From Tyzzerella sp. An114 (lineage in GTDB: Bacteria > Bacillota > Clostridia > Lachnospirales > Anaerotignaceae): a stretch of DNA of 64,000 bases. Where the stretch lies: NCBI RefSeq assembly GCF_002161055.1, contig NZ_NFLT01000005.1:62001-126000 (forward strand). The letters run 5' to 3'. Both the position numbers and the translations under genes were made by a program. This document shows positions 1 to 64,000 of the stretch, piece by piece; the first letter of the stretch is position 1; every line of letters begins with the position of its first letter. The notes under the pieces were generated by a model. The model was given only the letters and a program-made list of their open reading frames with translations. It made no database searches and was not told the origin of the DNA.

Positions 1-567
1 TATTTTAAGAGATTTTCATATAACAATAATGTTTACAGCACATTTGAAATAAAAAATAAGCCTTTTATTGTTTCTCTTAAAATGATTAAAAATTCAGCCA
101 TAAAAAATAATATAGACATTCCTAATATTATAGAAATAGAAAATAAAAATATACCTGATTTTATTATTGATAAAAATATAATAAAGAGGGCAGATATAAA
201 AGAAAACTCTGACATACTTATTGTGGCGGGAAAAGGTGTTAAAGATAAAAAATCTGTTGAGAAAATAAGACAGTTTGCAATAAGTAAAAAGTTTTTATTT
301 GGAGTTACAAGACCAGTTGCCATGAACGGTTGGGGCAAATTAGGAGAGATAGTTGGAGTTTCAGGAGGAATATATTCACCTAAAATATGTATTACAATAG
401 GTGTTTCAGGTTCAGCTGCCTTTTATGTAGGGATAGAAAACAGTGATTATATAATCTCTGTAAACTCTAATGATAAAGCTCCAATTATAGATATGTCAGA
501 TGTTTCAATAATTGATGATTATGAGAATGTAATCGATGATTTATTTAATATTTTTAAAATTTGTTAA
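1..567 (+). CDS. etfA: Electron transfer flavoprotein alpha subunit, C-terminal part (cut by window edge)
   Basis: The frame is open from base 1, so the true start lies outside the window and about 188 residues are visible. The C-terminal half matches the FAD-binding domain of EtfA: it contains GVTRPVAMNGW, then EIVGVSGGIYSPKICITIGVSGSAAFYVGIE split over the usual conserved stretch, and ends with ISVNSNDKAPI. EtfA pairs with EtfB and shuttles electrons between acyl-CoA or other dehydrogenases and a quinone, ferredoxin or NAD pool; in anaerobes it often takes part in electron bifurcation. The partner etfB and the dehydrogenase would be expected just upstream, outside the window. The family call is sure; which dehydrogenase it serves cannot be told. 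Confidence 0.9.
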   Translation, partial: YFKRFSYNNNVYSTFEIKNKPFIVSLKMIKNSAIKNNIDIPNIIEIENKNIPDFIIDKNIIKRADIKENSDILIVAGKGVKDKKSVEKIRQFAISKKFLFGVTRPVAMNGWGKLGEIVGVSGGIYSPKICITIGVSGSAAFYVGIENSDYIISVNSNDKAPIIDMSDVSIIDDYENVIDDLFNIFKIC

Positions 568-664
568 AAATTTTATACAGCATTATGTTTTTATAGTATA
601 CTGTTATAATATAGAGTAATAAATGGTTAATATAGTATAATGTAAAAAAGGGAGGAGATGCTGT

Positions 665-1234
665 ATGAACAAACTTTCAGATGTCATTGAACTTCTTGAG
701 GATAATCCTGTAATATTGGGGATTAAAGAAGATGGGGATATAGCTCTTTCTAAAAGTTGTGATTCAAATGTCGTTTTTGTTCTTTATGGTGATATTTCTG
801 ATATAGGAAGAATTGTAAAAGAACTTAAAGACATGGGAAAAACAGTTTTTGTAAATGTTGATATGGTAGATGGTTTTTCAAGTAAAAGCTCTGTAATTAA
901 GTTTATGAAAAATAATACAGAAACAGACGGTATAGTAAGTTCAAAAGCTGCAATGCTTAGAAATGCCAAAGAAGCAGGTTTTTTGACTGTCCATAGATTT
1001 TTTATACTTGACTCATCATCTTATAGAAGTATTGGAAAACAACTTGAACTTAGTCAAGCTGATTTTATAAATGTTGCTCCAGGCTGGACAAAGGTTGTTG
1101 AATGGACAAAAGAGGAGTATACAAAACCAATAATAGCATCTGGTCTTGTCTGTGATAAAAAAATCGTTATAGATAGTCTTAAAGCGGGAGCTATTGCTAT
1201 ATGTAGTACAAATCATGATGTCTGGGATTTGTAG
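665..1234 (+). CDS. glpP: Glycerol-3-phosphate responsive antiterminator GlpP
   Basis: A 189-residue protein of the GlpP family, an RNA-binding antiterminator with a TIM-barrel-like fold that in Bacillus responds to glycerol-3-phosphate and lets transcription read into glycerol genes. Family landmarks seen are NPVILGIKEDGDIALS near the N-terminus, the central TDGIVSSKAAMLRNAKEAG stretch, HRFFILDSSS, and a C-terminal PIIASGLVCDK followed by ALKAGA-like and STNHDVWDL. Length fits the family (about 190). A strong ribosome site (GGGAGGAG) precedes the ATG. No glycerol kinase or glycerol-3-phosphate dehydrogenase is in view, so its target lies elsewhere; the neighbouring etfA could hint at a link to a flavin dehydrogenase, which is inference. 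Confidence 0.85.
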   Translation: MNKLSDVIELLEDNPVILGIKEDGDIALSKSCDSNVVFVLYGDISDIGRIVKELKDMGKTVFVNVDMVDGFSSKSSVIKFMKNNTETDGIVSSKAAMLRNAKEAGFLTVHRFFILDSSSYRSIGKQLELSQADFINVAPGWTKVVEWTKEEYTKPIIASGLVCDKKIVIDSLKAGAIAICSTNHDVWDL

Positions 1235-1240
1235 AAATAA

Positions 1241-1281
1241 GAAAGCCGTTAATTTTAATTAACGGCTTTCTTTGTGTTTTT
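1241..1281 (+). terminator. Rho-independent terminator after glpP
   Basis: A perfect 12-bp inverted repeat (GAAAGCCGTTAA / TTAACGGCTTTC) is followed by a T-rich run. It ends glpP and overlaps the stop of the convergent M60 gene, for which it may also serve, though the U-tract on that strand is poorer. Confidence 0.85.
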
Positions 1282-4200
1282 ATTTAATTATATTCATTTT
1301 GTCAATATTTGATAATATTGTAGCTATTTCAGCACGTGTTGCTGTTCCTTTTGGATTAAATGAACCGTCTGGACGACCATTTATAATTCCTAAAGTTTTC
1401 ATTGCATTTACTGCCTCTGTTGCCCATGAACTTATATCATTATTGTCTGTAAACTCTGTCTGTGCAGTTTCAGGAATTTCAACATTTTTATATTTAAGGT
1501 AGTTGTAAACCATAACTGCAAGTTGTTCTCTTGTTATATCTGAGTTTGGTGCAAATTCGTTTTCTGTTATACCATTTACAATGTTATTTTCTTTAGCCCA
1601 ACCAACATATGGAGCATAGTACATATCTGTTGGAACATCTGTGAAATCTGTTGCTGTTGATACAACATTAGCACTGTCAAATCTTCCTAATACAGTTACA
1701 AGCATTGCTCTTGTCATGTTGTTATCAGGTGCAAATTCATTTTCTGTCATACCTGAGAACCATTTATTTGTGTATGCTTTGTTTACTGCTTCATAGTACC
1801 AAGAGTCTTTGTTTATATCTGTAAATACTTCATCAGCAGAACCAGAATTTGTTCCTGTTTCTGGTGTATTTTCTTCTGGCTGTGTATCTTCAGGATTTGT
1901 CTCCTCAGGTTTTGGCTGAGATGGTTTTGATGAGCTTGAACCGCCTGAACTTCCAGAGCTTGAACTTCCTGAATTGCCATCAACTGTTGTATCAATTGAT
2001 ATTGAACTGTCAACAGTTTCACCGTTTCTCTGTTCAAATGTTTTTGATACAAGAATTGTTTTATCTGTATTTACACTTAAATCAACTGTCTGTGATGATG
2101 AAGATTTCATTGAAAGTGTACCAAATGTAAAGTCTTCACCAAAAGATAATGGTTCATTTGAAACTATATAAATTGATATAGTTCCATTAGCTTTATTAAA
2201 AATACATTTCTTTAATATAGCCTTTGAAGCTTTTTCACTCCAATTCATTGTAACATCAGATATTTTTGAAGGGTCAGATACTTTAAGCTGTGTCTGTGCA
2301 GCTATAAATGAATGACTATCTGTGTTTTTAAGTGTTACAGTTGCTTTCTGTGTACTTTCTTTTTCAAGTATTATATTTGATGAAAGAGTAACAGCCTCTG
2401 AGTTTCCTTCAAATATTAAATCTGAGTCTTCTATTATGGAAGGACTTTCAATAGTTTCATTAGTGCTTTCTTCTGTATCTGTTGTAGGAACTTCTGGCAT
2501 AGGTGTTACTTCAACAACATCAGAAGGAGTTTCTTGTGAATTAGTTTCATCAGAATTTACACCAGAGTCTACATTAGAACCTGTATCAGAATTTTCGTTT
2601 TTATTTGTATCACTTTCAGCAGGTTCCTCTGTTGGATTTTCGTTAGTTTCTTCTTCAGCAGGTAATTCATCTGTTATTCCAGCATCTTCGTTATTTTCTA
2701 CATCTTCATTGTTTTCTGTATCTTCGTTAACAACAGGAGGAAGTTCTTCTTTTTCTTCTTCCTCAACTAAAGGAGGAACTTCTTGTGGTAATTCTGGAAC
2801 TATTTCATCTGTAACAGTGCTTTCTATTTTTAAAGGAGGAAGACTTTCAGGTACATTTACATAGAGAGTATCACTTACAAGTCTTTGTCCTTCAAGAGTT
2901 TCAGCATTGTCAACTCTGTAAAGCTCAGCTTTAACACTTCCTATTGATGATATATCAATTGAGTCATCTATTTTGTAAACCCATGTACCACTTGAAACTT
3001 CTCCGATATTTCCGTTTTCTGGCACTTCTGCAAGTATTACAAATTCACCATTTATAATGTTTCCGTTTTCATCTTTAAGAAGAACAACGTTATAAGCTGG
3101 GTTTCCTTTGTATGTACCTGTAATTACTGTTGAACCAGTTGTCATAACTTCATCTTCACCATGACCATATTTGAAATCTTCTGAAAGTGTTCCCATTCCA
3201 GACTGTAAAAGTTCAACATTATCACCAGTAGGGCCTAAAATGTCAAGCTCTGAGAGAGAAACAGTTGAGTTATTTACAACAAGTTTGATATAAGATGCAT
3301 CATATATATACATACAAGGGTCATTCTCTTTATTAAAGTATATTGTTTCTGTTTCTTTACCAGAGAATGTTCCTGATTTTGCAAGTTTCCAGTCTTTTTT
3401 GTCTGTACTTACATATATACTGTAATCATCTGTTGAAGGTGTCTTTGAAGAATATTTTAAAGCTGTAACCTGTTCTGTATTTCCAAGGTCAAGTATAATT
3501 TCAGCTTTTGTGCTAGAAGTTGTACCTGTGTATGTGTTTGAATAATTATCATCAATAACATCTTTTATTGCTGATATTGTTGCATCTTCACAGTATCCAG
3601 AGTCGTGTCCTGCTTCTATATGCTGGTCATTATCTGAAACCATATTTGTGTCAGCACTCCAACCATCTTTTCCGATACTTCCGTCATGAGAAACTTTTAC
3701 AGAACCGGCTTTTGATACAGATGTTGTATTTAAAAGTCTGTCATATCCAACAACTTCATATTCATAAACTCTGTTGTTTTCTGTCTTTATTGTGTCTGTA
3801 TAGCTTGACTGGTCAGCTGATACAAAAGCTACAACTTTTCCATTTCTTATGATTTCATAGCCAAGCATAGCGTCATCATTAGAGTTTGTATTGTTAAAGT
3901 TTATAGTAACCTGTTTACTGTTATCTGTATAATCAATAGATGAAGTTACTTTTGTTCCTTCAATCATGCCACTTCCACCTGAAAGGCGATAGCTTCTTGA
4001 ATTATCGTCAAGGTACTGTATTTTTTTATCTTCTTTTTCAAATTTATTTGCATAAGATATTGTATCTTGGTTTGGTACAAGTCCCCAAGCCTCAAAGAAT
4101 GGTAAAAGGTTCTTTTCAGCTGCTGCACAAGCAAGACGCATAAAGTTGTTGTCCATATCACTGTTGAGACTTAAACTGTTAGGAGCAGATTGTGGGTCTC

Positions 4201-7200
4201 TTGTATAACTGCTCACTCTTGCATAGAAAAGGTTGTCAAACTGGTCTTGGAATGTATCAAATGTTTTGTAGTTATAGTAGTTATCATAGAACATATGTAA
4301 CTGCCAATACATTGCAAGCTGTGTGAATACATCATCAGATTTTCCTTTTGTGCCTGATGTAACGTGTTTATATACAGCATCATATCCGAAACGAGCTGTT
4401 GAGTTTGTATCATCAGACTGAGCAAGCATTGAGAAATAGTTGTTTGTAACTTCTAAATTAACATATTTTGATGAGTTTATAACGTGTCCAATTTCGTGGG
4501 CAATTCCCCAACCAGAATACTCACCGGAAATATATTTACCATTTTCGTCAGACTGTATAGGAGTTGTTCTGAATAAATCAGGTACAGAATCATACTCAAT
4601 TCCTATATGCTGTGTTGCTGCATACATAAATGCACCTGCAAACATTTTGCTGTAACGAATATTAAGTCTCTGAGAAGGATATCTATTAGTTTTTGTTTCA
4701 TTCTCGTTAAGTCCTCTATGCTGATAGAAAAGGTGTACTTCTTGTTCCATAGCCTCAATAGCTTTAAGAAGCTGTTCAGCTTTATCACCACTGTTAAGAC
4801 CAGCAAGAACCTGTGTAGCAGGGAATGAGAACATCATATTATCCATTACAATGTCTGTAAAGTTTAATGTACAAAGTTTAGGGTCATATCCATATTCTGA
4901 ATGATTTTCATTATGTTTTTCTTCAAGAGAAGATACATGGCTTTCAAGTTTTGATACATAATCCTGTACAAGTTTAAGTTTTTCTTCTCTTGTTTCAGCT
5001 TTTGTTACATCAAGGACAGGGATATTCTGTTCACTTCCAAGACGGATAGAATACTGTTTTGCATCTTTCTTTCCAGAGTATCCTACATAGAGAGAACCGC
5101 CTCTCTCATTTGATGTTGTGGAAGGTGATGTTATTGTTATTTCGTTTCTTCCTGTTTTTAATGTTGTAACTTCGCTGAGCCATTTGTTATGCTCACCGTG
5201 AATTTGTGTTGAGTAAAGTTTTAAGTCTGTTACTGTTCCATCAGCAACTCCCGGACTACCTACATAGAGTATTATTTTATCGCCTTCTTCAGCAGAAATT
5301 CCAAGAGGCTGAAGATTGCTTAAACTCATTGCAAAATCAAGATGACCATCTCCAGCTGATGTTATTGATGTATCAACATTTATTATTGTTGCTGATAAAT
5401 TTCCTTCATTGATAAGTGTTTTTGCTGCATCAATATCTTTCTGGAGAGAAACTTTGTCTGGGTGATATTCGCCATTTCTAGAGTCTGGTGTGTTAAGTCT
5501 TTCTTCAAGAGCTTCAATATCAGAAAGTTCAACACCTTCTGCCAACTCAATATGCATATTATCAGCAAAAAGAGCATCTATGTCATCTTCTAAGCTGTCA
5601 TATTCATATACTTTTATTTCTGAAATAGCAACCTTCATGTCAGGATACCATATACCAACATTAAGCTGGAATGTATCTGTTGTTACAGGCTCTGTAAGTT
5701 TAACATCATAGTATATATTGCCGTTTTCATCAAGTTTCTTTGTAAGATGTTTTACATCTTTTGTAACCATGTTGCCTTCAGCATTTTTATAGTAAAATTT
5801 TACACCGTCATACCATGTTTGGCTAACATGTGGAGCAAATCTTATTGTGTCAAATGTATACTGCTGAGTAAGCTCTATTGTAGAACCTTTAGGGCTAGCA
5901 TAGTGAGAACCACCATCATAATGGTTAACTAAAGTATATGTTGAAGGGTCATTGTCTACTACCGCATTGTCTCCGCCATATACTGTTACTAATGGGTCAG
6001 TTGAGTTTTTAACTGATTTAATATTGTCTGTTAAAACTCCTGGTTCGTCGCCTGTGTTAATAAGTTTATATTTTGGCATTATAGTTGCAACTGAACTTGA
6101 AACAGTAGCCTTATTTATTTCAGAAGGATTACTTTCTCCGATTTTGTTTACACCAGTAATATATATATTGTATGTTTTGTTTGGAGAAAGATTTAAAATT
6201 TTATAGCTTGTAGAAGTTATGTTTGTTACAACTTTATATTCACTTTCTTCTTCAAGTTTATAGTAAACATTGTAGTAGTCTGTGCTGTCCATTTTCTTCC
6301 AGCTTATAGATATGCTTTCAATATCACCTTTAACTGTTACACTTTCTGGAGGAGCTGGAACTTCAGTAGGGTCAAGTGTTATTGTGCGAGGTTCAGAATA
6401 TTTACTTGTCCAATCTCCGTTTACAGACTGAACCATAACTGTATATGGAATACCTGTTTTAAGTTTTTCATCAAGTCTTGTAACAGTAAGGCTTGTTGAG
6501 TCTGTTGAAAATACTTTGCTACTTCCGTTACCACTTACAGACACATTATAGGATGAAACATTAGTCTGTGGAGTCCATTCTACTATAAATGAGTCTTTAC
6601 CAAGAGCTTCAATACGTGTGATTTCAGGAATATTAAGCTCTGGTTCTGGTATTCTGTTTTCCATACCATTTACAAACTCAACTTTTGCTATATCAACAAG
6701 ATTATTTCCGCTTGATGCAGTAACTTTGATTGTTACTTTTTTGATTGCAACCTGTTTTCCAATATTTACAACAACTGTTCCATCAGCTTCTATTGTTGCT
6801 GTTGCACCACTATTGCTTAAAAGTCTCATTCCCTTTGACTGTACAATTGTAGCTTCATAATGATTTCCTTCTGCATCTTCAACATCAATAGTTCCGCCTG
6901 TAATAAGGTTTGATGAGTCTTTTGGTGGCTCAATTACAAAACCATCAGATAATGCATTGTCTGATTTTACTTCAATATCAATCTGAACAGGATTTTCTTC
7001 TGTTATTTCACTATTATTTTTTGGTGCAAGAGATACTGTTGATGCAGTGTCAGATGTTATATCTGAAATATTTCCTGTAACATTTGTATTTTCATCTGCT
7101 GAAGCTGTAAGAACTTCTGGCATAATTGTTTTTACTGTATCTGTATCAGTGTTTCCACCTTTATTTATAGCTATATATGTTAAGTCTGAAATATCTACTT

Positions 7201-7711
7201 TACTATCACCATTAAGGTCATATTTAGCTTCAGAAGAACCATTCTCGATAGCTGATATTAAAGTGTCTGAGTCACTTTCGTTTACAGTGCCATCACCGTT
7301 TATATCACCGATAGCCATAATACCTTTCTGGTTTTCTGATATTGATGAATTGTAATTCATACGGTTGTTATCAAGTGAAAGTGTTGTTATATATGAGCTA
7401 TCTATTTTAATCTGTTTTGTATATGTAGCGTAGTTTTCTGATTTTATTGTTAAAGTATATTCTCCCGGTTTAACTTCTTTTTCAACATGAATATTGTTTG
7501 ATGAAGGAGTAACTGTATCAGTAACTGTATTTTCATTGTTTTTAAGTTCTATTGAAAAATTTTGATTTTTTGTTGGCATTGATAAATTCATATCAAGTAC
7601 GAATTTTCCGTTTTGTGTATCAATATTGTTTAATTCTGCTGCAAGGGCAGTGAAAGGCTGACTTCCTACAACAAAAGATAAAACAATTGGCATAATTTTA
7701 TTTTTTTTCAT
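1280..7711 (-). CDS. Giant SLH-anchored M60-like (enhancin-type) metalloprotease with dockerin-like, FN3, discoidin and cohesin-like modules
   Basis: A 2143-residue secreted protein. Modules in order: signal peptide (about 1-25, ending AALAAE-like); paired Ca-binding dockerin-type motifs GDINGDGTVNESD and DLNGDSKVDISD (about 134-186); two fibronectin III-like domains (about 357-545); an F5/8-type C carbohydrate-binding segment (about 550-705); M60-like gluzincin region (about 897-1210) with zinc motif HEIGH at 1072-1076 and a further glutamate at 1087 in LEVTNN, which fits HExxH-x(8-28)-E; a second F5/8-like segment (about 1374-1487); an acidic Pro/Glu/Asn linker (about 1630-1757); a cohesin-like domain (about 1764-1907); a Gly/Ser linker; and three SLH repeats (1961-2143). 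M60 enzymes of gut bacteria cut mucin-type O-glycoproteins. The SLH repeats would hold it on the cell wall polymer. Ribosome site GGGAGGG precedes the ATG. Substrate is inferred from family. Confidence 0.85.
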   Translation of the reverse strand: MKKNKIMPIVLSFVVGSQPFTALAAELNNIDTQNGKFVLDMNLSMPTKNQNFSIELKNNENTVTDTVTPSSNNIHVEKEVKPGEYTLTIKSENYATYTKQIKIDSSYITTLSLDNNRMNYNSSISENQKGIMAIGDINGDGTVNESDSDTLISAIENGSSEAKYDLNGDSKVDISDLTYIAINKGGNTDTDTVKTIMPEVLTASADENTNVTGNISDITSDTASTVSLAPKNNSEITEENPVQIDIEVKSDNALSDGFVIEPPKDSSNLITGGTIDVEDAEGNHYEATIVQSKGMRLLSNSGATATIEADGTVVVNIGKQVAIKKVTIKVTASSGNNLVDIAKVEFVNGMENRIPEPELNIPEITRIEALGKDSFIVEWTPQTNVSSYNVSVSGNGSSKVFSTDSTSLTVTRLDEKLKTGIPYTVMVQSVNGDWTSKYSEPRTITLDPTEVPAPPESVTVKGDIESISISWKKMDSTDYYNVYYKLEEESEYKVVTNITSTSYKILNLSPNKTYNIYITGVNKIGESNPSEINKATVSSSVATIMPKYKLINTGDEPGVLTDNIKSVKNSTDPLVTVYGGDNAVVDNDPSTYTLVNHYDGGSHYASPKGSTIELTQQYTFDTIRFAPHVSQTWYDGVKFYYKNAEGNMVTKDVKHLTKKLDENGNIYYDVKLTEPVTTDTFQLNVGIWYPDMKVAISEIKVYEYDSLEDDIDALFADNMHIELAEGVELSDIEALEERLNTPDSRNGEYHPDKVSLQKDIDAAKTLINEGNLSATIINVDTSITSAGDGHLDFAMSLSNLQPLGISAEEGDKIILYVGSPGVADGTVTDLKLYSTQIHGEHNKWLSEVTTLKTGRNEITITSPSTTSNERGGSLYVGYSGKKDAKQYSIRLGSEQNIPVLDVTKAETREEKLKLVQDYVSKLESHVSSLEEKHNENHSEYGYDPKLCTLNFTDIVMDNMMFSFPATQVLAGLNSGDKAEQLLKAIEAMEQEVHLFYQHRGLNENETKTNRYPSQRLNIRYSKMFAGAFMYAATQHIGIEYDSVPDLFRTTPIQSDENGKYISGEYSGWGIAHEIGHVINSSKYVNLEVTNNYFSMLAQSDDTNSTARFGYDAVYKHVTSGTKGKSDDVFTQLAMYWQLHMFYDNYYNYKTFDTFQDQFDNLFYARVSSYTRDPQSAPNSLSLNSDMDNNFMRLACAAAEKNLLPFFEAWGLVPNQDTISYANKFEKEDKKIQYLDDNSRSYRLSGGSGMIEGTKVTSSIDYTDNSKQVTINFNNTNSNDDAMLGYEIIRNGKVVAFVSADQSSYTDTIKTENNRVYEYEVVGYDRLLNTTSVSKAGSVKVSHDGSIGKDGWSADTNMVSDNDQHIEAGHDSGYCEDATISAIKDVIDDNYSNTYTGTTSSTKAEIILDLGNTEQVTALKYSSKTPSTDDYSIYVSTDKKDWKLAKSGTFSGKETETIYFNKENDPCMYIYDASYIKLVVNNSTVSLSELDILGPTGDNVELLQSGMGTLSEDFKYGHGEDEVMTTGSTVITGTYKGNPAYNVVLLKDENGNIINGEFVILAEVPENGNIGEVSSGTWVYKIDDSIDISSIGSVKAELYRVDNAETLEGQRLVSDTLYVNVPESLPPLKIESTVTDEIVPELPQEVPPLVEEEEKEELPPVVNEDTENNEDVENNEDAGITDELPAEEETNENPTEEPAESDTNKNENSDTGSNVDSGVNSDETNSQETPSDVVEVTPMPEVPTTDTEESTNETIESPSIIEDSDLIFEGNSEAVTLSSNIILEKESTQKATVTLKNTDSHSFIAAQTQLKVSDPSKISDVTMNWSEKASKAILKKCIFNKANGTISIYIVSNEPLSFGEDFTFGTLSMKSSSSQTVDLSVNTDKTILVSKTFEQRNGETVDSSISIDTTVDGNSGSSSSGSSGGSSSSKPSQPKPEETNPEDTQPEENTPETGTNSGSADEVFTDINKDSWYYEAVNKAYTNKWFSGMTENEFAPDNNMTRAMLVTVLGRFDSANVVSTATDFTDVPTDMYYAPYVGWAKENNIVNGITENEFAPNSDITREQLAVMVYNYLKYKNVEIPETAQTEFTDNNDISSWATEAVNAMKTLGIINGRPDGSFNPKGTATRAEIATILSNIDKMNIIK

Positions 7712-8015
7712 AGTACCCTCCCAAATTTTTAAAAAGTTATATTTTAAATAAAAAATTCTTTTAAATCTATAAAATGTAATTTTGTTGTTATAAATATACC
7801 ATATAAAAATTTAATTAGCAATATTTTGTAGCGTAAAAAAATCCACATAAAAAGTTATGTTTTTTATACAATTTTGAGTTTTATTCGATATAATGTAATT
7901 TTATAACAATATGATAAAATTGAAAATTCTTATTTTTATGGATTTTTTATAAAATATAATATATATTTTCTTAATATATAAGAATATAAAATTATATTTT
8001 AGATATTTAATCAAA
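7712..8015. other. AT-rich divergent intergenic region
   Basis: About 300 bases between the start of the M60 surface protein gene and the repeats in front of the response regulator gene. It is almost pure A/T with many possible -10-like hexamers and no convincing -35 partner. The promoter of the surface protein must lie here but I cannot place it. No open frame with a ribosome site was seen. Confidence 0.5.
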
Positions 8016-8047
8016 TTTTAAGGTTTGTTTAAGGTATGTATGATAAT
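8016..8047 (+). promoter_or_regulatory. Direct-repeat regulator site and -10 upstream of the response regulator gene
   Basis: Two copies of TTTAAGGT start at 8017 and 8028, exactly 11 bp apart, and are followed at once by a -10-like TATGAT (8039-8044) or GATAAT (8042-8047). Direct repeats at one helical turn next to the -10 are the usual form of an OmpR/PhoB-class response regulator site. Autoregulation is inferred. Related repeats stand before relQ and before the VTC operon. Confidence 0.5.
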
Positions 8048-8073
8048 GTTTAAATATAAAGGAGGTAATAAAA

Positions 8074-8748
8074 ATGAGATTGCTTTTGGCTGAAGATGAA
8101 AAAGAGCTTTCAAAAGCCCTTACAGCTATACTTGTACATAATAATTATTCTGTTGATGCTGTATATAATGGTAGAGAGGCTCTTGAATATATAAATTGTG
8201 AAAATTATGATGGTGTTATATTAGATATTATGATGCCTGAAATAGATGGAATTACTGTTTTAAAAAATATAAGAGAAAAGGGGAATAGTGTCCCTGTTAT
8301 AATGCTTACTGCAAAATCTGAAATAGATGACAGAGTTTTGGGGCTTGATTGTGGTGCTGATGATTATTTGACAAAACCTTTTGCTATGAAAGAATTGCTT
8401 GCAAGAATAAGGGCTATGACACGAAGACAAGATGAGATTACAAATTCTGTTTTAAAATTTTCAAATATATCATTAAATCGTGCTACATTTGAATTGTATT
8501 CTGATACAGGTTCTTTTAGATTGGCAAATAAAGAATTTCAAATGTTAGAAATGCTTATGACAAATCCAAGACATCTTATATCAACAGAAAGATTTATGGA
8601 AAAAATATGGGGCTATGACAGTTAAGCTGAAATAAATGTTGTTTGGGTGTATATATCCTATCTTAGAAAAAAATTATCAGCTATAAATGCAAAAGTTAAT
8701 ATAAAAGCTACAAGAAATGCAGGGTATTCTTTGGAGGAGTTTTTATGA
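8074..8748 (+). pseudogene. OmpR/PhoB-family response regulator interrupted by an in-frame TAA
   Basis: The first 183 codons give a receiver domain with phospho-acceptor D51 (in LDIMMPEIDG) and conserved K101 (in LTKPFAM), and the first half of a winged-helix DNA-binding domain ending KIWGYDS. Codon 184 (8623-8625) is TAA. The same frame then stays open to 8746-8748 and encodes AEINVVWVYISYLRKKLS and RNAGYSLEEFL, exactly the recognition helix and wing expected after WGYDSE in this family. The full length would be 224 residues, normal for the family, so TAA most simply replaces GAA. The intact frame ends in an ATGA overlap with the kinase start. As written, the product keeps phospho-relay but lacks the recognition helix. 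Alternatives: a recent loss-of-function mutation or a sequencing error. Confidence 0.85.
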
Positions 8749-9980
8749 TAGAAAGACTAAGAAAGAGATTTATAATTATAACAATGATTTCTGTTACAAT
8801 TGTAATAACCCTTGTAATGTCTTGTATAAATATATCAAACTATATGCAGATAAATAAACGAGCTGATGCAATGCTTCAATATATAGCAAATAATGATGGT
8901 GTGATACCAAGACATGATAAAAACTTTTATGAAAAAAATAATAATGAAGATTATGATATACCTAAAATTACACCTGAAACTCCTTTTTCAACTAGGTTTT
9001 TTACAGTTAATATAAATGATGATGGAGTTATAAGTACTATTGATACAGGAAATATTGCTGCTATAACATCTACAGATGCAGAAAATTATGCTTATGAAAT
9101 ATATAATAAGGGGGATAAAGTAGGATTTTTTGATATATATAGATATTCCGCCATTGATAGTGAAAATGGAATGCTTATGATTTTTCTTGACTGTCAAAAA
9201 GATATAGAAACTTTTAAAACCTTCCTTATAAATAGTATAGTTGTATCTATGATTTGTATAGTTGCTGTTTTTATACTTGTTGTTGTACTTTCAAAGAAAG
9301 CTATAAGACCTATTGCAGAAAGTTATGAAAAACAGAAAAGATTTATAACTGATGCAGGTCATGAAATAAAAACACCTTTAGCTATAATAAGTGCCAATAC
9401 AGAGGTTATAGAACTTACTTCCGGTGAAAATGAATGGACAAGAAGCATACAAAATCAGATAAAACGACTTACAAAGCTTACATCAAATCTTGTTTCTCTT
9501 GCCAGAATGGACGAGGAAGGACAGAAAATAGAAATGTCTGATTTTTCATTTTCAGAACTTTTAATTGAAACAGCAAGTCCTTTTGAAGCAGTTGCAGCCT
9601 CAAAAAATGTTAATTTTAAAGTTGAAGTTGATGACAATATTTTTATGTATGGAAATTCAGAAAATATAAGACAATTAATTTCAATATTACTTGATAATGC
9701 TTTTAAGTATGTTTCTGATTGTGGAAATATAATTTTAAAACTTAATAAAAAGGGAAAGCGTATAAATATGAGTCTATACAACGATACAGACAATATACAG
9801 AAAGGAAATCTTGATATACTTTTTGAGAGATTTTATAGAATAGATAATTCAAGAAACAGTGAAAAAGGGGGATATGGTATAGGTCTTTCAATAGCTAAAG
9901 CTATTGTTGATATTCATAAAGGTAAAATACATGCAGAAAGTGTTGATGGAAAATCAATAGAATTTACTGTTAGTTTTTAA
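8745..9980 (+). CDS. Sensor histidine kinase
   Basis: A 411-residue membrane kinase, partner of the adjacent response regulator. Two membrane segments are visible (about 8-30 and 161-185) flanking an extracytoplasmic sensor of about 130 residues. No clear HAMP domain lies between the second helix and the HisKA region. The phospho-acceptor is H206 in DAGHEIKTPLAIISA. The ATPase domain shows the N box (LISILLDNAFKYV, about 309-322) and the G box GYGIGLSIAKAIV near the C-terminus. Its ribosome site (GGAGG, 8733-8737) lies inside the last codons of the regulator frame, so in the intact arrangement the two were translationally coupled; the premature stop 120 bases upstream may weaken this. The kinase itself looks intact. 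The signal is unknown. Confidence 0.9.
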   Translation: MIERLRKRFIIITMISVTIVITLVMSCINISNYMQINKRADAMLQYIANNDGVIPRHDKNFYEKNNNEDYDIPKITPETPFSTRFFTVNINDDGVISTIDTGNIAAITSTDAENYAYEIYNKGDKVGFFDIYRYSAIDSENGMLMIFLDCQKDIETFKTFLINSIVVSMICIVAVFILVVVLSKKAIRPIAESYEKQKRFITDAGHEIKTPLAIISANTEVIELTSGENEWTRSIQNQIKRLTKLTSNLVSLARMDEEGQKIEMSDFSFSELLIETASPFEAVAASKNVNFKVEVDDNIFMYGNSENIRQLISILLDNAFKYVSDCGNIILKLNKKGKRINMSLYNDTDNIQKGNLDILFERFYRIDNSRNSEKGGYGIGLSIAKAIVDIHKGKIHAESVDGKSIEFTVSF

Positions 9981-10014
9981 AAAAGACTGTGCAATAATAT
10001 GCACAGTCTTTTTT
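9981..10014 (+). terminator. Rho-independent terminator after the histidine kinase gene
   Basis: Inverted repeat AAAAGACTGTGC / GCACAGTCTTTT with an 8-base loop and a T run. It separates the two-component genes from relQ, so relQ needs its own promoter. Confidence 0.85.
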
Positions 10015-10027
10015 AAGTTGATTTAAT
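10011..10027 (+). promoter_or_regulatory. TTTTAAG-type repeat upstream of relQ
   Basis: TTTTAAGTTGATTT at 10011-10024 is identical over 14 bases to the segment at 10716-10729 in front of the VTC operon, and resembles the repeats before the response regulator gene. It overlaps the T run of the preceding terminator. A regulator site is inferred. Confidence 0.35.
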
Positions 10028-10063
10028 GTATAAGATATAAAATTGTTTTGAGGTGATTTTACA

Positions 10064-10678
10064 ATGGAAAATATAACTTTTGAAGATAGAGAATTTTATA
10101 AAGATGAACTTTCAAATTTATTGTTGGCTGAAAAAATTGTATTAAACAGAATAGAAGAACATAGGAAATTAATTTATAAAAAAAATAATGGTATTGATTA
10201 TATAGAGCATTATAAATCAAGGATAAAAAGTGCAAAGAGTATTAAAGATAAATTGAAAAAAAGAAATCTTCCTGTAAATTTAGAGTCTGCTTTAAATATT
10301 CTTAATGATGCTGTGGGTATACGTATTATATGTAAATTTATTGATGATGTTTATAGTGTTTATAAATGGATTGAAAATGATGATTTTTTTACAGTTATAA
10401 ATGTGAAAGATTATATAAAAAATCCTAAATCTAATGGATATAGAAGTTTACACATTATTGTGGCTGTTAATATAAATGATAACAGAAGTATAAATGTTGA
10501 AATACAAATAAGAACAATAGCTCTTGATTGTTGGGCTAGCCTTGAACATCAGATGAAATATAAAAAGAATATTAAAAATCAAAAATTAATAGAAAAAGAA
10601 TTGAAAAGATGTGCTGATGAGATAGCTTCAACAGATTTATCAATGCAAACTTTAAGAGAGGTTATATTGGAAAATTAA
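10064..10678 (+). CDS. relQ: Small alarmone synthetase, RelQ/YjbM type (GTP pyrophosphokinase)
   Basis: A 204-residue single-domain RelA/SpoT synthetase that would transfer pyrophosphate from ATP to GDP or GTP to make (p)ppGpp. Landmarks: the helix with RIKSAKSIKDKLKKR, the NDAVGIRIICKF strand with the metal-binding aspartate, the G-loop region NGYRSLHIIV, and the NVEIQIRTIALDCWASLEHQMKYK catalytic stretch containing the glutamate of E-x-Q-x-R. It lacks HD hydrolase, TGS and ACT domains, so it is a small synthetase rather than bifunctional Rel. Ribosome site GAGGTGA precedes the ATG. Its place between a two-component system and a polyphosphate polymerase operon, with related promoter repeats, is notable because alarmone and polyphosphate metabolism are linked in other bacteria. 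Confidence 0.88.
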   Translation: MENITFEDREFYKDELSNLLLAEKIVLNRIEEHRKLIYKKNNGIDYIEHYKSRIKSAKSIKDKLKKRNLPVNLESALNILNDAVGIRIICKFIDDVYSVYKWIENDDFFTVINVKDYIKNPKSNGYRSLHIIVAVNINDNRSINVEIQIRTIALDCWASLEHQMKYKKNIKNQKLIEKELKRCADEIASTDLSMQTLREVILEN

Positions 10679-10681
10679 AAA

Positions 10682-10732
10682 TTTTAATTATATTTTAATT
10701 GTGTTTTAAATTTGATTTTAAGTTGATTTTAG
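10682..10732 (+). promoter_or_regulatory. Five helically phased TTTTAA repeats upstream of the VTC operon
   Basis: TTTTAA (last copy TTTTAG) begins at 10682, 10693, 10704, 10716 and 10727, giving steps of 11, 11, 12 and 11 bp. All copies therefore lie on one face of the helix, about 50 bp upstream of the VTC start codon. A weak -10 (TAAACT, 10743-10748) follows and no good -35 is seen, as at activator-dependent promoters. The likely reader is an OmpR/PhoB-class regulator; the neighbouring one is the obvious candidate. Confidence 0.5.
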
Positions 10733-10780
10733 GTAAAATTGATAAACTCTTTTTGTAAAAATTAAGAGAGGAGAGTTTAT

Positions 10781-11500
10781 ATGGGGTATAAGAATACATT
10801 TGAAAGATTTGAAATAAAATTTATTTTAAACTTAAACCAATACAATGAAATAAAAAATGTTTTGTATAAATATATGAAGGGGGATGAATACGGAAACAGT
10901 ACAATATGTAATGTATATTATGATACACCGGATAAACTTATAATAAGAAGGTCTTTGGAAAAACCTGTATATAAAGAAAAATTAAGAGTTAGGAGCTATG
11001 GTGTATCAGATAAAAATAATAATGTTTTTGTTGAACTCAAAAAGAAATATAAGGGTATTGTTTATAAGAGACGTACAGAGATGACACTTCAACAGTCAGA
11101 ATTATATCTTGGTGGGGATATAAATTTTGAAAAATCTTCTCAGATAATGAATGAGATTGATTATTTTATAAAGTTTTATAAAAATATAGAACCTTCTATT
11201 TTTATATCTTATGAAAGAGAAGCGTTTTTTGGAAAATATGATGATAGTTTTAGAATAACATTTGATAGGAACATAATATGGAGAGATTATGACATTTCTC
11301 TTGATAAAGGTGTTTATGGAAACAAACTTATTGATGAAAATACTGTGCTTATGGAGGTTAAAACATCAGAGGGAATACCTCTTTGGTTATTAAAAATACT
11401 AAGTAGAAACCATATATATAAAACATCTTTTTCAAAGTATGGAAATGCTTATAAATATATTATTAATAATAATTTAAAAGGGGGAACAAAGATTGCTTGA
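10781..11500 (+). CDS. VTC-domain polyphosphate polymerase
   Basis: A 239-residue protein with the VTC/triphosphate-tunnel fold used in yeast Vtc4 to make polyphosphate from ATP. Features seen: N-terminal ERFEIKFIL, the STICNVYYDTPDKLIIRRSLEKP region, basic tunnel strands EKLRVRSYG and VFVELKKKYKGIVYKRR, and the late acidic strand TVLMEVKTSEGIPLW that carries the metal-binding glutamate. The alternation of charged residues on beta strands fits the tunnel. Ribosome site AGAGAGGAGAG precedes the ATG. The end overlaps the DUF4956 gene by 8 bases, so the two are translationally coupled, an arrangement common in Firmicutes and Actinobacteria. Polymerase activity is known for some bacterial VTC proteins and is inferred here. 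Confidence 0.82.
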   Translation: MGYKNTFERFEIKFILNLNQYNEIKNVLYKYMKGDEYGNSTICNVYYDTPDKLIIRRSLEKPVYKEKLRVRSYGVSDKNNNVFVELKKKYKGIVYKRRTEMTLQQSELYLGGDINFEKSSQIMNEIDYFIKFYKNIEPSIFISYEREAFFGKYDDSFRITFDRNIIWRDYDISLDKGVYGNKLIDENTVLMEVKTSEGIPLWLLKILSRNHIYKTSFSKYGNAYKYIINNNLKGGTKIA

Positions 11501-12188
11501 CACAATTTTTAATGGGGTATTTGATACAACCTTACAAGTAAATGTATCTATTGATAAATTTATGATTTGTATTATTTCATCAGTTATATGTGGTATTGTA
11601 ACAGCTTTTGCATATACAAGAAAAGGAAGATATACATCAGGTTTTGTTGCAACTCTCGCATCATTACCACCTGTCGTATGTGTTGTTATAATGGCTGTAA
11701 ATGGTAATATAGGTGCTGGAGTTGCTGTTGCTGGAGCTTTTAGTCTTGTAAGATTTCGTTCTGTTCCGGGAACTGCAAAGGAGATATGTGCTATATTTGT
11801 GGCAATGGGAACAGGTCTTGTTTCAGGAATGGGATATATTGCATATGCTATTTTATTTTCGGTTTTGATGGGAATACTTACAGTAATATATTCAAATATG
11901 GATTTTGGTGCGGAAAAATCAAAGAAACGTGAAAAAACAATGTCTATAACAATTCCTGAAGATTTGGATTATACAAGTATATTTGATGATATATTTGCAA
12001 CATATACAAAAAAATATGAGCTTGTAAATGTGAAAACGACAAATATGGGAAGTCTTTTTAAATTGACATACAATATTATACTTAACAATGAAGATTGTGA
12101 GAAAAAACTTATAGATGCAGTTCGTGTTAGAAATGGAAATCTTGAGATAGTTTCATCATACAGAGATATGGGAACATATGAGTTATAG
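11493..12188 (+). CDS. DUF4956 membrane protein
   Basis: A 231-residue protein with about four membrane helices (roughly 22-42, 50-72, 75-95 and 105-135) containing the conserved core SLVRFRSVPGTAKEICAIF, followed by a soluble C-terminal domain of about 90 residues. This is the DUF4956 family, nearly always encoded beside a VTC-domain protein. Start is TTG at 11493: the AAAAGGGGG ribosome site ends 8 bases upstream and the frame overlaps the end of the VTC gene. The function is unknown; genomic linkage suggests that it handles the polyphosphate product or passes a signal at the membrane, which is inference. Confidence 0.8.
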   Translation: MLDTIFNGVFDTTLQVNVSIDKFMICIISSVICGIVTAFAYTRKGRYTSGFVATLASLPPVVCVVIMAVNGNIGAGVAVAGAFSLVRFRSVPGTAKEICAIFVAMGTGLVSGMGYIAYAILFSVLMGILTVIYSNMDFGAEKSKKREKTMSITIPEDLDYTSIFDDIFATYTKKYELVNVKTTNMGSLFKLTYNIILNNEDCEKKLIDAVRVRNGNLEIVSSYRDMGTYEL

Positions 12189-12200
12189 GAGGAATTTTTT

Positions 12201-14099
12201 ATGAAGAGAAAGCTACTTACATCTGTAATGATTATCACTTTTTTGATATCATTATTTACAGGTTGTAATGGTAATACAAATAGTAATTCGGAACAAAATA
12301 ATAGTAATCAGGTTGAAACTTTGGAAAGTGAAAATGCAGGTATACTTGATACATCAAATATGTTTACAGATGAAGATATGAACATATCATATGATGAAAG
12401 TACAGCTTTAAAAATAAATCTTTCTGATATAAATTCTATTGAAATAGGAAATGGAGTTTCTGTTGAAAATGGAGTTGTTACAATTTCATCAGGTGGTACA
12501 TATATATTAAGTGGAAGTTTATCAGAAGGACAGTTAGTTGTTGATATAACAAATAAAGATGATGTTAAAATTGTTTTGGATAATGTTGATATAACAAGTA
12601 GTTCATCTGCACCTTTATATATAAAAGAGGCTGGAAACGTTTATGTTACAATGTCTGAAAATTCAGTCAACACTCTTTCAAATACAGGAGAATTTTTAAG
12701 TGACGGAGAAAATAACATTGATGGTGTTGTATTTTCAAAATCAGATATAACATTTAACGGAAATGGTATATTAAATATAAATACAAATACAGAATATGGT
12801 CATGGCATTGTGTCAAAGGATAGTGTTATATTTACTAGCGGAACATATAATATAAATTCCTCAGGTCATGGAATTTCAGGAAAAGATGATGTAAGAATTG
12901 CTTATGGTGATTTTGTTATAAATTCAGGTAAAGACGGAATACACAGTGAAAATTCAGATGACGCTTCAAAAGGTTATGTTTATATTGTTGATGGAACATA
13001 TAATATAAATTCTGGATATGATGGAATAGATGGTGTATATACTGTACAGATAAATTCAGGTGAATTTAATATTGTATCTGGTGGAGGAAGCGAAAACACA
13101 GAAATTACTTACAGTGAAAGTGGAGATACGGCCAGTACAAAAGGTATAAAATCTGACGAAGATATGTTTATAAATAATGGTAAATATAATATTAATTCCT
13201 ATGATGATGCAATACATTCAAATGGAAATATATTTATAAATAACGGAACATTTAGCATAATGACAGGTGATGACGGTATTCATTCAGATTTAGAAGTTAC
13301 TGTGAATGGTGGAGATATAAATATATCAAAATCATATGAAGGAATAGAAGGTCAAACAGTAAATATAGAAAATGGAAATATTTATATTATGTCTGATGAT
13401 GACGGTATAAATTCAGCCGGCGGAAATGATTCATCAGGAATTGCTGATAGACAAGGAAGAATGAAAGATAGTTTTGCTGTAAATGAAAATTGCAATATAA
13501 ATATAAAGGGCGGAAATATAACAATAAATGCTGAAGGTGACGGCATAGACTCCAATGGAAATCTTTATATTACAGGTGGAGAAACATATATTTATGCTTC
13601 TGAAAGAGGAGGAAATGGAGCTTTAGACTATAATGGAGAGGGCACAATCACAGGAGGAATTGTTGCTGCTTCTGGTATAAGTGGAATGATGCAGAATTTT
13701 GGTGAAAATTCAACTCAAGGCTCTATACTTTTATCTTCACAAAGTATGCAAAGTGGAGTTGTCTCTGTTACAGACAGTAATGGAAATAGTATTATAGAGT
13801 TTCAACCAGAAAAACAATATAATAGTATTGTTGTAAGCACTCCGGATATTATTGACGGTGGAACATATAATATAAATATGGGAACAGAAAATACAAGTGT
13901 TACAATGAGTGGTCTTATATATGGAAGTGGTGAAAATATGGGAGGTCATGGCGGTAGAGGTATGAGCCCTAACGGACAAATTCCAGAAAAAACAAATGGA
14001 GAGAGACCGGAAGGAGAGCCTAAAGAATTTAATGGAGAAGAACCAAAAGAGCCTCCACAGATGAGAGATAATGCTAATGCAAATGATACACAACAATAA
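12201..14099 (+). CDS. DUF4353 (carbohydrate-binding-like) repeat lipoprotein
   Basis: A 632-residue exported lipoprotein. The signal peptide ends in lipobox LFTGC with cysteine 22. The body is made of short parallel-beta-helix-like repeats centred on (D/Y)DGI(H/D/N)S-x-G, for example KDGIHSENSDD, YDGIDGVY, DDAIHSNGNIF, DDGIHSDLEV, DDGINSAGGN and GDGIDSNGNLY, typical of DUF4353. The last 60 residues are a Gly/Pro/Glu-rich tail with MGGHGGRGMSPNG and repeated GE(R/E)P motifs. It lies 12 bases after the DUF4956 gene with a good ribosome site (AGGAGG). Such proteins usually accompany VTC, DUF4956 and a CotH kinase; no CotH gene is present here. A cell-surface or spore-surface structural role is possible but not shown. 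Confidence 0.78.
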   Translation: MKRKLLTSVMIITFLISLFTGCNGNTNSNSEQNNSNQVETLESENAGILDTSNMFTDEDMNISYDESTALKINLSDINSIEIGNGVSVENGVVTISSGGTYILSGSLSEGQLVVDITNKDDVKIVLDNVDITSSSSAPLYIKEAGNVYVTMSENSVNTLSNTGEFLSDGENNIDGVVFSKSDITFNGNGILNINTNTEYGHGIVSKDSVIFTSGTYNINSSGHGISGKDDVRIAYGDFVINSGKDGIHSENSDDASKGYVYIVDGTYNINSGYDGIDGVYTVQINSGEFNIVSGGGSENTEITYSESGDTASTKGIKSDEDMFINNGKYNINSYDDAIHSNGNIFINNGTFSIMTGDDGIHSDLEVTVNGGDINISKSYEGIEGQTVNIENGNIYIMSDDDGINSAGGNDSSGIADRQGRMKDSFAVNENCNINIKGGNITINAEGDGIDSNGNLYITGGETYIYASERGGNGALDYNGEGTITGGIVAASGISGMMQNFGENSTQGSILLSSQSMQSGVVSVTDSNGNSIIEFQPEKQYNSIVVSTPDIIDGGTYNINMGTENTSVTMSGLIYGSGENMGGHGGRGMSPNGQIPEKTNGERPEGEPKEFNGEEPKEPPQMRDNANANDTQQ

Positions 14100-14170
14100 A
14101 TTTAATATTTCGGTTTAACATAATATTTTAAAAAACATACTATATTATAAAAATATATATTGGTGATACT

Positions 14171-14533
14171 ATGAAAGATACTGCTCTTAGGCTTTATAGT
14201 GAAGGTTATAGTTGTTCATTATGTATTTTTAAGGCGGCAGAAATTAAATACAATGTAAAAGTATCTGATGATTTTGAAAAAGGTATAAATCTTATAAATA
14301 ATGGTTTTGGATTTTGTGGTATGTGTGGCGTTGTAATATCTGCTGTAATAGTTTTGGGAATGATACTTGATGAATATGAATGTAGAGAATGTAGAGCGAA
14401 ATTTTTTGATATGTTTTTTGAAAAATATAAATATACCGACTGTGGAAGACTTTCGGAAGGTAGAAATGATTGTTGCCACATTATAGAATTTGTGTGTGAC
14501 ATATTAGAAAATATCATAAGTGAGTATAAATGA
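14171..14533 (+). CDS. Cysteine-rich C_GCAxxG_C_C-like redox protein
   Basis: A 120-residue protein with ten cysteines (15, 18, 49, 52, 71, 74, 91, 101, 102 and 109). The pattern GYSCSLCIFKA, then GFGFCGMCGVVISAVIVLGMI, then a late DCGRL and DCCHIIEFVCDIL resembles the C_GCAxxG_C_C family, putative redox or metal-cluster proteins of anaerobes. The usual GCA triplet is replaced by SLC. A GGTG ribosome site lies 7 bases before the ATG. A strong terminator follows, so it is likely a one-gene unit or the tail of the preceding operon. The function is unknown; the CxxC pairs suggest thiol or metal chemistry. Confidence 0.6.
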   Translation: MKDTALRLYSEGYSCSLCIFKAAEIKYNVKVSDDFEKGINLINNGFGFCGMCGVVISAVIVLGMILDEYECRECRAKFFDMFFEKYKYTDCGRLSEGRNDCCHIIEFVCDILENIISEYK

Positions 14534-14577
14534 AAACCATAAGGGTATTGTCAAAAAAATACCCTTATGGTTTTATA
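14534..14577 (+). terminator. Rho-independent terminator
   Basis: Long inverted repeat AAAACCATAAGGGTATT / AATACCCTTATGGTTTT with an 8-base loop and a following T-rich stretch. It ends the cysteine-rich protein gene. Confidence 0.85.
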
Positions 14578-14740
14578 TATAATGCATAATTATGCTAAAT
14601 ATATAATAAAAAATATGGAGCTAAACGAAATAGTTGTTAAATTGTACAAATTTTTATACAAAAACAACTTTTTTGGCTATTTTGTATAATTTTTTGAAGG
14701 TAATATACTATGATTTTACATAATGACTATAAATAAAGTG
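14578..14740. other. AT-rich intergenic stretch upstream of cggR
   Basis: Non-coding sequence between the upstream terminator and the cggR promoter. It contains AT-rich partial palindromes (for example TTGTTAAATTGTACAA at 14634-14649) and a second possible promoter near 14680-14706 (TTGTAT, 16 bp, TATACT). I see no gene and no convincing conserved RNA. Confidence 0.4.
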
Positions 14741-14769
14741 TTGAATTTTTTGGAAGACAGTAGTATACT
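14741..14769 (+). promoter_or_regulatory. cggR promoter
   Basis: TTGAAT (14741-14746), 17 bp spacer, TATACT (14764-14769): a good vegetative sigma promoter. Transcription would begin near 14776, leaving a 5' leader of about 100 bases that holds a dyad and the CggR operator. Confidence 0.7.
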
Positions 14770-14777
14770 AACCATAG

Positions 14778-14804
14778 ACTTACTTAAGGGTGATTTAAGT
14801 AAGT
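14778..14804 (+). promoter_or_regulatory. Perfect dyad in the cggR leader
   Basis: ACTTACTTAA (14778-14787) and TTAAGTAAGT (14795-14804) form a perfect 10-bp inverted repeat with a 7-base loop, placed just after the predicted start of transcription and followed by ATTATTTTT. It could be a 5' stabilising hairpin, a weak attenuator or a second operator. Confidence 0.45.
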
Positions 14805-14822
14805 ATTATTTTTAAAGCACGT

Positions 14823-14857
14823 GGGACATAAAATATACAATAGGGACATATTATGTC
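14823..14857 (+). promoter_or_regulatory. CggR operator
   Basis: The Bacillus subtilis CggR site is two copies of CGGGAC-N6-TGTC separated by four bases. Here GGGAC-N6-TATA (14823-14837) is followed by N4 and then AGGGAC-N6-TGTC (14842-14857), with exactly the same spacing throughout and a perfect second copy. It lies between the promoter and the start codon, where bound repressor would block elongation. Release by fructose-1,6-bisphosphate is known for Bacillus CggR and inferred here. Confidence 0.8.
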
Positions 14858-14874
14858 CCGACAGGGGTGAGTTT

Positions 14875-15906
14875 ATGGAAAATATAGTGTTTATGATAGA
14901 AAAATTAATACCTGACCAAATGGAAGTATTTGCAAGAAGATATAAGGTATTAAAAACAATAAACATTTTCCAGCCTGTTGGAAGAAGAACAATAGCCTCA
15001 TATCTTGATATCACAGAGCGAACGGTTAGAGGTGATATTGAGAAACTTGCCGAAAAAGGCCTTGTTACTGTTTCAAAGGTGGGTATAAACATCACTGAAA
15101 GCGGGATAGAAATTATTAATGGACTGGAGGATACGGTAAAAGAATATAACGGTCTTTCGGTTCTTGAGAAAAAAGTTGAAAATATTTTGGGGATTAAAAA
15201 GGTTCATATAGTGCAAGGTAATTACGATGAAAATCCAGGGGTAAAGATTGAAATCGGAAGAGTTGCCGGAAAAGTGCTTATGACAGTCGTAAATGAGGAA
15301 AGCATAATTGCTGTTACCGGGGGAACAACAGTTGCTGCTATTGTTGATGGTATAAGTGAATATGCTACAAAGAAAGCAGGAATGGTGGTGCCTGCTAGAG
15401 GTAGTGTTGGAAGAATAATAGAGCTTCAGAGCGATACTCTTGCTGCAAGACTTGCCGAAAAACTTTCAGCAGGGTACAGACTTTTGAATATCCCCGACAC
15501 TATGAGTTCACGGGCTTTAAATGAGGTAATGAATGAGCCTTCTATAAAAAAGACAATGTCAAGTATGAACAAAGCGGATATATTAGTTTTCGGGCTTGGG
15601 GAAGCCTTGGAAATGGCTAAAAAGAGAAGGGTATCCGATGATGTTTATGAAAAACTTGCTGAGAAAAAAGCTGTTGCCGAGGCTTTTGGATATTATTTTA
15701 ACGGACAAGGGGATGTTGTCTATGAATCAAATTCTGCTGGTTTAAGTTTTGATGACCTTTGCAGAATACCATTTATACTTGCAGCAGCAGGTGGAAAAAA
15801 GAAGGCACAAGGAATAGTGGCAGTCTGTAAAAACCTTCCAGATATGACAATAGTCATTGACGAAGGTGCTGCAAAAGGTATTTTAGAACTTAAAGAAATA
15901 AAGTAA
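14875..15906 (+). CDS. cggR: Central glycolytic genes regulator CggR
   Basis: A 343-residue SorC/DeoR-type repressor. An N-terminal winged helix (about 20-75) includes GRRTIASYLDITERTVRGDIEKLAEKGLV; the rest is the sugar-phosphate-binding domain, with ITVTGGTT-like and VVPARGSVGR motifs and an effector pocket. In Bacillus it represses the gapA-pgk-tpiA-pgm-eno operon and is released by fructose-1,6-bisphosphate. I start it at ATG 14875 because CAGGGGTGA lies 5 bases upstream and the protein then begins like other CggR proteins; an upstream GTG (14821) would sit in the operator itself. It is followed not by gap but by a 225-bp gap and pgk. Confidence 0.9.
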   Translation: MENIVFMIEKLIPDQMEVFARRYKVLKTINIFQPVGRRTIASYLDITERTVRGDIEKLAEKGLVTVSKVGINITESGIEIINGLEDTVKEYNGLSVLEKKVENILGIKKVHIVQGNYDENPGVKIEIGRVAGKVLMTVVNEESIIAVTGGTTVAAIVDGISEYATKKAGMVVPARGSVGRIIELQSDTLAARLAEKLSAGYRLLNIPDTMSSRALNEVMNEPSIKKTMSSMNKADILVFGLGEALEMAKKRRVSDDVYEKLAEKKAVAEAFGYYFNGQGDVVYESNSAGLSFDDLCRIPFILAAAGGKKKAQGIVAVCKNLPDMTIVIDEGAAKGILELKEIK

Positions 15907-15912
15907 CAATTA

Positions 15913-15941
15913 TTGCTGATTTTGGTTGCTTATGCTAAAAT
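15913..15941 (+). promoter_or_regulatory. Extended -10 promoter for pgk-tpiA
   Basis: TTGCTG (15913-15918), 17 bp spacer, TAAAAT (15936-15941), with TG one base before the -10. It starts immediately after the cggR stop. The predicted start near 15948 gives a leader of about 180 bases before pgk. Confidence 0.5.
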
Positions 15942-15947
15942 ACTATT

Positions 15948-16131
15948 AGGCTGTGTACTGTTAAAACACATTTTTATGACAGCTCGGATAGACACAGTAT
16001 TATAATTAAACTTGCGGAGAAGGTATTTTATTTATTTTTCGCAGTAAAATAATATTAGGAACTCCTTGTACAAGCTGTTCCAAAAATGAATTTTAATAAT
16101 TCATAATTTTATTTAACCGGAGGGAGAAAAC
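15948..16131 (+). other. Structured leader between cggR and pgk
   Basis: The 5' leader of pgk contains three candidate hairpins: CTGTGT-A-CTGT (15951-15961) pairing with ACAG (15979-15982) and ACACAG (15992-15997); ACTTGCG near 16011 pairing with CGCAGT near 16039; and GGAAC / GTTCC around 16051-16081 enclosing TTGTACAA. It matches no RNA family I recognise. No gap gene or remnant of one is present. Confidence 0.4.
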
Positions 16132-17328
16132 ATGTTAAACAAAAAATCAGTAGACGACTTAAATGTAAAAGGTAAAAAGGTACTCGTAAGATGTGACTTC
16201 AATGTTCCAATCATCGATGGAAAAATTACAGATGAGAACAGAATCGTTGCTGCTCTTCCTACAATCAAAAAACTTATAGCTGACGGCGGAAAAGTTATTT
16301 TATGCTCACACATGGGTAAACCAAAGGGAGAACCAAAACCAGAGCTTTCACTTGCACCTGTTGCTGTAAGATTATCAGAAAAACTTGGTGTTAATGTTGT
16401 TTTTGCTAAAGATGACAACGTTGTAGGCGAAAATGCTAAAAAAGCTGTTGCTGAAATGAAAGACGGAGATGTTGTTCTTCTTGAAAACACACGTTATAGA
16501 AAAGAAGAAACAAAGAACGAAGAAAACTTCAGCAAAGAACTTGCTAGCCTTGCAGATGTATATGTAAACGATGCTTTCGGTTCAAGCCACAGAGCTCATT
16601 GTTCAACTGTTGGTGTTACAAACTATGTAAGTGAATCAGCTGTTGGATACCTTATGGATAAAGAAATCGCTTTCCTTGGAAACGCTGTTGAAAATCCAGT
16701 AAGACCATTTGTTGCTATACTTGGTGGTGCTAAAGTTTCTGATAAAATCAATGTAATTAACAACCTTCTTGATAAAGTTGATACACTTATCATCGGTGGT
16801 GGTATGGCTTACACATTCGCTGTTGCACAGGGTGGTAAAGTTGGTAAATCACTTCTTGAGCTTGACAAAGTTGACTATGCTAAAGAAATGATGAAAAAAG
16901 CAGAAGAGAAAGGTGTTAAATTACTCCTTCCAATAGATACAGTTATTTCTCAGGAATTTAAAAACGATGCAGAAACAAAAGTTGTTCCTACACTTGAAAT
17001 CCCAGATGATTGGGAAGGTCTTGACATTGGACCAGAAACAAGAAAACTTTATGCTGATGCATTAAAAGGTGCTAAAACAGTTATCTGGAACGGACCTATG
17101 GGTGTATTCGAAATGCCTACATTTGCAAAAGGTACAATAGCTGTTGCTGAAGCTATGGCTAACCTTGAAGGTGCTACAACAATCATCGGTGGTGGTGACT
17201 CTGCTGCTGCTGTTAACCAGCTTGGATTTGGTGATAAGATGAGCCATATCTCAACAGGTGGCGGTGCTTCTCTTGAATTCCTTGAAGGAAAAGAATTACC
17301 AGGTGTTGCAGCTGTTAATGACAAATAA
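16132..17328 (+). CDS. pgk: Phosphoglycerate kinase
   Basis: A 398-residue cytosolic kinase that transfers phosphate between 1,3-bisphosphoglycerate and ADP, the first ATP-yielding step of glycolysis. The N-terminal substrate domain shows [13 protein letters not shown] and [11 protein letters not shown]-like stretches and the [11 protein letters not shown] loop; the nucleotide domain shows [30 protein letters not shown] and [15 protein letters not shown]. Length is standard. Ribosome site GGAGGGAG is strong, and codon use (many AAC, ATC, GGT) is that of a highly expressed gene. It is followed after 49 bases by tpiA, with which it is likely cotranscribed. Confidence 0.97.
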
Positions 17329-17377
17329 TTAAAATAATACTTATATAATCACCATTTTGAAAGGAAGAGAAAGTCTT

Positions 17378-18121
17378 ATGAGAAAGAAAATAGTAGCAGG
17401 AAACTGGAAAATGAATAAAACTCCACAGGAAGCTTTAGCTCTTGTTGAACTTTTAAAAGATAAAGTTAACACAGATAAAGTTGACGTAGTATTCTGCGTA
17501 CCTGCAGTTGACCTTATACCTGTACTTGATGCAGTTAAAGGAACAAATATCGCTATCGGAGCACAGAATATGTTCTACGAAGAAAGCGGAGCATATACAG
17601 GTGAAATCTCTCCTTCAATGCTTACAGAAATCGGAGTAAAATATGTTGTTATTGGACACTCTGAAAGAAGAGAATATTTTGCTGAAACAGATGAAACTGT
17701 AAACAAAAAAGTTAAAAAAGCTATCGAGCATGGTATAACACCTATCATGTGCTGTGGTGAAACACTTGCACAGAGAGAACTTGGTATAGCTGTTGATTTC
17801 ATCAGAACACAGATTAAGAGCGGTCTTGCTGGTGTTAGTGCTGATGATGTTAAAAAAGTTGTTATCGCTTATGAACCAATCTGGGCTATTGGAACAGGTA
17901 AAACAGCTACAAGTGAACAGGCTGAAGAAATCTGTGCTGCAATAAGAACAGTTCTTGGTGAAGTTTACGGTGCTGAAGTTGCTGACGAAGTTAGAATTCA
18001 GTACGGCGGAAGCGTAAACGGCAAAAACGCTGCTGAGTTATTCGCTATGCCAAACATCGACGGTGGACTTGTTGGCGGTGCAAGCCTTAAAGAAGAATTT
18101 TCACAGATTGTAAATTACTAA
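17378..18121 (+). CDS. tpiA: Triose-phosphate isomerase
   Basis: A 247-residue TIM barrel that interconverts dihydroxyacetone phosphate and glyceraldehyde-3-phosphate. It begins [13 protein letters not shown] with the substrate lysine, has the catalytic histidine in VIGHSERR and the catalytic glutamate in [11 protein letters not shown], and the phosphate-binding [11 protein letters not shown] and GGLVGGASL loops. The start is ATG 17378, 7 bases after AAGGAAGAGA; the in-frame TTG further upstream (17357) lies ahead of the ribosome site. It sits between pgk and gpmI in the usual glycolytic order. Confidence 0.97.
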
Positions 18122-18141
18122 TTTACTATATGAATTTGTTA

Positions 18142-18206
18142 CGTAAATCTTAAAATACACGATTTACGGTATTTGGGGCGGACGTAATTGTCCGCCCTTA
18201 TTTTTA
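18142..18206 (+). terminator. Tandem hairpins ending tpiA, overlapping the gpmI ribosome site region
   Basis: First hairpin: CGTAAATC / GATTTACG (18142-18168). Second: GGGCGGAC / GTCCGCCC (18176-18197) with a 6-base loop, followed by TTATTTTT, a good intrinsic terminator. The T run abuts the gpmI ribosome site (AGGAGG, 18206-18211), so the second hairpin can set how much gpmI is read through from pgk-tpiA. Confidence 0.75.
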
Positions 18207-18219
18207 GGAGGAATAAAGA

Positions 18220-19764
18220 ATGAGTAAAAAACCAACAGTTTTAATGATACTTGACGGTTTTGGTCTTAATGACAAAACTGAAGGAAATGCAGTTAAACAG
18301 GCAAATACACCTGTTATTGATTCTATCGTTGCAAAATATCCTTGTGTAAAAGGATATGCAAGTGGTCTTGCAGTAGGTCTTCCAGACGGACAGATGGGTA
18401 ACTCTGAAGTTGGACATCTCAACATGGGTGCAGGAAGAATTGTTTATCAGGAACTTACAAGAATAACAAAAGCTATTGAAGACGGAGATTTCTTCACAAA
18501 TGAAGCACTTCTTGATGCTGTTGAAAACTGCAAAAAGAATGACTCAGCTCTCCACCTTTTCGGTCTTTTATCAGACGGTGGTGTTCACAGCCATAACACA
18601 CATCTCTATGCACTTTTAGAGCTTGCTAAAAAACATGGTCTTACAAAAGTTTATGTTCATGCTTTCCTTGATGGTAGAGATACACCTCCTGCATCAGGTA
18701 TAGATTACCTTGCAGAACTTGAAGCTAAAATGGCTGAGATTGGTGTAGGTAAAGTTGCTACAATAAGTGGTAGATACTATGCTATGGATAGAGATAAACG
18801 TTGGGAGAGAGTTCAGGTAGCTTATGACGCTATCGTTCTTGGAAAAGGAAATACAGCTCCAAGCGTTAAAGAGTGTATTGAAAAATCATATGCTGATGAA
18901 AAAACAGACGAGTTCGTTATACCTACTTGCATAGTTGACGGTGAAGGAAAACCAGTTGGAACAGTTAATGACAATGATTCAATAATATTCTTCAACTTTA
19001 GACCTGACAGAGCAAGAGAAATTACAAGAACATTCTGTGATAAAGATTTTGACGGATTTGTTAGAGAAAAATATCCTACTGTAAAATTCGTTACATTTAC
19101 AGAGTATGACGTAACAATCGAAAACAAAGAAGTTGCTTTCAAACCACAGAAACTTACAAATACACTTGGTGAATATATTTCATCTCTTGGACTTAAACAG
19201 TTAAGAACAGCTGAGACAGAAAAATATGCTCACGTTACATTCTTCTTTAATGGTGGTGTTGAAGAACCAAATGAAGGTGAAGACAGACTTCTTGTTCCTT
19301 CTCCAAAGGTTGCAACATATGACCTTAAACCAGAAATGAGTGCTGTTGAAGTTACAGATGGACTTGTTGAAAAAATCGAAAGCGGAGTTTATGACCTTAT
19401 AATCGTAAACTATGCTAACCCAGACATGGTTGGTCATACGGGAATTATGCCAGCAGCTATAAAAGCTGTTGAGACAGTTGACACATGTATCGGACGTGTT
19501 CTTGATGCATTATTAAAAGTTGACGGTCAGATGTTTATCTGTGCTGACCATGGTAACAGTGACCAGCTTGTAGATTATTCAACAGGTGAACCTTTTACAG
19601 CTCATACAACAAACCCTGTACCATTTATACTTGTAAACTATAAAGAGGGTGTAGGTCTTAAAGAAGGCGGAAAACTTGCTGATATAGCTCCAACACTTCT
19701 TGAAATGATGGGACTTCCACAGCCTGCTGAAATGACAGGAGAAAGTCTTCTTATAAATAAATAA
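18220..19764 (+). CDS. gpmI: 2,3-bisphosphoglycerate-independent phosphoglycerate mutase
   Basis: A 514-residue manganese enzyme of the alkaline phosphatase fold that converts 3- to 2-phosphoglycerate. It shows the metal-binding [10 protein letters not shown] and the phosphoserine loop [14 protein letters not shown], then the transferase domain with [23 protein letters not shown] and [10 protein letters not shown], and returns to the metal site with [11 protein letters not shown] and CADHGNSD. The length is that of the family. It starts at ATG 18220 behind a strong AGGAGG site and follows tpiA through a terminator-like hairpin. Confidence 0.97.
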
Positions 19765-19776
19765 TTTATAAAAAAT

Positions 19777-19806
19777 AAAGCCACAGATTATTCTGTGGCT
19801 TTTTCA
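19777..19806 (+). terminator. Terminator after gpmI
   Basis: AAAGCCACAG / CTGTGGCTTTTT with a 6-base loop. It separates gpmI from the convergent hypothetical gene and serves the plus strand. Confidence 0.85.
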
Positions 19807-20349
19807 TTAAAATCTACCGTCAGTGTTATATAATTTTATAGTCTCAGCTCTTGTACAAAAATCTAAAATTTCAAAGTCTATTTCTTCTCCAAAAATTTCA
19901 ACAGAAAGTTTTTTAAGCCAAAATATAATTTTTTCCGGTGTAACACTTTCATTTTCATTAATGAATATATGAGCATAATTTGGTTTTAATGGTTCGCTTT
20001 TAATTTCAAATATTGTTGAATTTTTTAAATCACAATCATTTATTGACCTGTATTCGTAAGGGTAATATATTGATGATATAAAGTAATCAATTTTATTTTG
20101 TTTTAATAATTTATATTTTTCTATAAATGTTGTATATTCTTTTGAGCCTTTTTCTATATATTCATTTTCTTCAATCATATTTTCAAGACCTTTAATATTA
20201 TAAAAATCTAAATTGAAAAATACATCATCTTCATTTTTTTCATTTAATATTGAAAATTCAACACCATTAAGATTTTTTATATTAAATTGTCCTATGTTGT
20301 AATAAAAATACCAGTAATCTGTATGATAAATTATTATGTATTTTTTCAA
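19807..20349 (-). CDS. Hypothetical protein of about 180 residues
   Basis: I do not recognise this protein. It begins KKYIIIYHTDYWYFYYNIGQF, is rich in Tyr, Phe, Ile, Asn and Glu, has no signal peptide or membrane segment, and ends with a mixed helix/strand region containing ESVTPEKIIFWLKKLSVEIFGEEIDFEILDFCTRAETI. I prefer a TTG start at 20349, because AGAGG lies 8 bases upstream; the in-frame GTG at 20358 overlaps that site. It stands alone on the minus strand between gpmI and eno, splitting what is often one operon. Its base composition is more AT-rich than the glycolytic genes around it. Confidence 0.65.
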   Translation of the reverse strand: MKKYIIIYHTDYWYFYYNIGQFNIKNLNGVEFSILNEKNEDDVFFNLDFYNIKGLENMIEENEYIEKGSKEYTTFIEKYKLLKQNKIDYFISSIYYPYEYRSINDCDLKNSTIFEIKSEPLKPNYAHIFINENESVTPEKIIFWLKKLSVEIFGEEIDFEILDFCTRAETIKLYNTDGRF

Positions 20350-20430
20350 AATAAACACCTCTTTTCTTTTACATAATAATACTATTTTTATATATTTTAT
20401 TGAAATGAACTTATAGTTTAATTTTTCTGA

Positions 20431-21789
<1,359 letters not shown>

Positions 21790-21790
21790 A

Positions 21791-21825
21791 AAAAGAGGAC
21801 TTTTAAAAGTCCTCTTTAATTTTTT
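21791..21825. terminator. Bidirectional terminator between eno and the secreted repeat protein gene
   Basis: Perfect 26-bp palindrome (13-base arm AAAGAGGACTTTT) with T runs on both strands, placed between convergent genes. Confidence 0.85.
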
Positions 21826-21830
21826 ATTAT

Positions 21831-24014
21831 TTATTTTACAATCTGGAATGCTCTTGTAACAGGAGCAGCCTGATAGTTACCACCTAAAGTTACAATAGTC
21901 TGTGTATATTTTCCAGGTTCTGTTGGTGGAGTTGTTGTGCTTGAGTAAAGTCTCCATTTGCTTGTAAGTCCTGAATAAAGATATTTTACTTTTGCACCGT
22001 CTTCTGCTGTTTTACGAACTCCGTCATGCCATACATCAGCTGTAAAATCATATGTTTTAGCCTGTTCAACAGTTATTTTTGAAGGTATATCCTGATTGTA
22101 TATAAGTTTTGTTCCACTCATACGCATTTTTACAAGGAGCATACCCATTCCTACACCTGTTTCATAGTTAGGGTTGTTTGCTACTGCAAATACTGTGTAA
22201 AGTCCAGCCATGTCAGGCTCACCTAAAGCAATCTTTATGTCATTTGTGCTGTCTGGAAGTTTTCCTATAACTTCTGTAAGTTTTACAAGAGCGTCAAGGT
22301 CAATTCCCTGAGATTTTACAAAATCAGCAAAGAAAGGAATTGTATTTGCAGCATTTACAAGTTTTGATACTATATCGTTTAATTCACCAAGAGTGATACC
22401 GTCCTGCATTTTTTCTGTTAATGTTTCTTCACCTATAAATGCAAGAAGCTTGTCTATAATTTCTATAAATTTGCTGTCTTCAATACCGCTTATCTGAAGA
22501 TATGCAGTGGGAGCAAGACTGCTTGTAACACCGCCATATACTGTGTATATATCAAATTTATCATCAACAGAAAGTGTTACAAAATCATCAGGAAGTTTTT
22601 CATCAGCATATTTATTTGTAGTTTTAACTTTTACACTAACTTTTGCTTTGCTGATTGCAATATCAGTTTCAGCAGATGAATTTGTATGTGTTGAATTTCC
22701 GTTAAATGTTACTTTTATTTTGTATTCTCCAGCACCAATAACAGGATATTCTAAAAAGTTTACAAATCCTCCTTCAAGTGGAGCCCAGTCGTTTTTAATA
22801 AGCTGGTCAGAGCCGAGTATTTTTGCTGTTGCATAGTACTCAAAATTAAACATATCAATTGATACGCTGTCTTTTGAAGGAAGTGTTGAGTTTTCCCAAT
22901 CAATAACATTGTTGAATATTTCTGTTTTCATTGCTTCAACATCTTTGTTATATGTAAATGATGAATTTGCTTTTAATACAACGCTAGATGCTGCTCTTTC
23001 AAATTCATTTACATCAACAGTTACTTCAACCTGTGAACCTTTTCTATCATCAGTTTCAGGGAGAGTAAGTCTTATTTTTTTGTCCTGTTCAGGTTTTAAC
23101 TGTGTTAATCCTGTAAAATCATCAGAATTTCCTTCAAGAGGATACCATGAAAATGTTCCTTTGTGTTCAAAAGTAATATCATCAACAGTTAAATCACTTG
23201 GATTTGAATTTTCAACATCTACAACAGCATTAAAAATGTCTTCTCTAAGTCTGTCATAGTTGTATTCTGATGAGTTGTAATCATTAACATAAAGACTTAC
23301 TGAATATTCTCCGCCCTTTACTACTATGTTTGAAGGTTCTTTGTTATATTTTGTAACAGTTACTTCATCTGTTGTTCCTTCAATTCTTATTTTATAACTT
23401 CCATCTTCATTGTCTGAAAGAGCAGGGTGAGTAAATGTTGTTGGAATAAACATAACTTTCTTTTCACTTGTAAATCCATTAACGCTACCCCAAGCGTCAT
23501 TTTTTGCTAATCCTGTGCTACTCTTACCTTCACAGTAATATTCCCATTCTAAATCCTGTGCAGAGAAATCCTCTTTGTTTACAACAAGAGCATCAAAAAG
23601 AATTTCTTTTACTGTGCTTTCATCAGCACCATCAGGAATTATAACTTCACCGTCCTGAAGCTGAACATCTACTTCTTGTGTTTCAACTTCGTTAACTGTC
23701 ATAGTCATAGGAACCGCTACGTCTTCTATAACTTCAGGTGCAGCAATTATATCTTCTGTTGGTTCTGTTACTGTTTCTGTCACTTCTTCAGCTGTCTCAT
23801 CTTCTGTAATTGTTTCTTCAACTTCGTTAGTTGTAGGTTCATCTTCAACAACTGTATCTGTGTTTTCATCAACAATTACTGTTTCTTCGCTTGTAATCTC
23901 ATTTGTATCTACTTCATCAGCAAAGACAGTAGCATAACCTGAAGTACAGGAAAGAGCCATTGTTAAAGCCATGCATAATGATACAAAACGATATTTGTAA
24001 GCATGTTTTTTCAT
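21831..24014 (-). CDS. Secreted protein with three internal repeats
   Basis: A 727-residue exported protein of unknown function. A signal peptide (about 1-32, ...CTSGYATVFADE) is followed by an acidic Thr/Glu-rich linker (33-105). Then come three related modules of about 110 residues (about 116-225, 228-338 and 342-457), each with (E/K)xxIF(N/D)A(V/L)V(D/N)xEN followed by a D-x-x-F-E-Y-Y strand and a W-x-P-L-E-G-like turn, looking like beta-sandwich repeats. The last 270 residues include a helical part (EKMQDGITLGELNDIVSKLV) and an Ig-like end. No LPXTG, SLH or cell-wall anchor is seen, so it may be released or held by a non-covalent contact. GGGGGG ribosome site. Confidence 0.6.
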   Translation of the reverse strand: MKKHAYKYRFVSLCMALTMALSCTSGYATVFADEVDTNEITSEETVIVDENTDTVVEDEPTTNEVEETITEDETAEEVTETVTEPTEDIIAAPEVIEDVAVPMTMTVNEVETQEVDVQLQDGEVIIPDGADESTVKEILFDALVVNKEDFSAQDLEWEYYCEGKSSTGLAKNDAWGSVNGFTSEKKVMFIPTTFTHPALSDNEDGSYKIRIEGTTDEVTVTKYNKEPSNIVVKGGEYSVSLYVNDYNSSEYNYDRLREDIFNAVVDVENSNPSDLTVDDITFEHKGTFSWYPLEGNSDDFTGLTQLKPEQDKKIRLTLPETDDRKGSQVEVTVDVNEFERAASSVVLKANSSFTYNKDVEAMKTEIFNNVIDWENSTLPSKDSVSIDMFNFEYYATAKILGSDQLIKNDWAPLEGGFVNFLEYPVIGAGEYKIKVTFNGNSTHTNSSAETDIAISKAKVSVKVKTTNKYADEKLPDDFVTLSVDDKFDIYTVYGGVTSSLAPTAYLQISGIEDSKFIEIIDKLLAFIGEETLTEKMQDGITLGELNDIVSKLVNAANTIPFFADFVKSQGIDLDALVKLTEVIGKLPDSTNDIKIALGEPDMAGLYTVFAVANNPNYETGVGMGMLLVKMRMSGTKLIYNQDIPSKITVEQAKTYDFTADVWHDGVRKTAEDGAKVKYLYSGLTSKWRLYSSTTTPPTEPGKYTQTIVTLGGNYQAAPVTRAFQIVK

Positions 24015-24121
24015 AAATAAAACCCCCCGTAAAATTATAATATGTTAATAGAACATACTAATAAAAATATAATACAACATGTAAAAAAATTCAAGTTAAT
24101 TATTTTTTAAACTTAAAATAA

Positions 24122-24155
24122 AAAACATACCTTTAAAGGTATGTTTTATAACTTA
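24122..24155. terminator. Terminator of the MATE operon
   Basis: Perfect palindrome AAAACATACCTTT / AAAGGTATGTTTT at 24122-24147, with T-rich sequence on both sides. On the minus strand it overlaps the stop of the second MATE gene. Confidence 0.75.
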
Positions 24156-25474
24156 TTTTTAATTTTATAATAATATAAAAATCCTGTAATGTCAGCTAAT
24201 ATCCAACCAATTGGTATTGCTGTCCATATTCCATAAAGACCTATTGACTTTATAGGTGAAAGTGTATATGCCAAAATCACACGCATTCCAAGGGATATTA
24301 CTGTTAATATTACAGACATCATTCCCATTCCAAGACCTCTATAAAGACCATACAATATAAATAAAAGACCTATTCCAAAATAGAAAGAACCTTCTATTCT
24401 CAGATATTCAACACCTGTCTGTATTATAATATTTTCTTCAGCCTTTACAAATATAAGCATTAAATTTTTAGCAAATATAAAAACTATCACTGATATTATA
24501 ATACTGAATATTACAGACATTTTTACAGCAGATTTAAGACCTTTATGTATTCTGTCTTTTTTTCCAGCCCCCATATTTTGGGCTATGTATGTTGAAAAAG
24601 CGTTTCCAAAATCTTGAACAGGCATATAAGCAAAAGAGTCTATTTTTACAGCAGCAGCAAAGGCGGCTGTAACTGTAACTCCGAAGCTATTTACAAGACC
24701 TTGTATCATAAGTATTCCGAAATTCATAACAGATTGTTGTAAACTTGTAAGGGAAGAATAATTAAGTATTCTTTTAATCATATTTTTTTCAAATTTAATA
24801 TGATGTTTTTTAAGTCTTGTGTAGGGAACTTTTATAAATGAATATAGTGTTATAACAACAGCTGACACAAACTGTGCTATAACAGTTGCAAAGCCTGCAC
24901 CAAATACACCCATATTGAAAATGCATACAAAAATATAATCAAGAATAATATTTAGTATGGCTGATATGGCAAGACATATAACAGGTATTGTTGAGTTTCC
25001 TATACTTCTTAAAAATGCTGAAAAAAAGTTATACACAAAAACAAACATTATACCGGAAAATATTACTGTAAGATATTCTTTGGTCATATCATAAATGACT
25101 TTATCTATTGAGAGAAGAACCATTATTTTATCAGTAAATATAAATACAATTATATTTAATATAAGAGCTGTAAAAAATATTGTTATAAAAGACATAAAAA
25201 AGCTTTTTTTAAGATTTTCCGTATCTTTAGCACCATAATACATTGAAAATAGGACTCCGCTTCCCATGCAGAGTCCTATTATTACAGATGTTATAAATAC
25301 CATAAGTGAAAAAGAAGTACCTACTGCTGCAAGAGCGTTGGAGCCTATGAATTTTCCTACAATAAATGTATCAGCAATATTATAAAATTGCTGAAGAAGA
25401 TTTCCAAGTATCATAGGTATAGCAAAAATAAGCATTGCTTTTGTTTCATTACCTTTAGTTAAATCTTTTTCCAT
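24146..25474 (-). CDS. MATE family efflux transporter (second of a tandem pair)
   Basis: A 442-residue polytopic membrane protein with about 12 helices. It begins DLTKGNETKAMLIFAIPMILGNLLQQFYNIADTFIVGKFIGSNALAAVG split over the typical MATE N-terminus, with the second-half counterpart SSLTSLQQSVMNFGILMIQGLVNSFGVTVTAAFAAA. MATE proteins export drugs or metabolites by sodium or proton antiport. It lies 14 bases downstream of the other MATE gene and is probably cotranscribed. The substrate cannot be deduced. Ribosome site AAAGGCGGT. Confidence 0.88.
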   Translation of the reverse strand: MEKDLTKGNETKAMLIFAIPMILGNLLQQFYNIADTFIVGKFIGSNALAAVGTSFSLMVFITSVIIGLCMGSGVLFSMYYGAKDTENLKKSFFMSFITIFFTALILNIIVFIFTDKIMVLLSIDKVIYDMTKEYLTVIFSGIMFVFVYNFFSAFLRSIGNSTIPVICLAISAILNIILDYIFVCIFNMGVFGAGFATVIAQFVSAVVITLYSFIKVPYTRLKKHHIKFEKNMIKRILNYSSLTSLQQSVMNFGILMIQGLVNSFGVTVTAAFAAAVKIDSFAYMPVQDFGNAFSTYIAQNMGAGKKDRIHKGLKSAVKMSVIFSIIISVIVFIFAKNLMLIFVKAEENIIIQTGVEYLRIEGSFYFGIGLLFILYGLYRGLGMGMMSVILTVISLGMRVILAYTLSPIKSIGLYGIWTAIPIGWILADITGFLYYYKIKNKL

Positions 25475-25488
25475 TTTTATAACCGCCT

Positions 25489-26844
25489 TTAGTCAAGAGT
25501 TTTTATATATTTTTTATGTAATCTCATATACATTAATATACTCATAATAAGAGCAATAAATTCAGCAATAGGGAAGGCTGTCCAAACAAATGAAAGACCA
25601 AATAATTTTGACATTATATATGCAACAGGTAAAATAACAAGAAGCTGTCTTGTTATTGATATTAAAAGACTATATACAGCTTTTCCCATTGCTTGGAACA
25701 CTGATGAAAATACAATGCTGACACCGGCAAACATAAAGCTTGTACTTATTATTCTTAAAGCTGGTGTACCAATTTCAAGCATTTCACTGTCTGCATTAAA
25801 TATAAGTAAAAGACTTTCAGGCATAATTTGAAAAAGTATTGTACCAGCAAACATTATTGCAACTGAAACTATTATACTAAGTTTTATTGTTTTAACAATT
25901 CTTTTTCTTTTTCTTGCACCGAAATTGTATCCTACAATAGGTATCATACCATTTGTGAGACCAAATACAGGCATGAAAATAAAGTTCTGAAGTTTAAAGT
26001 AAGCTCCATATACAGATACAGCACTCTGTGAGAACATCATAAGTATTTTATTAAGACCTATTGTTAATAGAGATGTTATAGACTGCATTATTATTGCAGG
26101 GATACCTACAACATATATATCTTTTATGGCTTTTCCGCTTGGACGAAAATGTCTCATGTTTATATTTATTTTATCATTTTTCTTTGTATTTACATAGAGA
26201 CCAAAAAGCATCGCTGCTATCTGACCTATTACTGTTGCAATGGCTGCTCCAGCAACACCTAATTTTGGAGCACCGAAAAGACCAAATATAAATATAGGGT
26301 CAAGTACAATGTTTATTATAGCACCTGTTCCCTGAACAATCATATTATAAAAACTGTTTCCTGTTGCTTGCATAATTCTTTCCATAGCAAGCTGAACAAA
26401 TACACCAAATGAAAAAATTGTACATATTCTCAAATAATCTGCACCCATTTTTATTACATCAGGACTATTTGTAAATGCAGCTATAAATTTTTCCGAAAAA
26501 AAAGCTCCGAACAATGCAAAGGCAATACCGCTCAGAACACATACAAAAATACCATTTTCAGCTGCTGCATCAGCTTCTGAGAATTTATGCTCTCCCAATC
26601 GTCTTGATATAAGAGAGTTTATACCTACTCCCGTACCTACTGAAACAGATATAATAAGCATCTGAATTGGGAAGGCAAGAGTAACTGCTGCGAATGCATC
26701 TGTACTTACCATTGAAACAAACCAGCTATCAACAACGTTGTACAGTGCCTGTATAAGCATTGAAATCATTATAGGAACAGACATATTTACTAAGAGTTTG
26801 CCTTCAGGCATAGTCCCCATTTTGTTTTCTTTACTTACTTCCAA
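25489..26844 (-). CDS. MATE family efflux transporter (first of a tandem pair)
   Basis: A 451-residue polytopic protein with MATE landmarks PEGKLLVNMSVPIMISMLIQAL, NVVDSWFVSMVSTDAFAAV, a middle RPSGKAIKDIYVVGIPAIIMQ and a C-terminal TRQLLVILPVAYIMS. I choose TTG 26844 as start because AAAGGG lies 9 bases upstream; the next possible start is ATG at 26820. It shares only distant similarity with its downstream neighbour, so the pair is two MATE subtypes rather than a recent duplication; they may act as a heterodimer or on different substrates. The leader carries two inverted repeats. Confidence 0.88.
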   Translation of the reverse strand: MEVSKENKMGTMPEGKLLVNMSVPIMISMLIQALYNVVDSWFVSMVSTDAFAAVTLAFPIQMLIISVSVGTGVGINSLISRRLGEHKFSEADAAAENGIFVCVLSGIAFALFGAFFSEKFIAAFTNSPDVIKMGADYLRICTIFSFGVFVQLAMERIMQATGNSFYNMIVQGTGAIINIVLDPIFIFGLFGAPKLGVAGAAIATVIGQIAAMLFGLYVNTKKNDKININMRHFRPSGKAIKDIYVVGIPAIIMQSITSLLTIGLNKILMMFSQSAVSVYGAYFKLQNFIFMPVFGLTNGMIPIVGYNFGARKRKRIVKTIKLSIIVSVAIMFAGTILFQIMPESLLLIFNADSEMLEIGTPALRIISTSFMFAGVSIVFSSVFQAMGKAVYSLLISITRQLLVILPVAYIMSKLFGLSFVWTAFPIAEFIALIMSILMYMRLHKKYIKTLD

Positions 26845-26873
26845 AAAAACACACCCTTTCAAAAATATTTATA

Positions 26874-26940
26874 GTTATTAAAAATTTTAAAATATTTTTA
26901 ATAACATATCAAATAATTTATTTCCTATCTAAATAGGAAA
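26874..26940 (-). promoter_or_regulatory. Two inverted repeats upstream of the MATE operon
   Basis: First: GTTATTAAAAAT (26874-26885) and ATTTTTAATAAC (26894-26905), a perfect 12-bp inverted repeat with an 8-base loop, close to the ribosome site. Second: TTTCCTAT (26921-26928) and ATAGGAAA (26933-26940), a perfect 8-bp dyad with a 4-base centre. The second looks like a repressor operator; the first may be an mRNA hairpin. No regulator gene is adjacent. Confidence 0.45.
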
Positions 26941-27059
26941 AGATTTGTCGTTTATGAATTATAACATAACAGTATTAATAAGTATATAGTACTTATGGTA
27001 TAAATAATTTTTTTAAGCATATTTTTTATTATAGATTTATATAAAAGGGGTTTTGTGTT

Positions 27060-27473
27060 ATGCAAAATACAAAAAACGTCCAAAAAAGTGAGATTAAAAG
27101 TTTTTCATCATTAATGTCAGTTATAAAACCGCAGATAATAGCTTTTCTTTTTACAGCTGTTGTTTTTATAGCTCTGGCAATTATTCTTACATATACTGAT
27201 TTTGATGAAAACAGAGTCCCTTTGGTGTCTCTTATATGTACAGCTTTGTCAACACTTATGGCAGGTTTTGACACTGCTTCTAATTTTGGCAAAAAGGGAC
27301 TTTTGTGGGGAATAATATCAGGGATTATATATATGGCAATACTTTTTGTTATATGTATATTGTGTGGAGCCGATTTTCAATTTAATTCAGGAAAAATAAC
27401 AATGATTGGAATAGCCATAGCAGGTGGAGGAATAGGCGGAGTTTTAGGTGTAAACAGAAAATCAAAGAGTTAA
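27060..27473 (+). CDS. TIGR04086 family membrane protein
   Basis: A 137-residue protein with four predicted membrane helices (about 26-46, 56-76, 82-104 and 115-132) and a short basic C-terminus. The family is found in Clostridia, often next to the SCIFF peptide genes and secDF, as here. The function is unknown. ATG 27060 follows AAGGGG by 9 bases. Confidence 0.7.
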   Translation: MQNTKNVQKSEIKSFSSLMSVIKPQIIAFLFTAVVFIALAIILTYTDFDENRVPLVSLICTALSTLMAGFDTASNFGKKGLLWGIISGIIYMAILFVICILCGADFQFNSGKITMIGIAIAGGGIGGVLGVNRKSKS

Positions 27474-27495
27474 AATTTATATGGTAAAAATAAAC

Positions 27496-27524
27496 TTTTC
27501 AAACCAATTTATATATGGTATAAT
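27496..27524 (+). promoter_or_regulatory. Candidate promoter of scfA
   Basis: TTTTCA (27496-27501), 17 bp, TATAAT (27519-27524). The leader to scfA is about 80 bases and includes a possible hairpin AATGC...GCATT and CCTATTTTAGG. Confidence 0.5.
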
Positions 27525-27611
27525 ATATCGAACATAATATATAATGCGGTAGAAATGCCTGCATTATGCTCCTATTTTAGGGGCAATCCTAATTTAAAGG
27601 GGGTAAATGTG

Positions 27612-27752
27612 ATGAAGCATATTAAAACTTTAAACACAGCTATGCTCAAAAAAACAGCTGCAACAGGTGGTTGTGGTGAGTGCCAGACTTCTTGCCAGTC
27701 TGCTTGCAAAACATCTTGCACAGTAGCAAATCAGTCTTGCGAAAACAAATAA
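27612..27752 (+). CDS. scfA: SCIFF peptide precursor (six cysteines in forty-five residues)
   Basis: A 46-residue ribosomal peptide: leader KHIKTLNTAMLKKTAATGG and a core with cysteines at 21, 24, 28, 32, 36 and 43 (pattern GGCGECQTSCQSACKTSC then CENK end). This is the near-universal SCIFF precursor of Clostridia, in which the maturase links cysteine sulphurs to carbons of other residues (ranthipeptide class). The start is ATG 27612 with AAAGGGGG 9 bases upstream. It is separated from its maturase gene by an attenuator-like hairpin. The biological role of the mature peptide is not established. Confidence 0.95.
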   Translation: MKHIKTLNTAMLKKTAATGGCGECQTSCQSACKTSCTVANQSCENK

Positions 27753-27767
27753 TTATGTTTGGAAAAT

Positions 27768-27796
27768 AAAATTGCCGAAAGGCAATTTTATTTTTG
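27768..27796 (+). terminator. Attenuator hairpin between scfA and scfB
   Basis: AAAATTGCC / GGCAATTTT closed by a GAAA tetraloop and followed by ATTTTT. Partial termination here would yield more precursor than maturase, as in many RiPP operons. Confidence 0.75.
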
Positions 27797-27841
27797 TAAA
27801 AAAATATTTTTAACACCTATAAATTTTGGAGGGATACACTT

Positions 27842-29200
27842 ATGATACATAAGTTTTCTATGGATGGTATAAACGTTGTTATGGACGTTGATAGTGGTGC
27901 TGTTCATATTGTAGATGATGTAGTTTATGAAATAGTTGACAGCTTTAAGGAAATGTCAGAAAAAGAACTTTTTGAAAAATACAGCGAAAAGTTCACAGAG
28001 AAAGAATTAAATGAAGCTGTTGAGGAAATAAAAGAGCTTGAAAAAAATGAAATGCTTTTTACAGAAGATGATTATGAGTTTGTTCTCCCTAAAGTTACAA
28101 ACAGAAATCCAGTTGTAAAAGCTCTCTGTCTCCATGTTGCCCATGATTGCAACCTTAAATGTAAATATTGCTTTGCTGAAGAAGGTGAATACCATGGAAA
28201 ACGTTCTCTTATGAGTTTAGAAGTTGGAAAAGCTGCTATTGATTTTATAATCAAAAATTCAGGAGCAAGAAGAAACCTTGAAGTTGACTTCTTTGGCGGT
28301 GAACCTCTTATGAATTTTGATGTTGTAAAAGAGGTTGTAAAATACGGTCGTGAACAGGAAAAATTACATAATAAAAATTTCAGATTTACAATAACAACAA
28401 ACGGTATACTTCTTGATGATGACAAAATGCAGTTTATAAACGAAAATATGCATAATGTTGTTTTAAGTATAGACGGAAGAAAAGAAGTTAATGACAATAT
28501 GCGTCCAAAGGCTGGAGGACAGGGAAGCTATGATACAATAGTTCCTAAATTCCAGAAATTAGCTGATAGTAGAAATCAGACAGACTACTTTGTAAGAGGA
28601 ACATTTACAAAACACAATCTTGACTTTGCCGAAGACGTAATGCATCTTGCAGATTTAGGATTTAAACAGATTTCTGTTGAGCCTGTTGTAGCTGAAGATA
28701 CTATGGACTATGCTATAACAGAGGAAGACATTCCAAAAATATATGACGAGTATGAAAAACTTGCAAAACTTATATATGAGAGAAGAAAAGCTGGAGATTG
28801 GTTCAATTTCTTCCACTTTAATATTGACCTTAAAGGTGGTCCATGTGTTGTAAAAAGACTTGCAGGCTGTGGTTCAGGTACAGAATATCTTGCCGTTACA
28901 CCAGAAGGAGACCTTTATCCATGTCATCAGTTTGTTGGTATGGAAGAATTTAAAATGGGAACAGTTTATGAAGGTGTTACAGATGAAAAGAGACGAGAAG
29001 AATTTTCAGCTTGTAACGTATATTCAAAACCAGATTGTAAAAAATGTTGGGCTAAGTTCTATTGTAGTGGTGGATGTGCTGCGAATGCTTATCAATATGG
29101 CGGAAGTATACTTTCACAGTATAAAACAGGTTGTGAGCTTCAGAAAAAACGTATTGAATGTGCTATATATTTAAAAGCAAAAGAAGCTCTTTCAGAGTAA
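27842..29200 (+). CDS. scfB: SCIFF peptide radical SAM maturase
   Basis: A 452-residue radical SAM/SPASM enzyme. An N-terminal peptide-recognition region (about 1-90) precedes the SAM cluster motif with C103, C107 and C110 in HDCNLKCKYCFAEEGEYHG, then FFGGEPLMNFD. The C-terminal SPASM part carries auxiliary cluster cysteines in AGCGSGTEYLAVTPEGDLYPC, SKPDCKKCWAKFYCSGGC and KTGCEL. It installs thioether links in the ScfA peptide using S-adenosylmethionine. It lies 89 bases after scfA, just upstream of secD and secF, the standard Clostridia arrangement. Ribosome site TGGAGGG. Confidence 0.95.
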   Translation: MIHKFSMDGINVVMDVDSGAVHIVDDVVYEIVDSFKEMSEKELFEKYSEKFTEKELNEAVEEIKELEKNEMLFTEDDYEFVLPKVTNRNPVVKALCLHVAHDCNLKCKYCFAEEGEYHGKRSLMSLEVGKAAIDFIIKNSGARRNLEVDFFGGEPLMNFDVVKEVVKYGREQEKLHNKNFRFTITTNGILLDDDKMQFINENMHNVVLSIDGRKEVNDNMRPKAGGQGSYDTIVPKFQKLADSRNQTDYFVRGTFTKHNLDFAEDVMHLADLGFKQISVEPVVAEDTMDYAITEEDIPKIYDEYEKLAKLIYERRKAGDWFNFFHFNIDLKGGPCVVKRLAGCGSGTEYLAVTPEGDLYPCHQFVGMEEFKMGTVYEGVTDEKRREEFSACNVYSKPDCKKCWAKFYCSGGCAANAYQYGGSILSQYKTGCELQKKRIECAIYLKAKEALSE

Positions 29201-29255
29201 AAAATTATTTTTTAATAGACCTTTAAGAGGTCATATACTGTAAGGAGGAAATATA

Positions 29256-30497
29256 ATGAAAGGTAAGAGTATTTTTTCACTTTTCATAACTCTTGTTGTT
29301 ACAGTGGTGCTTGTGTTTTTATGTGTTTTTGGTGTAGGAAAGGACTCAAAAACTCTTAGTATGGCTAATATAAAACTTGGACTTGACCTTAGTGGTGGTG
29401 CAAGTATTCTTTATGAAGCTGACAAGGCTGACGTGACAGAGGAGGAAATGGCATCTGCTGTATCACTTATACAGGGACGACTTGACAGAAAAGGTTGGAC
29501 AGAGGCTGAATGTTCAAAATCAGGAGATAACAGAATACTTGTTGAAATTCCTGGAGTTGATGACGCTGAACAGGCGATAGCTGAATTAGGACAGACAGCA
29601 CAGCTTATGTTTATGGATATGGAAGGAAATGTTCTTTTAACAGGTTCTGATGTTGCTGACGCTAAAAAAGAAGTTGCTGATGTTGACGGAAATGGTGTTA
29701 CAGAGCCTTATGTAAGTCTTAAATTTACTGAGGAAGGAACACAGAAATTTGCAGAGGCAACAAAAAATAATATAGGAAAACAGATTGCCATAGTTCTTGA
29801 TGACTCTATTCAGAGTGCACCTACTGTAAACAGTGAAATTACAGATGGAAATGCTATGATAACAGGTAATTTTACACCAGAAAGTGCAGAGGAGCTTGCT
29901 GCTCTCATAAGAGCTGGTTCTTTACCATTCAATCTTAATGTAATACAGATGAAAAATGTAGGTGCAAGACTTGGAGCCGATGCTCTTGAGACAAGCCTCA
30001 ATGCTGGTTTTATAGGTATTGCTATTGTACTTCTTTTTATGATAGCTGTATATAAAGTTTCCGGTTTCGCAGCAGACTGGGCACTTATAATATATGTAAC
30101 TCTTGAGCTTATAGCTTTAAATGTATTTAATGTTACACTTACACTTCCGGGTATTGCCGGAATTATACTTTCAATAGGTATGGCTGTAGATGCCAATGTA
30201 ATTATATTTGAGAGATTGAAAGAAGAACTTTTAAATGGAAGAACTTTGCGTTCTGCTGTTGACTCAGGATTTAAGAGAGCTTTCCCTGCTATATTTGACG
30301 GAAATATAACAACTCTTATTGCTGCCGGAGTTCTTTTCTGGCTTGGTACAGGTACTGTAAAAGGTTTTGCCCAGACACTTATGATAGGTATTGTTATTTC
30401 AATGTTTACAGCCCTTGTAGTAACAAGAATTATAATAAAAGGTCTTATGGGTGTTGGAATTGTAAATCCAAAACATTACGGATTAAGAATTAAATAA
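29256..30497 (+). CDS. secD: Protein translocase subunit SecD
   Basis: A 413-residue membrane protein that, with SecF, uses the proton or sodium gradient to help pull exported proteins through SecYEG. One N-terminal helix (about 6-26) is followed by NIKLGLDLSGGASILYEAD, a large extracytoplasmic domain, and five helices after about residue 245 with the conserved GMAVDANVIIFERLKEELLNGR. It is shorter than the Gram-negative protein, as is normal in Firmicutes with split secD and secF. It follows scfB by 55 bases. yajC, often nearby, is absent. Confidence 0.95.
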   Translation: MKGKSIFSLFITLVVTVVLVFLCVFGVGKDSKTLSMANIKLGLDLSGGASILYEADKADVTEEEMASAVSLIQGRLDRKGWTEAECSKSGDNRILVEIPGVDDAEQAIAELGQTAQLMFMDMEGNVLLTGSDVADAKKEVADVDGNGVTEPYVSLKFTEEGTQKFAEATKNNIGKQIAIVLDDSIQSAPTVNSEITDGNAMITGNFTPESAEELAALIRAGSLPFNLNVIQMKNVGARLGADALETSLNAGFIGIAIVLLFMIAVYKVSGFAADWALIIYVTLELIALNVFNVTLTLPGIAGIILSIGMAVDANVIIFERLKEELLNGRTLRSAVDSGFKRAFPAIFDGNITTLIAAGVLFWLGTGTVKGFAQTLMIGIVISMFTALVVTRIIIKGLMGVGIVNPKHYGLRIK

Positions 30498-30511
30498 GGG
30501 AGGCTTTGGGA

Positions 30512-31387
30512 ATGGATATAATTAAGAATAGAAAGAAATTCTTTGCAGTCTCTCTGATAATAATATGTATAGGAATTGTAACAATGATTATAAATTCTGT
30601 ATCCGGAAAGGGTGCATTGAATTATGATGTTGAATTCACTGGTGGTACATCAATGGATATTGATATCGGAGGAGATTTTAGAAATAGTGATATTTCCGAT
30701 ATAATAAAAGATGTAACAGGTCAGTCTGCACCTCAGGTTCAGAGAGTTACTGGAACAAATGAAGTAAGTATAAAAATGCAGTCAATAGACAGTGAAACAA
30801 GAACTGCTCTTATAGAGGCTCTTAATCAGAAATATACAGACATGGAAGTTCATGATGTTTCTGATGTTGGAGGAACTATAAGTGGAGAAATGCAAAGAGC
30901 TGCTCTTTTAGCTATACTTGTATCTTGTGGAGCCATGCTTGTATACATATCAATACGTTTTAAAGATTTCAGAGCTGGAGCAAGTGCTATATTTGCCCTT
31001 GTTCATGATGTTCTTGTTGTTCTTGCATTCTATGCAGTTTTAAGAATACCTGTAAATAACTCATTTATAGCTGCCATACTTACTGTTTTAGGTTATTCTA
31101 TAAACGCTACAATAGTAATTTTTGATAGAATAAGAGAAAATAAAAGTAATTTCAGAGTAAATGAAACAGCAGATAAAATAAATAAAAGTGTTATACAGAC
31201 TCTTGCTCGTTCTGTAAATACATCTTTAACAACTCTTTTTACAATAGGAACAATATATATACTTGGAGTACAGTCTATAAAAGAATTTGCTCTCCCACTT
31301 ATAATAGGTATAATAAGCGGTGCATATTCATCAATATTCCTTGCAGGTGCTGTGTGGTATATGCTTATTCCTAAAAATGAGAAATAA
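30512..31387 (+). CDS. secF: Protein translocase subunit SecF
   Basis: A 291-residue partner of SecD. It shows the first helix (about 10-30), the YDVEFTGGTSMDIDI motif, and five further helices with LTVLGYSINATIVIFDRIREN. I use ATG 30512, 8 bases after GGGAGG; the TTG at 30506 is too close to that site. The gap to secD is 14 bases, so they are cotranscribed. Confidence 0.95.
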   Translation: MDIIKNRKKFFAVSLIIICIGIVTMIINSVSGKGALNYDVEFTGGTSMDIDIGGDFRNSDISDIIKDVTGQSAPQVQRVTGTNEVSIKMQSIDSETRTALIEALNQKYTDMEVHDVSDVGGTISGEMQRAALLAILVSCGAMLVYISIRFKDFRAGASAIFALVHDVLVVLAFYAVLRIPVNNSFIAAILTVLGYSINATIVIFDRIRENKSNFRVNETADKINKSVIQTLARSVNTSLTTLFTIGTIYILGVQSIKEFALPLIIGIISGAYSSIFLAGAVWYMLIPKNEK

Positions 31388-31420
31388 AAAAAAGTCCCTT
31401 TTTAAAAAGGGGCTTTTTTG
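31385..31420. terminator. Terminator shared by secF and the AGCS symporter gene
   Basis: AAAAAAGTCCCTTTTT / AAAAAGGGGCTTTTTT with one G-T pair, between convergent genes. Confidence 0.8.
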
Positions 31421-32781
31421 TTGTTTTCAAAAAATAATTTTGTCTCTGAAATTACAACAGGACTTAATGCTAAAAGACCTATAAGATTAGGGAAAGCCAT
31501 AAGAGCGTTTGTTATATCCGCCAAAAGCCATATAGGTTTTAATGATAAATAAGGTGCAACAGCGATACATATTATATAAACAATTTTAAATAAAAAAGAA
31601 AATTGAACGCTGTTTACAAGATATAAAAGACATCTTTCACCATAGTAGCACCAGCCTATTATTGTTGTAAATGAGAAGAATACAAGACCTATTGAAACTA
31701 TATACATTCCTATATTTCCCGGAAGACCACTGTTATAAGCTGCATTTGATAAAAGACTTCCGTCAAGAGATGATGAGTCTAAAAGACCTGATGATATAAC
31801 AACAATTCCTGTCATTGTACATATTATTATTGTTGTAAAAAATACACTTGTCATTGAAATTAATCCCTGACGAACACAAGAATTTGTTTTTGCTGCGGCA
31901 ACAACAATAGGAGAGCTTCCAAGTCCTGCCTCATTTGTATATATACCACGAGCAACGCCTGTCCTAAGACCCGTCATTACAGATATTATAACTGTTCCTG
32001 AAGTTCCTCCAAGCATTGCATGAGGATTAAAGGCTGACTCAAATATAGATTTAAATACAGAAGGTATAACAGAAGCATTTATAAAAAGTATTAAGAGAGA
32101 GCCTAAAACATAAAATATTGCCATTATAGGTACAATAAACTCTGCCACCTTTGATATTGAGTTTATGCCACCAATAACAACAGCAGCAACTGCAATAGTA
32201 ACAATTATGCCTACAATCCATACAGGCAAATTAAAAGCAGAGCTTGTTGATTCTGTTATAGCATTGACCTGAGGGAATGTTCCACAGCCTAAAAGAGCTG
32301 TTATTATTCCAAATACAGAGAAAAGTTTTGCAAGCCAAATCCAGTTTTTGCCTAATCCATTCTGTATATAGTACATAGGTCCTCCGGCTATTTGACCATT
32401 CTCATCAACAGTACGATATTTTACAGCCAAAACACCTTCAGCATATTTTGTTGTCATTCCAACAAAGGCTGAAACCCACATCCAAAAAAGAGCTCCGGGA
32501 CCTCCTGTTCTCAAAGCTGTTGCAACACCAACTATACTTCCCGTTCCTATTGTTGCTGCAAGAGTTGTACATAGAGAGCCGAAGGCTGAAACGTCACCTG
32601 TGTCATCGTCAATGCCTTCTTCTTTTTGAAATATATATTTTATTGCTCGTGGAAGGTGGATTATCTGAAGAAATCCAAGTCTTATTGTGAAATATAAACC
32701 TGTACCAATTAACAAAATAAGTGTAGGTGGGCCCCAAACTATCGTTTGTATAGATGATAAAATGCCCATTATACTATCCAT
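31402..32781 (-). CDS. Sodium:alanine/glycine symporter (AGCS family)
   Basis: A 459-residue membrane protein with about 10-11 helices. Family features: TIVWGPPTLILLIGTGLYFTIRLGF at the N-terminus, SAFGSLCTTLAATIGTGSIVGVATA, the GPGALFWMWVSAFVGMTTKYAEG signature in two parts, AGGPMYYIQNG, and TGLRTGVARGIYTNEAGLGSSPI. It imports alanine or glycine with sodium. Monocistronic: convergent with secF and divergent from the PAP2 gene across 223 bp. GGAGG ribosome site. Confidence 0.92.
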   Translation of the reverse strand: MDSIMGILSSIQTIVWGPPTLILLIGTGLYFTIRLGFLQIIHLPRAIKYIFQKEEGIDDDTGDVSAFGSLCTTLAATIGTGSIVGVATALRTGGPGALFWMWVSAFVGMTTKYAEGVLAVKYRTVDENGQIAGGPMYYIQNGLGKNWIWLAKLFSVFGIITALLGCGTFPQVNAITESTSSAFNLPVWIVGIIVTIAVAAVVIGGINSISKVAEFIVPIMAIFYVLGSLLILFINASVIPSVFKSIFESAFNPHAMLGGTSGTVIISVMTGLRTGVARGIYTNEAGLGSSPIVVAAAKTNSCVRQGLISMTSVFFTTIIICTMTGIVVISSGLLDSSSLDGSLLSNAAYNSGLPGNIGMYIVSIGLVFFSFTTIIGWCYYGERCLLYLVNSVQFSFLFKIVYIICIAVAPYLSLKPIWLLADITNALMAFPNLIGLLALSPVVISETKLFFENNKKAPF

Positions 32782-33004
32782 ATAAATCCTCCATTCTGGT
32801 GAAAAAACGTAAATTTTTTGTATATTGCTATAATATTAAAGTATAAAATAACGAGCGTCCTATATATTTTAATATAATATGTCAATAAGGGCAATTAAAA
32901 ATATTTTTAATGATTTTTAAGTAAAATTTATATAAAATGTATATTCAATGCCTTTTCATAATTTGTTATTATCTTTATAGACTGTTTTAAAGGAGATATG
33001 TGCT

Positions 33005-33490
33005 TTGGATAGAGAAATATTTATTTTTTTGTATAATATAGGAATGAAACATAAAGTTTCTACAAAATATACTTCCAAAATTCTCCCAAGATTATTTATT
33101 GTTTTATATTCTTTAGGTATTATTTTTCTTTTTATATCAAAAAGTCAAATGATAATAAGATTTATGACAGTACCTCTTTTTACACTTTTAAGCGTAAGTG
33201 TTATAAGAAAAGTTGTAAAAAGAAAACGTCCTTTTGAGACTATTGAGAATATAGAGCCTCTTATTTCTCATGGAAATGGGGAGTCTTTTCCCAGTCGTCA
33301 TACAGCAAGTTCATTTATAATTGCTATGGCTTTTTTATATATAAATCCCATTATAGGAATTTTTATGATTGTACTTGCTTTTTTTGTGGGAATATCAAGA
33401 GTTATGGCTGGAGTTCATTATCCTTCTGATGTTTTTTTCGGTGGGATTTACAGTTTAATTTTGGGATATATAGGATTTTTTATGATTTAA
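33005..33490 (+). CDS. PAP2-family membrane phosphatase
   Basis: A 161-residue membrane protein with four to five helices and the three acid-phosphatase motifs: KRKRPFETIEN (motif 1, K-x6-RP type), PSRHTASS (motif 2) and SRVMAGVHYPSDVFFGG (motif 3). Such enzymes dephosphorylate lipid phosphates such as undecaprenyl pyrophosphate or phosphatidic acid at the outer face of the membrane. The start is TTG 33005, 9 bases after AAAGGAG; the ATG inside that spacer is out of frame and stops at once. The following radical SAM gene begins 18 bases later, so they probably form an operon. Confidence 0.88.
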   Translation: MDREIFIFLYNIGMKHKVSTKYTSKILPRLFIVLYSLGIIFLFISKSQMIIRFMTVPLFTLLSVSVIRKVVKRKRPFETIENIEPLISHGNGESFPSRHTASSFIIAMAFLYINPIIGIFMIVLAFFVGISRVMAGVHYPSDVFFGGIYSLILGYIGFFMI

Positions 33491-33508
33491 TAGGAAAATG
33501 GTGAAAAT

Positions 33509-35251
33509 ATGAAAATACTTTTAACTGCTGTAAATGCAAAATTTATACATTCGTCACTGGCTATAAGAAGTCTTAAAAAATATGCTTATTGTTATAGTGA
33601 CAATATTTTTTTGAAGGAATTTACAATAAATCAAGACACTAATTTTATACTTGATGAGATATATAAAGAAAAACCTGATGTTTTGGGATTTTCATGTTAT
33701 ATATGGAATATGGGTGTAATAAGTGAGCTTATAGAAAATGTTAAAAAAATACTTCCTGATACTGTTATAATATTAGGTGGACCGGAGGTTTCTTATGAAG
33801 CTGAGGAAGTTCTTTTTGAAAATAAATCCGCTGATATTATAATAAGAGGTGAGGGGGAAGTAACATTTTTTGAGCTTTCACAATATTTTATTGACAAAAA
33901 AGGTAGTCTTGAAAATGTTGACGGTATAACATACAGAAATGAAAAGGGTGATATAATTTCAACACCTAAGAGAAAAGCTGCTGTTCTTGATGATATACCT
34001 TTTGTATATGATGATATTTCAGACCTTGAAAACAGAATAATATATTATGAAACTCAAAGAGGTTGCCCTTATAATTGTCAATATTGTCTTTCTTCTATTG
34101 AAAAGGGTGTAAGATTTCTTTCAGAGGAAAGAGTTAAGTCTGACTTAAAGTTTTTTATAGACAATAATGTTAAACAGGTTAAATTTGTAGACAGAACATT
34201 TAACTGTAATAAAAACCATGCCATGATGATTTGGAAATATATAATGGATAATGATAATGGAAAAACAAATTTCCATATGGAAATTACTGCTGATATTATG
34301 GACGATGAAATGTTAGACCTTTTAAAAAATGCCAGAAAAGGGCTTTTTCAGTTTGAAATAGGTGTTCAGTCAACAAACCCTGATACAATAAAGGCTATAA
34401 AGAGAAATACAAGTTTTGAGAGACTTACAGAGATTGTCAAAAAAATAAAAGCTATGGGTAATATACATGAGCATCTTGACCTTATAGCAGGTCTTCCCTA
34501 TGAGGATTATAACTCCTTTAGAAAATCATTTAATGATGTTTATGCTCTTGAGCCGGAACAGCTTCAGTTAGGATTTTTAAAACTTTTAAAAGGTTCAGGA
34601 CTTAGATATGACGCTGAAAAATATGGTATAGTTTATAGAAGCCGCCCAAATTATGAGGTTTTATATACAAAAGAAATTTCTTATGGTGAAATGTCTAGGC
34701 TTAAACTTCTTGAGGAGATGACAGAGACCTATTACAATTCAGGAAAAGCTCTTAATACAATAAAATATATTGTGGGTATATATAAAACTCCCTTTGACTT
34801 CTTTCAGGATTTAGGAGATTATTGGGAGAGAATGGGACATCATACTGTAAAACACAGTAAAATGGAACTTTTTAAAATAATGTATGATTTTGTTTGTAAT
34901 AATGATATTTTAAAGGCTAAAAAGGATATTATAAAGGAGCTTTTAAGATTTGATATATTTGCAGGTGATAATGTAAAAACAATACCACAGGAGCTTATGG
35001 GACAAAATAGAGATATTAAAGATAAAGTTGCACTGTTTTATAAAGATAGTGAAAATATAGAAAAATATGCTCCTAACCTTAAAGATTTTACACCACAACA
35101 AATAGCTAGAATGTGTCATATAGAAATATTTGACTATGATGTTTTTGATAGTGATAATATTGAAAACAAAAAAGATACAGCAATTCTTTTTAATTATTAT
35201 AAAAAAGATGAAATATCAAATAAACCGGTTTTCTATAAAATTGAATTTTAA
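33509..35251 (+). CDS. B12-binding radical SAM protein with DUF4080 domain
   Basis: A 580-residue protein. An N-terminal cobalamin-binding domain (about 1-140: MKILLTAVNAKFIHSSLA, DVLGFSCYIWN, VIILGGPEVSYEAEE) precedes a radical SAM core with cluster cysteines C186, C190 and C193 in RGCPYNCQYCLSS and a TIM-barrel part with EIGVQSTNPDTIKAI and LDLIAGLPYED. The C-terminal 200 residues fit DUF4080. Members are widespread in Clostridia and their reaction is unknown; cobalamin radical SAM enzymes often methylate unactivated carbons. No substrate gene is adjacent. Confidence 0.85.
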   Translation: MKILLTAVNAKFIHSSLAIRSLKKYAYCYSDNIFLKEFTINQDTNFILDEIYKEKPDVLGFSCYIWNMGVISELIENVKKILPDTVIILGGPEVSYEAEEVLFENKSADIIIRGEGEVTFFELSQYFIDKKGSLENVDGITYRNEKGDIISTPKRKAAVLDDIPFVYDDISDLENRIIYYETQRGCPYNCQYCLSSIEKGVRFLSEERVKSDLKFFIDNNVKQVKFVDRTFNCNKNHAMMIWKYIMDNDNGKTNFHMEITADIMDDEMLDLLKNARKGLFQFEIGVQSTNPDTIKAIKRNTSFERLTEIVKKIKAMGNIHEHLDLIAGLPYEDYNSFRKSFNDVYALEPEQLQLGFLKLLKGSGLRYDAEKYGIVYRSRPNYEVLYTKEISYGEMSRLKLLEEMTETYYNSGKALNTIKYIVGIYKTPFDFFQDLGDYWERMGHHTVKHSKMELFKIMYDFVCNNDILKAKKDIIKELLRFDIFAGDNVKTIPQELMGQNRDIKDKVALFYKDSENIEKYAPNLKDFTPQQIARMCHIEIFDYDVFDSDNIENKKDTAILFNYYKKDEISNKPVFYKIEF

Positions 35252-35265
35252 TAACTTTAATTATG

Positions 35266-35297
35266 AAAAAAAGACAGGTAAAAACCTGTCTTTTTTA
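35266..35297. terminator. Terminator between the radical SAM and ferredoxin genes
   Basis: AAAAAAAGACAGGT / ACCTGTCTTTTTT with a short A-rich loop, serving convergent genes. Confidence 0.8.
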
Positions 35298-35309
35298 TGC
35301 AAATGATAA

Positions 35310-35480
35310 TTATGCAAGTTTAGGAGCACCTACTGGGCAAACATTTGCACAAGAACCACATTCGATGCATTCAGCTTCGTTTACTTTGAAAACACCGCCG
35401 TCTTCTGCGATACAAGATGTTGGACATTCAGAAGCACAAGCTCCACATCCGATACATGATGAATCAATCTGGTATGCCAT
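35310..35480 (-). CDS. 2[4Fe-4S] ferredoxin, 56 residues
   Basis: A short gene on the minus strand. The product begins MAYQIDSSCIGCGACASECP and carries two CxxCxxCxxxCP clusters: C9, C12, C15, C19 and C38, C41, C44, C48, with the second in ECIECGSCANVCPVGAP. This is the classical clostridial ferredoxin, a soluble low-potential electron carrier for pyruvate:ferredoxin oxidoreductase, hydrogenase and bifurcating enzymes. The ATG at 35480 follows GGGAGGTG. Codon use (GCA, ATC, AAC) looks like that of a highly expressed gene. The long plus-strand frame covering it (35263-35586) is its shadow. Confidence 0.95.
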   Translation of the reverse strand: MAYQIDSSCIGCGACASECPTSCIAEDGGVFKVNEAECIECGSCANVCPVGAPKLA

Positions 35481-35695
35481 TGGAATACACCTCCCTATAT
35501 TTAATTACAAGTTCATTGTATATCAAAATATAATAATTAGCAAGCTAAATCATAAAAAAATTATGTGGTGTAGACATAATAAATAAAAATCTACAATTAA
35601 ATTAATTTATAGAATTGTTTTTTTGTATATGATATAATTTAATATGAAAGTTTTTTGTACACATTTTTAAGGTCGGCAAAAAGTGGGGTGTTCAA

Positions 35696-36754
35696 ATGAG
35701 AAAATTTATCAGTTTGATGTCATTTATGCTAAGTTTTGCGATTTTTAATGTCAATATTTCGGCAGCTGAAATAAATTTGAGAATTGAGGGGGATAAAAGC
35801 ACAATATTTGAAAAACAATTTAATGCAGATTACTGTATGGAGGCTTTACAGGATATAGAAAGAATTTATAATATTCCTGTTGTTTTTTCAGGAAATATTT
35901 CTGATTACAGTATTTATAGTATCAATGGAATTGATAATGGATATATTGATAAAACATCAAAATGGCAGGGATTTATATTGCATAATGGTAAAATTGTTAA
36001 TCTATCAGAAAATTTTAATAGGGCTCTTTCTGACAATGACAGTATAGTTATATACTATGGAAATGAAGATACAGTTATACCATATTTGAATCATAATGAA
36101 AATGAAAACAGTATAAATATAAATGCTTATAAATTAAAATATGATGATGTAATAACAAATGAAGCCATAGAGGGAGCTGTATTTCATATGCTTTCGCCAG
36201 AGGGTGTAATGACTGTTGCTACAACTAACAAAGAAGGAAATGTTTCTTTTGAATTGTCTAAAGACGGTTATTATGTATTTTACGGTGAAATGTATAGTGA
36301 AAATACTGTTCCTAAAATGGTAAAAACTGAAACTGTAAAATATTTGAATGGATTTGATAATAGTGAAAAGGCTATAACTAGAGGGGAGTTTGCTTGTCTT
36401 TTATCAACATACTATGGTATAAAAGGAACTTCTGATGTTTTATACCATGATGTTGATAATGATAATCCATTTTATAATTATGTTATGGCTTTATCATCTA
36501 AGGGAATAATGGTAGGCTATGGAGACGGAAGTTTTGGAGTTGATAAACCAATAAATATTTATGAAGCCTCTGCTATAATAGAGAGAATACAAAATAAATA
36601 TGTTGCTCCAAATAAAGATATTGAAAATATACCTGATTGGGCTTTAAAAGGTGTAACACTTATGATTAATGAAGGTATATTTGAAAAAGATACTGATTTT
36701 AGTGATTGTGTTACAGTGGATATTGCAAGAAAAATGATTGAAAATATTGATTGA
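35696..36754 (+). CDS. Secreted SLH-domain protein with DUF4430-like domain
   Basis: A 352-residue exported protein. A signal peptide (1-24, NVNISAAE) is followed by a DUF4430-like (transcobalamin-like) domain (about 25-125) with YSINGIDNG, KWQGFILHNGK and SDNDSIVIYYG. A prealbumin-like beta segment follows (about 155-205: AIEGAVFHMLSPEGVMTV). The C-terminal 130 residues are SLH-type, with ITRGEFACLLSTYY, a clear GIMVGYGDGSFGVDKPINIYEASAII and a degenerate last repeat. It would sit on the cell wall polymer, like the large M60 protein. DUF4430 domains may bind cobalamin-like or other ligands; that is only a possibility here. Confidence 0.75.
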   Translation: MRKFISLMSFMLSFAIFNVNISAAEINLRIEGDKSTIFEKQFNADYCMEALQDIERIYNIPVVFSGNISDYSIYSINGIDNGYIDKTSKWQGFILHNGKIVNLSENFNRALSDNDSIVIYYGNEDTVIPYLNHNENENSININAYKLKYDDVITNEAIEGAVFHMLSPEGVMTVATTNKEGNVSFELSKDGYYVFYGEMYSENTVPKMVKTETVKYLNGFDNSEKAITRGEFACLLSTYYGIKGTSDVLYHDVDNDNPFYNYVMALSSKGIMVGYGDGSFGVDKPINIYEASAIIERIQNKYVAPNKDIENIPDWALKGVTLMINEGIFEKDTDFSDCVTVDIARKMIENID

Positions 36755-36766
36755 TAGGTGATTTAG

Positions 36767-37159
36767 ATGATTAAAAGAGAAGGAAAAAATGTTACAGCTT
36801 CATTAGAAGATTATCTTGAAGCTATTTATTTTTTAAACAATGATGAGGGAGTTAGAGTTACAGATATTGCAACAGAGCTTTCAATATCAAAACCAAGTGT
36901 AAATAGAGCTATAAATACTCTTAAATCTCAGGGACTTGTTACCCATGAACATTATGGTTCACTTTTTCTCACAGAAGAAGGGCTTGATATTGCAAAAAAA
37001 ATTGCAAAAAGACATTTTATGTTAAAGAAATTTTTAACACAAATTTTAGAAGTTGATGAAAAAACAGCAGAGGAGGAGGCTTGTTTGATAGAACATTGTC
37101 TTTCTGCTGATACTGTTGAGAAACTTGAAAAATTTATGAATAAAACGCTTAAAGATTAA
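36767..37159 (+). CDS. mntR: DtxR/MntR-family metal-dependent regulator
   Basis: A 130-residue repressor. The N-terminal winged helix (about 8-70) contains SLEDYLEAIYFLNNDEGVRV, TDIATELSISKPSVNRAIN and GLVTHEHYGSLFLTEEG; the dimerisation and metal region (about 75-130) has AKRHFMLKKFLTQIL and EEEACLIEHCLSADT with the E/H ligands typical of the family. There is no SH3-like third domain, so it is MntR-like in size. It lies convergent to a metal ABC transporter, its probable target. Whether the metal is manganese, iron or zinc is not settled, so the gene symbol is provisional. Confidence 0.82.
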   Translation: MIKREGKNVTASLEDYLEAIYFLNNDEGVRVTDIATELSISKPSVNRAINTLKSQGLVTHEHYGSLFLTEEGLDIAKKIAKRHFMLKKFLTQILEVDEKTAEEEACLIEHCLSADTVEKLEKFMNKTLKD

Positions 37160-37163
37160 AAAT

Positions 37164-37198
37164 AAAAGCCTGAATAATATTTTATTCAGGCTTTTTTT
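37164..37198. terminator. Terminator between the metal regulator and ABC permease genes
   Basis: AAAGCCTGAATAA / TTATTCAGGCTTT with T runs on both strands, between convergent genes. Confidence 0.85.
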
Positions 37199-37199
37199 G

Positions 37200-38039
37200 T
37201 TATCTTACAAATTTTCTTATTCCTAAAGTTATAAAGAAGAAAAGTGATGATACAAGAACCATTGTGGCTGATGCGGAAGTATCACCATAGAATGATATTA
37301 TAAGACCAGATATTCCCGATATAAGACCTAAAATAATTGTTATACCATGATACTGTCTTGTATTTGATGATATATTTCTCGCCGATGCAGCAGGAAGTAT
37401 GAGCATTGAATTTATAGTGAGTATTCCTATCCATTTTATAGATAACATTACAGCAACGGCAACAAGGGCAACGAATATATTTTCAATTAAATGAGTTTTA
37501 ATATTTCTGCTGGCTGCCAAAGATGTATTTATACTTACAAGAAGAAGGCTGTTGTATATTATATGCCATATAATTATTGTACATATAAGAACCACCAATA
37601 TAAGAAGTATTTCTTTTGGTGTTACAGTTAAAATATCTCCAATGAGATATGAAGAATATTTTGAAAATCCTCCGTTTTTTGAGAGTATTACTATTCCCAA
37701 AGCCATTGATAATGATGAAAATACACTTATTATTGTGTCTGTGGAAGCTGTGTTTGTTGATTTTACTTTTGTTATTATAAGGCTTAAAAATATTCCAAAT
37801 GCCAACATTGATATTATAGGATTTTTTAAACCTAAAAGAACACCAATAGCTATACCTGTAAAAGCACTGTGACCTAAAGCGTCAGAGAAAAATGCCATTT
37901 TGTTATTTACAGCCATTGTGCCAAGTATGGCAAATAGGGGAGATACAACTATTGTTGCCAAAAGAGCATTTTTCATAAACTCATAATTCATAAAGTCAAA
38001 GGGCATAACTATTTCCATAATTTTATATAATGTATCCAT
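37200..38039 (-). CDS. znuB: Zinc/manganese ABC transporter permease
   Basis: A 279-residue membrane protein of the ABC-3 family with about eight helices. It has ALLATIVVSPLFAILGTMAVNNKMAFFSDALGHSAFTGIAIG, split here over the conserved coupling region, and late SMLILPAASARNISS. It is the third gene of the operon znuA-znuC-znuB, beginning 2 bases after the ATPase stop. It moves divalent metal released by the lipoprotein. The metal is probably zinc because of the histidine-rich loop of the binding protein; the symbol is by analogy. Confidence 0.88.
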   Translation of the reverse strand: MDTLYKIMEIVMPFDFMNYEFMKNALLATIVVSPLFAILGTMAVNNKMAFFSDALGHSAFTGIAIGVLLGLKNPIISMLAFGIFLSLIITKVKSTNTASTDTIISVFSSLSMALGIVILSKNGGFSKYSSYLIGDILTVTPKEILLILVVLICTIIIWHIIYNSLLLVSINTSLAASRNIKTHLIENIFVALVAVAVMLSIKWIGILTINSMLILPAASARNISSNTRQYHGITIILGLISGISGLIISFYGDTSASATMVLVSSLFFFITLGIRKFVR

Positions 38040-38041
38040 TG

Positions 38042-38788
38042 TTATACCTCCAAATCCATAAATCCAAAAATTTGTTTAAATGAGTCTGTTTTGAAAACTT
38101 CGTCAACATCTCCAGATGCAACAACAGTTTTATCTATTAAAACAGCTTTATCAGCATATTTTTTTATAAGACTTAAATCGTGAGATACTAAAAGTATTGC
38201 TATATGATAGCTGTCACGAAGTTTTGAAACCATTTTATAAAAAAGGTCAAGACCATTTACGTCTACACCTGATACAGGCTCATCAAGTATTAAAAAGTCA
38301 GGAAGAGGGTCAAGAGCTGTTGCAAGAAGAACTCTTTGAAGCTCTCCACCAGAAAGCTCTCCCAGTCTTCTGTCTATAACATGACCACATTCCAATTCTT
38401 CCAACTGATTTTTAATTTTTTCTCTGTCTTTTTTTCTGTGACCAAGCCATACAGGACGTTTACTTTTTGAAGCTGTCATAAAATCAATGACACTTACAGG
38501 TGTGTTTTTGTCAAAAATTAGATGTTGAGGAACATAACCTATTCTTGGTCTTTTTATTTCTCCATTATTGTGTTCTTTATAACTTATATTTCCTGTGTAT
38601 TCTCTTTCTCCTAAAATAGCACGAATTAAAGTTGTCTTTCCAGCTCCATTTCGACCTATTAAAGCTGTAAGCTGTCCACAATGAAAATCAAGATTTATAT
38701 TTTCTATAAGTATGTCCTGACCGCTTACAACAGTTAAATTTTCTATATCTATACGACAGAGACCACAACTGTTATGTGTTTTTGTCAT
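38042..38788 (-). CDS. znuC: Zinc/manganese ABC transporter ATP-binding protein
   Basis: A 248-residue ATPase. Walker A is GRNGAGKTT, the Q-loop region IGYVPQHL, the signature LSGGELQRVLLATAL, Walker B DFLILDEPVSG and the switch histidine lies in LLVSHDLSLI. The N-terminus has a short cysteine pair (CGLCRIDIEN). It overlaps the end of the binding-protein gene by 4 bases, so translation is coupled. Confidence 0.9.
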   Translation of the reverse strand: MTKTHNSCGLCRIDIENLTVVSGQDILIENINLDFHCGQLTALIGRNGAGKTTLIRAILGEREYTGNISYKEHNNGEIKRPRIGYVPQHLIFDKNTPVSVIDFMTASKSKRPVWLGHRKKDREKIKNQLEELECGHVIDRRLGELSGGELQRVLLATALDPLPDFLILDEPVSGVDVNGLDLFYKMVSKLRDSYHIAILLVSHDLSLIKKYADKAVLIDKTVVASGDVDEVFKTDSFKQIFGFMDLEV

Positions 38789-39741
38789 TTAAAAGCCTCC
38801 TTTATTGTATTTGCATTTTTCAACATTATTTCAGTATAACTTTCATTTTCTGTATTTCCATAAGTTAAAGGGTCTAGTATATATATTTTTGCCCCTGTCT
38901 CACGAGATACAGTTTCAGCTATTTTTAAACTGGCATCATCAGCACAGAGAAGGGCTGTTATATTATTTTCTTTAACTTCATCTATTGTGTGAGCTAAAAG
39001 ACTTGGGGAAGGGTCTGTGTTTTCATCCATATAAATTTCTGCTTTTATGTCAAAACCATACTCATTTGCAAAATAAATATATCCTTCATGGAATACAGCG
39101 GCATTTTTTTCCTCAAAATGAATATCTTTAGTCTCGTTTTTAAGATTTTCTATTGATAATGAAAAATTATCAAGATTTTTTCTGTATAAAGGCTCGTTTT
39201 CATAATCAATGTTACATAAGGCAGAATATATATTTTCAGCCTGTATAAGTGCATTTTCTGGTGAAAGCCATATATGAGCGTTTAAATTTCCATGGTCATG
39301 TCCGTCATCTTCTGAATGTATGTGACCTTCTTCCTCATGACTGTGTTCATCATGTTCATCATGTTCATGATTGTGACCTTCTCCCTCAAGCATATAAGTT
39401 CCTGTTGATGTGTCAACTATTTCAAGATTTGGCAGAGAGTTTTCTATTTCATCAACAAAACTTTCCATATCACCACCATTTATAATAAACATATCAGCCT
39501 TTGAAAGTTTTTTCATATCTCCTGATGTCAATTGATAATCATGGAGACAACCTGTTGAAGGTGTTGTCATGTTTGTAATATTAATGTTAGGTGAATTTTT
39601 TACTATTTCCTCTGCTATTGAATATATTGGATAAAATGATGTAACAATATTTATTTTATCGTCATTTATATTATTTGAAGATGTACAACCTGATAAAAAA
39701 AGTACTGATAAAGCTGTAATCATTGTTTTAATGTATTTCAT
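38785..39741 (-). CDS. znuA: Zinc-binding lipoprotein of the ABC transporter (ZnuA/AdcA type)
   Basis: A 318-residue exported lipoprotein. Signal peptide with lipobox LFLSGC (C19), then NIVTSFYPIYSIAEEIV, the metal ligand region TPSTGCLHDYQLTSGD, and a long His/Asp/Glu-rich loop (about 123-150) beginning GEGHNHEHDEHDEHSHEEEG, typical of zinc-binding members. It continues NLNAHIWLSPENA, FHEGYIYFANEYG and ALLCADDASLKIAE. It starts at ATG 39741, 13 bases after AGGAGG, a long spacing; a TGA just upstream excludes an earlier start. A GCAAATGATTTGC palindrome lies immediately before the ribosome site. Confidence 0.9.
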   Translation of the reverse strand: MKYIKTMITALSVLFLSGCTSSNNINDDKINIVTSFYPIYSIAEEIVKNSPNINITNMTTPSTGCLHDYQLTSGDMKKLSKADMFIINGGDMESFVDEIENSLPNLEIVDTSTGTYMLEGEGHNHEHDEHDEHSHEEEGHIHSEDDGHDHGNLNAHIWLSPENALIQAENIYSALCNIDYENEPLYRKNLDNFSLSIENLKNETKDIHFEEKNAAVFHEGYIYFANEYGFDIKAEIYMDENTDPSPSLLAHTIDEVKENNITALLCADDASLKIAETVSRETGAKIYILDPLTYGNTENESYTEIMLKNANTIKEAFK

Positions 39742-39765
39742 TTGTCAAAATCATACCTCCTAATT

Positions 39766-39778
39766 GCAAATGATTTGC
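39766..39778 (-). promoter_or_regulatory. Palindrome upstream of znuA, candidate metal-regulator operator
   Basis: GCAAATGATTTGC is a perfect 6-1-6 palindrome directly upstream of the znuA ribosome site, with matching A/T two positions further out. It is a good place for a Zur, AdcR or MntR-type repressor. It does not clearly match a single published consensus, so the protein that reads it is open. Confidence 0.45.
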
Positions 39779-39854
39779 GTTTAGAAAATATTTTATTACT
39801 AAAATATTTATGTGTCAATTTATTTTTTTCTCAATTATGATTTTGATAACAAAT

Positions 39855-39890
39855 AAAAAAGGCACTTTTTAAAAAGTGCCTTTTTTATAT
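39855..39890. terminator. Terminator after purK
   Basis: Perfect palindrome AAAAAAGGCACTTTTT / AAAAAGTGCCTTTTTT; on the minus strand it ends purK. Confidence 0.85.
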
Positions 39891-41053
39891 TATAATCTTT
39901 CTTTTCCTATAATTTTAACTGCATTAAAAGCTTCTTCCGCTTTTTCTTCTGCTTCTTTTAATGTATTTGCTATTACTGTTAAATGTCCCATTTTTCTTTT
40001 TGGTACAGATTTTTCTTTTCCGTATATATGAAGATATGCACCTTTTATTTTGAGGGCTTCATCTGCACCTATAACTTTTGCATCTCCCATATATCCCATA
40101 GAGCCAAGTATATTTCTCATTACAACAGGTTTTAAAAGCTCTGATGAACCTAAAGGAAGTCCAGAAACTGCACGTATGTGCTGTTCAAACTGGCTTGTCA
40201 TGCAGGCTTCTATTGTATAGTGACCTGAATTGTGGGGACGTGGAGCAACTTCGTTTACTTCCACATTTCCTTCTTTGTCAACAAACATTTCAACACAGAA
40301 CATTCCTACACCTTCAAATATTTCCATAACACTTTTTGCAAGTGCCATAGCTTTTTTTGATGTATCTTCTGATATATTTGCAGGAACTCTTGTTTCAAAA
40401 AGAATGTTATCATGGTGTATATTTTCAGCAACAGGGTATACTTCTATTTCTCCATTTATTCCTCTACAAGCAAGTACAGATATTTCCATTGTAAATGGGA
40501 AGAATTTTTCTGCCATAAGAGGGAGTTTTCCACCACCAAGAGTTTTGAAACCTTCTGATATTTCATTTTCTGAATGGATAACAAAGTTTCCTTTTCCGTC
40601 GTATCCACCTGTACATGATTTTAATAGGAATGGATAACCGTATTTTTCACCGGCATTTTTGATGTCATCTGTTGTTTTTACAGCCATAAATTCTGGCATT
40701 GGTATGTTGTGTTCAAATAGAAGTGATTTTTGAGTGTATTTATTCTGTATTATTTTGAGACTTTTTGCAGTAGGGTATACTTTTACACCTTCATTTTCAA
40801 GCTGTTCAAGTATATCTGCTCCTATGTGTTCAAATTCGTAAGTTATTACATCTGATTTTGAGGCTAAAAGACGGATAGCTGTTTCATCATCGAAATCTGC
40901 TACAATATGTTCATCAACCAAAGTGTGGGCAGGGCATTTTAATGTTGGGTCAAGGACTGTTATGTAAAAGCCCATTTTTTTGGCTTCCTGTATCATCATT
41001 TTGCCAAGCTGACCGCCACCAATAATTCCTATTCTTTTTTCAATATTTTCCAT
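39890..41053 (-). CDS. purK: 5-(carboxyamino)imidazole ribonucleotide synthase
   Basis: A 387-residue ATP-grasp enzyme that carboxylates aminoimidazole ribonucleotide with ATP and bicarbonate in purine synthesis. It starts RIGIIGGGQLGKMMIQEAKKMG, has PFLLKSCTGGYDGKG, AEKFFPFTMEISVLACR, EVNEVAPRPHNSGHYTIEAC and ILGSMGYMGDAK, all typical of PurK. I take the second ATG (41053), 9 bases after AAGGAG; the first ATG is only 3 bases from it. It stands alone without purE, so the partner mutase must be elsewhere. Confidence 0.93.
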   Translation of the reverse strand: MENIEKRIGIIGGGQLGKMMIQEAKKMGFYITVLDPTLKCPAHTLVDEHIVADFDDETAIRLLASKSDVITYEFEHIGADILEQLENEGVKVYPTAKSLKIIQNKYTQKSLLFEHNIPMPEFMAVKTTDDIKNAGEKYGYPFLLKSCTGGYDGKGNFVIHSENEISEGFKTLGGGKLPLMAEKFFPFTMEISVLACRGINGEIEVYPVAENIHHDNILFETRVPANISEDTSKKAMALAKSVMEIFEGVGMFCVEMFVDKEGNVEVNEVAPRPHNSGHYTIEACMTSQFEQHIRAVSGLPLGSSELLKPVVMRNILGSMGYMGDAKVIGADEALKIKGAYLHIYGKEKSVPKRKMGHLTVIANTLKEAEEKAEEAFNAVKIIGKERL

Positions 41054-41242
41054 TGTCATATTCTCCTTAGAAATTTAATTAATTTGTATTCTATCATATA
41101 AGATTTTAAATTAAAACAGCAAAAAAAATATTTATTACTATCAACGATTTTTGTTATTTGTATTAAGTTTTTTGTAGTATAATTAGCTGTAAAAAAATAC
41201 AATATGGTCTTAATTTTTATAGTTTATAGAAATAGCTTTTTG

Positions 41243-41251
41243 TGATATACT
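41243..41251 (+). promoter_or_regulatory. Candidate extended -10 promoter of ftsK
   Basis: TGATATACT is a TGn-TATACT extended -10 about 48 bases upstream of the ftsK start, with no good -35. Its predicted start leaves a leader of roughly 40 bases. Confidence 0.4.
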
Positions 41252-41298
41252 ATATGTTTGTAAAATCGAACTGAACTTTTGTATAGAGAGGTGAAAAA

Positions 41299-44091
41299 AT
41301 GGGGGGAAATAATGAAAGTTCTAAAAAGGTTTCTGAAAACAAGCCTAAAAGAACTACTAAAACAACAAACAAAAAAAGTGTAAGCAGAAAAAAAACATCT
41401 ATGACTTCCCAAAAAAAAGAAGTTGAAAAAGTTAAAACAACAAGTTTTGGAGATACTATTACAGATGAAATTATAATTATTCTTATAATAGTTGCATCAA
41501 TAATAACTGTAATAAGTCTTTTTAGCAGTAAAATGGGATTTGTAGGTAGTCTTATAAATTCTCTTTTTAAAGGACTTTTTGGCTTTGGAGCTTATATACT
41601 TCCTATTACTGTTATAGGTTATTGTGTTTGGCTTTTGACATCAGGAATAAAAAGACGTAAATTGGTTAAATTTGTTGGAATGATGCTATTTGTTATATTT
41701 GTTGGTGCGGCATTCTCTGTATTTAATCAAGAAAATTTTGCAAAAGATTTAGGGATAGTAGGAAAAATTTCTCAGCTTTATAAAAATGGAGGATTTTCCA
41801 ACGGAGGTCTCATAGGTGGTTCAATAGGAAATCTTTTTGCATCAGCCTTTGGAAAAGTTGGAGCTACAATAATACTTATTGCTCTCATTATAATTTCTGC
41901 CATATTGGCAACAGGAAAATCATTCTTTAAAGGTGTATCATCTGCTTATTCTTATAATAAGTCTAGAATAAGAGAAAGAGCAGAGAGAATTGAAAGAGAA
42001 AGACCTGTTTTTGAAAAATCAAGTAAAAAAGATGCAAGAATAGAAATAAATAATTCACCAAATACAACAGGTACAGCAAAAACTAAAAAGCCTATGCCTG
42101 ATTTTTTAGTTGAAAAAGAAGGATATGATGATAAACCACCATATATTGAAACTACTGTATTTAAACAGCATACACCTAAAAAGTTTGAGAAGGCTCAAAA
42201 AGGTATATATGATTTTAAAATAGAAATGGAAAATACAGGAGATTTTTCATTTGATATGGATTATTCTGATAAAAAAGAGGATAATAATAAAACTTTTGAA
42301 AATTCATATAATAATAGTTACAACGATGTTAAAAATAAAGACTTTGAAGAACAAAAAACTGAAGTTGCAGAGATTGAGAAAGAAGTTATTGAAAATATAG
42401 ATGAAATTAATTCTTCAAAATATGATGAAACTGAAGATAATACAGTTTATTCTAATTTTGATGATGATAGTGCTGTTGTTGAAAAAGCTCTTGCAGAAAT
42501 GGAGAAAGCTCTTTATGATGAGGAACATCCAAAAACAAAAAATGACAATAAAAATAGTGAAACTGTAAGAGATAACTATAATGAAAAAGTAGCTAAAACA
42601 CAGGAAACAAATATTTCTAAACCTGTACAGGAAGTTAAAGAAATACCAGAATATGTTTTTCCTCCTATTGACCTTCTTGGAGAAGATAAAAATGTTCAGA
42701 CTCCCGGCTCAAAACTTGAGATGATGAACAATGCAAAAAAACTTGAGGAGACATTAAAAAGTTTCGGTGTTGATGCAAAGGTTATACAGATAAACAGAGG
42801 TCCTACTGTAACAAGATATGAGCTTTCACCTAGTCAAGGAGTTAAAGTTAGTAAAATTGTAAATCTTGCTGATGATATTGCATTAAATCTTGCTGCTGCT
42901 GGAATAAGAATTGAAGCACCTATTCCGGGAAAAGCTGCTGTTGGTATAGAAGTTCCAAACAAAGAAACACAGTCTGTATATTTAAGAACAGTTATAGAGT
43001 CTGAAGAATTTCAAAATTTCCCTTCAAAACTTGCTTTTGCCCTTGGAGAGGATATAGCAGGAAAGGCTGTTGTAACTGATATTGCAAAAATGCCTCACTT
43101 ACTTATAGCTGGTGCAACTGGTTCTGGTAAGAGTGTTTGTATAAATACACTTATAACAAGTATTATATATAAAGCTAAACCGGAGGAAGTAAAACTTCTT
43201 CTTGTAGACCCTAAAGTTGTAGAGCTTAGTGTTTATAACGGAATACCACATCTTTTGATACCTGTTGTTACAGACCCTAAAAAGGCGGCTAGTGCTTTAA
43301 ATTGGGCTGTAAGAGAAATGCTTCAAAGATATAACGACTTTGCAGAGTGTAATGTTAGAGATATAAAAGGCTATAATGCCATGAAAAAAGAAAAAGGTGA
43401 AACAGACCTTATGCCTCAGATTGTAATTATAATAGACGAGCTTGCAGACCTTATGATGGCAGCACCGGGAGAGGTTGAAGATTCTATATGTCGTCTTGCA
43501 CAGATGGCTCGTGCTGCGGGACTTCATCTTATAATTGCAACCCAGAGACCTTCTGTTGATGTAATTACAGGTGTTATTAAGGCAAATATACCTTCAAGAC
43601 TTGCTTTTGCTGTTTCATCAGGTATTGACTCAAGAACTATACTTGATACAACAGGAGCTGAAAAACTTCTTGGAAAAGGTGATATGCTTTTCTGTCTTGT
43701 TGGAATGAATAAGCCTGTCAGAATACAGGGGGCTTTTGTAACAGATAAGGAAGTTGAAAATATAGTGGCTTTTGTCAAAAAAGACGGTCACACAGGATAT
43801 AGCAATGATATGATTGAAGAAATAACATCTTCAACTAAAAATTTATCTGGTGGCGAAGATATGGATGAGCATTTTGAAGCTGCCATTGACCTTGTTGTTA
43901 AAAAAGAAAAAGCCTCTGTATCAATGTTACAGCGTCATTTCAGAATAGGTTATAACAGAGCTGCAAACCTTATGGAAGCCCTTGAAGATAGAGGTATTGT
44001 TGGACCAGAGGAAGGAAGTAAACCAAGAAAGGTTTTGATGTCTCAGGAAGAATATGAGGAGTTTAAAGAACAGGGCGGATTTAACCCTTGA
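41299..44091 (+). CDS. ftsK: DNA translocase FtsK/SpoIIIE
   Basis: A 930-residue ATP-driven DNA pump that clears chromosome ends from the division septum or moves the chromosome into a spore. A basic N-terminal tail is followed by four membrane helices (about 58-80, 92-120, 125-145 and 185-212), an Asp/Glu/Asn-rich linker (about 230-450), then the motor: alpha/beta domain with [19 protein letters not shown], Walker [10 protein letters not shown] at 605-613, Walker [14 protein letters not shown], and [14 protein letters not shown]. The C-terminal gamma winged helix (about 860-930, [22 protein letters not shown]) reads chromosome polarity signals. Ribosome site GAGAGGTG. Confidence 0.95.
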
Positions 44092-44105
44092 TAATTAAAT
44101 ATATT

Positions 44106-44138
44106 AAAAAAGCTGTCTTTTTAAGACAGCTTTTTATT
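44106..44138. terminator. Terminator after ftsK
   Basis: AAAAAAGCTGTCTT / AAGACAGCTTTTT between convergent genes. Confidence 0.8.
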
Positions 44139-44385
44139 TTACAGTAAAAACTTTTTTTATAAATGGTATAAGGGACAATATAACACCTAAAGAAATTATT
44201 ATGAATAAAATTCTTTTTGATATACTGTTTGTTTCAATAGCTATATTTATTGATGCCCATACTATGACACAATATATTAATAAAATTGGAATTAAAATTA
44301 AAATTCGTATTGCAAGAGGTATTTTTTTATATGTACAGCTTTTAAATATACTTGAAAATATAAATTCAATTAAAAATTCAACCAT
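44134..44385 (-). CDS. Small membrane protein of unknown function
   Basis: An 83-residue protein with two hydrophobic helices (about 24-46, LAIRILILIPILLIYCVIVW region, and 58-78, ILFIIISLGVILSLIPF). I do not recognise a family. The ATG at 44385 has a near-perfect ribosome site, GGAGGTGATTT, which favours this strand over the longer plus-strand frame (44201-44524) that covers it and runs into the riboswitch. It is convergent with ftsK and divergent from the fhs riboswitch. Confidence 0.6.
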   Translation of the reverse strand: MVEFLIEFIFSSIFKSCTYKKIPLAIRILILIPILLIYCVIVWASINIAIETNSISKRILFIIISLGVILSLIPFIKKVFTVK

Positions 44386-44470
44386 TAAATCACCTCCAAT
44401 AATAATATATTTTAACTATAATATAATAACATTTGTTATGTCAACTAAAAATACTTCCATTTATTTTTTA

Positions 44471-44499
44471 TTGACAAATTTATTAGGTTATAGTATGCT
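44471..44499 (+). promoter_or_regulatory. Promoter of the fhs riboswitch transcript
   Basis: TTGACA (44471-44476), 17 bp, TATGCT (44494-44499). Transcription would start near 44506, just ahead of the aptamer. Confidence 0.75.
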
Positions 44500-44507
44500 A
44501 GCTTTAG

Positions 44508-44605
44508 AGAGGTCATATGACTGACGGAAGTGGAGTACCACATGAAGTATGACTTATAATTAGCCGACCGTCTGGGCAACCTAACCCGGATTGTCGGTTT
44601 TTTTT
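44508..44605 (+). ncRNA. ZTP (pfl) riboswitch with intrinsic terminator
   Basis: The leader contains the pfl-type core: GACTGACGG, the hairpin GTGGAGTACCAC, then after a linker CCGACCGTCTGGGCA, close to the conserved CCGCCTGGGC element of ZTP aptamers. CCGAC-N2-TCTGGG (44564-44576) can also pair with CCCGGA-N2-GTCGG (44585-44597), followed by eight T residues, so the conserved 3' element is shared between the aptamer and a terminator. ZTP or ZMP accumulates when 10-formyl-tetrahydrofolate is scarce; binding would block the terminator and turn on fhs. The class is a match to known motifs by eye. Confidence 0.85.
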
Positions 44606-44671
44606 GACCTTTCGGAAGTTAGGTAGCAGAAAATATTATTGATTTATTGCCAAAGGAAGGGGAATTTATTA

Positions 44672-46342
44672 ATGAAAACAGACTTACAGATTGCACAGGA
44701 ATGTACAATGGAGCGTATTGAAAAAATTGCTGAAAAAGCTGGTATTCCTGAGGAGTATATTGAATGCTACGGAAAATATAAAGCTAAAATAAGTGATGAA
44801 TACTATAATTCAATAAAAGATAAAAAAGATGGAAAACTTATACTTGTTACTGCTGTAAATCCTACACCAGCAGGAGAAGGAAAAACAACAATTACAATAG
44901 GTCTTTCACAGGCTTTAAACAAAATGGGTAAAAAGACTATGGTTGCCCTTAGAGAGCCTTCATTAGGACCTTGTTTCGGTGTAAAGGGCGGAGCTGCCGG
45001 TGGTGGATATGCACAGGTTGTTCCTATGGAAGATATTAACCTTCATTTTACAGGTGACATTCACGCTATGACAACAGCAAACAATCTTCTTTCTGCTATG
45101 ATTGACAATCATATTCAGCAGGGTAATGAGTGTAATATCGACCCTAGAAAGATTGTTTGGAAACGTGTTCTTGATATGAATGATAGAGCTTTAAGAGATA
45201 TAGTTATTGGTCTTGGTGGAAAACCAAACGGAGTTCCTCGTGAGGACGGTTTCCAGATAACTGTTGCTTCTGAGGTTATGGCTATATTCTGTCTTGCAGA
45301 AAGTCTCAAAGACCTTAAAGACAAACTTGGTAAAATTATTATAGGTTATACTTATGATGACAAACCTGTAACAGCAAAAGATATCGGAGCTGATGGTGCT
45401 ATGACAGTTCTCTTAAAAGATGCTGTAAAACCTAACTTAGTTCAGACTCTTGATAATCAGCCAGCCCTCATACATGGTGGACCATTTGCAAATATTGCTC
45501 ATGGTTGTAACAGTGTTAAGGCTACAAAATTAGGTCTTAAAATGGCTGATTACCTTGTTACAGAGGCAGGATTTGGGGCTGACCTTGGAGCTGAAAAATT
45601 CTTTGATATTAAATGTCGTAAAGCAGGACTTAAACCTGATGCTGTTGTTCTTGTAGCCACAGTAAGAGCTCTCAAATATAATGGTGGAGTTCCTAAAGCT
45701 GAGCTTAACAATGAAAATGTTGAAGCTGTTAAAAAAGGTATCGTAAACCTTGAAAAACATATTGAAAATCTTCAGAAATACGGTGTTCCTGTTGTTGTCA
45801 CACTTAATAATTTTGTTTTCGATACAGAAGCTGAAATTAATGTGGTAAAAGAGAAATGTGAAGAAATGGGAGCTACATTTGCCATTGCTAAAGTATGGGA
45901 AAAAGGTGGAGAAGGCGGTCTTGAGCTTGCAGAAAAAGTTATTGAGACTATTGAAACAAAAGAAAGTAAATTCCATACACTTTATGATGATGATTTATCA
46001 ATAGAAGAAAAAATAAATAAAGTTTGTAAGGAAATATATGGAGCGGGAAGTGTTGCTTTCTCTGCAAAAGCAAGAAAAACACTTAAACAGATTGACGAAA
46101 TCGGTCTTGGAAAATTCCCTGTATGTATAGCTAAAACACAGTATTCTCTTTCAGATAATCCTAGTCTTTTAGGAAGACCTGAAGGTTTTGAAGTTACTGT
46201 ACAGGAATTAAGAATTTCAGCTGGTGCCGGATTTATAGTTGCACTTTTAGGAGATATTATGACAATGCCAGGACTTCCTAAAAAACCTGCTGCATTAAAT
46301 ATTGATATTGATGATAAAGGAAATATTGTAGGATTGTTCTAA
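44672..46342 (+). CDS. fhs: Formate-tetrahydrofolate ligase
   Basis: A 556-residue enzyme that makes 10-formyl-tetrahydrofolate from formate, ATP and tetrahydrofolate. Features: P-loop-like [41 protein letters not shown] across the active site, [35 protein letters not shown], and [29 protein letters not shown]. The length is standard. I start at ATG 44672, 9 bases after AAGGAAGGGG; an upstream in-frame TTG (44639) precedes that site. Transcription is controlled by the ZTP riboswitch. It is followed by folD, the next enzyme of one-carbon metabolism. Confidence 0.97.
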
Positions 46343-46357
46343 TTGGTGTATAATCAA

Positions 46358-46388
46358 GGACAGAGATTTTTTCTCTGTCCTTTTTTTT
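46358..46388 (+). terminator. Terminator between fhs and folD
   Basis: GGACAGAGA / TCTCTGTCC with a 5-base loop and eight T residues. folD therefore needs readthrough or its own promoter. Confidence 0.85.
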
Positions 46389-46451
46389 AAACATAAAAAG
46401 AATTTTGGCGTAAATATTATTGGTAAATATAAATATTTAAGGAGGAGTAAG

Positions 46452-47309
46452 ATGTCTGCTAAAATAATTGACGGAAAGGCTATATCAGCCGACATAAAAA
46501 ATGAAGCCCTTAAAGAGGCAGAAAGTCTTATTGAAAAAGGTGTTGAACCTTGTCTTGCTGTTGTTCTTGTAGGGAATAACTCTGCTTCAAGAGTTTATGT
46601 TAATAACAAAAAGAAAGCTTGTGAATACTGCAAAATAAAATCACTTTCCTATGAACTTCCAGAGGAGACAACAGAGGAACAGCTTCTTGAGCTTATTGCT
46701 GAACTTAATGAAAGCAAAAATGTAAATGGTATACTTGTTCAGCTTCCACTTCCAAAACATATTGACGAGACAAAAGTTATACTTGCTATTTCAGAAAATA
46801 AAGACGTTGACTGTTTCCACCCTTATAATGTTGGAGCTGTGTTTACAGGTGGTAAAGGATTTAAGCCTTGTACACCAGCAGGAGTTATTGAGCTTATAAA
46901 GAGAACAGGCTGTGATATTGCAGGTAAAAACTGTGTTGTTATAGGTAGAAGTAATATTGTAGGTAAACCAGCAGCTATGCTTTTAATGGCTGAAAATGGT
47001 ACTGTTACAATATGTCATTCAAAAACAAAAAATATGGCAGAGATATGTAAAAATGCTGATATTATAGTTGTTGCAACAGGTAAAATAAACACTCTCACAA
47101 AAGATATGGTTAAAGAGGGAGCAGTTATAATTGATGTTGGTATGAACAGAAATGAAGAAGGCAAACTCTGTGGAGATGTTGACTTTGAAAATGTAAAAGA
47201 GGTTGCTGGTGCAATAACACCTGTTCCAGGTGGTGTAGGCCCTATAACTATTGCAATGCTTATGAAGAATTGTATTACTGCTGCAAAAATGCAGAATGGT
47301 ATAGAATAA
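46452..47309 (+). CDS. folD: Methylene-tetrahydrofolate dehydrogenase / cyclohydrolase
   Basis: A 285-residue bifunctional enzyme that interconverts methylene-, methenyl- and formyl-tetrahydrofolate with NADP. It has the catalytic [12 protein letters not shown] lysine region, [24 protein letters not shown], the nucleotide-binding [17 protein letters not shown] and the C-terminal [16 protein letters not shown]. Ribosome site AAGGAGGAG. Its substrate is the product of fhs just upstream. It ends 23 bases before rimO. Confidence 0.97.
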
Positions 47310-47332
47310 TCAGAATAAATCGGAGGTATGTT

Positions 47333-48688
47333 TTGAAAGCTAATATATCATTTATTTCCCTTGGCTGTGACAAAAATCTTGTTGACAGTGAGGTAATGCT
47401 TGGTCTTACAAAAAAGGCAGGATTTAATATTGTACCTGATGAGGCCGACGCAGATATTATTGTAATAAATACTTGCTGTTTTATAAAAGATGCCCTTGAG
47501 GAAAGTATAGAGACAATTATAGATGCCGGAAAATACAAAGAAGATAGATGTAAAGGAATTATTATTGCAGGTTGTCTTGGACAGAGATATGAAAAAGAAA
47601 TTTTTGAGGAGATGCCTGAGGTTGACGCTGTAATAGGTACAACAGCCTATGAAGATATTGTTGAGGTTGCCGAGAGAGTTCTTAATGGTGAAAAACAGTT
47701 TAAGGACATAAAGAGCATTGACCTTGCCTGTGATGATGATAAAAGCGAGCTTAGGGTTTTATCTTCAGCAGGATATTCTGCAAATCTTAAAATAGCTGAA
47801 GGCTGCAATAATCATTGTACATACTGTGTTATACCTAAATTAAGAGGAAAATACAGAAGTCGTAAAATGGAAAGCCTTATAAGAGAAGCTGAAATGCTTG
47901 CTAAAAATGGTGTTAAAGAACTTGTTCTTGTTGCTCAGGACGTAGCTTTATATGGTATTGACCTTTATGGTGAAAATCGTCTCCATGTTCTTTTGGAGAA
48001 CCTTTGTAAGGTTGAAGGCATAGAATGGATAAGACTTCTTTATTGCTACCCTGAACATTTGACAGATGAGACAATAGCTGTTATGGCGAAAGAAGAAAAA
48101 ATCTGTCATTATATAGACATGCCACTTCAACATACTGTTGACAGTGTTCTTAAAAAAATGGGAAGAAGAAGCACAAAAGCTATGATAAGAGAAATTGTCG
48201 GAAAACTTAGAACAGCTATGCCTGATATTGCCATAAGAACAACAATTATAACAGGTTTTCCACAGGAGACAGAGGAAGACGTGGAAGAACTTATGGAATT
48301 CATAAGTGAAATAAAATTTGACCGATTGGGTGTGTTTTCATATTCACAGGAGGAGGGAACTCCTGCTGCGAAAATGGAAGGTCAGATTGATGATGATTTA
48401 AAAGAGGACAGAAGAAACCGTATACTTGAATGTCAGAAATTTATTTCTGCACAAAATTGTGAAAGTATGGTTGGAAAAGTAATAAAAGTTATTGTGGACG
48501 GAAAGATACCTGAAGAAAATATATACTGTGGAAGATGCTATAAAGATGCACCTGAAATTGACGGTATGGTATTTATAAAGAGTGATTATGAGCTCTTGTC
48601 AGGGGATTTTGCTGATGTGCTTATCACAGAGGCAAGTGATTATGATTTGATAGGGGAGACTTATTATGGAGATGAATTTGCCGAATAA
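47333..48688 (+). CDS. rimO: Ribosomal protein S12 methylthiotransferase
   Basis: A 451-residue radical SAM enzyme that adds a methylthio group to an aspartate of ribosomal protein S12. It begins MKANISFISLGCDKNLVDSE with the first UPF0004 cysteine, has CCFIKDALEESIE and IIAGCLGQRY for the auxiliary cluster, and the SAM cluster C158, C162, C165 in CNNHCTYCVIPKLRGKYRSR-type sequence, the RimO (not MiaB) signature. A C-terminal TRAM domain follows. The start is TTG 47333, 6 bases after CGGAGGT; no ATG is possible there. The end overlaps pgsA by 23 bases. Confidence 0.93.
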   Translation: MKANISFISLGCDKNLVDSEVMLGLTKKAGFNIVPDEADADIIVINTCCFIKDALEESIETIIDAGKYKEDRCKGIIIAGCLGQRYEKEIFEEMPEVDAVIGTTAYEDIVEVAERVLNGEKQFKDIKSIDLACDDDKSELRVLSSAGYSANLKIAEGCNNHCTYCVIPKLRGKYRSRKMESLIREAEMLAKNGVKELVLVAQDVALYGIDLYGENRLHVLLENLCKVEGIEWIRLLYCYPEHLTDETIAVMAKEEKICHYIDMPLQHTVDSVLKKMGRRSTKAMIREIVGKLRTAMPDIAIRTTIITGFPQETEEDVEELMEFISEIKFDRLGVFSYSQEEGTPAAKMEGQIDDDLKEDRRNRILECQKFISAQNCESMVGKVIKVIVDGKIPEENIYCGRCYKDAPEIDGMVFIKSDYELLSGDFADVLITEASDYDLIGETYYGDEFAE

Positions 48689-49211
48689 ACTTACAATACT
48701 TAGAGTTATACTTATACCAGTATTTCTTGTTGTACTTCTTTCTGATTTTATACCAGGTCCATTAAATAGATATATTGCCATAGCTATATTTATTATAGCT
48801 TCTCTGACAGATATGCTTGATGGACATATTGCAAGAAGTAGAAATCTTGTTACAAATTTCGGAAAATTTATGGACCCTCTTGCAGATAAACTTCTTGTTA
48901 GTGCAGCTATGATTGCTATGGTTGAAATGGGTTCACTTCCTTCATGGGTTGTAATTATTATTATAAGCCGTGAATTTGCCATAACTGGTTTTAGAATACT
49001 TGCCATAGAGGCAAACAAAGTTATTGCTGCCAGTTGGTGGGGAAAAATAAAAACAACAACACAGATGATAATGATAATATATCTTCTTATTGGACTTAAA
49101 GGTTTTGTTTTCCAAGCAATAGGAGGATTTCTTATAGCTCTTGCTACACTTTTTACAATTATATCTGGTGTTGACTATATTGTTAAAAATATTGAAGTTT
49201 TAAAAGGCTGA
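48666..49211 (+). CDS. pgsA: CDP-diacylglycerol-glycerol-3-phosphate phosphatidyltransferase
   Basis: A 181-residue membrane enzyme that makes phosphatidylglycerol phosphate, the first step to phosphatidylglycerol and cardiolipin. The CDP-alcohol motif DG-x2-AR-x8-G-x3-D-x3-D is exact: D52, G53, A56, R57, G66, D70 and D74 within LDGHIARSRN and GKFMDPLADK. About five helices. GGGGAG lies 7 bases before the ATG, inside the end of rimO, so rimO and pgsA are coupled; this gene order is usual in Firmicutes. Confidence 0.95.
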   Translation: MEMNLPNKLTILRVILIPVFLVVLLSDFIPGPLNRYIAIAIFIIASLTDMLDGHIARSRNLVTNFGKFMDPLADKLLVSAAMIAMVEMGSLPSWVVIIIISREFAITGFRILAIEANKVIAASWWGKIKTTTQMIMIIYLLIGLKGFVFQAIGGFLIALATLFTIISGVDYIVKNIEVLKG

Positions 49212-49236
49212 TATTTATATATTTTAAAAAAATTTT

Positions 49237-49268
49237 AGAGGTGTGTTTTCACACCTCTTATTTTTTTA
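49237..49268 (+). terminator. Terminator after pgsA
   Basis: AGAGGTGTG / CACACCTCT with a TTTT loop and a T run. Confidence 0.85.
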
Positions 49269-49332
49269 CTTGAAATTATATTTTACTGGTTTAAAATAAA
49301 ATATAAATATATAAAAAGAAGGTGTATTATTT

Positions 49333-50577
49333 ATGAATGCTGAAATTTTAGCTGTTGGAACTGAAATTCTTCTTGGTGATATTGTGAATACAAATGCACA
49401 GTATCTTGCAAGAGAGTTGGCTGATTTGGGTATAGGTGTATATTATCAGACTGTTGTAGGTGATAATCCTGATAGACTTAGAGATACCATATATAAAGCC
49501 TTTTCTCGTGCTGACCTTATTATAACAACAGGAGGACTTGGACCAACTGAGGATGACCTTACAAAAGAAACAGGAGCTAAGTATTTTGATAAAGAACTTG
49601 TTCTTGATGAAAAAGCTCTTGATGATATAAAAGAGTTTTTTGAAAAAACAGGCAGAAAAATGACAGAAAATAATGTTAAGCAAGCCTATGTTCCAGAAGG
49701 TTCAACAGTTCTTTACAATGAAAATGGAACTGCACCGGGAATAATAATAGAAGAAAATGGCAAAATACTTATAATGCTTCCTGGACCTCCAAAGGAAACT
49801 ATACCAATATTTGAAAATCAAGTTAAACCTTTTTTAAAGAGTAAACAGGAGTATACTCTTGTATCAAGAGTTTTGAGAGTTGCCGGTGTTGGTGAAAGTA
49901 AAATGGAAACACTTGTTAAAGATATTATTGAAAACAGTGAAAATCCAACAGTAGCACCTTATGCAAAGGATAATGAAGCTATTTTAAGAATTACAGCAAA
50001 AGCTCACAATGAACAGGAAGCTATGGAGCTTATAAAACCTGTTGCCGATGAGATATATAATAGGCTTGGTGATGCCATATATGGGGAGGGAGATACTAAT
50101 CTTGAGTCTGTTGTAGCAGAATTGCTTATAAATAAAAAAATGACAATATCAACAAGTGAGTCATGTACAGGAGGACTTCTTGCAGGAACACTTATAGAGT
50201 ATCCGGGAATATCAAGTGTATTTATGGACGGTGTTGTTTCTTATTCCAATGAGTCTAAAATGTATCGTTTAGGTGTTAAAGAGGAGACTTTGGAAAAATA
50301 CGGTGCTGTAAGCCATGAGACAGCAGCAGAAATGGCAAAGGGTATTGCTGAAACAGCAGGAACAAATATAGGTATATCAACAACAGGAATAGCAGGACCA
50401 GGAGGAGGAAGCCCTGAAAAACCTGTGGGACTTGTTTATGTTGGTATATGTATAAATGGAAATGTAAAAACAAAAGAAATGCATTTTGCCGGAACAAGAG
50501 AAAAAATAAGAGGTAGAGCTGTTTATGGTGCTCTCAACTGGCTCAGAAAAGAGCTTTTAAATCTTGATGAACAGTAA
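49333..50577 (+). CDS. cinA: CinA family protein (nicotinamide-nucleotide amidase)
   Basis: A 414-residue two-domain protein. The N-terminal MoCF-like domain (about 1-170) shows NAEILAVGTEILLGDIVNTN, TTGGLGPTEDDLT and MLPGPPKE; a linker leads to the C-terminal amidase domain (about 255-414) with STSESCTGGLLAGTLIEYPG, GAVSHETAAEMAKG and ISTTGIAGPGGGSPEKPVG. CinA recycles pyridine nucleotides by deamidating nicotinamide mononucleotide; in competent Gram-positive bacteria it often lies next to recA, as here with one gene between. Length is normal. Confidence 0.93.
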   Translation: MNAEILAVGTEILLGDIVNTNAQYLARELADLGIGVYYQTVVGDNPDRLRDTIYKAFSRADLIITTGGLGPTEDDLTKETGAKYFDKELVLDEKALDDIKEFFEKTGRKMTENNVKQAYVPEGSTVLYNENGTAPGIIIEENGKILIMLPGPPKETIPIFENQVKPFLKSKQEYTLVSRVLRVAGVGESKMETLVKDIIENSENPTVAPYAKDNEAILRITAKAHNEQEAMELIKPVADEIYNRLGDAIYGEGDTNLESVVAELLINKKMTISTSESCTGGLLAGTLIEYPGISSVFMDGVVSYSNESKMYRLGVKEETLEKYGAVSHETAAEMAKGIAETAGTNIGISTTGIAGPGGGSPEKPVGLVYVGICINGNVKTKEMHFAGTREKIRGRAVYGALNWLRKELLNLDEQ

Positions 50578-51453
50578 AAAGGCGGATATTCTCCTTATAT
50601 TTGCGGCTTTTGTAGGTGGAGCTGGATTTATAGGTATGAAATATCTTCTTGAGGCAGGATATAATACATTTCAGACAATATACGGAAGATTTTTTGTTGC
50701 TTCTGTTTTTATGGCTATTGTTTTTAAAAATAATTTAAAAGGAATTACAAAGAATGATATTAAAGGTGGATTTATAACAGGAGTTTTTTTGTTTGGTCTT
50801 TTCTTTTTTATGGTTGTTGGTTTAAAATATACAACAGCCTCTGTAAATGCGTTTTTGACAAATGTAAGTTCTGTTATTGTTCCCTTTATATGTTGGATAT
50901 TTTTTAATGATAAACCTAAATTTTATTCTTTTTTAGCTGGCTTTGTAACTGTTTTAGGGGTGTGGTTTTTATCTTTTGATGGTAATTTTGATTTTGGCTT
51001 TGGAGCTTTTATGTCTTTGATAGCGTCATTTTCATTTGCTTTTCAGATTGTTTTTATTGAAAGATTTGTTAAAAATACAAACCCTGTAAATCTTGCAATC
51101 ATTGAAAATTTGACAGTGTTTATACTTGCTTTTTTAGTTTCTTTCATCATGGGTGAAAAACTTCCAACCTTAAAAAAGAGAGTATTTCTGTATTTTTAAT
51201 GCTGGGCATTTTCTGTACAGGAATGTATTTTGTCATACAGTCTGTTTGTCAAAAGTATACATCTTCATCAAAAGTTGGAGTTATACTTTGCTCTGAGGCA
51301 GTTTTTACAGCTATAATGTCAGCTTTTATAATGAATGAAAAAACGAGCTCTTTTGGAATTTTAGGCTGTGTGTTTATATTTTTAGGTGTCATAATTGCCG
51401 AAACAAAATTTTCATTTATTTTAAATATTTTTAAAAATAAATCTGTTGACTAA
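50567..51453 (+). pseudogene. EamA/DMT-family permease split by a one-base frameshift
   Basis: The first frame (from ATG 50567, overlapping the end of cinA) gives about 210 residues with the first six to seven helices of an EamA permease and ends at 51197-51199. The remaining helices (IFCTGMYFVIQSVCQKYTSSSKVGVIL, SEAVFTAIMSAFIMNEKTS, GCVFIFLGVIIAET) are in the -1 frame up to 51453. The change of frame maps to six A residues at 51172-51177: adding one A, or a -1 slip, joins ...LPTLKK to ESISVFLMLGIFC and gives a normal length of about 295 residues. In the zero frame the site reads ttA-AAA-AAG. The second part has no ribosome site of its own. Substrate unknown. Confidence 0.8.
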
Positions 51454-51474
51454 TATTGTTTTTTATTATATAAT
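51446..51474 (+). promoter_or_regulatory. recA promoter
   Basis: TTGACT (51446-51451), 17 bp, TATAAT (51469-51474). The -35 overlaps the last codons of the permease gene. Confidence 0.75.
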
Positions 51475-51476
51475 AA

Positions 51477-51488
51477 GAACACAAGTTC
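51477..51488 (+). promoter_or_regulatory. LexA (SOS) box of recA
   Basis: GAAC-ACAA-GTTC matches the Gram-positive GAAC-N4-GTTC core exactly and sits two bases after the -10, over the predicted start of transcription, an effective position for repression. Confidence 0.8.
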
Positions 51489-51518
51489 GATTTTACTATG
51501 AAAGGCAGTTGATTATAA

Positions 51519-52646
51519 GTGGCAGATAAAAAAGGAAACAAAAAGTTTGACTTTGATGATGCTAAAGGTGAAGACAGAGAAAAAGCCCTTGAAGCGGCTT
51601 TAGGTCATATTGAAAAACAGTTTGGAAAAGGTGCTGTAATGAAACTTGGAGATAGTGCTTCAAGAATGAATGTTGAAGTAACTCCAACAGGTGCTTTAAG
51701 CCTTGATATTGCCCTTGGTGTTGGTGGTATACCAAAGGGAAGAATTATTGAAATTTTTGGACCTGAATCATCAGGTAAAACAACTGTTGCCCTTCATATG
51801 GTAGCAGAAGTTCAGAAACAGGGCGGTATTGCAGGTTATATTGACGCTGAACATGCTCTTGACCCTGTATATGCAAAAAATTTAGGTGTTGATATTGATA
51901 ATCTCTATATTTCACAGCCAGATGACGGAGAACAGGCTCTTGAGATTGCCGAAACTATGGTTCGCTCAGGTGCTATGGATATAGTTATAGTTGACTCTGT
52001 TGCAGCTTTAGTTCCTCGTGCAGAGATAGAAGGCGAAATGGGAGACTCTCACATGGGACTTCAGGCAAGACTTATGTCTCAGGCTTTAAGAAAACTTACA
52101 GGTATAACAAACAAATCAAAATGTAGCGTTATATTTATAAATCAGCTTAGAGAAAAAATTGGTGTTACTTTCGGAAATCCTGAGACAACAACAGGTGGTC
52201 GTGCTTTAAAATTCTATGCTTCCATAAGAATTGATATAAGAAGAACTGATACATTAAAACAGAGTAATGACCTTGTTGGTAACAGAACAAAAGCAAAAGT
52301 TGTTAAAAACAAAGTTTCACCACCTTTCAAAACTGCTGAGTTTGATATTATGTATGGTGAAGGCATATCGAAAGAGGGAGACGTTTTAGACCTTGCTGCT
52401 GATATTGATATTGTAAATAAGAGCGGTGCTTGGTATTCCTATGGTGAAACAAGAATTGGTCAGGGACGTGAAAATGCTAAAATTTATCTCAAAGAACACC
52501 CTGAAATGTGTCATGAGATTGAAAATGCTGTAAGAGCATACTATGACCTTCCTGTTCTTGATGATTTTGAAACAGTTTCTGAAAATGAAATTGATGAAAC
52601 ACCTATTGAAGTTTCAGAGAATGTTGAAGAAAAAGAAGAATTTTAA
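51519..52646 (+). CDS. recA: Recombinase RecA
   Basis: A 375-residue ATPase that forms filaments on single-stranded DNA, drives strand exchange and triggers LexA self-cleavage. Walker [10 protein letters not shown] begins at residue 81; other marks are [60 protein letters not shown] in the L2 region, [11 protein letters not shown] and [11 protein letters not shown]. The C-terminal tail is acidic. The start is GTG 51519 with AAAGG about 14 bases upstream, a weak site. SOS control is suggested by the LexA box. Confidence 0.97.
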
Positions 52647-52667
52647 TATAATATTATAAAACTAAAG

Positions 52668-52712
52668 ACACATCACATGGAATTAAAATTTCTGTGTGAT
52701 GTGTTTTATTTT
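52668..52712 (+). terminator. Terminator between recA and recX
   Basis: ACACATCACA (52668-52677) / TGTGATGTGT (52695-52704) followed by TTTATTTT. Readthrough would give low RecX relative to RecA. Confidence 0.8.
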
Positions 52713-52728
52713 GCAGAGGTGATTTTTT

Positions 52729-53352
52729 ATGATAGTTACAGCCCTTGAACAGCAAAAAAAAGATAAAAGTCGATATTCTGTATATATTGACGGAAATTTT
52801 GCCTTTGGTCTTTCTGCCGCTGATGTTGAATATTTTAAAATAAAAGAAGGTTTTGAAATATCAGAGACAACATATAACTATATTACCGATAGTCTCGTAT
52901 ATATAAAGGCTCAAGATACAGCCTTAAAATTTTTGGGATATAAAATGCGTACAGAAAATGAAGTTTATAAAAAACTGTCTGAAAAAGATTATTCGGAAGA
53001 TATAAAATCAAGAGTAATGGCTTTTTTAAAAAAATATGGATATGTTGACGATAAAAAGTATTGTGAAGCCTATATAAAAGAATGTGAGAGACTTAAACCT
53101 AAAGGAAAGTATTTGATAAAATATGAACTGTCCCAAAGAGGTGTAGATGACAAAGTAATTTATGAAGTTTTTGAAAATATGGATTTAGATGAAATTTCTG
53201 GTGCTGTTAAACTTATAAGAAAAAAAATAAAAGACTTCTCTAATGTGGATTTTAAAGAGAAACAGAAAGTTTTTGCTATGTTACAGCGAAAAGGCTATAA
53301 TTATGATGTTATAAAAGAGGCTTTTGATGAGGCTTCTTCTGATGATTTTTAA
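52729..53352 (+). CDS. recX: RecA regulator RecX
   Basis: A 207-residue all-helical protein that modulates RecA filaments. It begins VTALEQQKKDKSRYSVYIDGNFAFGLS, then has the three-helix repeats: AQDTALKFLGYKMRTENEVYKKL, ...VMAFLKKYGYVDDKKYCEAYI and KGKYLIKYELSQRGVDDKVI, ending LQRKGYNYDVIKEAF. Order recA-terminator-recX is common. Ribosome site AGAGGTGA. Confidence 0.88.
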   Translation: MIVTALEQQKKDKSRYSVYIDGNFAFGLSAADVEYFKIKEGFEISETTYNYITDSLVYIKAQDTALKFLGYKMRTENEVYKKLSEKDYSEDIKSRVMAFLKKYGYVDDKKYCEAYIKECERLKPKGKYLIKYELSQRGVDDKVIYEVFENMDLDEISGAVKLIRKKIKDFSNVDFKEKQKVFAMLQRKGYNYDVIKEAFDEASSDDF

Positions 53353-53430
53353 CTTTAAGAATAAGGGTTTTGTTTTTTGTATATTTTATGATATTATATA
53401 AAGGTCAATTTATTTTCGGAGGTGGGAGAA

Positions 53431-56277
53431 ATGTCCTATTATATCGGTGAAATAGTAAAACTTAGGGCGGATTTTTTAAATGCCCACAAAAAAGGTGATT
53501 ATATACAAGCTATTATTGCGGGTGAAAAGATAATTAAGAAATATGAAGAAAATGGGGACAAGGACAGTATTGATTATTCTATTGATATGTATAATCTTGG
53601 TGTTGCCCATGATGATGTAAATAATTATCCTGCTGCAATAGATTGTTATATGAAAGCTAAAGATATAAGAGAAAAGAAAAATCAAAAAACAGTTGAATAT
53701 GCTAATATTATAAATAACTTAGCTATTGACCTTTCCATTATGGGTAAAAATAAAGAGGCACTTCCTCTTATGGAGGAGGCTATTTTAATTTTTGATAAAA
53801 ATTATGGAAGTAGCCATATTGATTATATATTAGCTTTATACAATATAGGTAATATATATGCTGATATGAAAGATTATAATAAGGCTATTGATTACCTTAG
53901 ACGTGCTTTAGTTAAGGCTCAGCGTAAAAATGGATTTTTAAAAAATGATTATGCTGATATTTATTCAAGTCTTGCGAAGTGTTTTGAAAGATTAGGAAAT
54001 TATCGTGAAGCCATAAGAAATTATACTAATTCAATAGAAGTTATAGAAAATAATCTTGATACAAAAAGTTTTTATTATATGTCTGTTCTTGTATCAGCAT
54101 CCCTTGTTTGTGAAAAAGCAAAATTTTATGATAAGGCTATAAAATATTCAGAGAGAGCTTTGGAAATAAGAACATCAATAATGGAAGAAAAACATTTGGA
54201 TTATATTACAAGTCTTAATGCCCTTGCATCTTTATATACAAAGTCAAAAAATTATAAAAAAGCAATGGAAAAGCATGAAGAAATATTGGGCTTAGTAAAA
54301 GATATGCTTGGAGAAGAACACGCTTTTTATGCTGACTCTATAAATAATATAGGTGTTGATTATGGCAACATGGAAGACTATGAAAATGCTATAAAATACC
54401 ATGAAAAAGCCCTTGAAATTAAAAATAAAATTATGGGTGAAGATAGTGCTAATATTGCAGTGACATATATAAGTCTTGGAAATATATATTCAAAAATGAA
54501 AGAGAAAGAAAAAGCTGTTGAAGCATATCAAAAAGCCCTTGAAATAAGAAAAAATTATTATGGTGAAGGTAATTTATACTATATAGAAGTTCTTAATGCC
54601 ATAGGAAAGTTTTATTGTGATTTAGGTGACTATGTGGAGTCCTGTGATTATTATATGAAAGCTATGATGTTAAGAAGCACTATTGCCGAGAAAAGCTCTA
54701 TGGGTTATGTTAAAAACCTTATGGAGATGACAGAAGTTTTCAGTAAAGCTGGAAAGAAAAAACAAGCTCTTGACCTTATTCAAGACGGTATAACTATAAG
54801 GAAAAAAATTTATGGTGAAAAACACCCTAAATATGCAGATGTTCTTTTTGCCAAAGCTGAAATATTAATGAATGGTAAAGACTATGCTAAGGCACAAAGT
54901 ATTCTTGAGGATATAGTGGTTATAAGAGAAGAAATGCTTGGAAGTGATAGTGTTGATTTTAAAGAGGCTTTAAGTCTTTATGCAGACGCTTGCAGACTTT
55001 CGGGAAATTATGATGAAGCTATAAATTGCTATGAGAGAAGTATAGACCTTAATTTTGAACAGGATTATGATGATAAATTAAAGGTTGCAAAAGAAAAAGT
55101 TAAAGTTGCCCTTGCTATATTTGGAAAAGGCGATATTAAAAGAGCTAATATGTATTATAAAAAGGCTGTAAGCTACTATACAAGAAATAAAATACCTGAA
55201 GATGACTTTTTATATGATAGTGTTCTTGAATGTGTCAGATATAATATAAAGTCAAAGTTTTATAATGAAGCAAATATTATATTAGATAAAGCTGAAAAAA
55301 TATGTGAAAATATTTATGACAGTAAAAGTAGTAAGGCTTTAGATTTGTATATTTTAAAAGCTCAAATTCTTTATGATTGGGGCAAAGATAGAGAAGCCAT
55401 TGATTATATTGAAAATATTCTTAGTTTGTTTAACAGTGATAATGATGATGAAAGCAAATCTGTTACAAAGCTTTATATAATGCTTTCAGACTTATATTTA
55501 AAGGGTAATGACAATGGGAATGCTCTCTATAATTTATTAAAAGCAGAAAAAACAGCAAAAGAAAAGGATTATGTATCTGTTCAAAATAGTATGGGAGATA
55601 TTTATTTCTCAAATAATGAATACGATAAGGCAATAAAACGTTTTGAAATTTCTAAAAACTTTATGGAAGAATATAAAATGACTGATACTTTAGAGTATAT
55701 TCATGTCCATGATATTTTGGGAGATATATATAAAATTAAAGATGATAAAGACAATGTCATAAAAATGTATGAGATTGCTGTTTTAAAAAGAAAAAAACTT
55801 GATAAAAAAGATATTGTGTATATAAATGAAAGTCTTATGCTTGGAGAGATATGGTCAGGAAAAGAAAATGACAAAAAAGCATTAGAATATTTCAGTGAGT
55901 CAGCGGTGACTATATGTGAATTGAGCGGTGAAGATAAAACTTATGGAGCTGTTCTTATGAGAATTGGCTCAATATATGAAAAACAGAGTAAGTTTGAGGA
56001 AGCCTATGGAATGTTTAAAAAGGCTGAACGTATATTGAAAGTGAGAACAGGAGAAAAGAGTGTTGAGTATCTTCAGGCTTTAGGTAAAAGAGCTGATATT
56101 GAATATGAAAAAGGTAATAAAGATGAAGCTCTTGATATATATGAAAAACTCTATTTAACAAGTAAAAAAGATAATGTAAAAGATATTTTCGACAAAGAAA
56201 AGTATGAAAAATTAAGTAAGCTGTATAAAGATAACAAAGATTATAAAAGTTTGTTAAAATTGAAATTTAGACGATAA
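53431..56277 (+). CDS. Giant tetratricopeptide-repeat protein (about 948 residues)
   Basis: The whole protein is a run of about twenty kinesin-light-chain-like TPR units of 40-42 residues, for example NYPAAIDCYMKAKDIREKK, YNKAIDYLRRALVKAQ, YENAIKYHEKALEIKNKIMG and KEKAVEAYQKALEIRKNYYG. There is no signal peptide, membrane segment, enzymatic or DNA-binding domain, so it is a cytosolic superhelical scaffold. Repeats in the first two thirds are regular; the last third is more diverged. I choose ATG 53431, 8 bases after GGAGG; an in-frame GTG (53422) lies on the site. It is monocistronic, between recX and the L21 operon. Partners are unknown. Confidence 0.8.
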   Translation: MSYYIGEIVKLRADFLNAHKKGDYIQAIIAGEKIIKKYEENGDKDSIDYSIDMYNLGVAHDDVNNYPAAIDCYMKAKDIREKKNQKTVEYANIINNLAIDLSIMGKNKEALPLMEEAILIFDKNYGSSHIDYILALYNIGNIYADMKDYNKAIDYLRRALVKAQRKNGFLKNDYADIYSSLAKCFERLGNYREAIRNYTNSIEVIENNLDTKSFYYMSVLVSASLVCEKAKFYDKAIKYSERALEIRTSIMEEKHLDYITSLNALASLYTKSKNYKKAMEKHEEILGLVKDMLGEEHAFYADSINNIGVDYGNMEDYENAIKYHEKALEIKNKIMGEDSANIAVTYISLGNIYSKMKEKEKAVEAYQKALEIRKNYYGEGNLYYIEVLNAIGKFYCDLGDYVESCDYYMKAMMLRSTIAEKSSMGYVKNLMEMTEVFSKAGKKKQALDLIQDGITIRKKIYGEKHPKYADVLFAKAEILMNGKDYAKAQSILEDIVVIREEMLGSDSVDFKEALSLYADACRLSGNYDEAINCYERSIDLNFEQDYDDKLKVAKEKVKVALAIFGKGDIKRANMYYKKAVSYYTRNKIPEDDFLYDSVLECVRYNIKSKFYNEANIILDKAEKICENIYDSKSSKALDLYILKAQILYDWGKDREAIDYIENILSLFNSDNDDESKSVTKLYIMLSDLYLKGNDNGNALYNLLKAEKTAKEKDYVSVQNSMGDIYFSNNEYDKAIKRFEISKNFMEEYKMTDTLEYIHVHDILGDIYKIKDDKDNVIKMYEIAVLKRKKLDKKDIVYINESLMLGEIWSGKENDKKALEYFSESAVTICELSGEDKTYGAVLMRIGSIYEKQSKFEEAYGMFKKAERILKVRTGEKSVEYLQALGKRADIEYEKGNKDEALDIYEKLYLTSKKDNVKDIFDKEKYEKLSKLYKDNKDYKSLLKLKFRR

Positions 56278-56283
56278 AATATG

Positions 56284-56312
56284 TTGACAGAATAGGGTTT
56301 CTATGCTATGAT
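56284..56312 (+). promoter_or_regulatory. Promoter of the rplU operon
   Basis: TTGACA (56284-56289), 17 bp, TATGAT (56307-56312); a strong promoter giving a leader that starts near 56319. Confidence 0.8.
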
Positions 56313-56318
56313 TTACAG

Positions 56319-56404
56319 GTATGTTAAGCCGCACGAAGAGGTTTGAAATCCTGAAAAGGTCAGGGTACCGAATTCGGCGAGTATATTGCGAGGAGGTGCA
56401 GAGA
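56319..56404 (+). ncRNA. Ribosomal protein L21 leader
   Basis: The 86-base leader has the layout of the Firmicute L21 leader: GCCG...CGGC closing stem, inner hairpin CCTG-AAAAGGT-CAGG, the CCGAATTCGG palindrome, then GAGTATATTGCGAGGAGGTG into rplU. It is thought to let L21 control its own operon. The open frame running through the leader (from 56321) is not coding. Confidence 0.75.
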
Positions 56405-56716
56405 ATGTACGCAATTATCGAGACTGGTGGAAAACAGTATAAAGTAGCTGAAGGCGATGTTATTACTGTTGAAAAATTAGGTGTAGAAGCAGGTAGCGAA
56501 TACAGCTTTGACAAAGTTTTAGTTGTTGCTAAAGATGGTGATGTTAAAGTTGGAGCTCCTTACGTTGAGGGTGCTGCTGTTTCAGCTGCTGTTATCGGTG
56601 ATGGAAAAGCTAAAAAGGTTGTAGTTTACAAATACAAATCTAAAAAAGGTTTCCACAAGAAAAAAGGTCACAGACAGCCATTCACAAAATTAGAAATCAA
56701 AGCTATCAATGCTTAA
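56405..56716 (+). CDS. rplU: 50S ribosomal protein L21
   Basis: A 103-residue protein beginning [18 protein letters not shown] and ending with the RNA-binding [19 protein letters not shown] stretch. The start is ATG 56405 after GAGGAGGTG. First gene of rplU-prp-rpmA. Confidence 0.97.
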
Positions 56717-56725
56717 TTTTCTATT

Positions 56726-57070
56726 ATGATAAAAGTTAATATTTATCGTAATAAAAACAATAATATTTATGGATTTAAACTTTCTGGACATGCAGGGTTT
56801 GCCGAGGAAGGCTCTGATATTGTTTGTTCCGCTGTTACTGTTTTAGTTTTTAATACTATAAACTGTATTGAGGAATTTACAGATGAACCTTTTGAATGTG
56901 ACCTTGATGAAAAGAAAGGCGGTTTCATAGATTACAGTCTTCCTGATGTAAAAGAGGGAGGATACAACAAGGACGCTGATATTCTCATTAGAGCAATGGT
57001 CAGAGGCCTTATGGATATTCAGTTAGAATATAGTAGTTATATATCGATAAACGACGAGGAGGTGCACTAG
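56726..57070 (+). CDS. prp: Ribosomal-processing cysteine protease Prp
   Basis: A 114-residue protease (YsxB family) with catalytic H22 in LSGHAGFAEEG and C34 in SDIVCSAV. It removes the first nine residues of L27, a step essential in Firmicutes whose L27 has this extension. It lies between rplU (9 bases) and rpmA (directly abutting), the standard order, and the cleavage site is present in the neighbour. Confidence 0.93.
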   Translation: MIKVNIYRNKNNNIYGFKLSGHAGFAEEGSDIVCSAVTVLVFNTINCIEEFTDEPFECDLDEKKGGFIDYSLPDVKEGGYNKDADILIRAMVRGLMDIQLEYSSYISINDEEVH

Positions 57071-57364
57071 ATGTTAAGATTAAACCTTCAGTTTTTTGCA
57101 CATAAAAAAGGTGTTGGTTCAACAAGAAACGGCCGTGACTCTGAAGCTAAAAGACTTGGAGCTAAACGTGCTGATGGACAGATTGTAAGAGCTGGCAATA
57201 TTTTATACACACAGAGAGGTACAAAAATTCACCCAGGCGTTAACGTTGGTAAAGGTGGAAACGATACACTCTTTGCTTTAGTAGACGGACGTGTAAAATA
57301 TGAAAGAAAAGGCAGAGACAAAAAACAGGTTTCTGTTTACCCTGTTGTAGAAGCAGCAGAATAA
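57071..57364 (+). CDS. rpmA: 50S ribosomal protein L27 with cleavable N-terminal extension
   Basis: A 97-residue precursor starting MLRLNLQFF followed by [15 protein letters not shown]. Prp is expected to cut after F9, exposing the mature N-terminus that reaches the peptidyl transferase centre. The rest ([31 protein letters not shown]) is standard L27. Ribosome site GAGGAGGTG lies inside the end of prp. Confidence 0.97.
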
Positions 57365-57376
57365 TTTATGATAACT

Positions 57377-57412
57377 AAGGCTTCAAATGATTTCATTTGA
57401 AGCCTTGTTTTG
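57377..57412 (+). terminator. Terminator of the rplU operon
   Basis: Perfect 14-bp inverted repeat AAGGCTTCAAATGA / TCATTTGAAGCCTT with a 2-base centre and GTTTTGT after it. Confidence 0.85.
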
Positions 57413-57470
57413 TATGAACATTATTTTTTTATATATACTAAATAGATATGGGAAAGAGAGGTGTAATTAA

Positions 57471-58748
<1,278 letters not shown>

Positions 58749-58752
58749 TAAT

Positions 58753-58782
58753 AAAAAAGGTGCCTTTATGGTACCTTTTTTG
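58753..58782 (+). terminator. Terminator after obgE
   Basis: AAAAAAGGTGCC / GGTACCTTTTTT with one G-T pair and a short loop. Confidence 0.75.
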
Positions 58783-58804
58783 CTGTATTATGAGGTTTTA
58801 TTAA

Positions 58805-60016
58805 ATGAGTGCTTTAAATAATAATTATAAATATACCGTATATGCTTGTTATATTGGATATATCGTTCAGGGAATTATAAATAATATAAGCCCTATATTT
58901 TTTGTTATATATCAAAAACGTCTTGGAATATCCCTTGATAAAATAGGAATACTTATTGCCTTAAATTTTGGTACACAGATATTGACAGATATAATTGCAG
59001 CAAAATATGTTGATAGAATAGGTTATAGAAAAAGTATGATTATAGCTCATATTTCTGCTACAATAGGTATATTTGGCATAGGACTTTTTCCGTTAGTGTT
59101 TTCAAATGCTTTTTTAGGTCTTGTTTTTGCTACAATTTTGAATTCGATAGGTGGAGGACTTTTGGAGGTTTTAGTAAGCCCTATTGTTGAGTCTGTGCCT
59201 TCTAAAGAAAAAGACAAAGCTATGAGTATGTTACATTCATTTTATTGTTGGGGCTGTGTTGGTTTTATACTTATTTCAACTTTAGTTTTAAAATTTATAG
59301 GTGAAAGTTATTGGTATTTTATACCTTTTATGTGGGCAATAATACCTTTTATAAATATTTTTATGTTTTCTTATGTGCCTATAAATACTCTTGTTGAAGA
59401 AGATGAGAGAGTATCAATAAAGTTTTTCTTTGGAAAGAAAATATTTTGGATTATAGTAATAATGATGATATGTGCTGGAGCTTCTGAGTTGGGAATGTCC
59501 CAGTGGGCTTCATATTTTGCTGAAGTAGGTCTTGGAGTTAATAAAACTGTGGGAGATATTATGGGACCTGTCTTCTTTTCAATTATGATGGGACTTACAA
59601 GGCTTTTTTATGGCAAAAAAGGTGAAGTTGTAAATTTAGAAAAATTTATATGTATAAGCTGTTTATTGTGTGTTTTAAGTTATATTATGGCAGCTTTTTC
59701 TCCTTATCCTATTATAGGTCTTTTAGGCTGTGGATTATGTGGTCTTTCTGTCGGCATACTTTGGCCGGGAATGTTTAGTATTGCAGCTAAAAACTGTAAA
59801 GAAGGTGGAACAGCTCTATTTGCTATACTTGCCTTTGCCGGTGATATGGGTTGTGTTGCAGGTCCTCAGACAGTTAATATTATTTCAAGTATGTTTACTG
59901 ATTATGGAATAAAGGCTGGATTTATGGGAGCTATTGTATTTCCAATATTAATGATTGTTCTTATGATATTCTCTATAAAAAATAATATTTTCTCATATAA
60001 TAAAAAAAACACCTGA
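58805..60016 (+). CDS. Major facilitator superfamily transporter
   Basis: A 403-residue protein with about 12 helices. It shows the MFS A-like loop YVDRIGYRKSMIIAHISATIG between helices 2 and 3, a second-half counterpart, and a gut-Clostridia style GGGLLEVLVSPIVESVPSKEKDKAMSMLHSFYCWGC segment similar to fucose/glucose-type sugar or drug transporters. The substrate is unknown. It starts 56 bases after obgE beyond a terminator and is convergent with the TetR-type gene. Confidence 0.85.
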   Translation: MSALNNNYKYTVYACYIGYIVQGIINNISPIFFVIYQKRLGISLDKIGILIALNFGTQILTDIIAAKYVDRIGYRKSMIIAHISATIGIFGIGLFPLVFSNAFLGLVFATILNSIGGGLLEVLVSPIVESVPSKEKDKAMSMLHSFYCWGCVGFILISTLVLKFIGESYWYFIPFMWAIIPFINIFMFSYVPINTLVEEDERVSIKFFFGKKIFWIIVIMMICAGASELGMSQWASYFAEVGLGVNKTVGDIMGPVFFSIMMGLTRLFYGKKGEVVNLEKFICISCLLCVLSYIMAAFSPYPIIGLLGCGLCGLSVGILWPGMFSIAAKNCKEGGTALFAILAFAGDMGCVAGPQTVNIISSMFTDYGIKAGFMGAIVFPILMIVLMIFSIKNNIFSYNKKNT

Positions 60017-60038
60017 TTTTTAATCAGGTGTTTTTTTA
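60002..60038. terminator. Bidirectional terminator between the MFS and TetR-type genes
   Basis: AAAAAAAACACCTGATT / AATCAGGTGTTTTTTT with T runs on both strands. Confidence 0.85.
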
Positions 60039-60629
60039 TTATATATTTTCTAAAATATCTCCTGAAGTTATAAGGTCAAGATTTTTAACCATATCATCAA
60101 TAGATACTGACATATCATTTTCAAGCCACCAATTAGCCATAGCTATTGATGCACTTGTATAGTATTCCGCTAAAAGGGCAGGAGATATTTTGAATTTTAC
60201 ATTGTTTTTCTTTTCATTAAGTTTAAAATGATTTTTTAAATATTCTGTTATTGATGACTTAAAAACTTCTTCAACATAATTATTACCTTTGTCAAAAATA
60301 GTTTTTGACATTAAAAGTTTGTTTTCTGCTATATATTCAAGAACTCTTTTAAAAAGTAAAAGATAAAATGTTTTAGGTGCATCTGATGATGAAAGATGTT
60401 CGTTACACTGTTCATCAAATTTCTTTTGAAGTTCGATTATAATAGTTCTAAGAAGATGTTCTTTATCTTCAAAATGTTTATAAAATGTTGTTCTGTGAAC
60501 CATTGCTTTTTGACATATATCTGTTACAGATATTTCTGAAAAAGATTGAGTTTTTAAAAGTTCAAAAAGTGCAGTTGTCAAAAAACTGTAAGTTTGCCTT
60601 GTCCTTAAATCCATTTTTTTCTCTTTCAT
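60039..60629 (-). CDS. TetR-family transcriptional regulator
   Basis: A 196-residue repressor. The N-terminal helix-turn-helix is RTRQTYSFLTTALFELL, EISVTDICQKAMVHRTTFYKHFEDKEHLL (the YxHFxxKexL signature). The C-terminal helical half carries a TetR_C-type LAEYYTSASIAMANWWLEND. It is divergent from the RND efflux genes 175 bp away and is probably their repressor; an 11-bp dyad lies in that gap. Start at ATG 60629 after GGGGGT. Confidence 0.88.
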   Translation of the reverse strand: MKEKKMDLRTRQTYSFLTTALFELLKTQSFSEISVTDICQKAMVHRTTFYKHFEDKEHLLRTIIIELQKKFDEQCNEHLSSSDAPKTFYLLLFKRVLEYIAENKLLMSKTIFDKGNNYVEEVFKSSITEYLKNHFKLNEKKNNVKFKISPALLAEYYTSASIAMANWWLENDMSVSIDDMVKNLDLITSGDILENI

Positions 60630-60742
60630 TGTTTTATACCCCCTAATAATCTACATTTTTTAAAAATTGAATATTATATTTACAATAAATCCGCTCTGTT
60701 TCTTGTATTTTTCTACGTTTAGATTTAGTATATAATAAATAG

Positions 60743-60773
60743 ATACAGATGTAAAGATAATATACACTTGTAT
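60743..60773. promoter_or_regulatory. Candidate TetR-type operator between regulator and efflux genes
   Basis: ATACAGATGTA (60743-60753) and TACACTTGTAT (60763-60773) form an inverted repeat with 9 of 11 matches and a 9-base centre. A -10-like TATAAT (60731-60736) lies just upstream. The site would lie across the start of the adaptor transcript. Confidence 0.5.
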
Positions 60774-60804
60774 ATAAAAATCTTTGAAAAGGGAGGATAA
60801 TATA

Positions 60805-62121
60805 ATGAAATGTTTAAAAAAAGGCTGTTTTAAATCAATTACAGCACTTTTGACAGTATGTATATTTGTGTTTACAGGTTGTGCTAAAGAAGAAGAAACA
60901 CAAGAGCAGGCTGTAAGAACAGTAAAAACGGAAACAGTAAATATGGAGGGTGTTTTAAATACTTTAAGTTTAAGTGGAAATGTTACACCTGTTGAGACAG
61001 TAAATCTTTCTTTTAAACTTGATGGAGTTATTGACAAGGTTATACCTGACGAGGGAAGTTTTGTCAATAAGGGAGATATTGTGGCAAACTTAAAAACTGA
61101 TGATTACGCATTGCAGAAAAAAGCAGCGGAAGCCGATAAATATTCTGCACAGGCTGGAGTTTCAGCAGCGGAAAGTCAGTATGAAGCAGCTATGGCAGAG
61201 TATGAAGCGGCAAAATATCAGGTTGAAACAGAGATACCCTCAAAAATAGCTCAGGCAAAAGCTCAACTTGAACTTACACAGACAAATTATGAAAGAGTTG
61301 AAACTCTTTATAATAGTGGAATAGCTACAAAAAGCCAGTTTGATGAGATTTCAGCAAAACTTACAGCTGATAAAGAAACATATCAGCAGGCTTTAGATGC
61401 AAAGGGTATTGCAGAAGGTAAACTTGATGCTTCTTTGAAAAAAGTTGAAGCCTATGGAGCACAAATTTCTGCATCAACAGCTCTTGCAGATAAAGCACAA
61501 GCGGCAGTTGATAAATCTGTAAATGATTTGGGAGATACAACAATATATTCACCTATGAATGGAGTTGTACTTAAAAAACTTTTTTCATCAGGTGAGACAG
61601 TGGCAGCCGGTTATCCTGTGGCTGTAATAGGTAATATAAATAGTGTCTATATAGAGGTTGGTGTGTCTGATAAATATATAAATTCAATATCTCAAGGACA
61701 GACAGCTAAAATATATGTGTATGGTACAAATAAAGAATATACAGGAACAGTTGCTGAGATAGGTTCTTTAGCAGACAGTACAACAAGAACATTTACAGTA
61801 AAAATACTTGTTGATAATCCTAATGGTGAAATACGTCCGGGAATGGTTGCCAAAGCGGATATTAATATTTCCGGTGAAAATGTATGTCTTGTACCTGTAA
61901 ATACTGTTATACAGCTTTCATCAGGTTCTTTTATATTTACATATGATGAAAATACAAAAACTGTATCAAAGAAACCTGTCACAACAGGAGATATTATAGG
62001 TGATAATATACAGATTATAGAAGGTATATCAACAGGTGATGTCATTGTGACAGAAGGTCAATTCCTTCTCAGAGATGGAGACTCTGTAACAGTTGAGAAT
62101 GGTAATACAGAGGGGGCTTAA
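60805..62121 (+). CDS. RND efflux periplasmic-adaptor-like lipoprotein (HlyD/MFP family)
   Basis: A 438-residue exported adaptor. The lipobox is FVFTGC with C26. It has the first biotinyl-lipoyl half (LSGNVTPVETVNLSFKLDG, VIPDEGSFVNKGDIVA), a long coiled-coil hairpin (about 105-235, Ala/Glu/Lys rich), the second lipoyl half (DTTIYSPMNGVVLKKLFSSGE) and beta-barrel and membrane-proximal domains (IRPGMVAKADI and so on). In Gram-positive bacteria such adaptors help an RND or ABC pump at the cell surface. ATG 60805 follows AAAAGGGAGG; the upstream TTG (60784) precedes that site. The RND gene begins 3 bases after the stop. Confidence 0.9.
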   Translation: MKCLKKGCFKSITALLTVCIFVFTGCAKEEETQEQAVRTVKTETVNMEGVLNTLSLSGNVTPVETVNLSFKLDGVIDKVIPDEGSFVNKGDIVANLKTDDYALQKKAAEADKYSAQAGVSAAESQYEAAMAEYEAAKYQVETEIPSKIAQAKAQLELTQTNYERVETLYNSGIATKSQFDEISAKLTADKETYQQALDAKGIAEGKLDASLKKVEAYGAQISASTALADKAQAAVDKSVNDLGDTTIYSPMNGVVLKKLFSSGETVAAGYPVAVIGNINSVYIEVGVSDKYINSISQGQTAKIYVYGTNKEYTGTVAEIGSLADSTTRTFTVKILVDNPNGEIRPGMVAKADINISGENVCLVPVNTVIQLSSGSFIFTYDENTKTVSKKPVTTGDIIGDNIQIIEGISTGDVIVTEGQFLLRDGDSVTVENGNTEGA

Positions 62122-62124
62122 ACA

Positions 62125-64000
62125 ATGATAAAATGGAGTGTAACACATAAAAGAATTACAGCACTTTTTTGTATGATAATAATGGCTGTTGGTGCATTTT
62201 CATATTACAGTTCAGAGAGACAAGAAAATCCCAGTATAGAAAGTCCAATATGTTCTGTAACTTGTGTTTATCCTGGGGCAAGTCCTGAAGATGTTGAAAA
62301 ACAAGTTTTGAAACCTTTGGAAGATGAAGTTAATACTATATCTGATATAAAAACTCTTGAAAGCTATGCTATGAACTCGGTAGGTATAATAAAAATTACT
62401 CTTGAGGATATGAGTGATGATGATATAGAAAAAAAGTGGACAGAAGTTAAAGACAAAGTTGACAATGCAAAGGGAGAACTTCCTGAAAGTGCCTATGAAC
62501 CAGAGATTGAAACAGATTTTACAAGTTCTTATGGTCTTATATTAGGTTTGTCATCAGATGAATACAGTTATGAAGATATTAAGACAGCAGCAGACAGTTT
62601 GAAATCATCTCTTGAAAAAGTTGAAGGTGTAAAAGAGGTTGCCATAGAGGGTAATATATCACAGCAAGTTGAAATTGATTTGGATATGACAAAATTACAA
62701 AGCTATGGCATTTCTCCACAGACAGCAGCAACAGTTTTAAAGGCAAGAAATATAAATATACCAGGAGGAAATCTTGAGCTTGAAAAAATACAGATACCTG
62801 TTCAGATTACCGGAGAATATAACGATATTTCAGAGATAGAAAACACAATAATATCAGTATCAAAGGAAACAGGAACTCCGGTATATTTAAAAGACCTTGC
62901 AGAAATAAATCTTACATATGAAGACAAAGAGGAAACAGCTTATGTAAATGGTGAGAAAGCTCTTTTTGTATGTGTAAAATATATGGACGGTCTTAATATA
63001 CTTAAAATAGAGAAAAAACTTCAAAAAGTGATTTCAGATTTTAAAGTAAATGGTCTTTATGCAGATATGAATATGACAGAGCTTTATAATCAGGCACAGT
63101 TTGTAAATGAGTCTATATCTCTTTTTAATGAAAATCTTATATCTGCTATTATACTTGTTTTAATAGTTGTATTTATATCAATGGGTATAAGAAGTGCTCT
63201 TATAGTTGCTTTCCCTATACCTATTGTAATATGTATTGTTTTTACTTATATGAAAGCAACAGAAATTCCTATACATCAGGTTTCTATTGCTGCTCTCATA
63301 ATATGTTTGAGCCTTCTTGTGGCAAATGGTATAGTTTCAAATGATAATATGAATGTATACCTTGATAGAGGGGAAAATATTATGACAGCCTGTACAAAGG
63401 GTATAAAAGAGGTTAATATACCAATTTTAACATCTACTCTCACAACAGTTGCTTCATTCCTTCCCCTTGCCATGATGCAAGGCTCTGCGGGGAAATTTGT
63501 AAATTCTCTGCCTATACTTGTAACGGTGGCGCTTTTAGGCTCTTATATAACAAGTATAACTGTTGTTCCGGCTATGGGTTATATATTCCTTGACCCTAAA
63601 AAAATAAAACGTAATGAAAAAATGAAAGCACAGAAAGAAAAATTTAAAAAACTTTTTAGATTGGATAAAGGAAAAGGAGCTTTCAGCAATTTTTATATGA
63701 AAGTTCTTGATATAAGTCTTAGAAATCCTAGAAAAGTTCTTGCACTTTTTCTTGCAATGCTTATTGCTACATCAACAATAGTTCCAACAATGCTTATACA
63801 GCTTTTTCCTCCTGTTGAAAGGGAGCAATACGTTTTAAATGTCACTTTACAGGATGGTGCAACTGTTGAAAAAACAGAGGATGCTTGTTTGAAAGTTTCT
63901 GAAGTTCTTAAAAATGAAAGTTCAATAGATAATTTCTCATATAAAGTTGGCAACGGATATACAAAATATTACGTTTCATTTATGCCTAACAATATTGCAA
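62125..64000 (+). CDS. RND-family efflux transporter (AcrB/MexB-like), N-terminal part cut by window edge
   Basis: The frame starts at ATG 62125 (GAGGGGG 8 bases upstream) and stays open to the end of the window, 625 codons. It shows the first helix (about 10-28), the porter domain with SVTCVYPGASPEDVEKQVLKPLEDE and a first half ending near 330, then helices 2-6 with LFNENLISAIILVLIVVFISMG, a central loop, and the start of the second half (LRNPRKVLALFLAMLIATSTI). Full members have about 1020 residues, so about 400 are missing. It exports drugs, lipids or metabolites using the proton gradient, with the adaptor upstream. Confidence 0.92.
   Translation, partial: MIKWSVTHKRITALFCMIIMAVGAFSYYSSERQENPSIESPICSVTCVYPGASPEDVEKQVLKPLEDEVNTISDIKTLESYAMNSVGIIKITLEDMSDDDIEKKWTEVKDKVDNAKGELPESAYEPEIETDFTSSYGLILGLSSDEYSYEDIKTAADSLKSSLEKVEGVKEVAIEGNISQQVEIDLDMTKLQSYGISPQTAATVLKARNINIPGGNLELEKIQIPVQITGEYNDISEIENTIISVSKETGTPVYLKDLAEINLTYEDKEETAYVNGEKALFVCVKYMDGLNILKIEKKLQKVISDFKVNGLYADMNMTELYNQAQFVNESISLFNENLISAIILVLIVVFISMGIRSALIVAFPIPIVICIVFTYMKATEIPIHQVSIAALIICLSLLVANGIVSNDNMNVYLDRGENIMTACTKGIKEVNIPILTSTLTTVASFLPLAMMQGSAGKFVNSLPILVTVALLGSYITSITVVPAMGYIFLDPKKIKRNEKMKAQKEKFKKLFRLDKGKGAFSNFYMKVLDISLRNPRKVLALFLAMLIATSTIVPTMLIQLFPPVEREQYVLNVTLQDGATVEKTEDACLKVSEVLKNESSIDNFSYKVGNGYTKYYVSFMPNNIA

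Follow-up and report, generated by a model that had tools for sequence, protein, structure and literature searches.

An M60 surface peptidase carrying its own dockerin and cohesin-like domain: a probable fusion of neighbouring enzyme and anchor genes

Cohesin-dockerin pairs are familiar mainly from multi-enzyme plant-fibre machines, and dockerin-bearing peptidases are already known from gut bacteria. Why, then, would a single M60 peptidase of Tyzzerella sp. An114 carry a dockerin, a cohesin-like domain and an SLH anchor on one chain? The gene lies on the minus strand of the window (the whole 64,000-nucleotide stretch of DNA analysed here, from contig NZ_NFLT01000005.1) at 1280-7711, and encodes 2143 amino acids from an ATG start in an intact reading frame. 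Comparing this locus with its relatives, we propose that the protein is probably the fused form of a two-gene surface-attachment module, made of a dockerin-M60 enzyme and a cohesin anchor.

Modules of the window protein

The features of the protein are as follows, with the evidence for each in brackets.

1280-7711, minus strand: whole ORF, putatively fused X-dockerin / M60 peptidase / cohesin / SLH surface protein, 2143 aa (ORF and Pfam)
7637-7711, minus strand: predicted signal peptide, residues 1-25, MKKNKIMPIVLSFVVGSQPFTALAA (by eye from the sequence)
7367-7612, minus strand: Ig-like domain, X-module-like, residues about 34-115 (weak PEGA and CarboxypepD_reg matches; model; Foldseek to X-dockerin chains)
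7154-7318, minus strand: dockerin, residues 132-186, with Ca2+ loops 136-147 and 165-176 (Pfam Dockerin_1, E 7.6e-6; model; conservation)
6656-7135, minus strand: CBM32-like (F5/8C fold) domain, residues about 193-352 (VIA)
6107-6634, minus strand: two fibronectin type III domains, residues about 360-535 (Pfam fn3 and alignment)
5597-6064, minus strand: discoidin-like region, residues about 550-705 (called in the preliminary description, with position and alignment; without a domain match of its own)
4022-4999, minus strand: M60 catalytic region, residues about 905-1230 (Pfam M60; PDB 7jfs)
4484-4498, minus strand: zinc motif HEIGH, residues 1072-1076, with the third ligand/glutamate E1087 close by (sequence and alignment)
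3212-3634, minus strand: F5/8C (CBM32) domain, residues about 1360-1500 (Pfam F5_F8_type_C)
2396-2845, minus strand: acidic low-complexity linker, residues 1623-1772 (sequence comparison)
1997-2398, minus strand: predicted cohesin-fold domain, residues about 1772-1905 (family profile; AlphaFold2 model, Foldseek and VIA)
1310-1834, minus strand: three SLH domains, residues about 1960-2134 (Pfam SLH)

A preliminary description of this DNA had placed dockerin, cohesin, FN3, M60 and SLH modules on one protein, and all of them were recovered, the cohesin by its fold and the others by Pfam (fn3, E 2.1e-14; three SLH repeats, 114.1 bits, E 2.8e-33). Its count of two discoidin modules stood in part: Pfam finds F5/8C at 1385-1462 (E 1.6e-6), but residues 193-352 take a CBM32 fold in the model that Pfam misses (best VIA Z 14.9, to the C. 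perfringens NanJ CBM32), so the modules of CBM32/discoidin type are possibly three. A search of NCBIfam with the window protein gave no match.

At the catalytic level, membership of the M60 family is given by the profile match (Peptidase_M60, PF13402, at 950-1210; 65.2 bits against a cut-off of 25.8, E 8.8e-18) together with H1072, E1073, H1076 and the downstream E1087. HEIGH and E1087 are intact in the sequence, as had been noted before, and invariant in a 7-sequence alignment save for one relative with M replacing I. Among solved structures, C. perfringens ZmpB (7jfs, E 4.1e-23 by PDB sequence search) is one of the nearest to the catalytic region. By analogy with kin such as ZmpB, the substrate would be an O-glycosylated mucin-like protein.

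On the N-terminal side, Dockerin_1 (PF00404) matches residues 135-178 with 26.5 bits against a cut-off of 22.9 (33.3 bits in the genome search). The Ca2+ ligands at positions 1, 3, 5 and 12 are D136/N138/D140/D147 in one loop and D165/N167/D169/D176 in the other, and the ligand positions of both loops are kept across 69 sequences. The model of residues 30-356 (pLDDT 93.5) contains the dockerin helices, which bears out the earlier call of a dockerin at 134-186. Every homologue whose N-terminus is intact has a dockerin as well.

The domain in front of the dockerin was compared by structure. Foldseek matched the same model to the X-dockerin chains 2b59_B, 5k39_B, 5g5d_B and 5m0y_B, with TM-scores by target of 0.59-0.65. 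At 165-174 columns, these matches are too long to come from a dockerin by itself and point to a possible X-module-dockerin dyad; in the model, the Ig-like domain seems to resemble the X-module of type II X-dockerin dyads. Type II X-module rows are absent from the VIA list of this model, which is filled by the CBM32-like part.

The cohesin side was identified by structure alone, and Pfam, PDB-sequence and profile searches with this domain led to no known family. PF00963 matches neither the window protein nor anything in its genome, and its best value among 72 family members is E 0.013. The AlphaFold2 model of residues 1762-1910, made with 71 relatives, has a pLDDT of 87.9 and a pTM of 0.80. Foldseek against solved structures gives cohesins for every one of its best 36 matches (best E 3.1e-6), and so does VIA for rows 1-45 of its list, headed by C. 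perfringens 2vo8 (Z 13.3 over 125 residues) and with the first non-cohesin at Z 9.0. With both lists led by cohesins, the fold proposed earlier for 1764-1907 was right. We class residues 1762-1910 as cohesin-like: the modelled fold is the cohesin jelly roll, and the PF00963 profile does not recognise it.

An enzyme gene and an anchor gene in gut Clostridia

To place this architecture, we scanned genome contigs and took the best 80 of 500 confirmed relatives; 78 loci were assessable, and two lay at a contig edge. In 69 of the 78, from gut Clostridia, the dockerin-M60 gene ends ahead of the cohesin, and a separate cohesin-like gene follows next on the same strand after a median gap of 22 bp; the profile used for this count was built from those neighbour genes, so their mutual homology is a result and not a blind test. 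The neighbour's product is secreted, starts with a cohesin-like domain homologous to that of the window protein and mostly has a surface anchor. Carriers of the gene pair include the cultured Hungatella hathewayi.

Fused loci were six of the 78, plus one fused locus with a broken frame (L044) and two (L048 and L049) in which the fused protein continues with a diverged cohesin-like segment and then a second dockerin. Two congeners have the same architecture as the window protein. Four genomes of the same family but of other genera have the split form: their M60 protein ends after its final beta domain, and the gene that follows codes for a secreted protein combining SLH with a small beta domain. 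Overall, the cohesin sits on the dockerin's own protein or in the adjoining gene at all 78 assessable loci.

The homology of the fused and separate cohesin-like domains was seen directly. A profile built from 61 separate genes only matches the window protein at 1778-1895 with E 3.7e-16; it supersedes a profile-profile comparison, suggestive only (probability 59), in which four fused domains were set against four split ones. The relatives' profile gives the window's cohesin region 45.3 bits, and 1000 shuffles of that region reached 7.3 bits at most; thus, the match is not due to chance.

Across the split loci the cohesin-like domain is constant and the anchor module varies. The separate anchors are choline-binding repeats (L066, L103), SLH (L037) and, elsewhere, a sortase-like motif with a hydrophobic tail, seen as a motif only; at most loci the anchor type was called by motif. 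Judged from sequence, a variable anchor joined to a constant cohesin fits a holder that would place the enzyme on the surface. We therefore picture the split relatives as follows. The first gene would encode a secreted M60 protease that begins with an X-module-dockerin dyad. The product of the second, likewise secreted, would be small and combine a single cohesin-like domain with, in most cases, an anchor to wall or membrane. Most likely this cohesin is bound by the dockerin of the enzyme, which would keep the protease at the surface of the cell.

In the tree, the fused forms are a single clade with support of 100. When rooted with three split outgroups, this clade is nested within the split forms, although the fork uniting it with 14 split rows has a FastTree support of only 80. 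Fusion is thus the derived state and the window protein a fused enzyme-plus-anchor pair: cohesin and dockerin share one protein here because, most likely, one lineage fused two neighbouring genes, the enzyme and its anchor. The junction falls at or near the start of the acidic linker 1623-1772, where the split relatives stop. With this fusion, attachment through SLH would have become covalent.

What the pair may do after fusion

Once the enzyme carries its own anchor, docking could have become superfluous. After fusion, dockerin and cohesin would need no binding and would persist as relics acting as spacers, and the covalent SLH anchoring, which makes a docking step needless, speaks for this. 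So does the lower identity between the window protein and a relative (L042) in the dockerin (53%) than in the M60 core (81%). However, the Ca2+ loop positions are retained, and when pairs of equal M60 distance are compared, both modules have diverged no faster than in the split forms, the cohesin if anything more slowly: five fused pairs at M60 distances of 0.23-0.27 have dockerin distances of 0.23-0.58 and cohesin distances of 0.33-0.54, and split pairs at 0.2-0.3 average 0.44 and 0.63. Wherever dN/dS could be computed (unsaturated), it was below 0.5 for both. Neither dockerin nor cohesin shows relaxed constraint after fusion, and we regard the spacer explanation as unlikely.

In the genome of the window (G000; 2.75 Mb, 98.75% complete), a single dockerin is detectable and a single domain is matched by the family's cohesin-like profile; both are on the window protein. 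The genome has one M60 peptidase. The profile search of this genome found no Pfam cohesin, no scaffoldin with several cohesins and no set of dockerin enzymes, as a cellulosome or mucinolysome would have. Matched M60-bearing genomes of the same family have one dockerin each; H. hathewayi DSM 13479 likewise has a single dockerin, and it lacks a Pfam cohesin. Four fused relatives (G079, G080, G084, G085) have more dockerins as well as Pfam cohesins, so the claim of a private pair is limited to the window's species and several species with the split form.

These counts bear on the platform suggested in the preliminary description, a cellulosome-like arrangement at which further enzymes from the same cell would dock. 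An anchored cohesin could in principle take other dockerin enzymes, and about 12 dockerin stretches occur in each of two fused relatives (G084, G085). In the window's own genome, however, the sole detectable dockerin and the sole cohesin-like domain share one protein, which leaves no second enzyme of its own to dock. For this genome we reject the multi-enzyme platform, and as a reading of the protein it is extremely improbable. A different reading takes the partner from another gut species: the cohesin or the dockerin could dock foreign proteins, or the dockerin could plug into a neighbour's scaffoldin. The same four related gut Clostridia do have scaffoldins and many dockerin enzymes, and mucinolysomes are known from Limousia (PMC12997984). 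Against this, the pair is the only one both in the genome of the window and in those of several split forms, and the cohesin never leaves the dockerin's protein or the adjoining gene at the assessable loci.

A further reading does without docking altogether, with the cohesin fold binding carbohydrate or wall material and the dockerin merely stabilising the N-terminus through Ca2+. Jelly rolls of the CBM2/CBM3 type are relatives of the cohesin fold, and Pfam gives the domain no cohesin call. Yet the fold matches cohesins specifically, it is strictly paired with an X-dockerin enzyme throughout the family, and it stays while the anchor modules change. We consider this reading very unlikely, and docking between species lower still in probability.

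We infer, from sequences and models, that the dockerin and cohesin of this family bind each other. In the fused protein the pair would then close on itself or link copies, and the 150-residue acidic linker before the cohesin makes closure within the molecule and linking between copies both possible. Self-association had also been raised in the preliminary description; with both modules still constrained after fusion and no other partner detected in the genome, it appears to be the best reading. Co-divergence was not counted as evidence of binding, since the partial Mantel analysis did not single out the dockerin: dockerin and cohesin have a partial correlation of 0.36, the adjacent Ig-like domain reaches the same value, and all other segments correlate too. 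A broader picture, in which widespread Pfam-invisible private cohesin-dockerin pairs hold a single M60 protease in gut Clostridia and fused copies link head to tail into a surface network, is speculative, and we hold it to be doubtful.

Relation to known cohesin-dockerin systems

The premise that cohesin and dockerin normally sit on different proteins was too strong, as the two are already known from a single chain. ScaK of A. cellulolyticus has SLH, two cohesins and two dockerins on one polypeptide (PMC3413522), and a C. perfringens GH31 protein has both modules (PMC12997984). ScaK and the ScaO-type scaffoldins, with their peptidase-like modules, resemble the window protein in combining cohesin and dockerin, and in ScaK also SLH, on one polypeptide. 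However, they are parts of large cellulosomes that involve many partners, whereas the window's genome has one cohesin and one dockerin, on an M60 enzyme.

The C. perfringens systems come close in other respects. Its ZmpB-type M60 O-glycopeptidases (7jfs) share the M60 core with CBM32, its cohesin/dockerin complexes provide the nearest cohesin folds (2vo8), and the GH31 protein shows that a single enzyme for host glycans can have both modules. The window protein differs in its X-module-like domain, its SLH anchor and a private pair that would derive from fusion with an anchor gene. In the Limousia mucinolysome (PMC12997984), dockerin peptidases of gut Clostridia are likewise tied to the surface via cohesins, in a host mucin context. 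That is a multi-enzyme scaffoldin system; the window's genome has one dockerin and is without scaffoldin.

In the open-licence literature searched, we found no description of the adjacent-gene pair, of its Pfam-missed cohesin or of the single fusion. The family would represent a one-enzyme, one-anchor version of the cohesin-dockerin pair, encoded by adjacent genes in many gut Clostridia, whose cohesin half escapes the standard profile. It offers a cheap and direct test of how a probable mucin protease stays at the surface of commensals, and the window protein would be a natural case in which a non-covalent pair became covalent with both halves still under selection.

A close architectural parallel is CipA-SdbA of C. 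thermocellum, where CipA attaches through its X-dockerin to anchoring cohesins (PMC5141474). Here too, one partner has an Ig-like module followed by a dockerin, the other a single cohesin with SLH, and the role is surface attachment, which for the window protein is the likely one. In contrast, the window's family would attach a single protease rather than a scaffoldin, and its partners are neighbouring genes or one fused protein. For the window's domain, VIA ranks type I and C. perfringens cohesins higher than those of type II.

Second dockerins in fused relatives and FIVAR domains in anchor proteins

Two of the fused M60 relatives carried a second, classical dockerin at the C-terminus. At locus L048, which encodes a protein of 2016 aa, it covered residues 1953-2009, and the L049 protein presented the same arrangement; in both, it followed a diverged cohesin-like segment. 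Their genomes also encoded proteins with several Pfam cohesins and contained 12 to 22 dockerin stretches.

Among the split relatives, the separate anchor proteins of both L118 and L105 contained a FIVAR domain (residues 204-264), located after the cohesin-like domain and before the C-terminus.

Interrupted reading frames

Within the window, the response regulator gene at 8074-8625 (+) ended at a stop at 8623-8625, and the Pfam match to its DNA-binding domain stopped at position 38 of 77. The remainder of the typical sequence was found beyond this stop with the frame unchanged, so this is either a gene broken by an in-frame stop or an assembly error.

Two M60 relatives were interrupted as well. 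At L039 (1442-5958, genome G008), a stop divided the M60 gene into two ORFs, with one TGA inside, and the adjoining anchor gene was intact. At L044, a fused-type protein broke into two frames at 7701-7786, close to the end of the M60 region, representing either a broken gene or an assembly error.

Other genes of the window and its genome

The window also contained a gene row:

10781-14099 (+): consecutive VTC-domain, DUF4956 and Cthe_2159 carbohydrate-binding genes

Elsewhere in the same genome (G000), we found three further giant SLH-bearing open frames, each with F5/8C domains, which are possibly additional host-glycan enzymes:

Contig C1, about 6.7-11.8 kb: giant SLH and F5/8C open frame
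Contig C3, about 34.8-37.9 kb: giant SLH and F5/8C open frame
Contig C45, about 21.0-24.8 kb: giant SLH and F5/8C open frame
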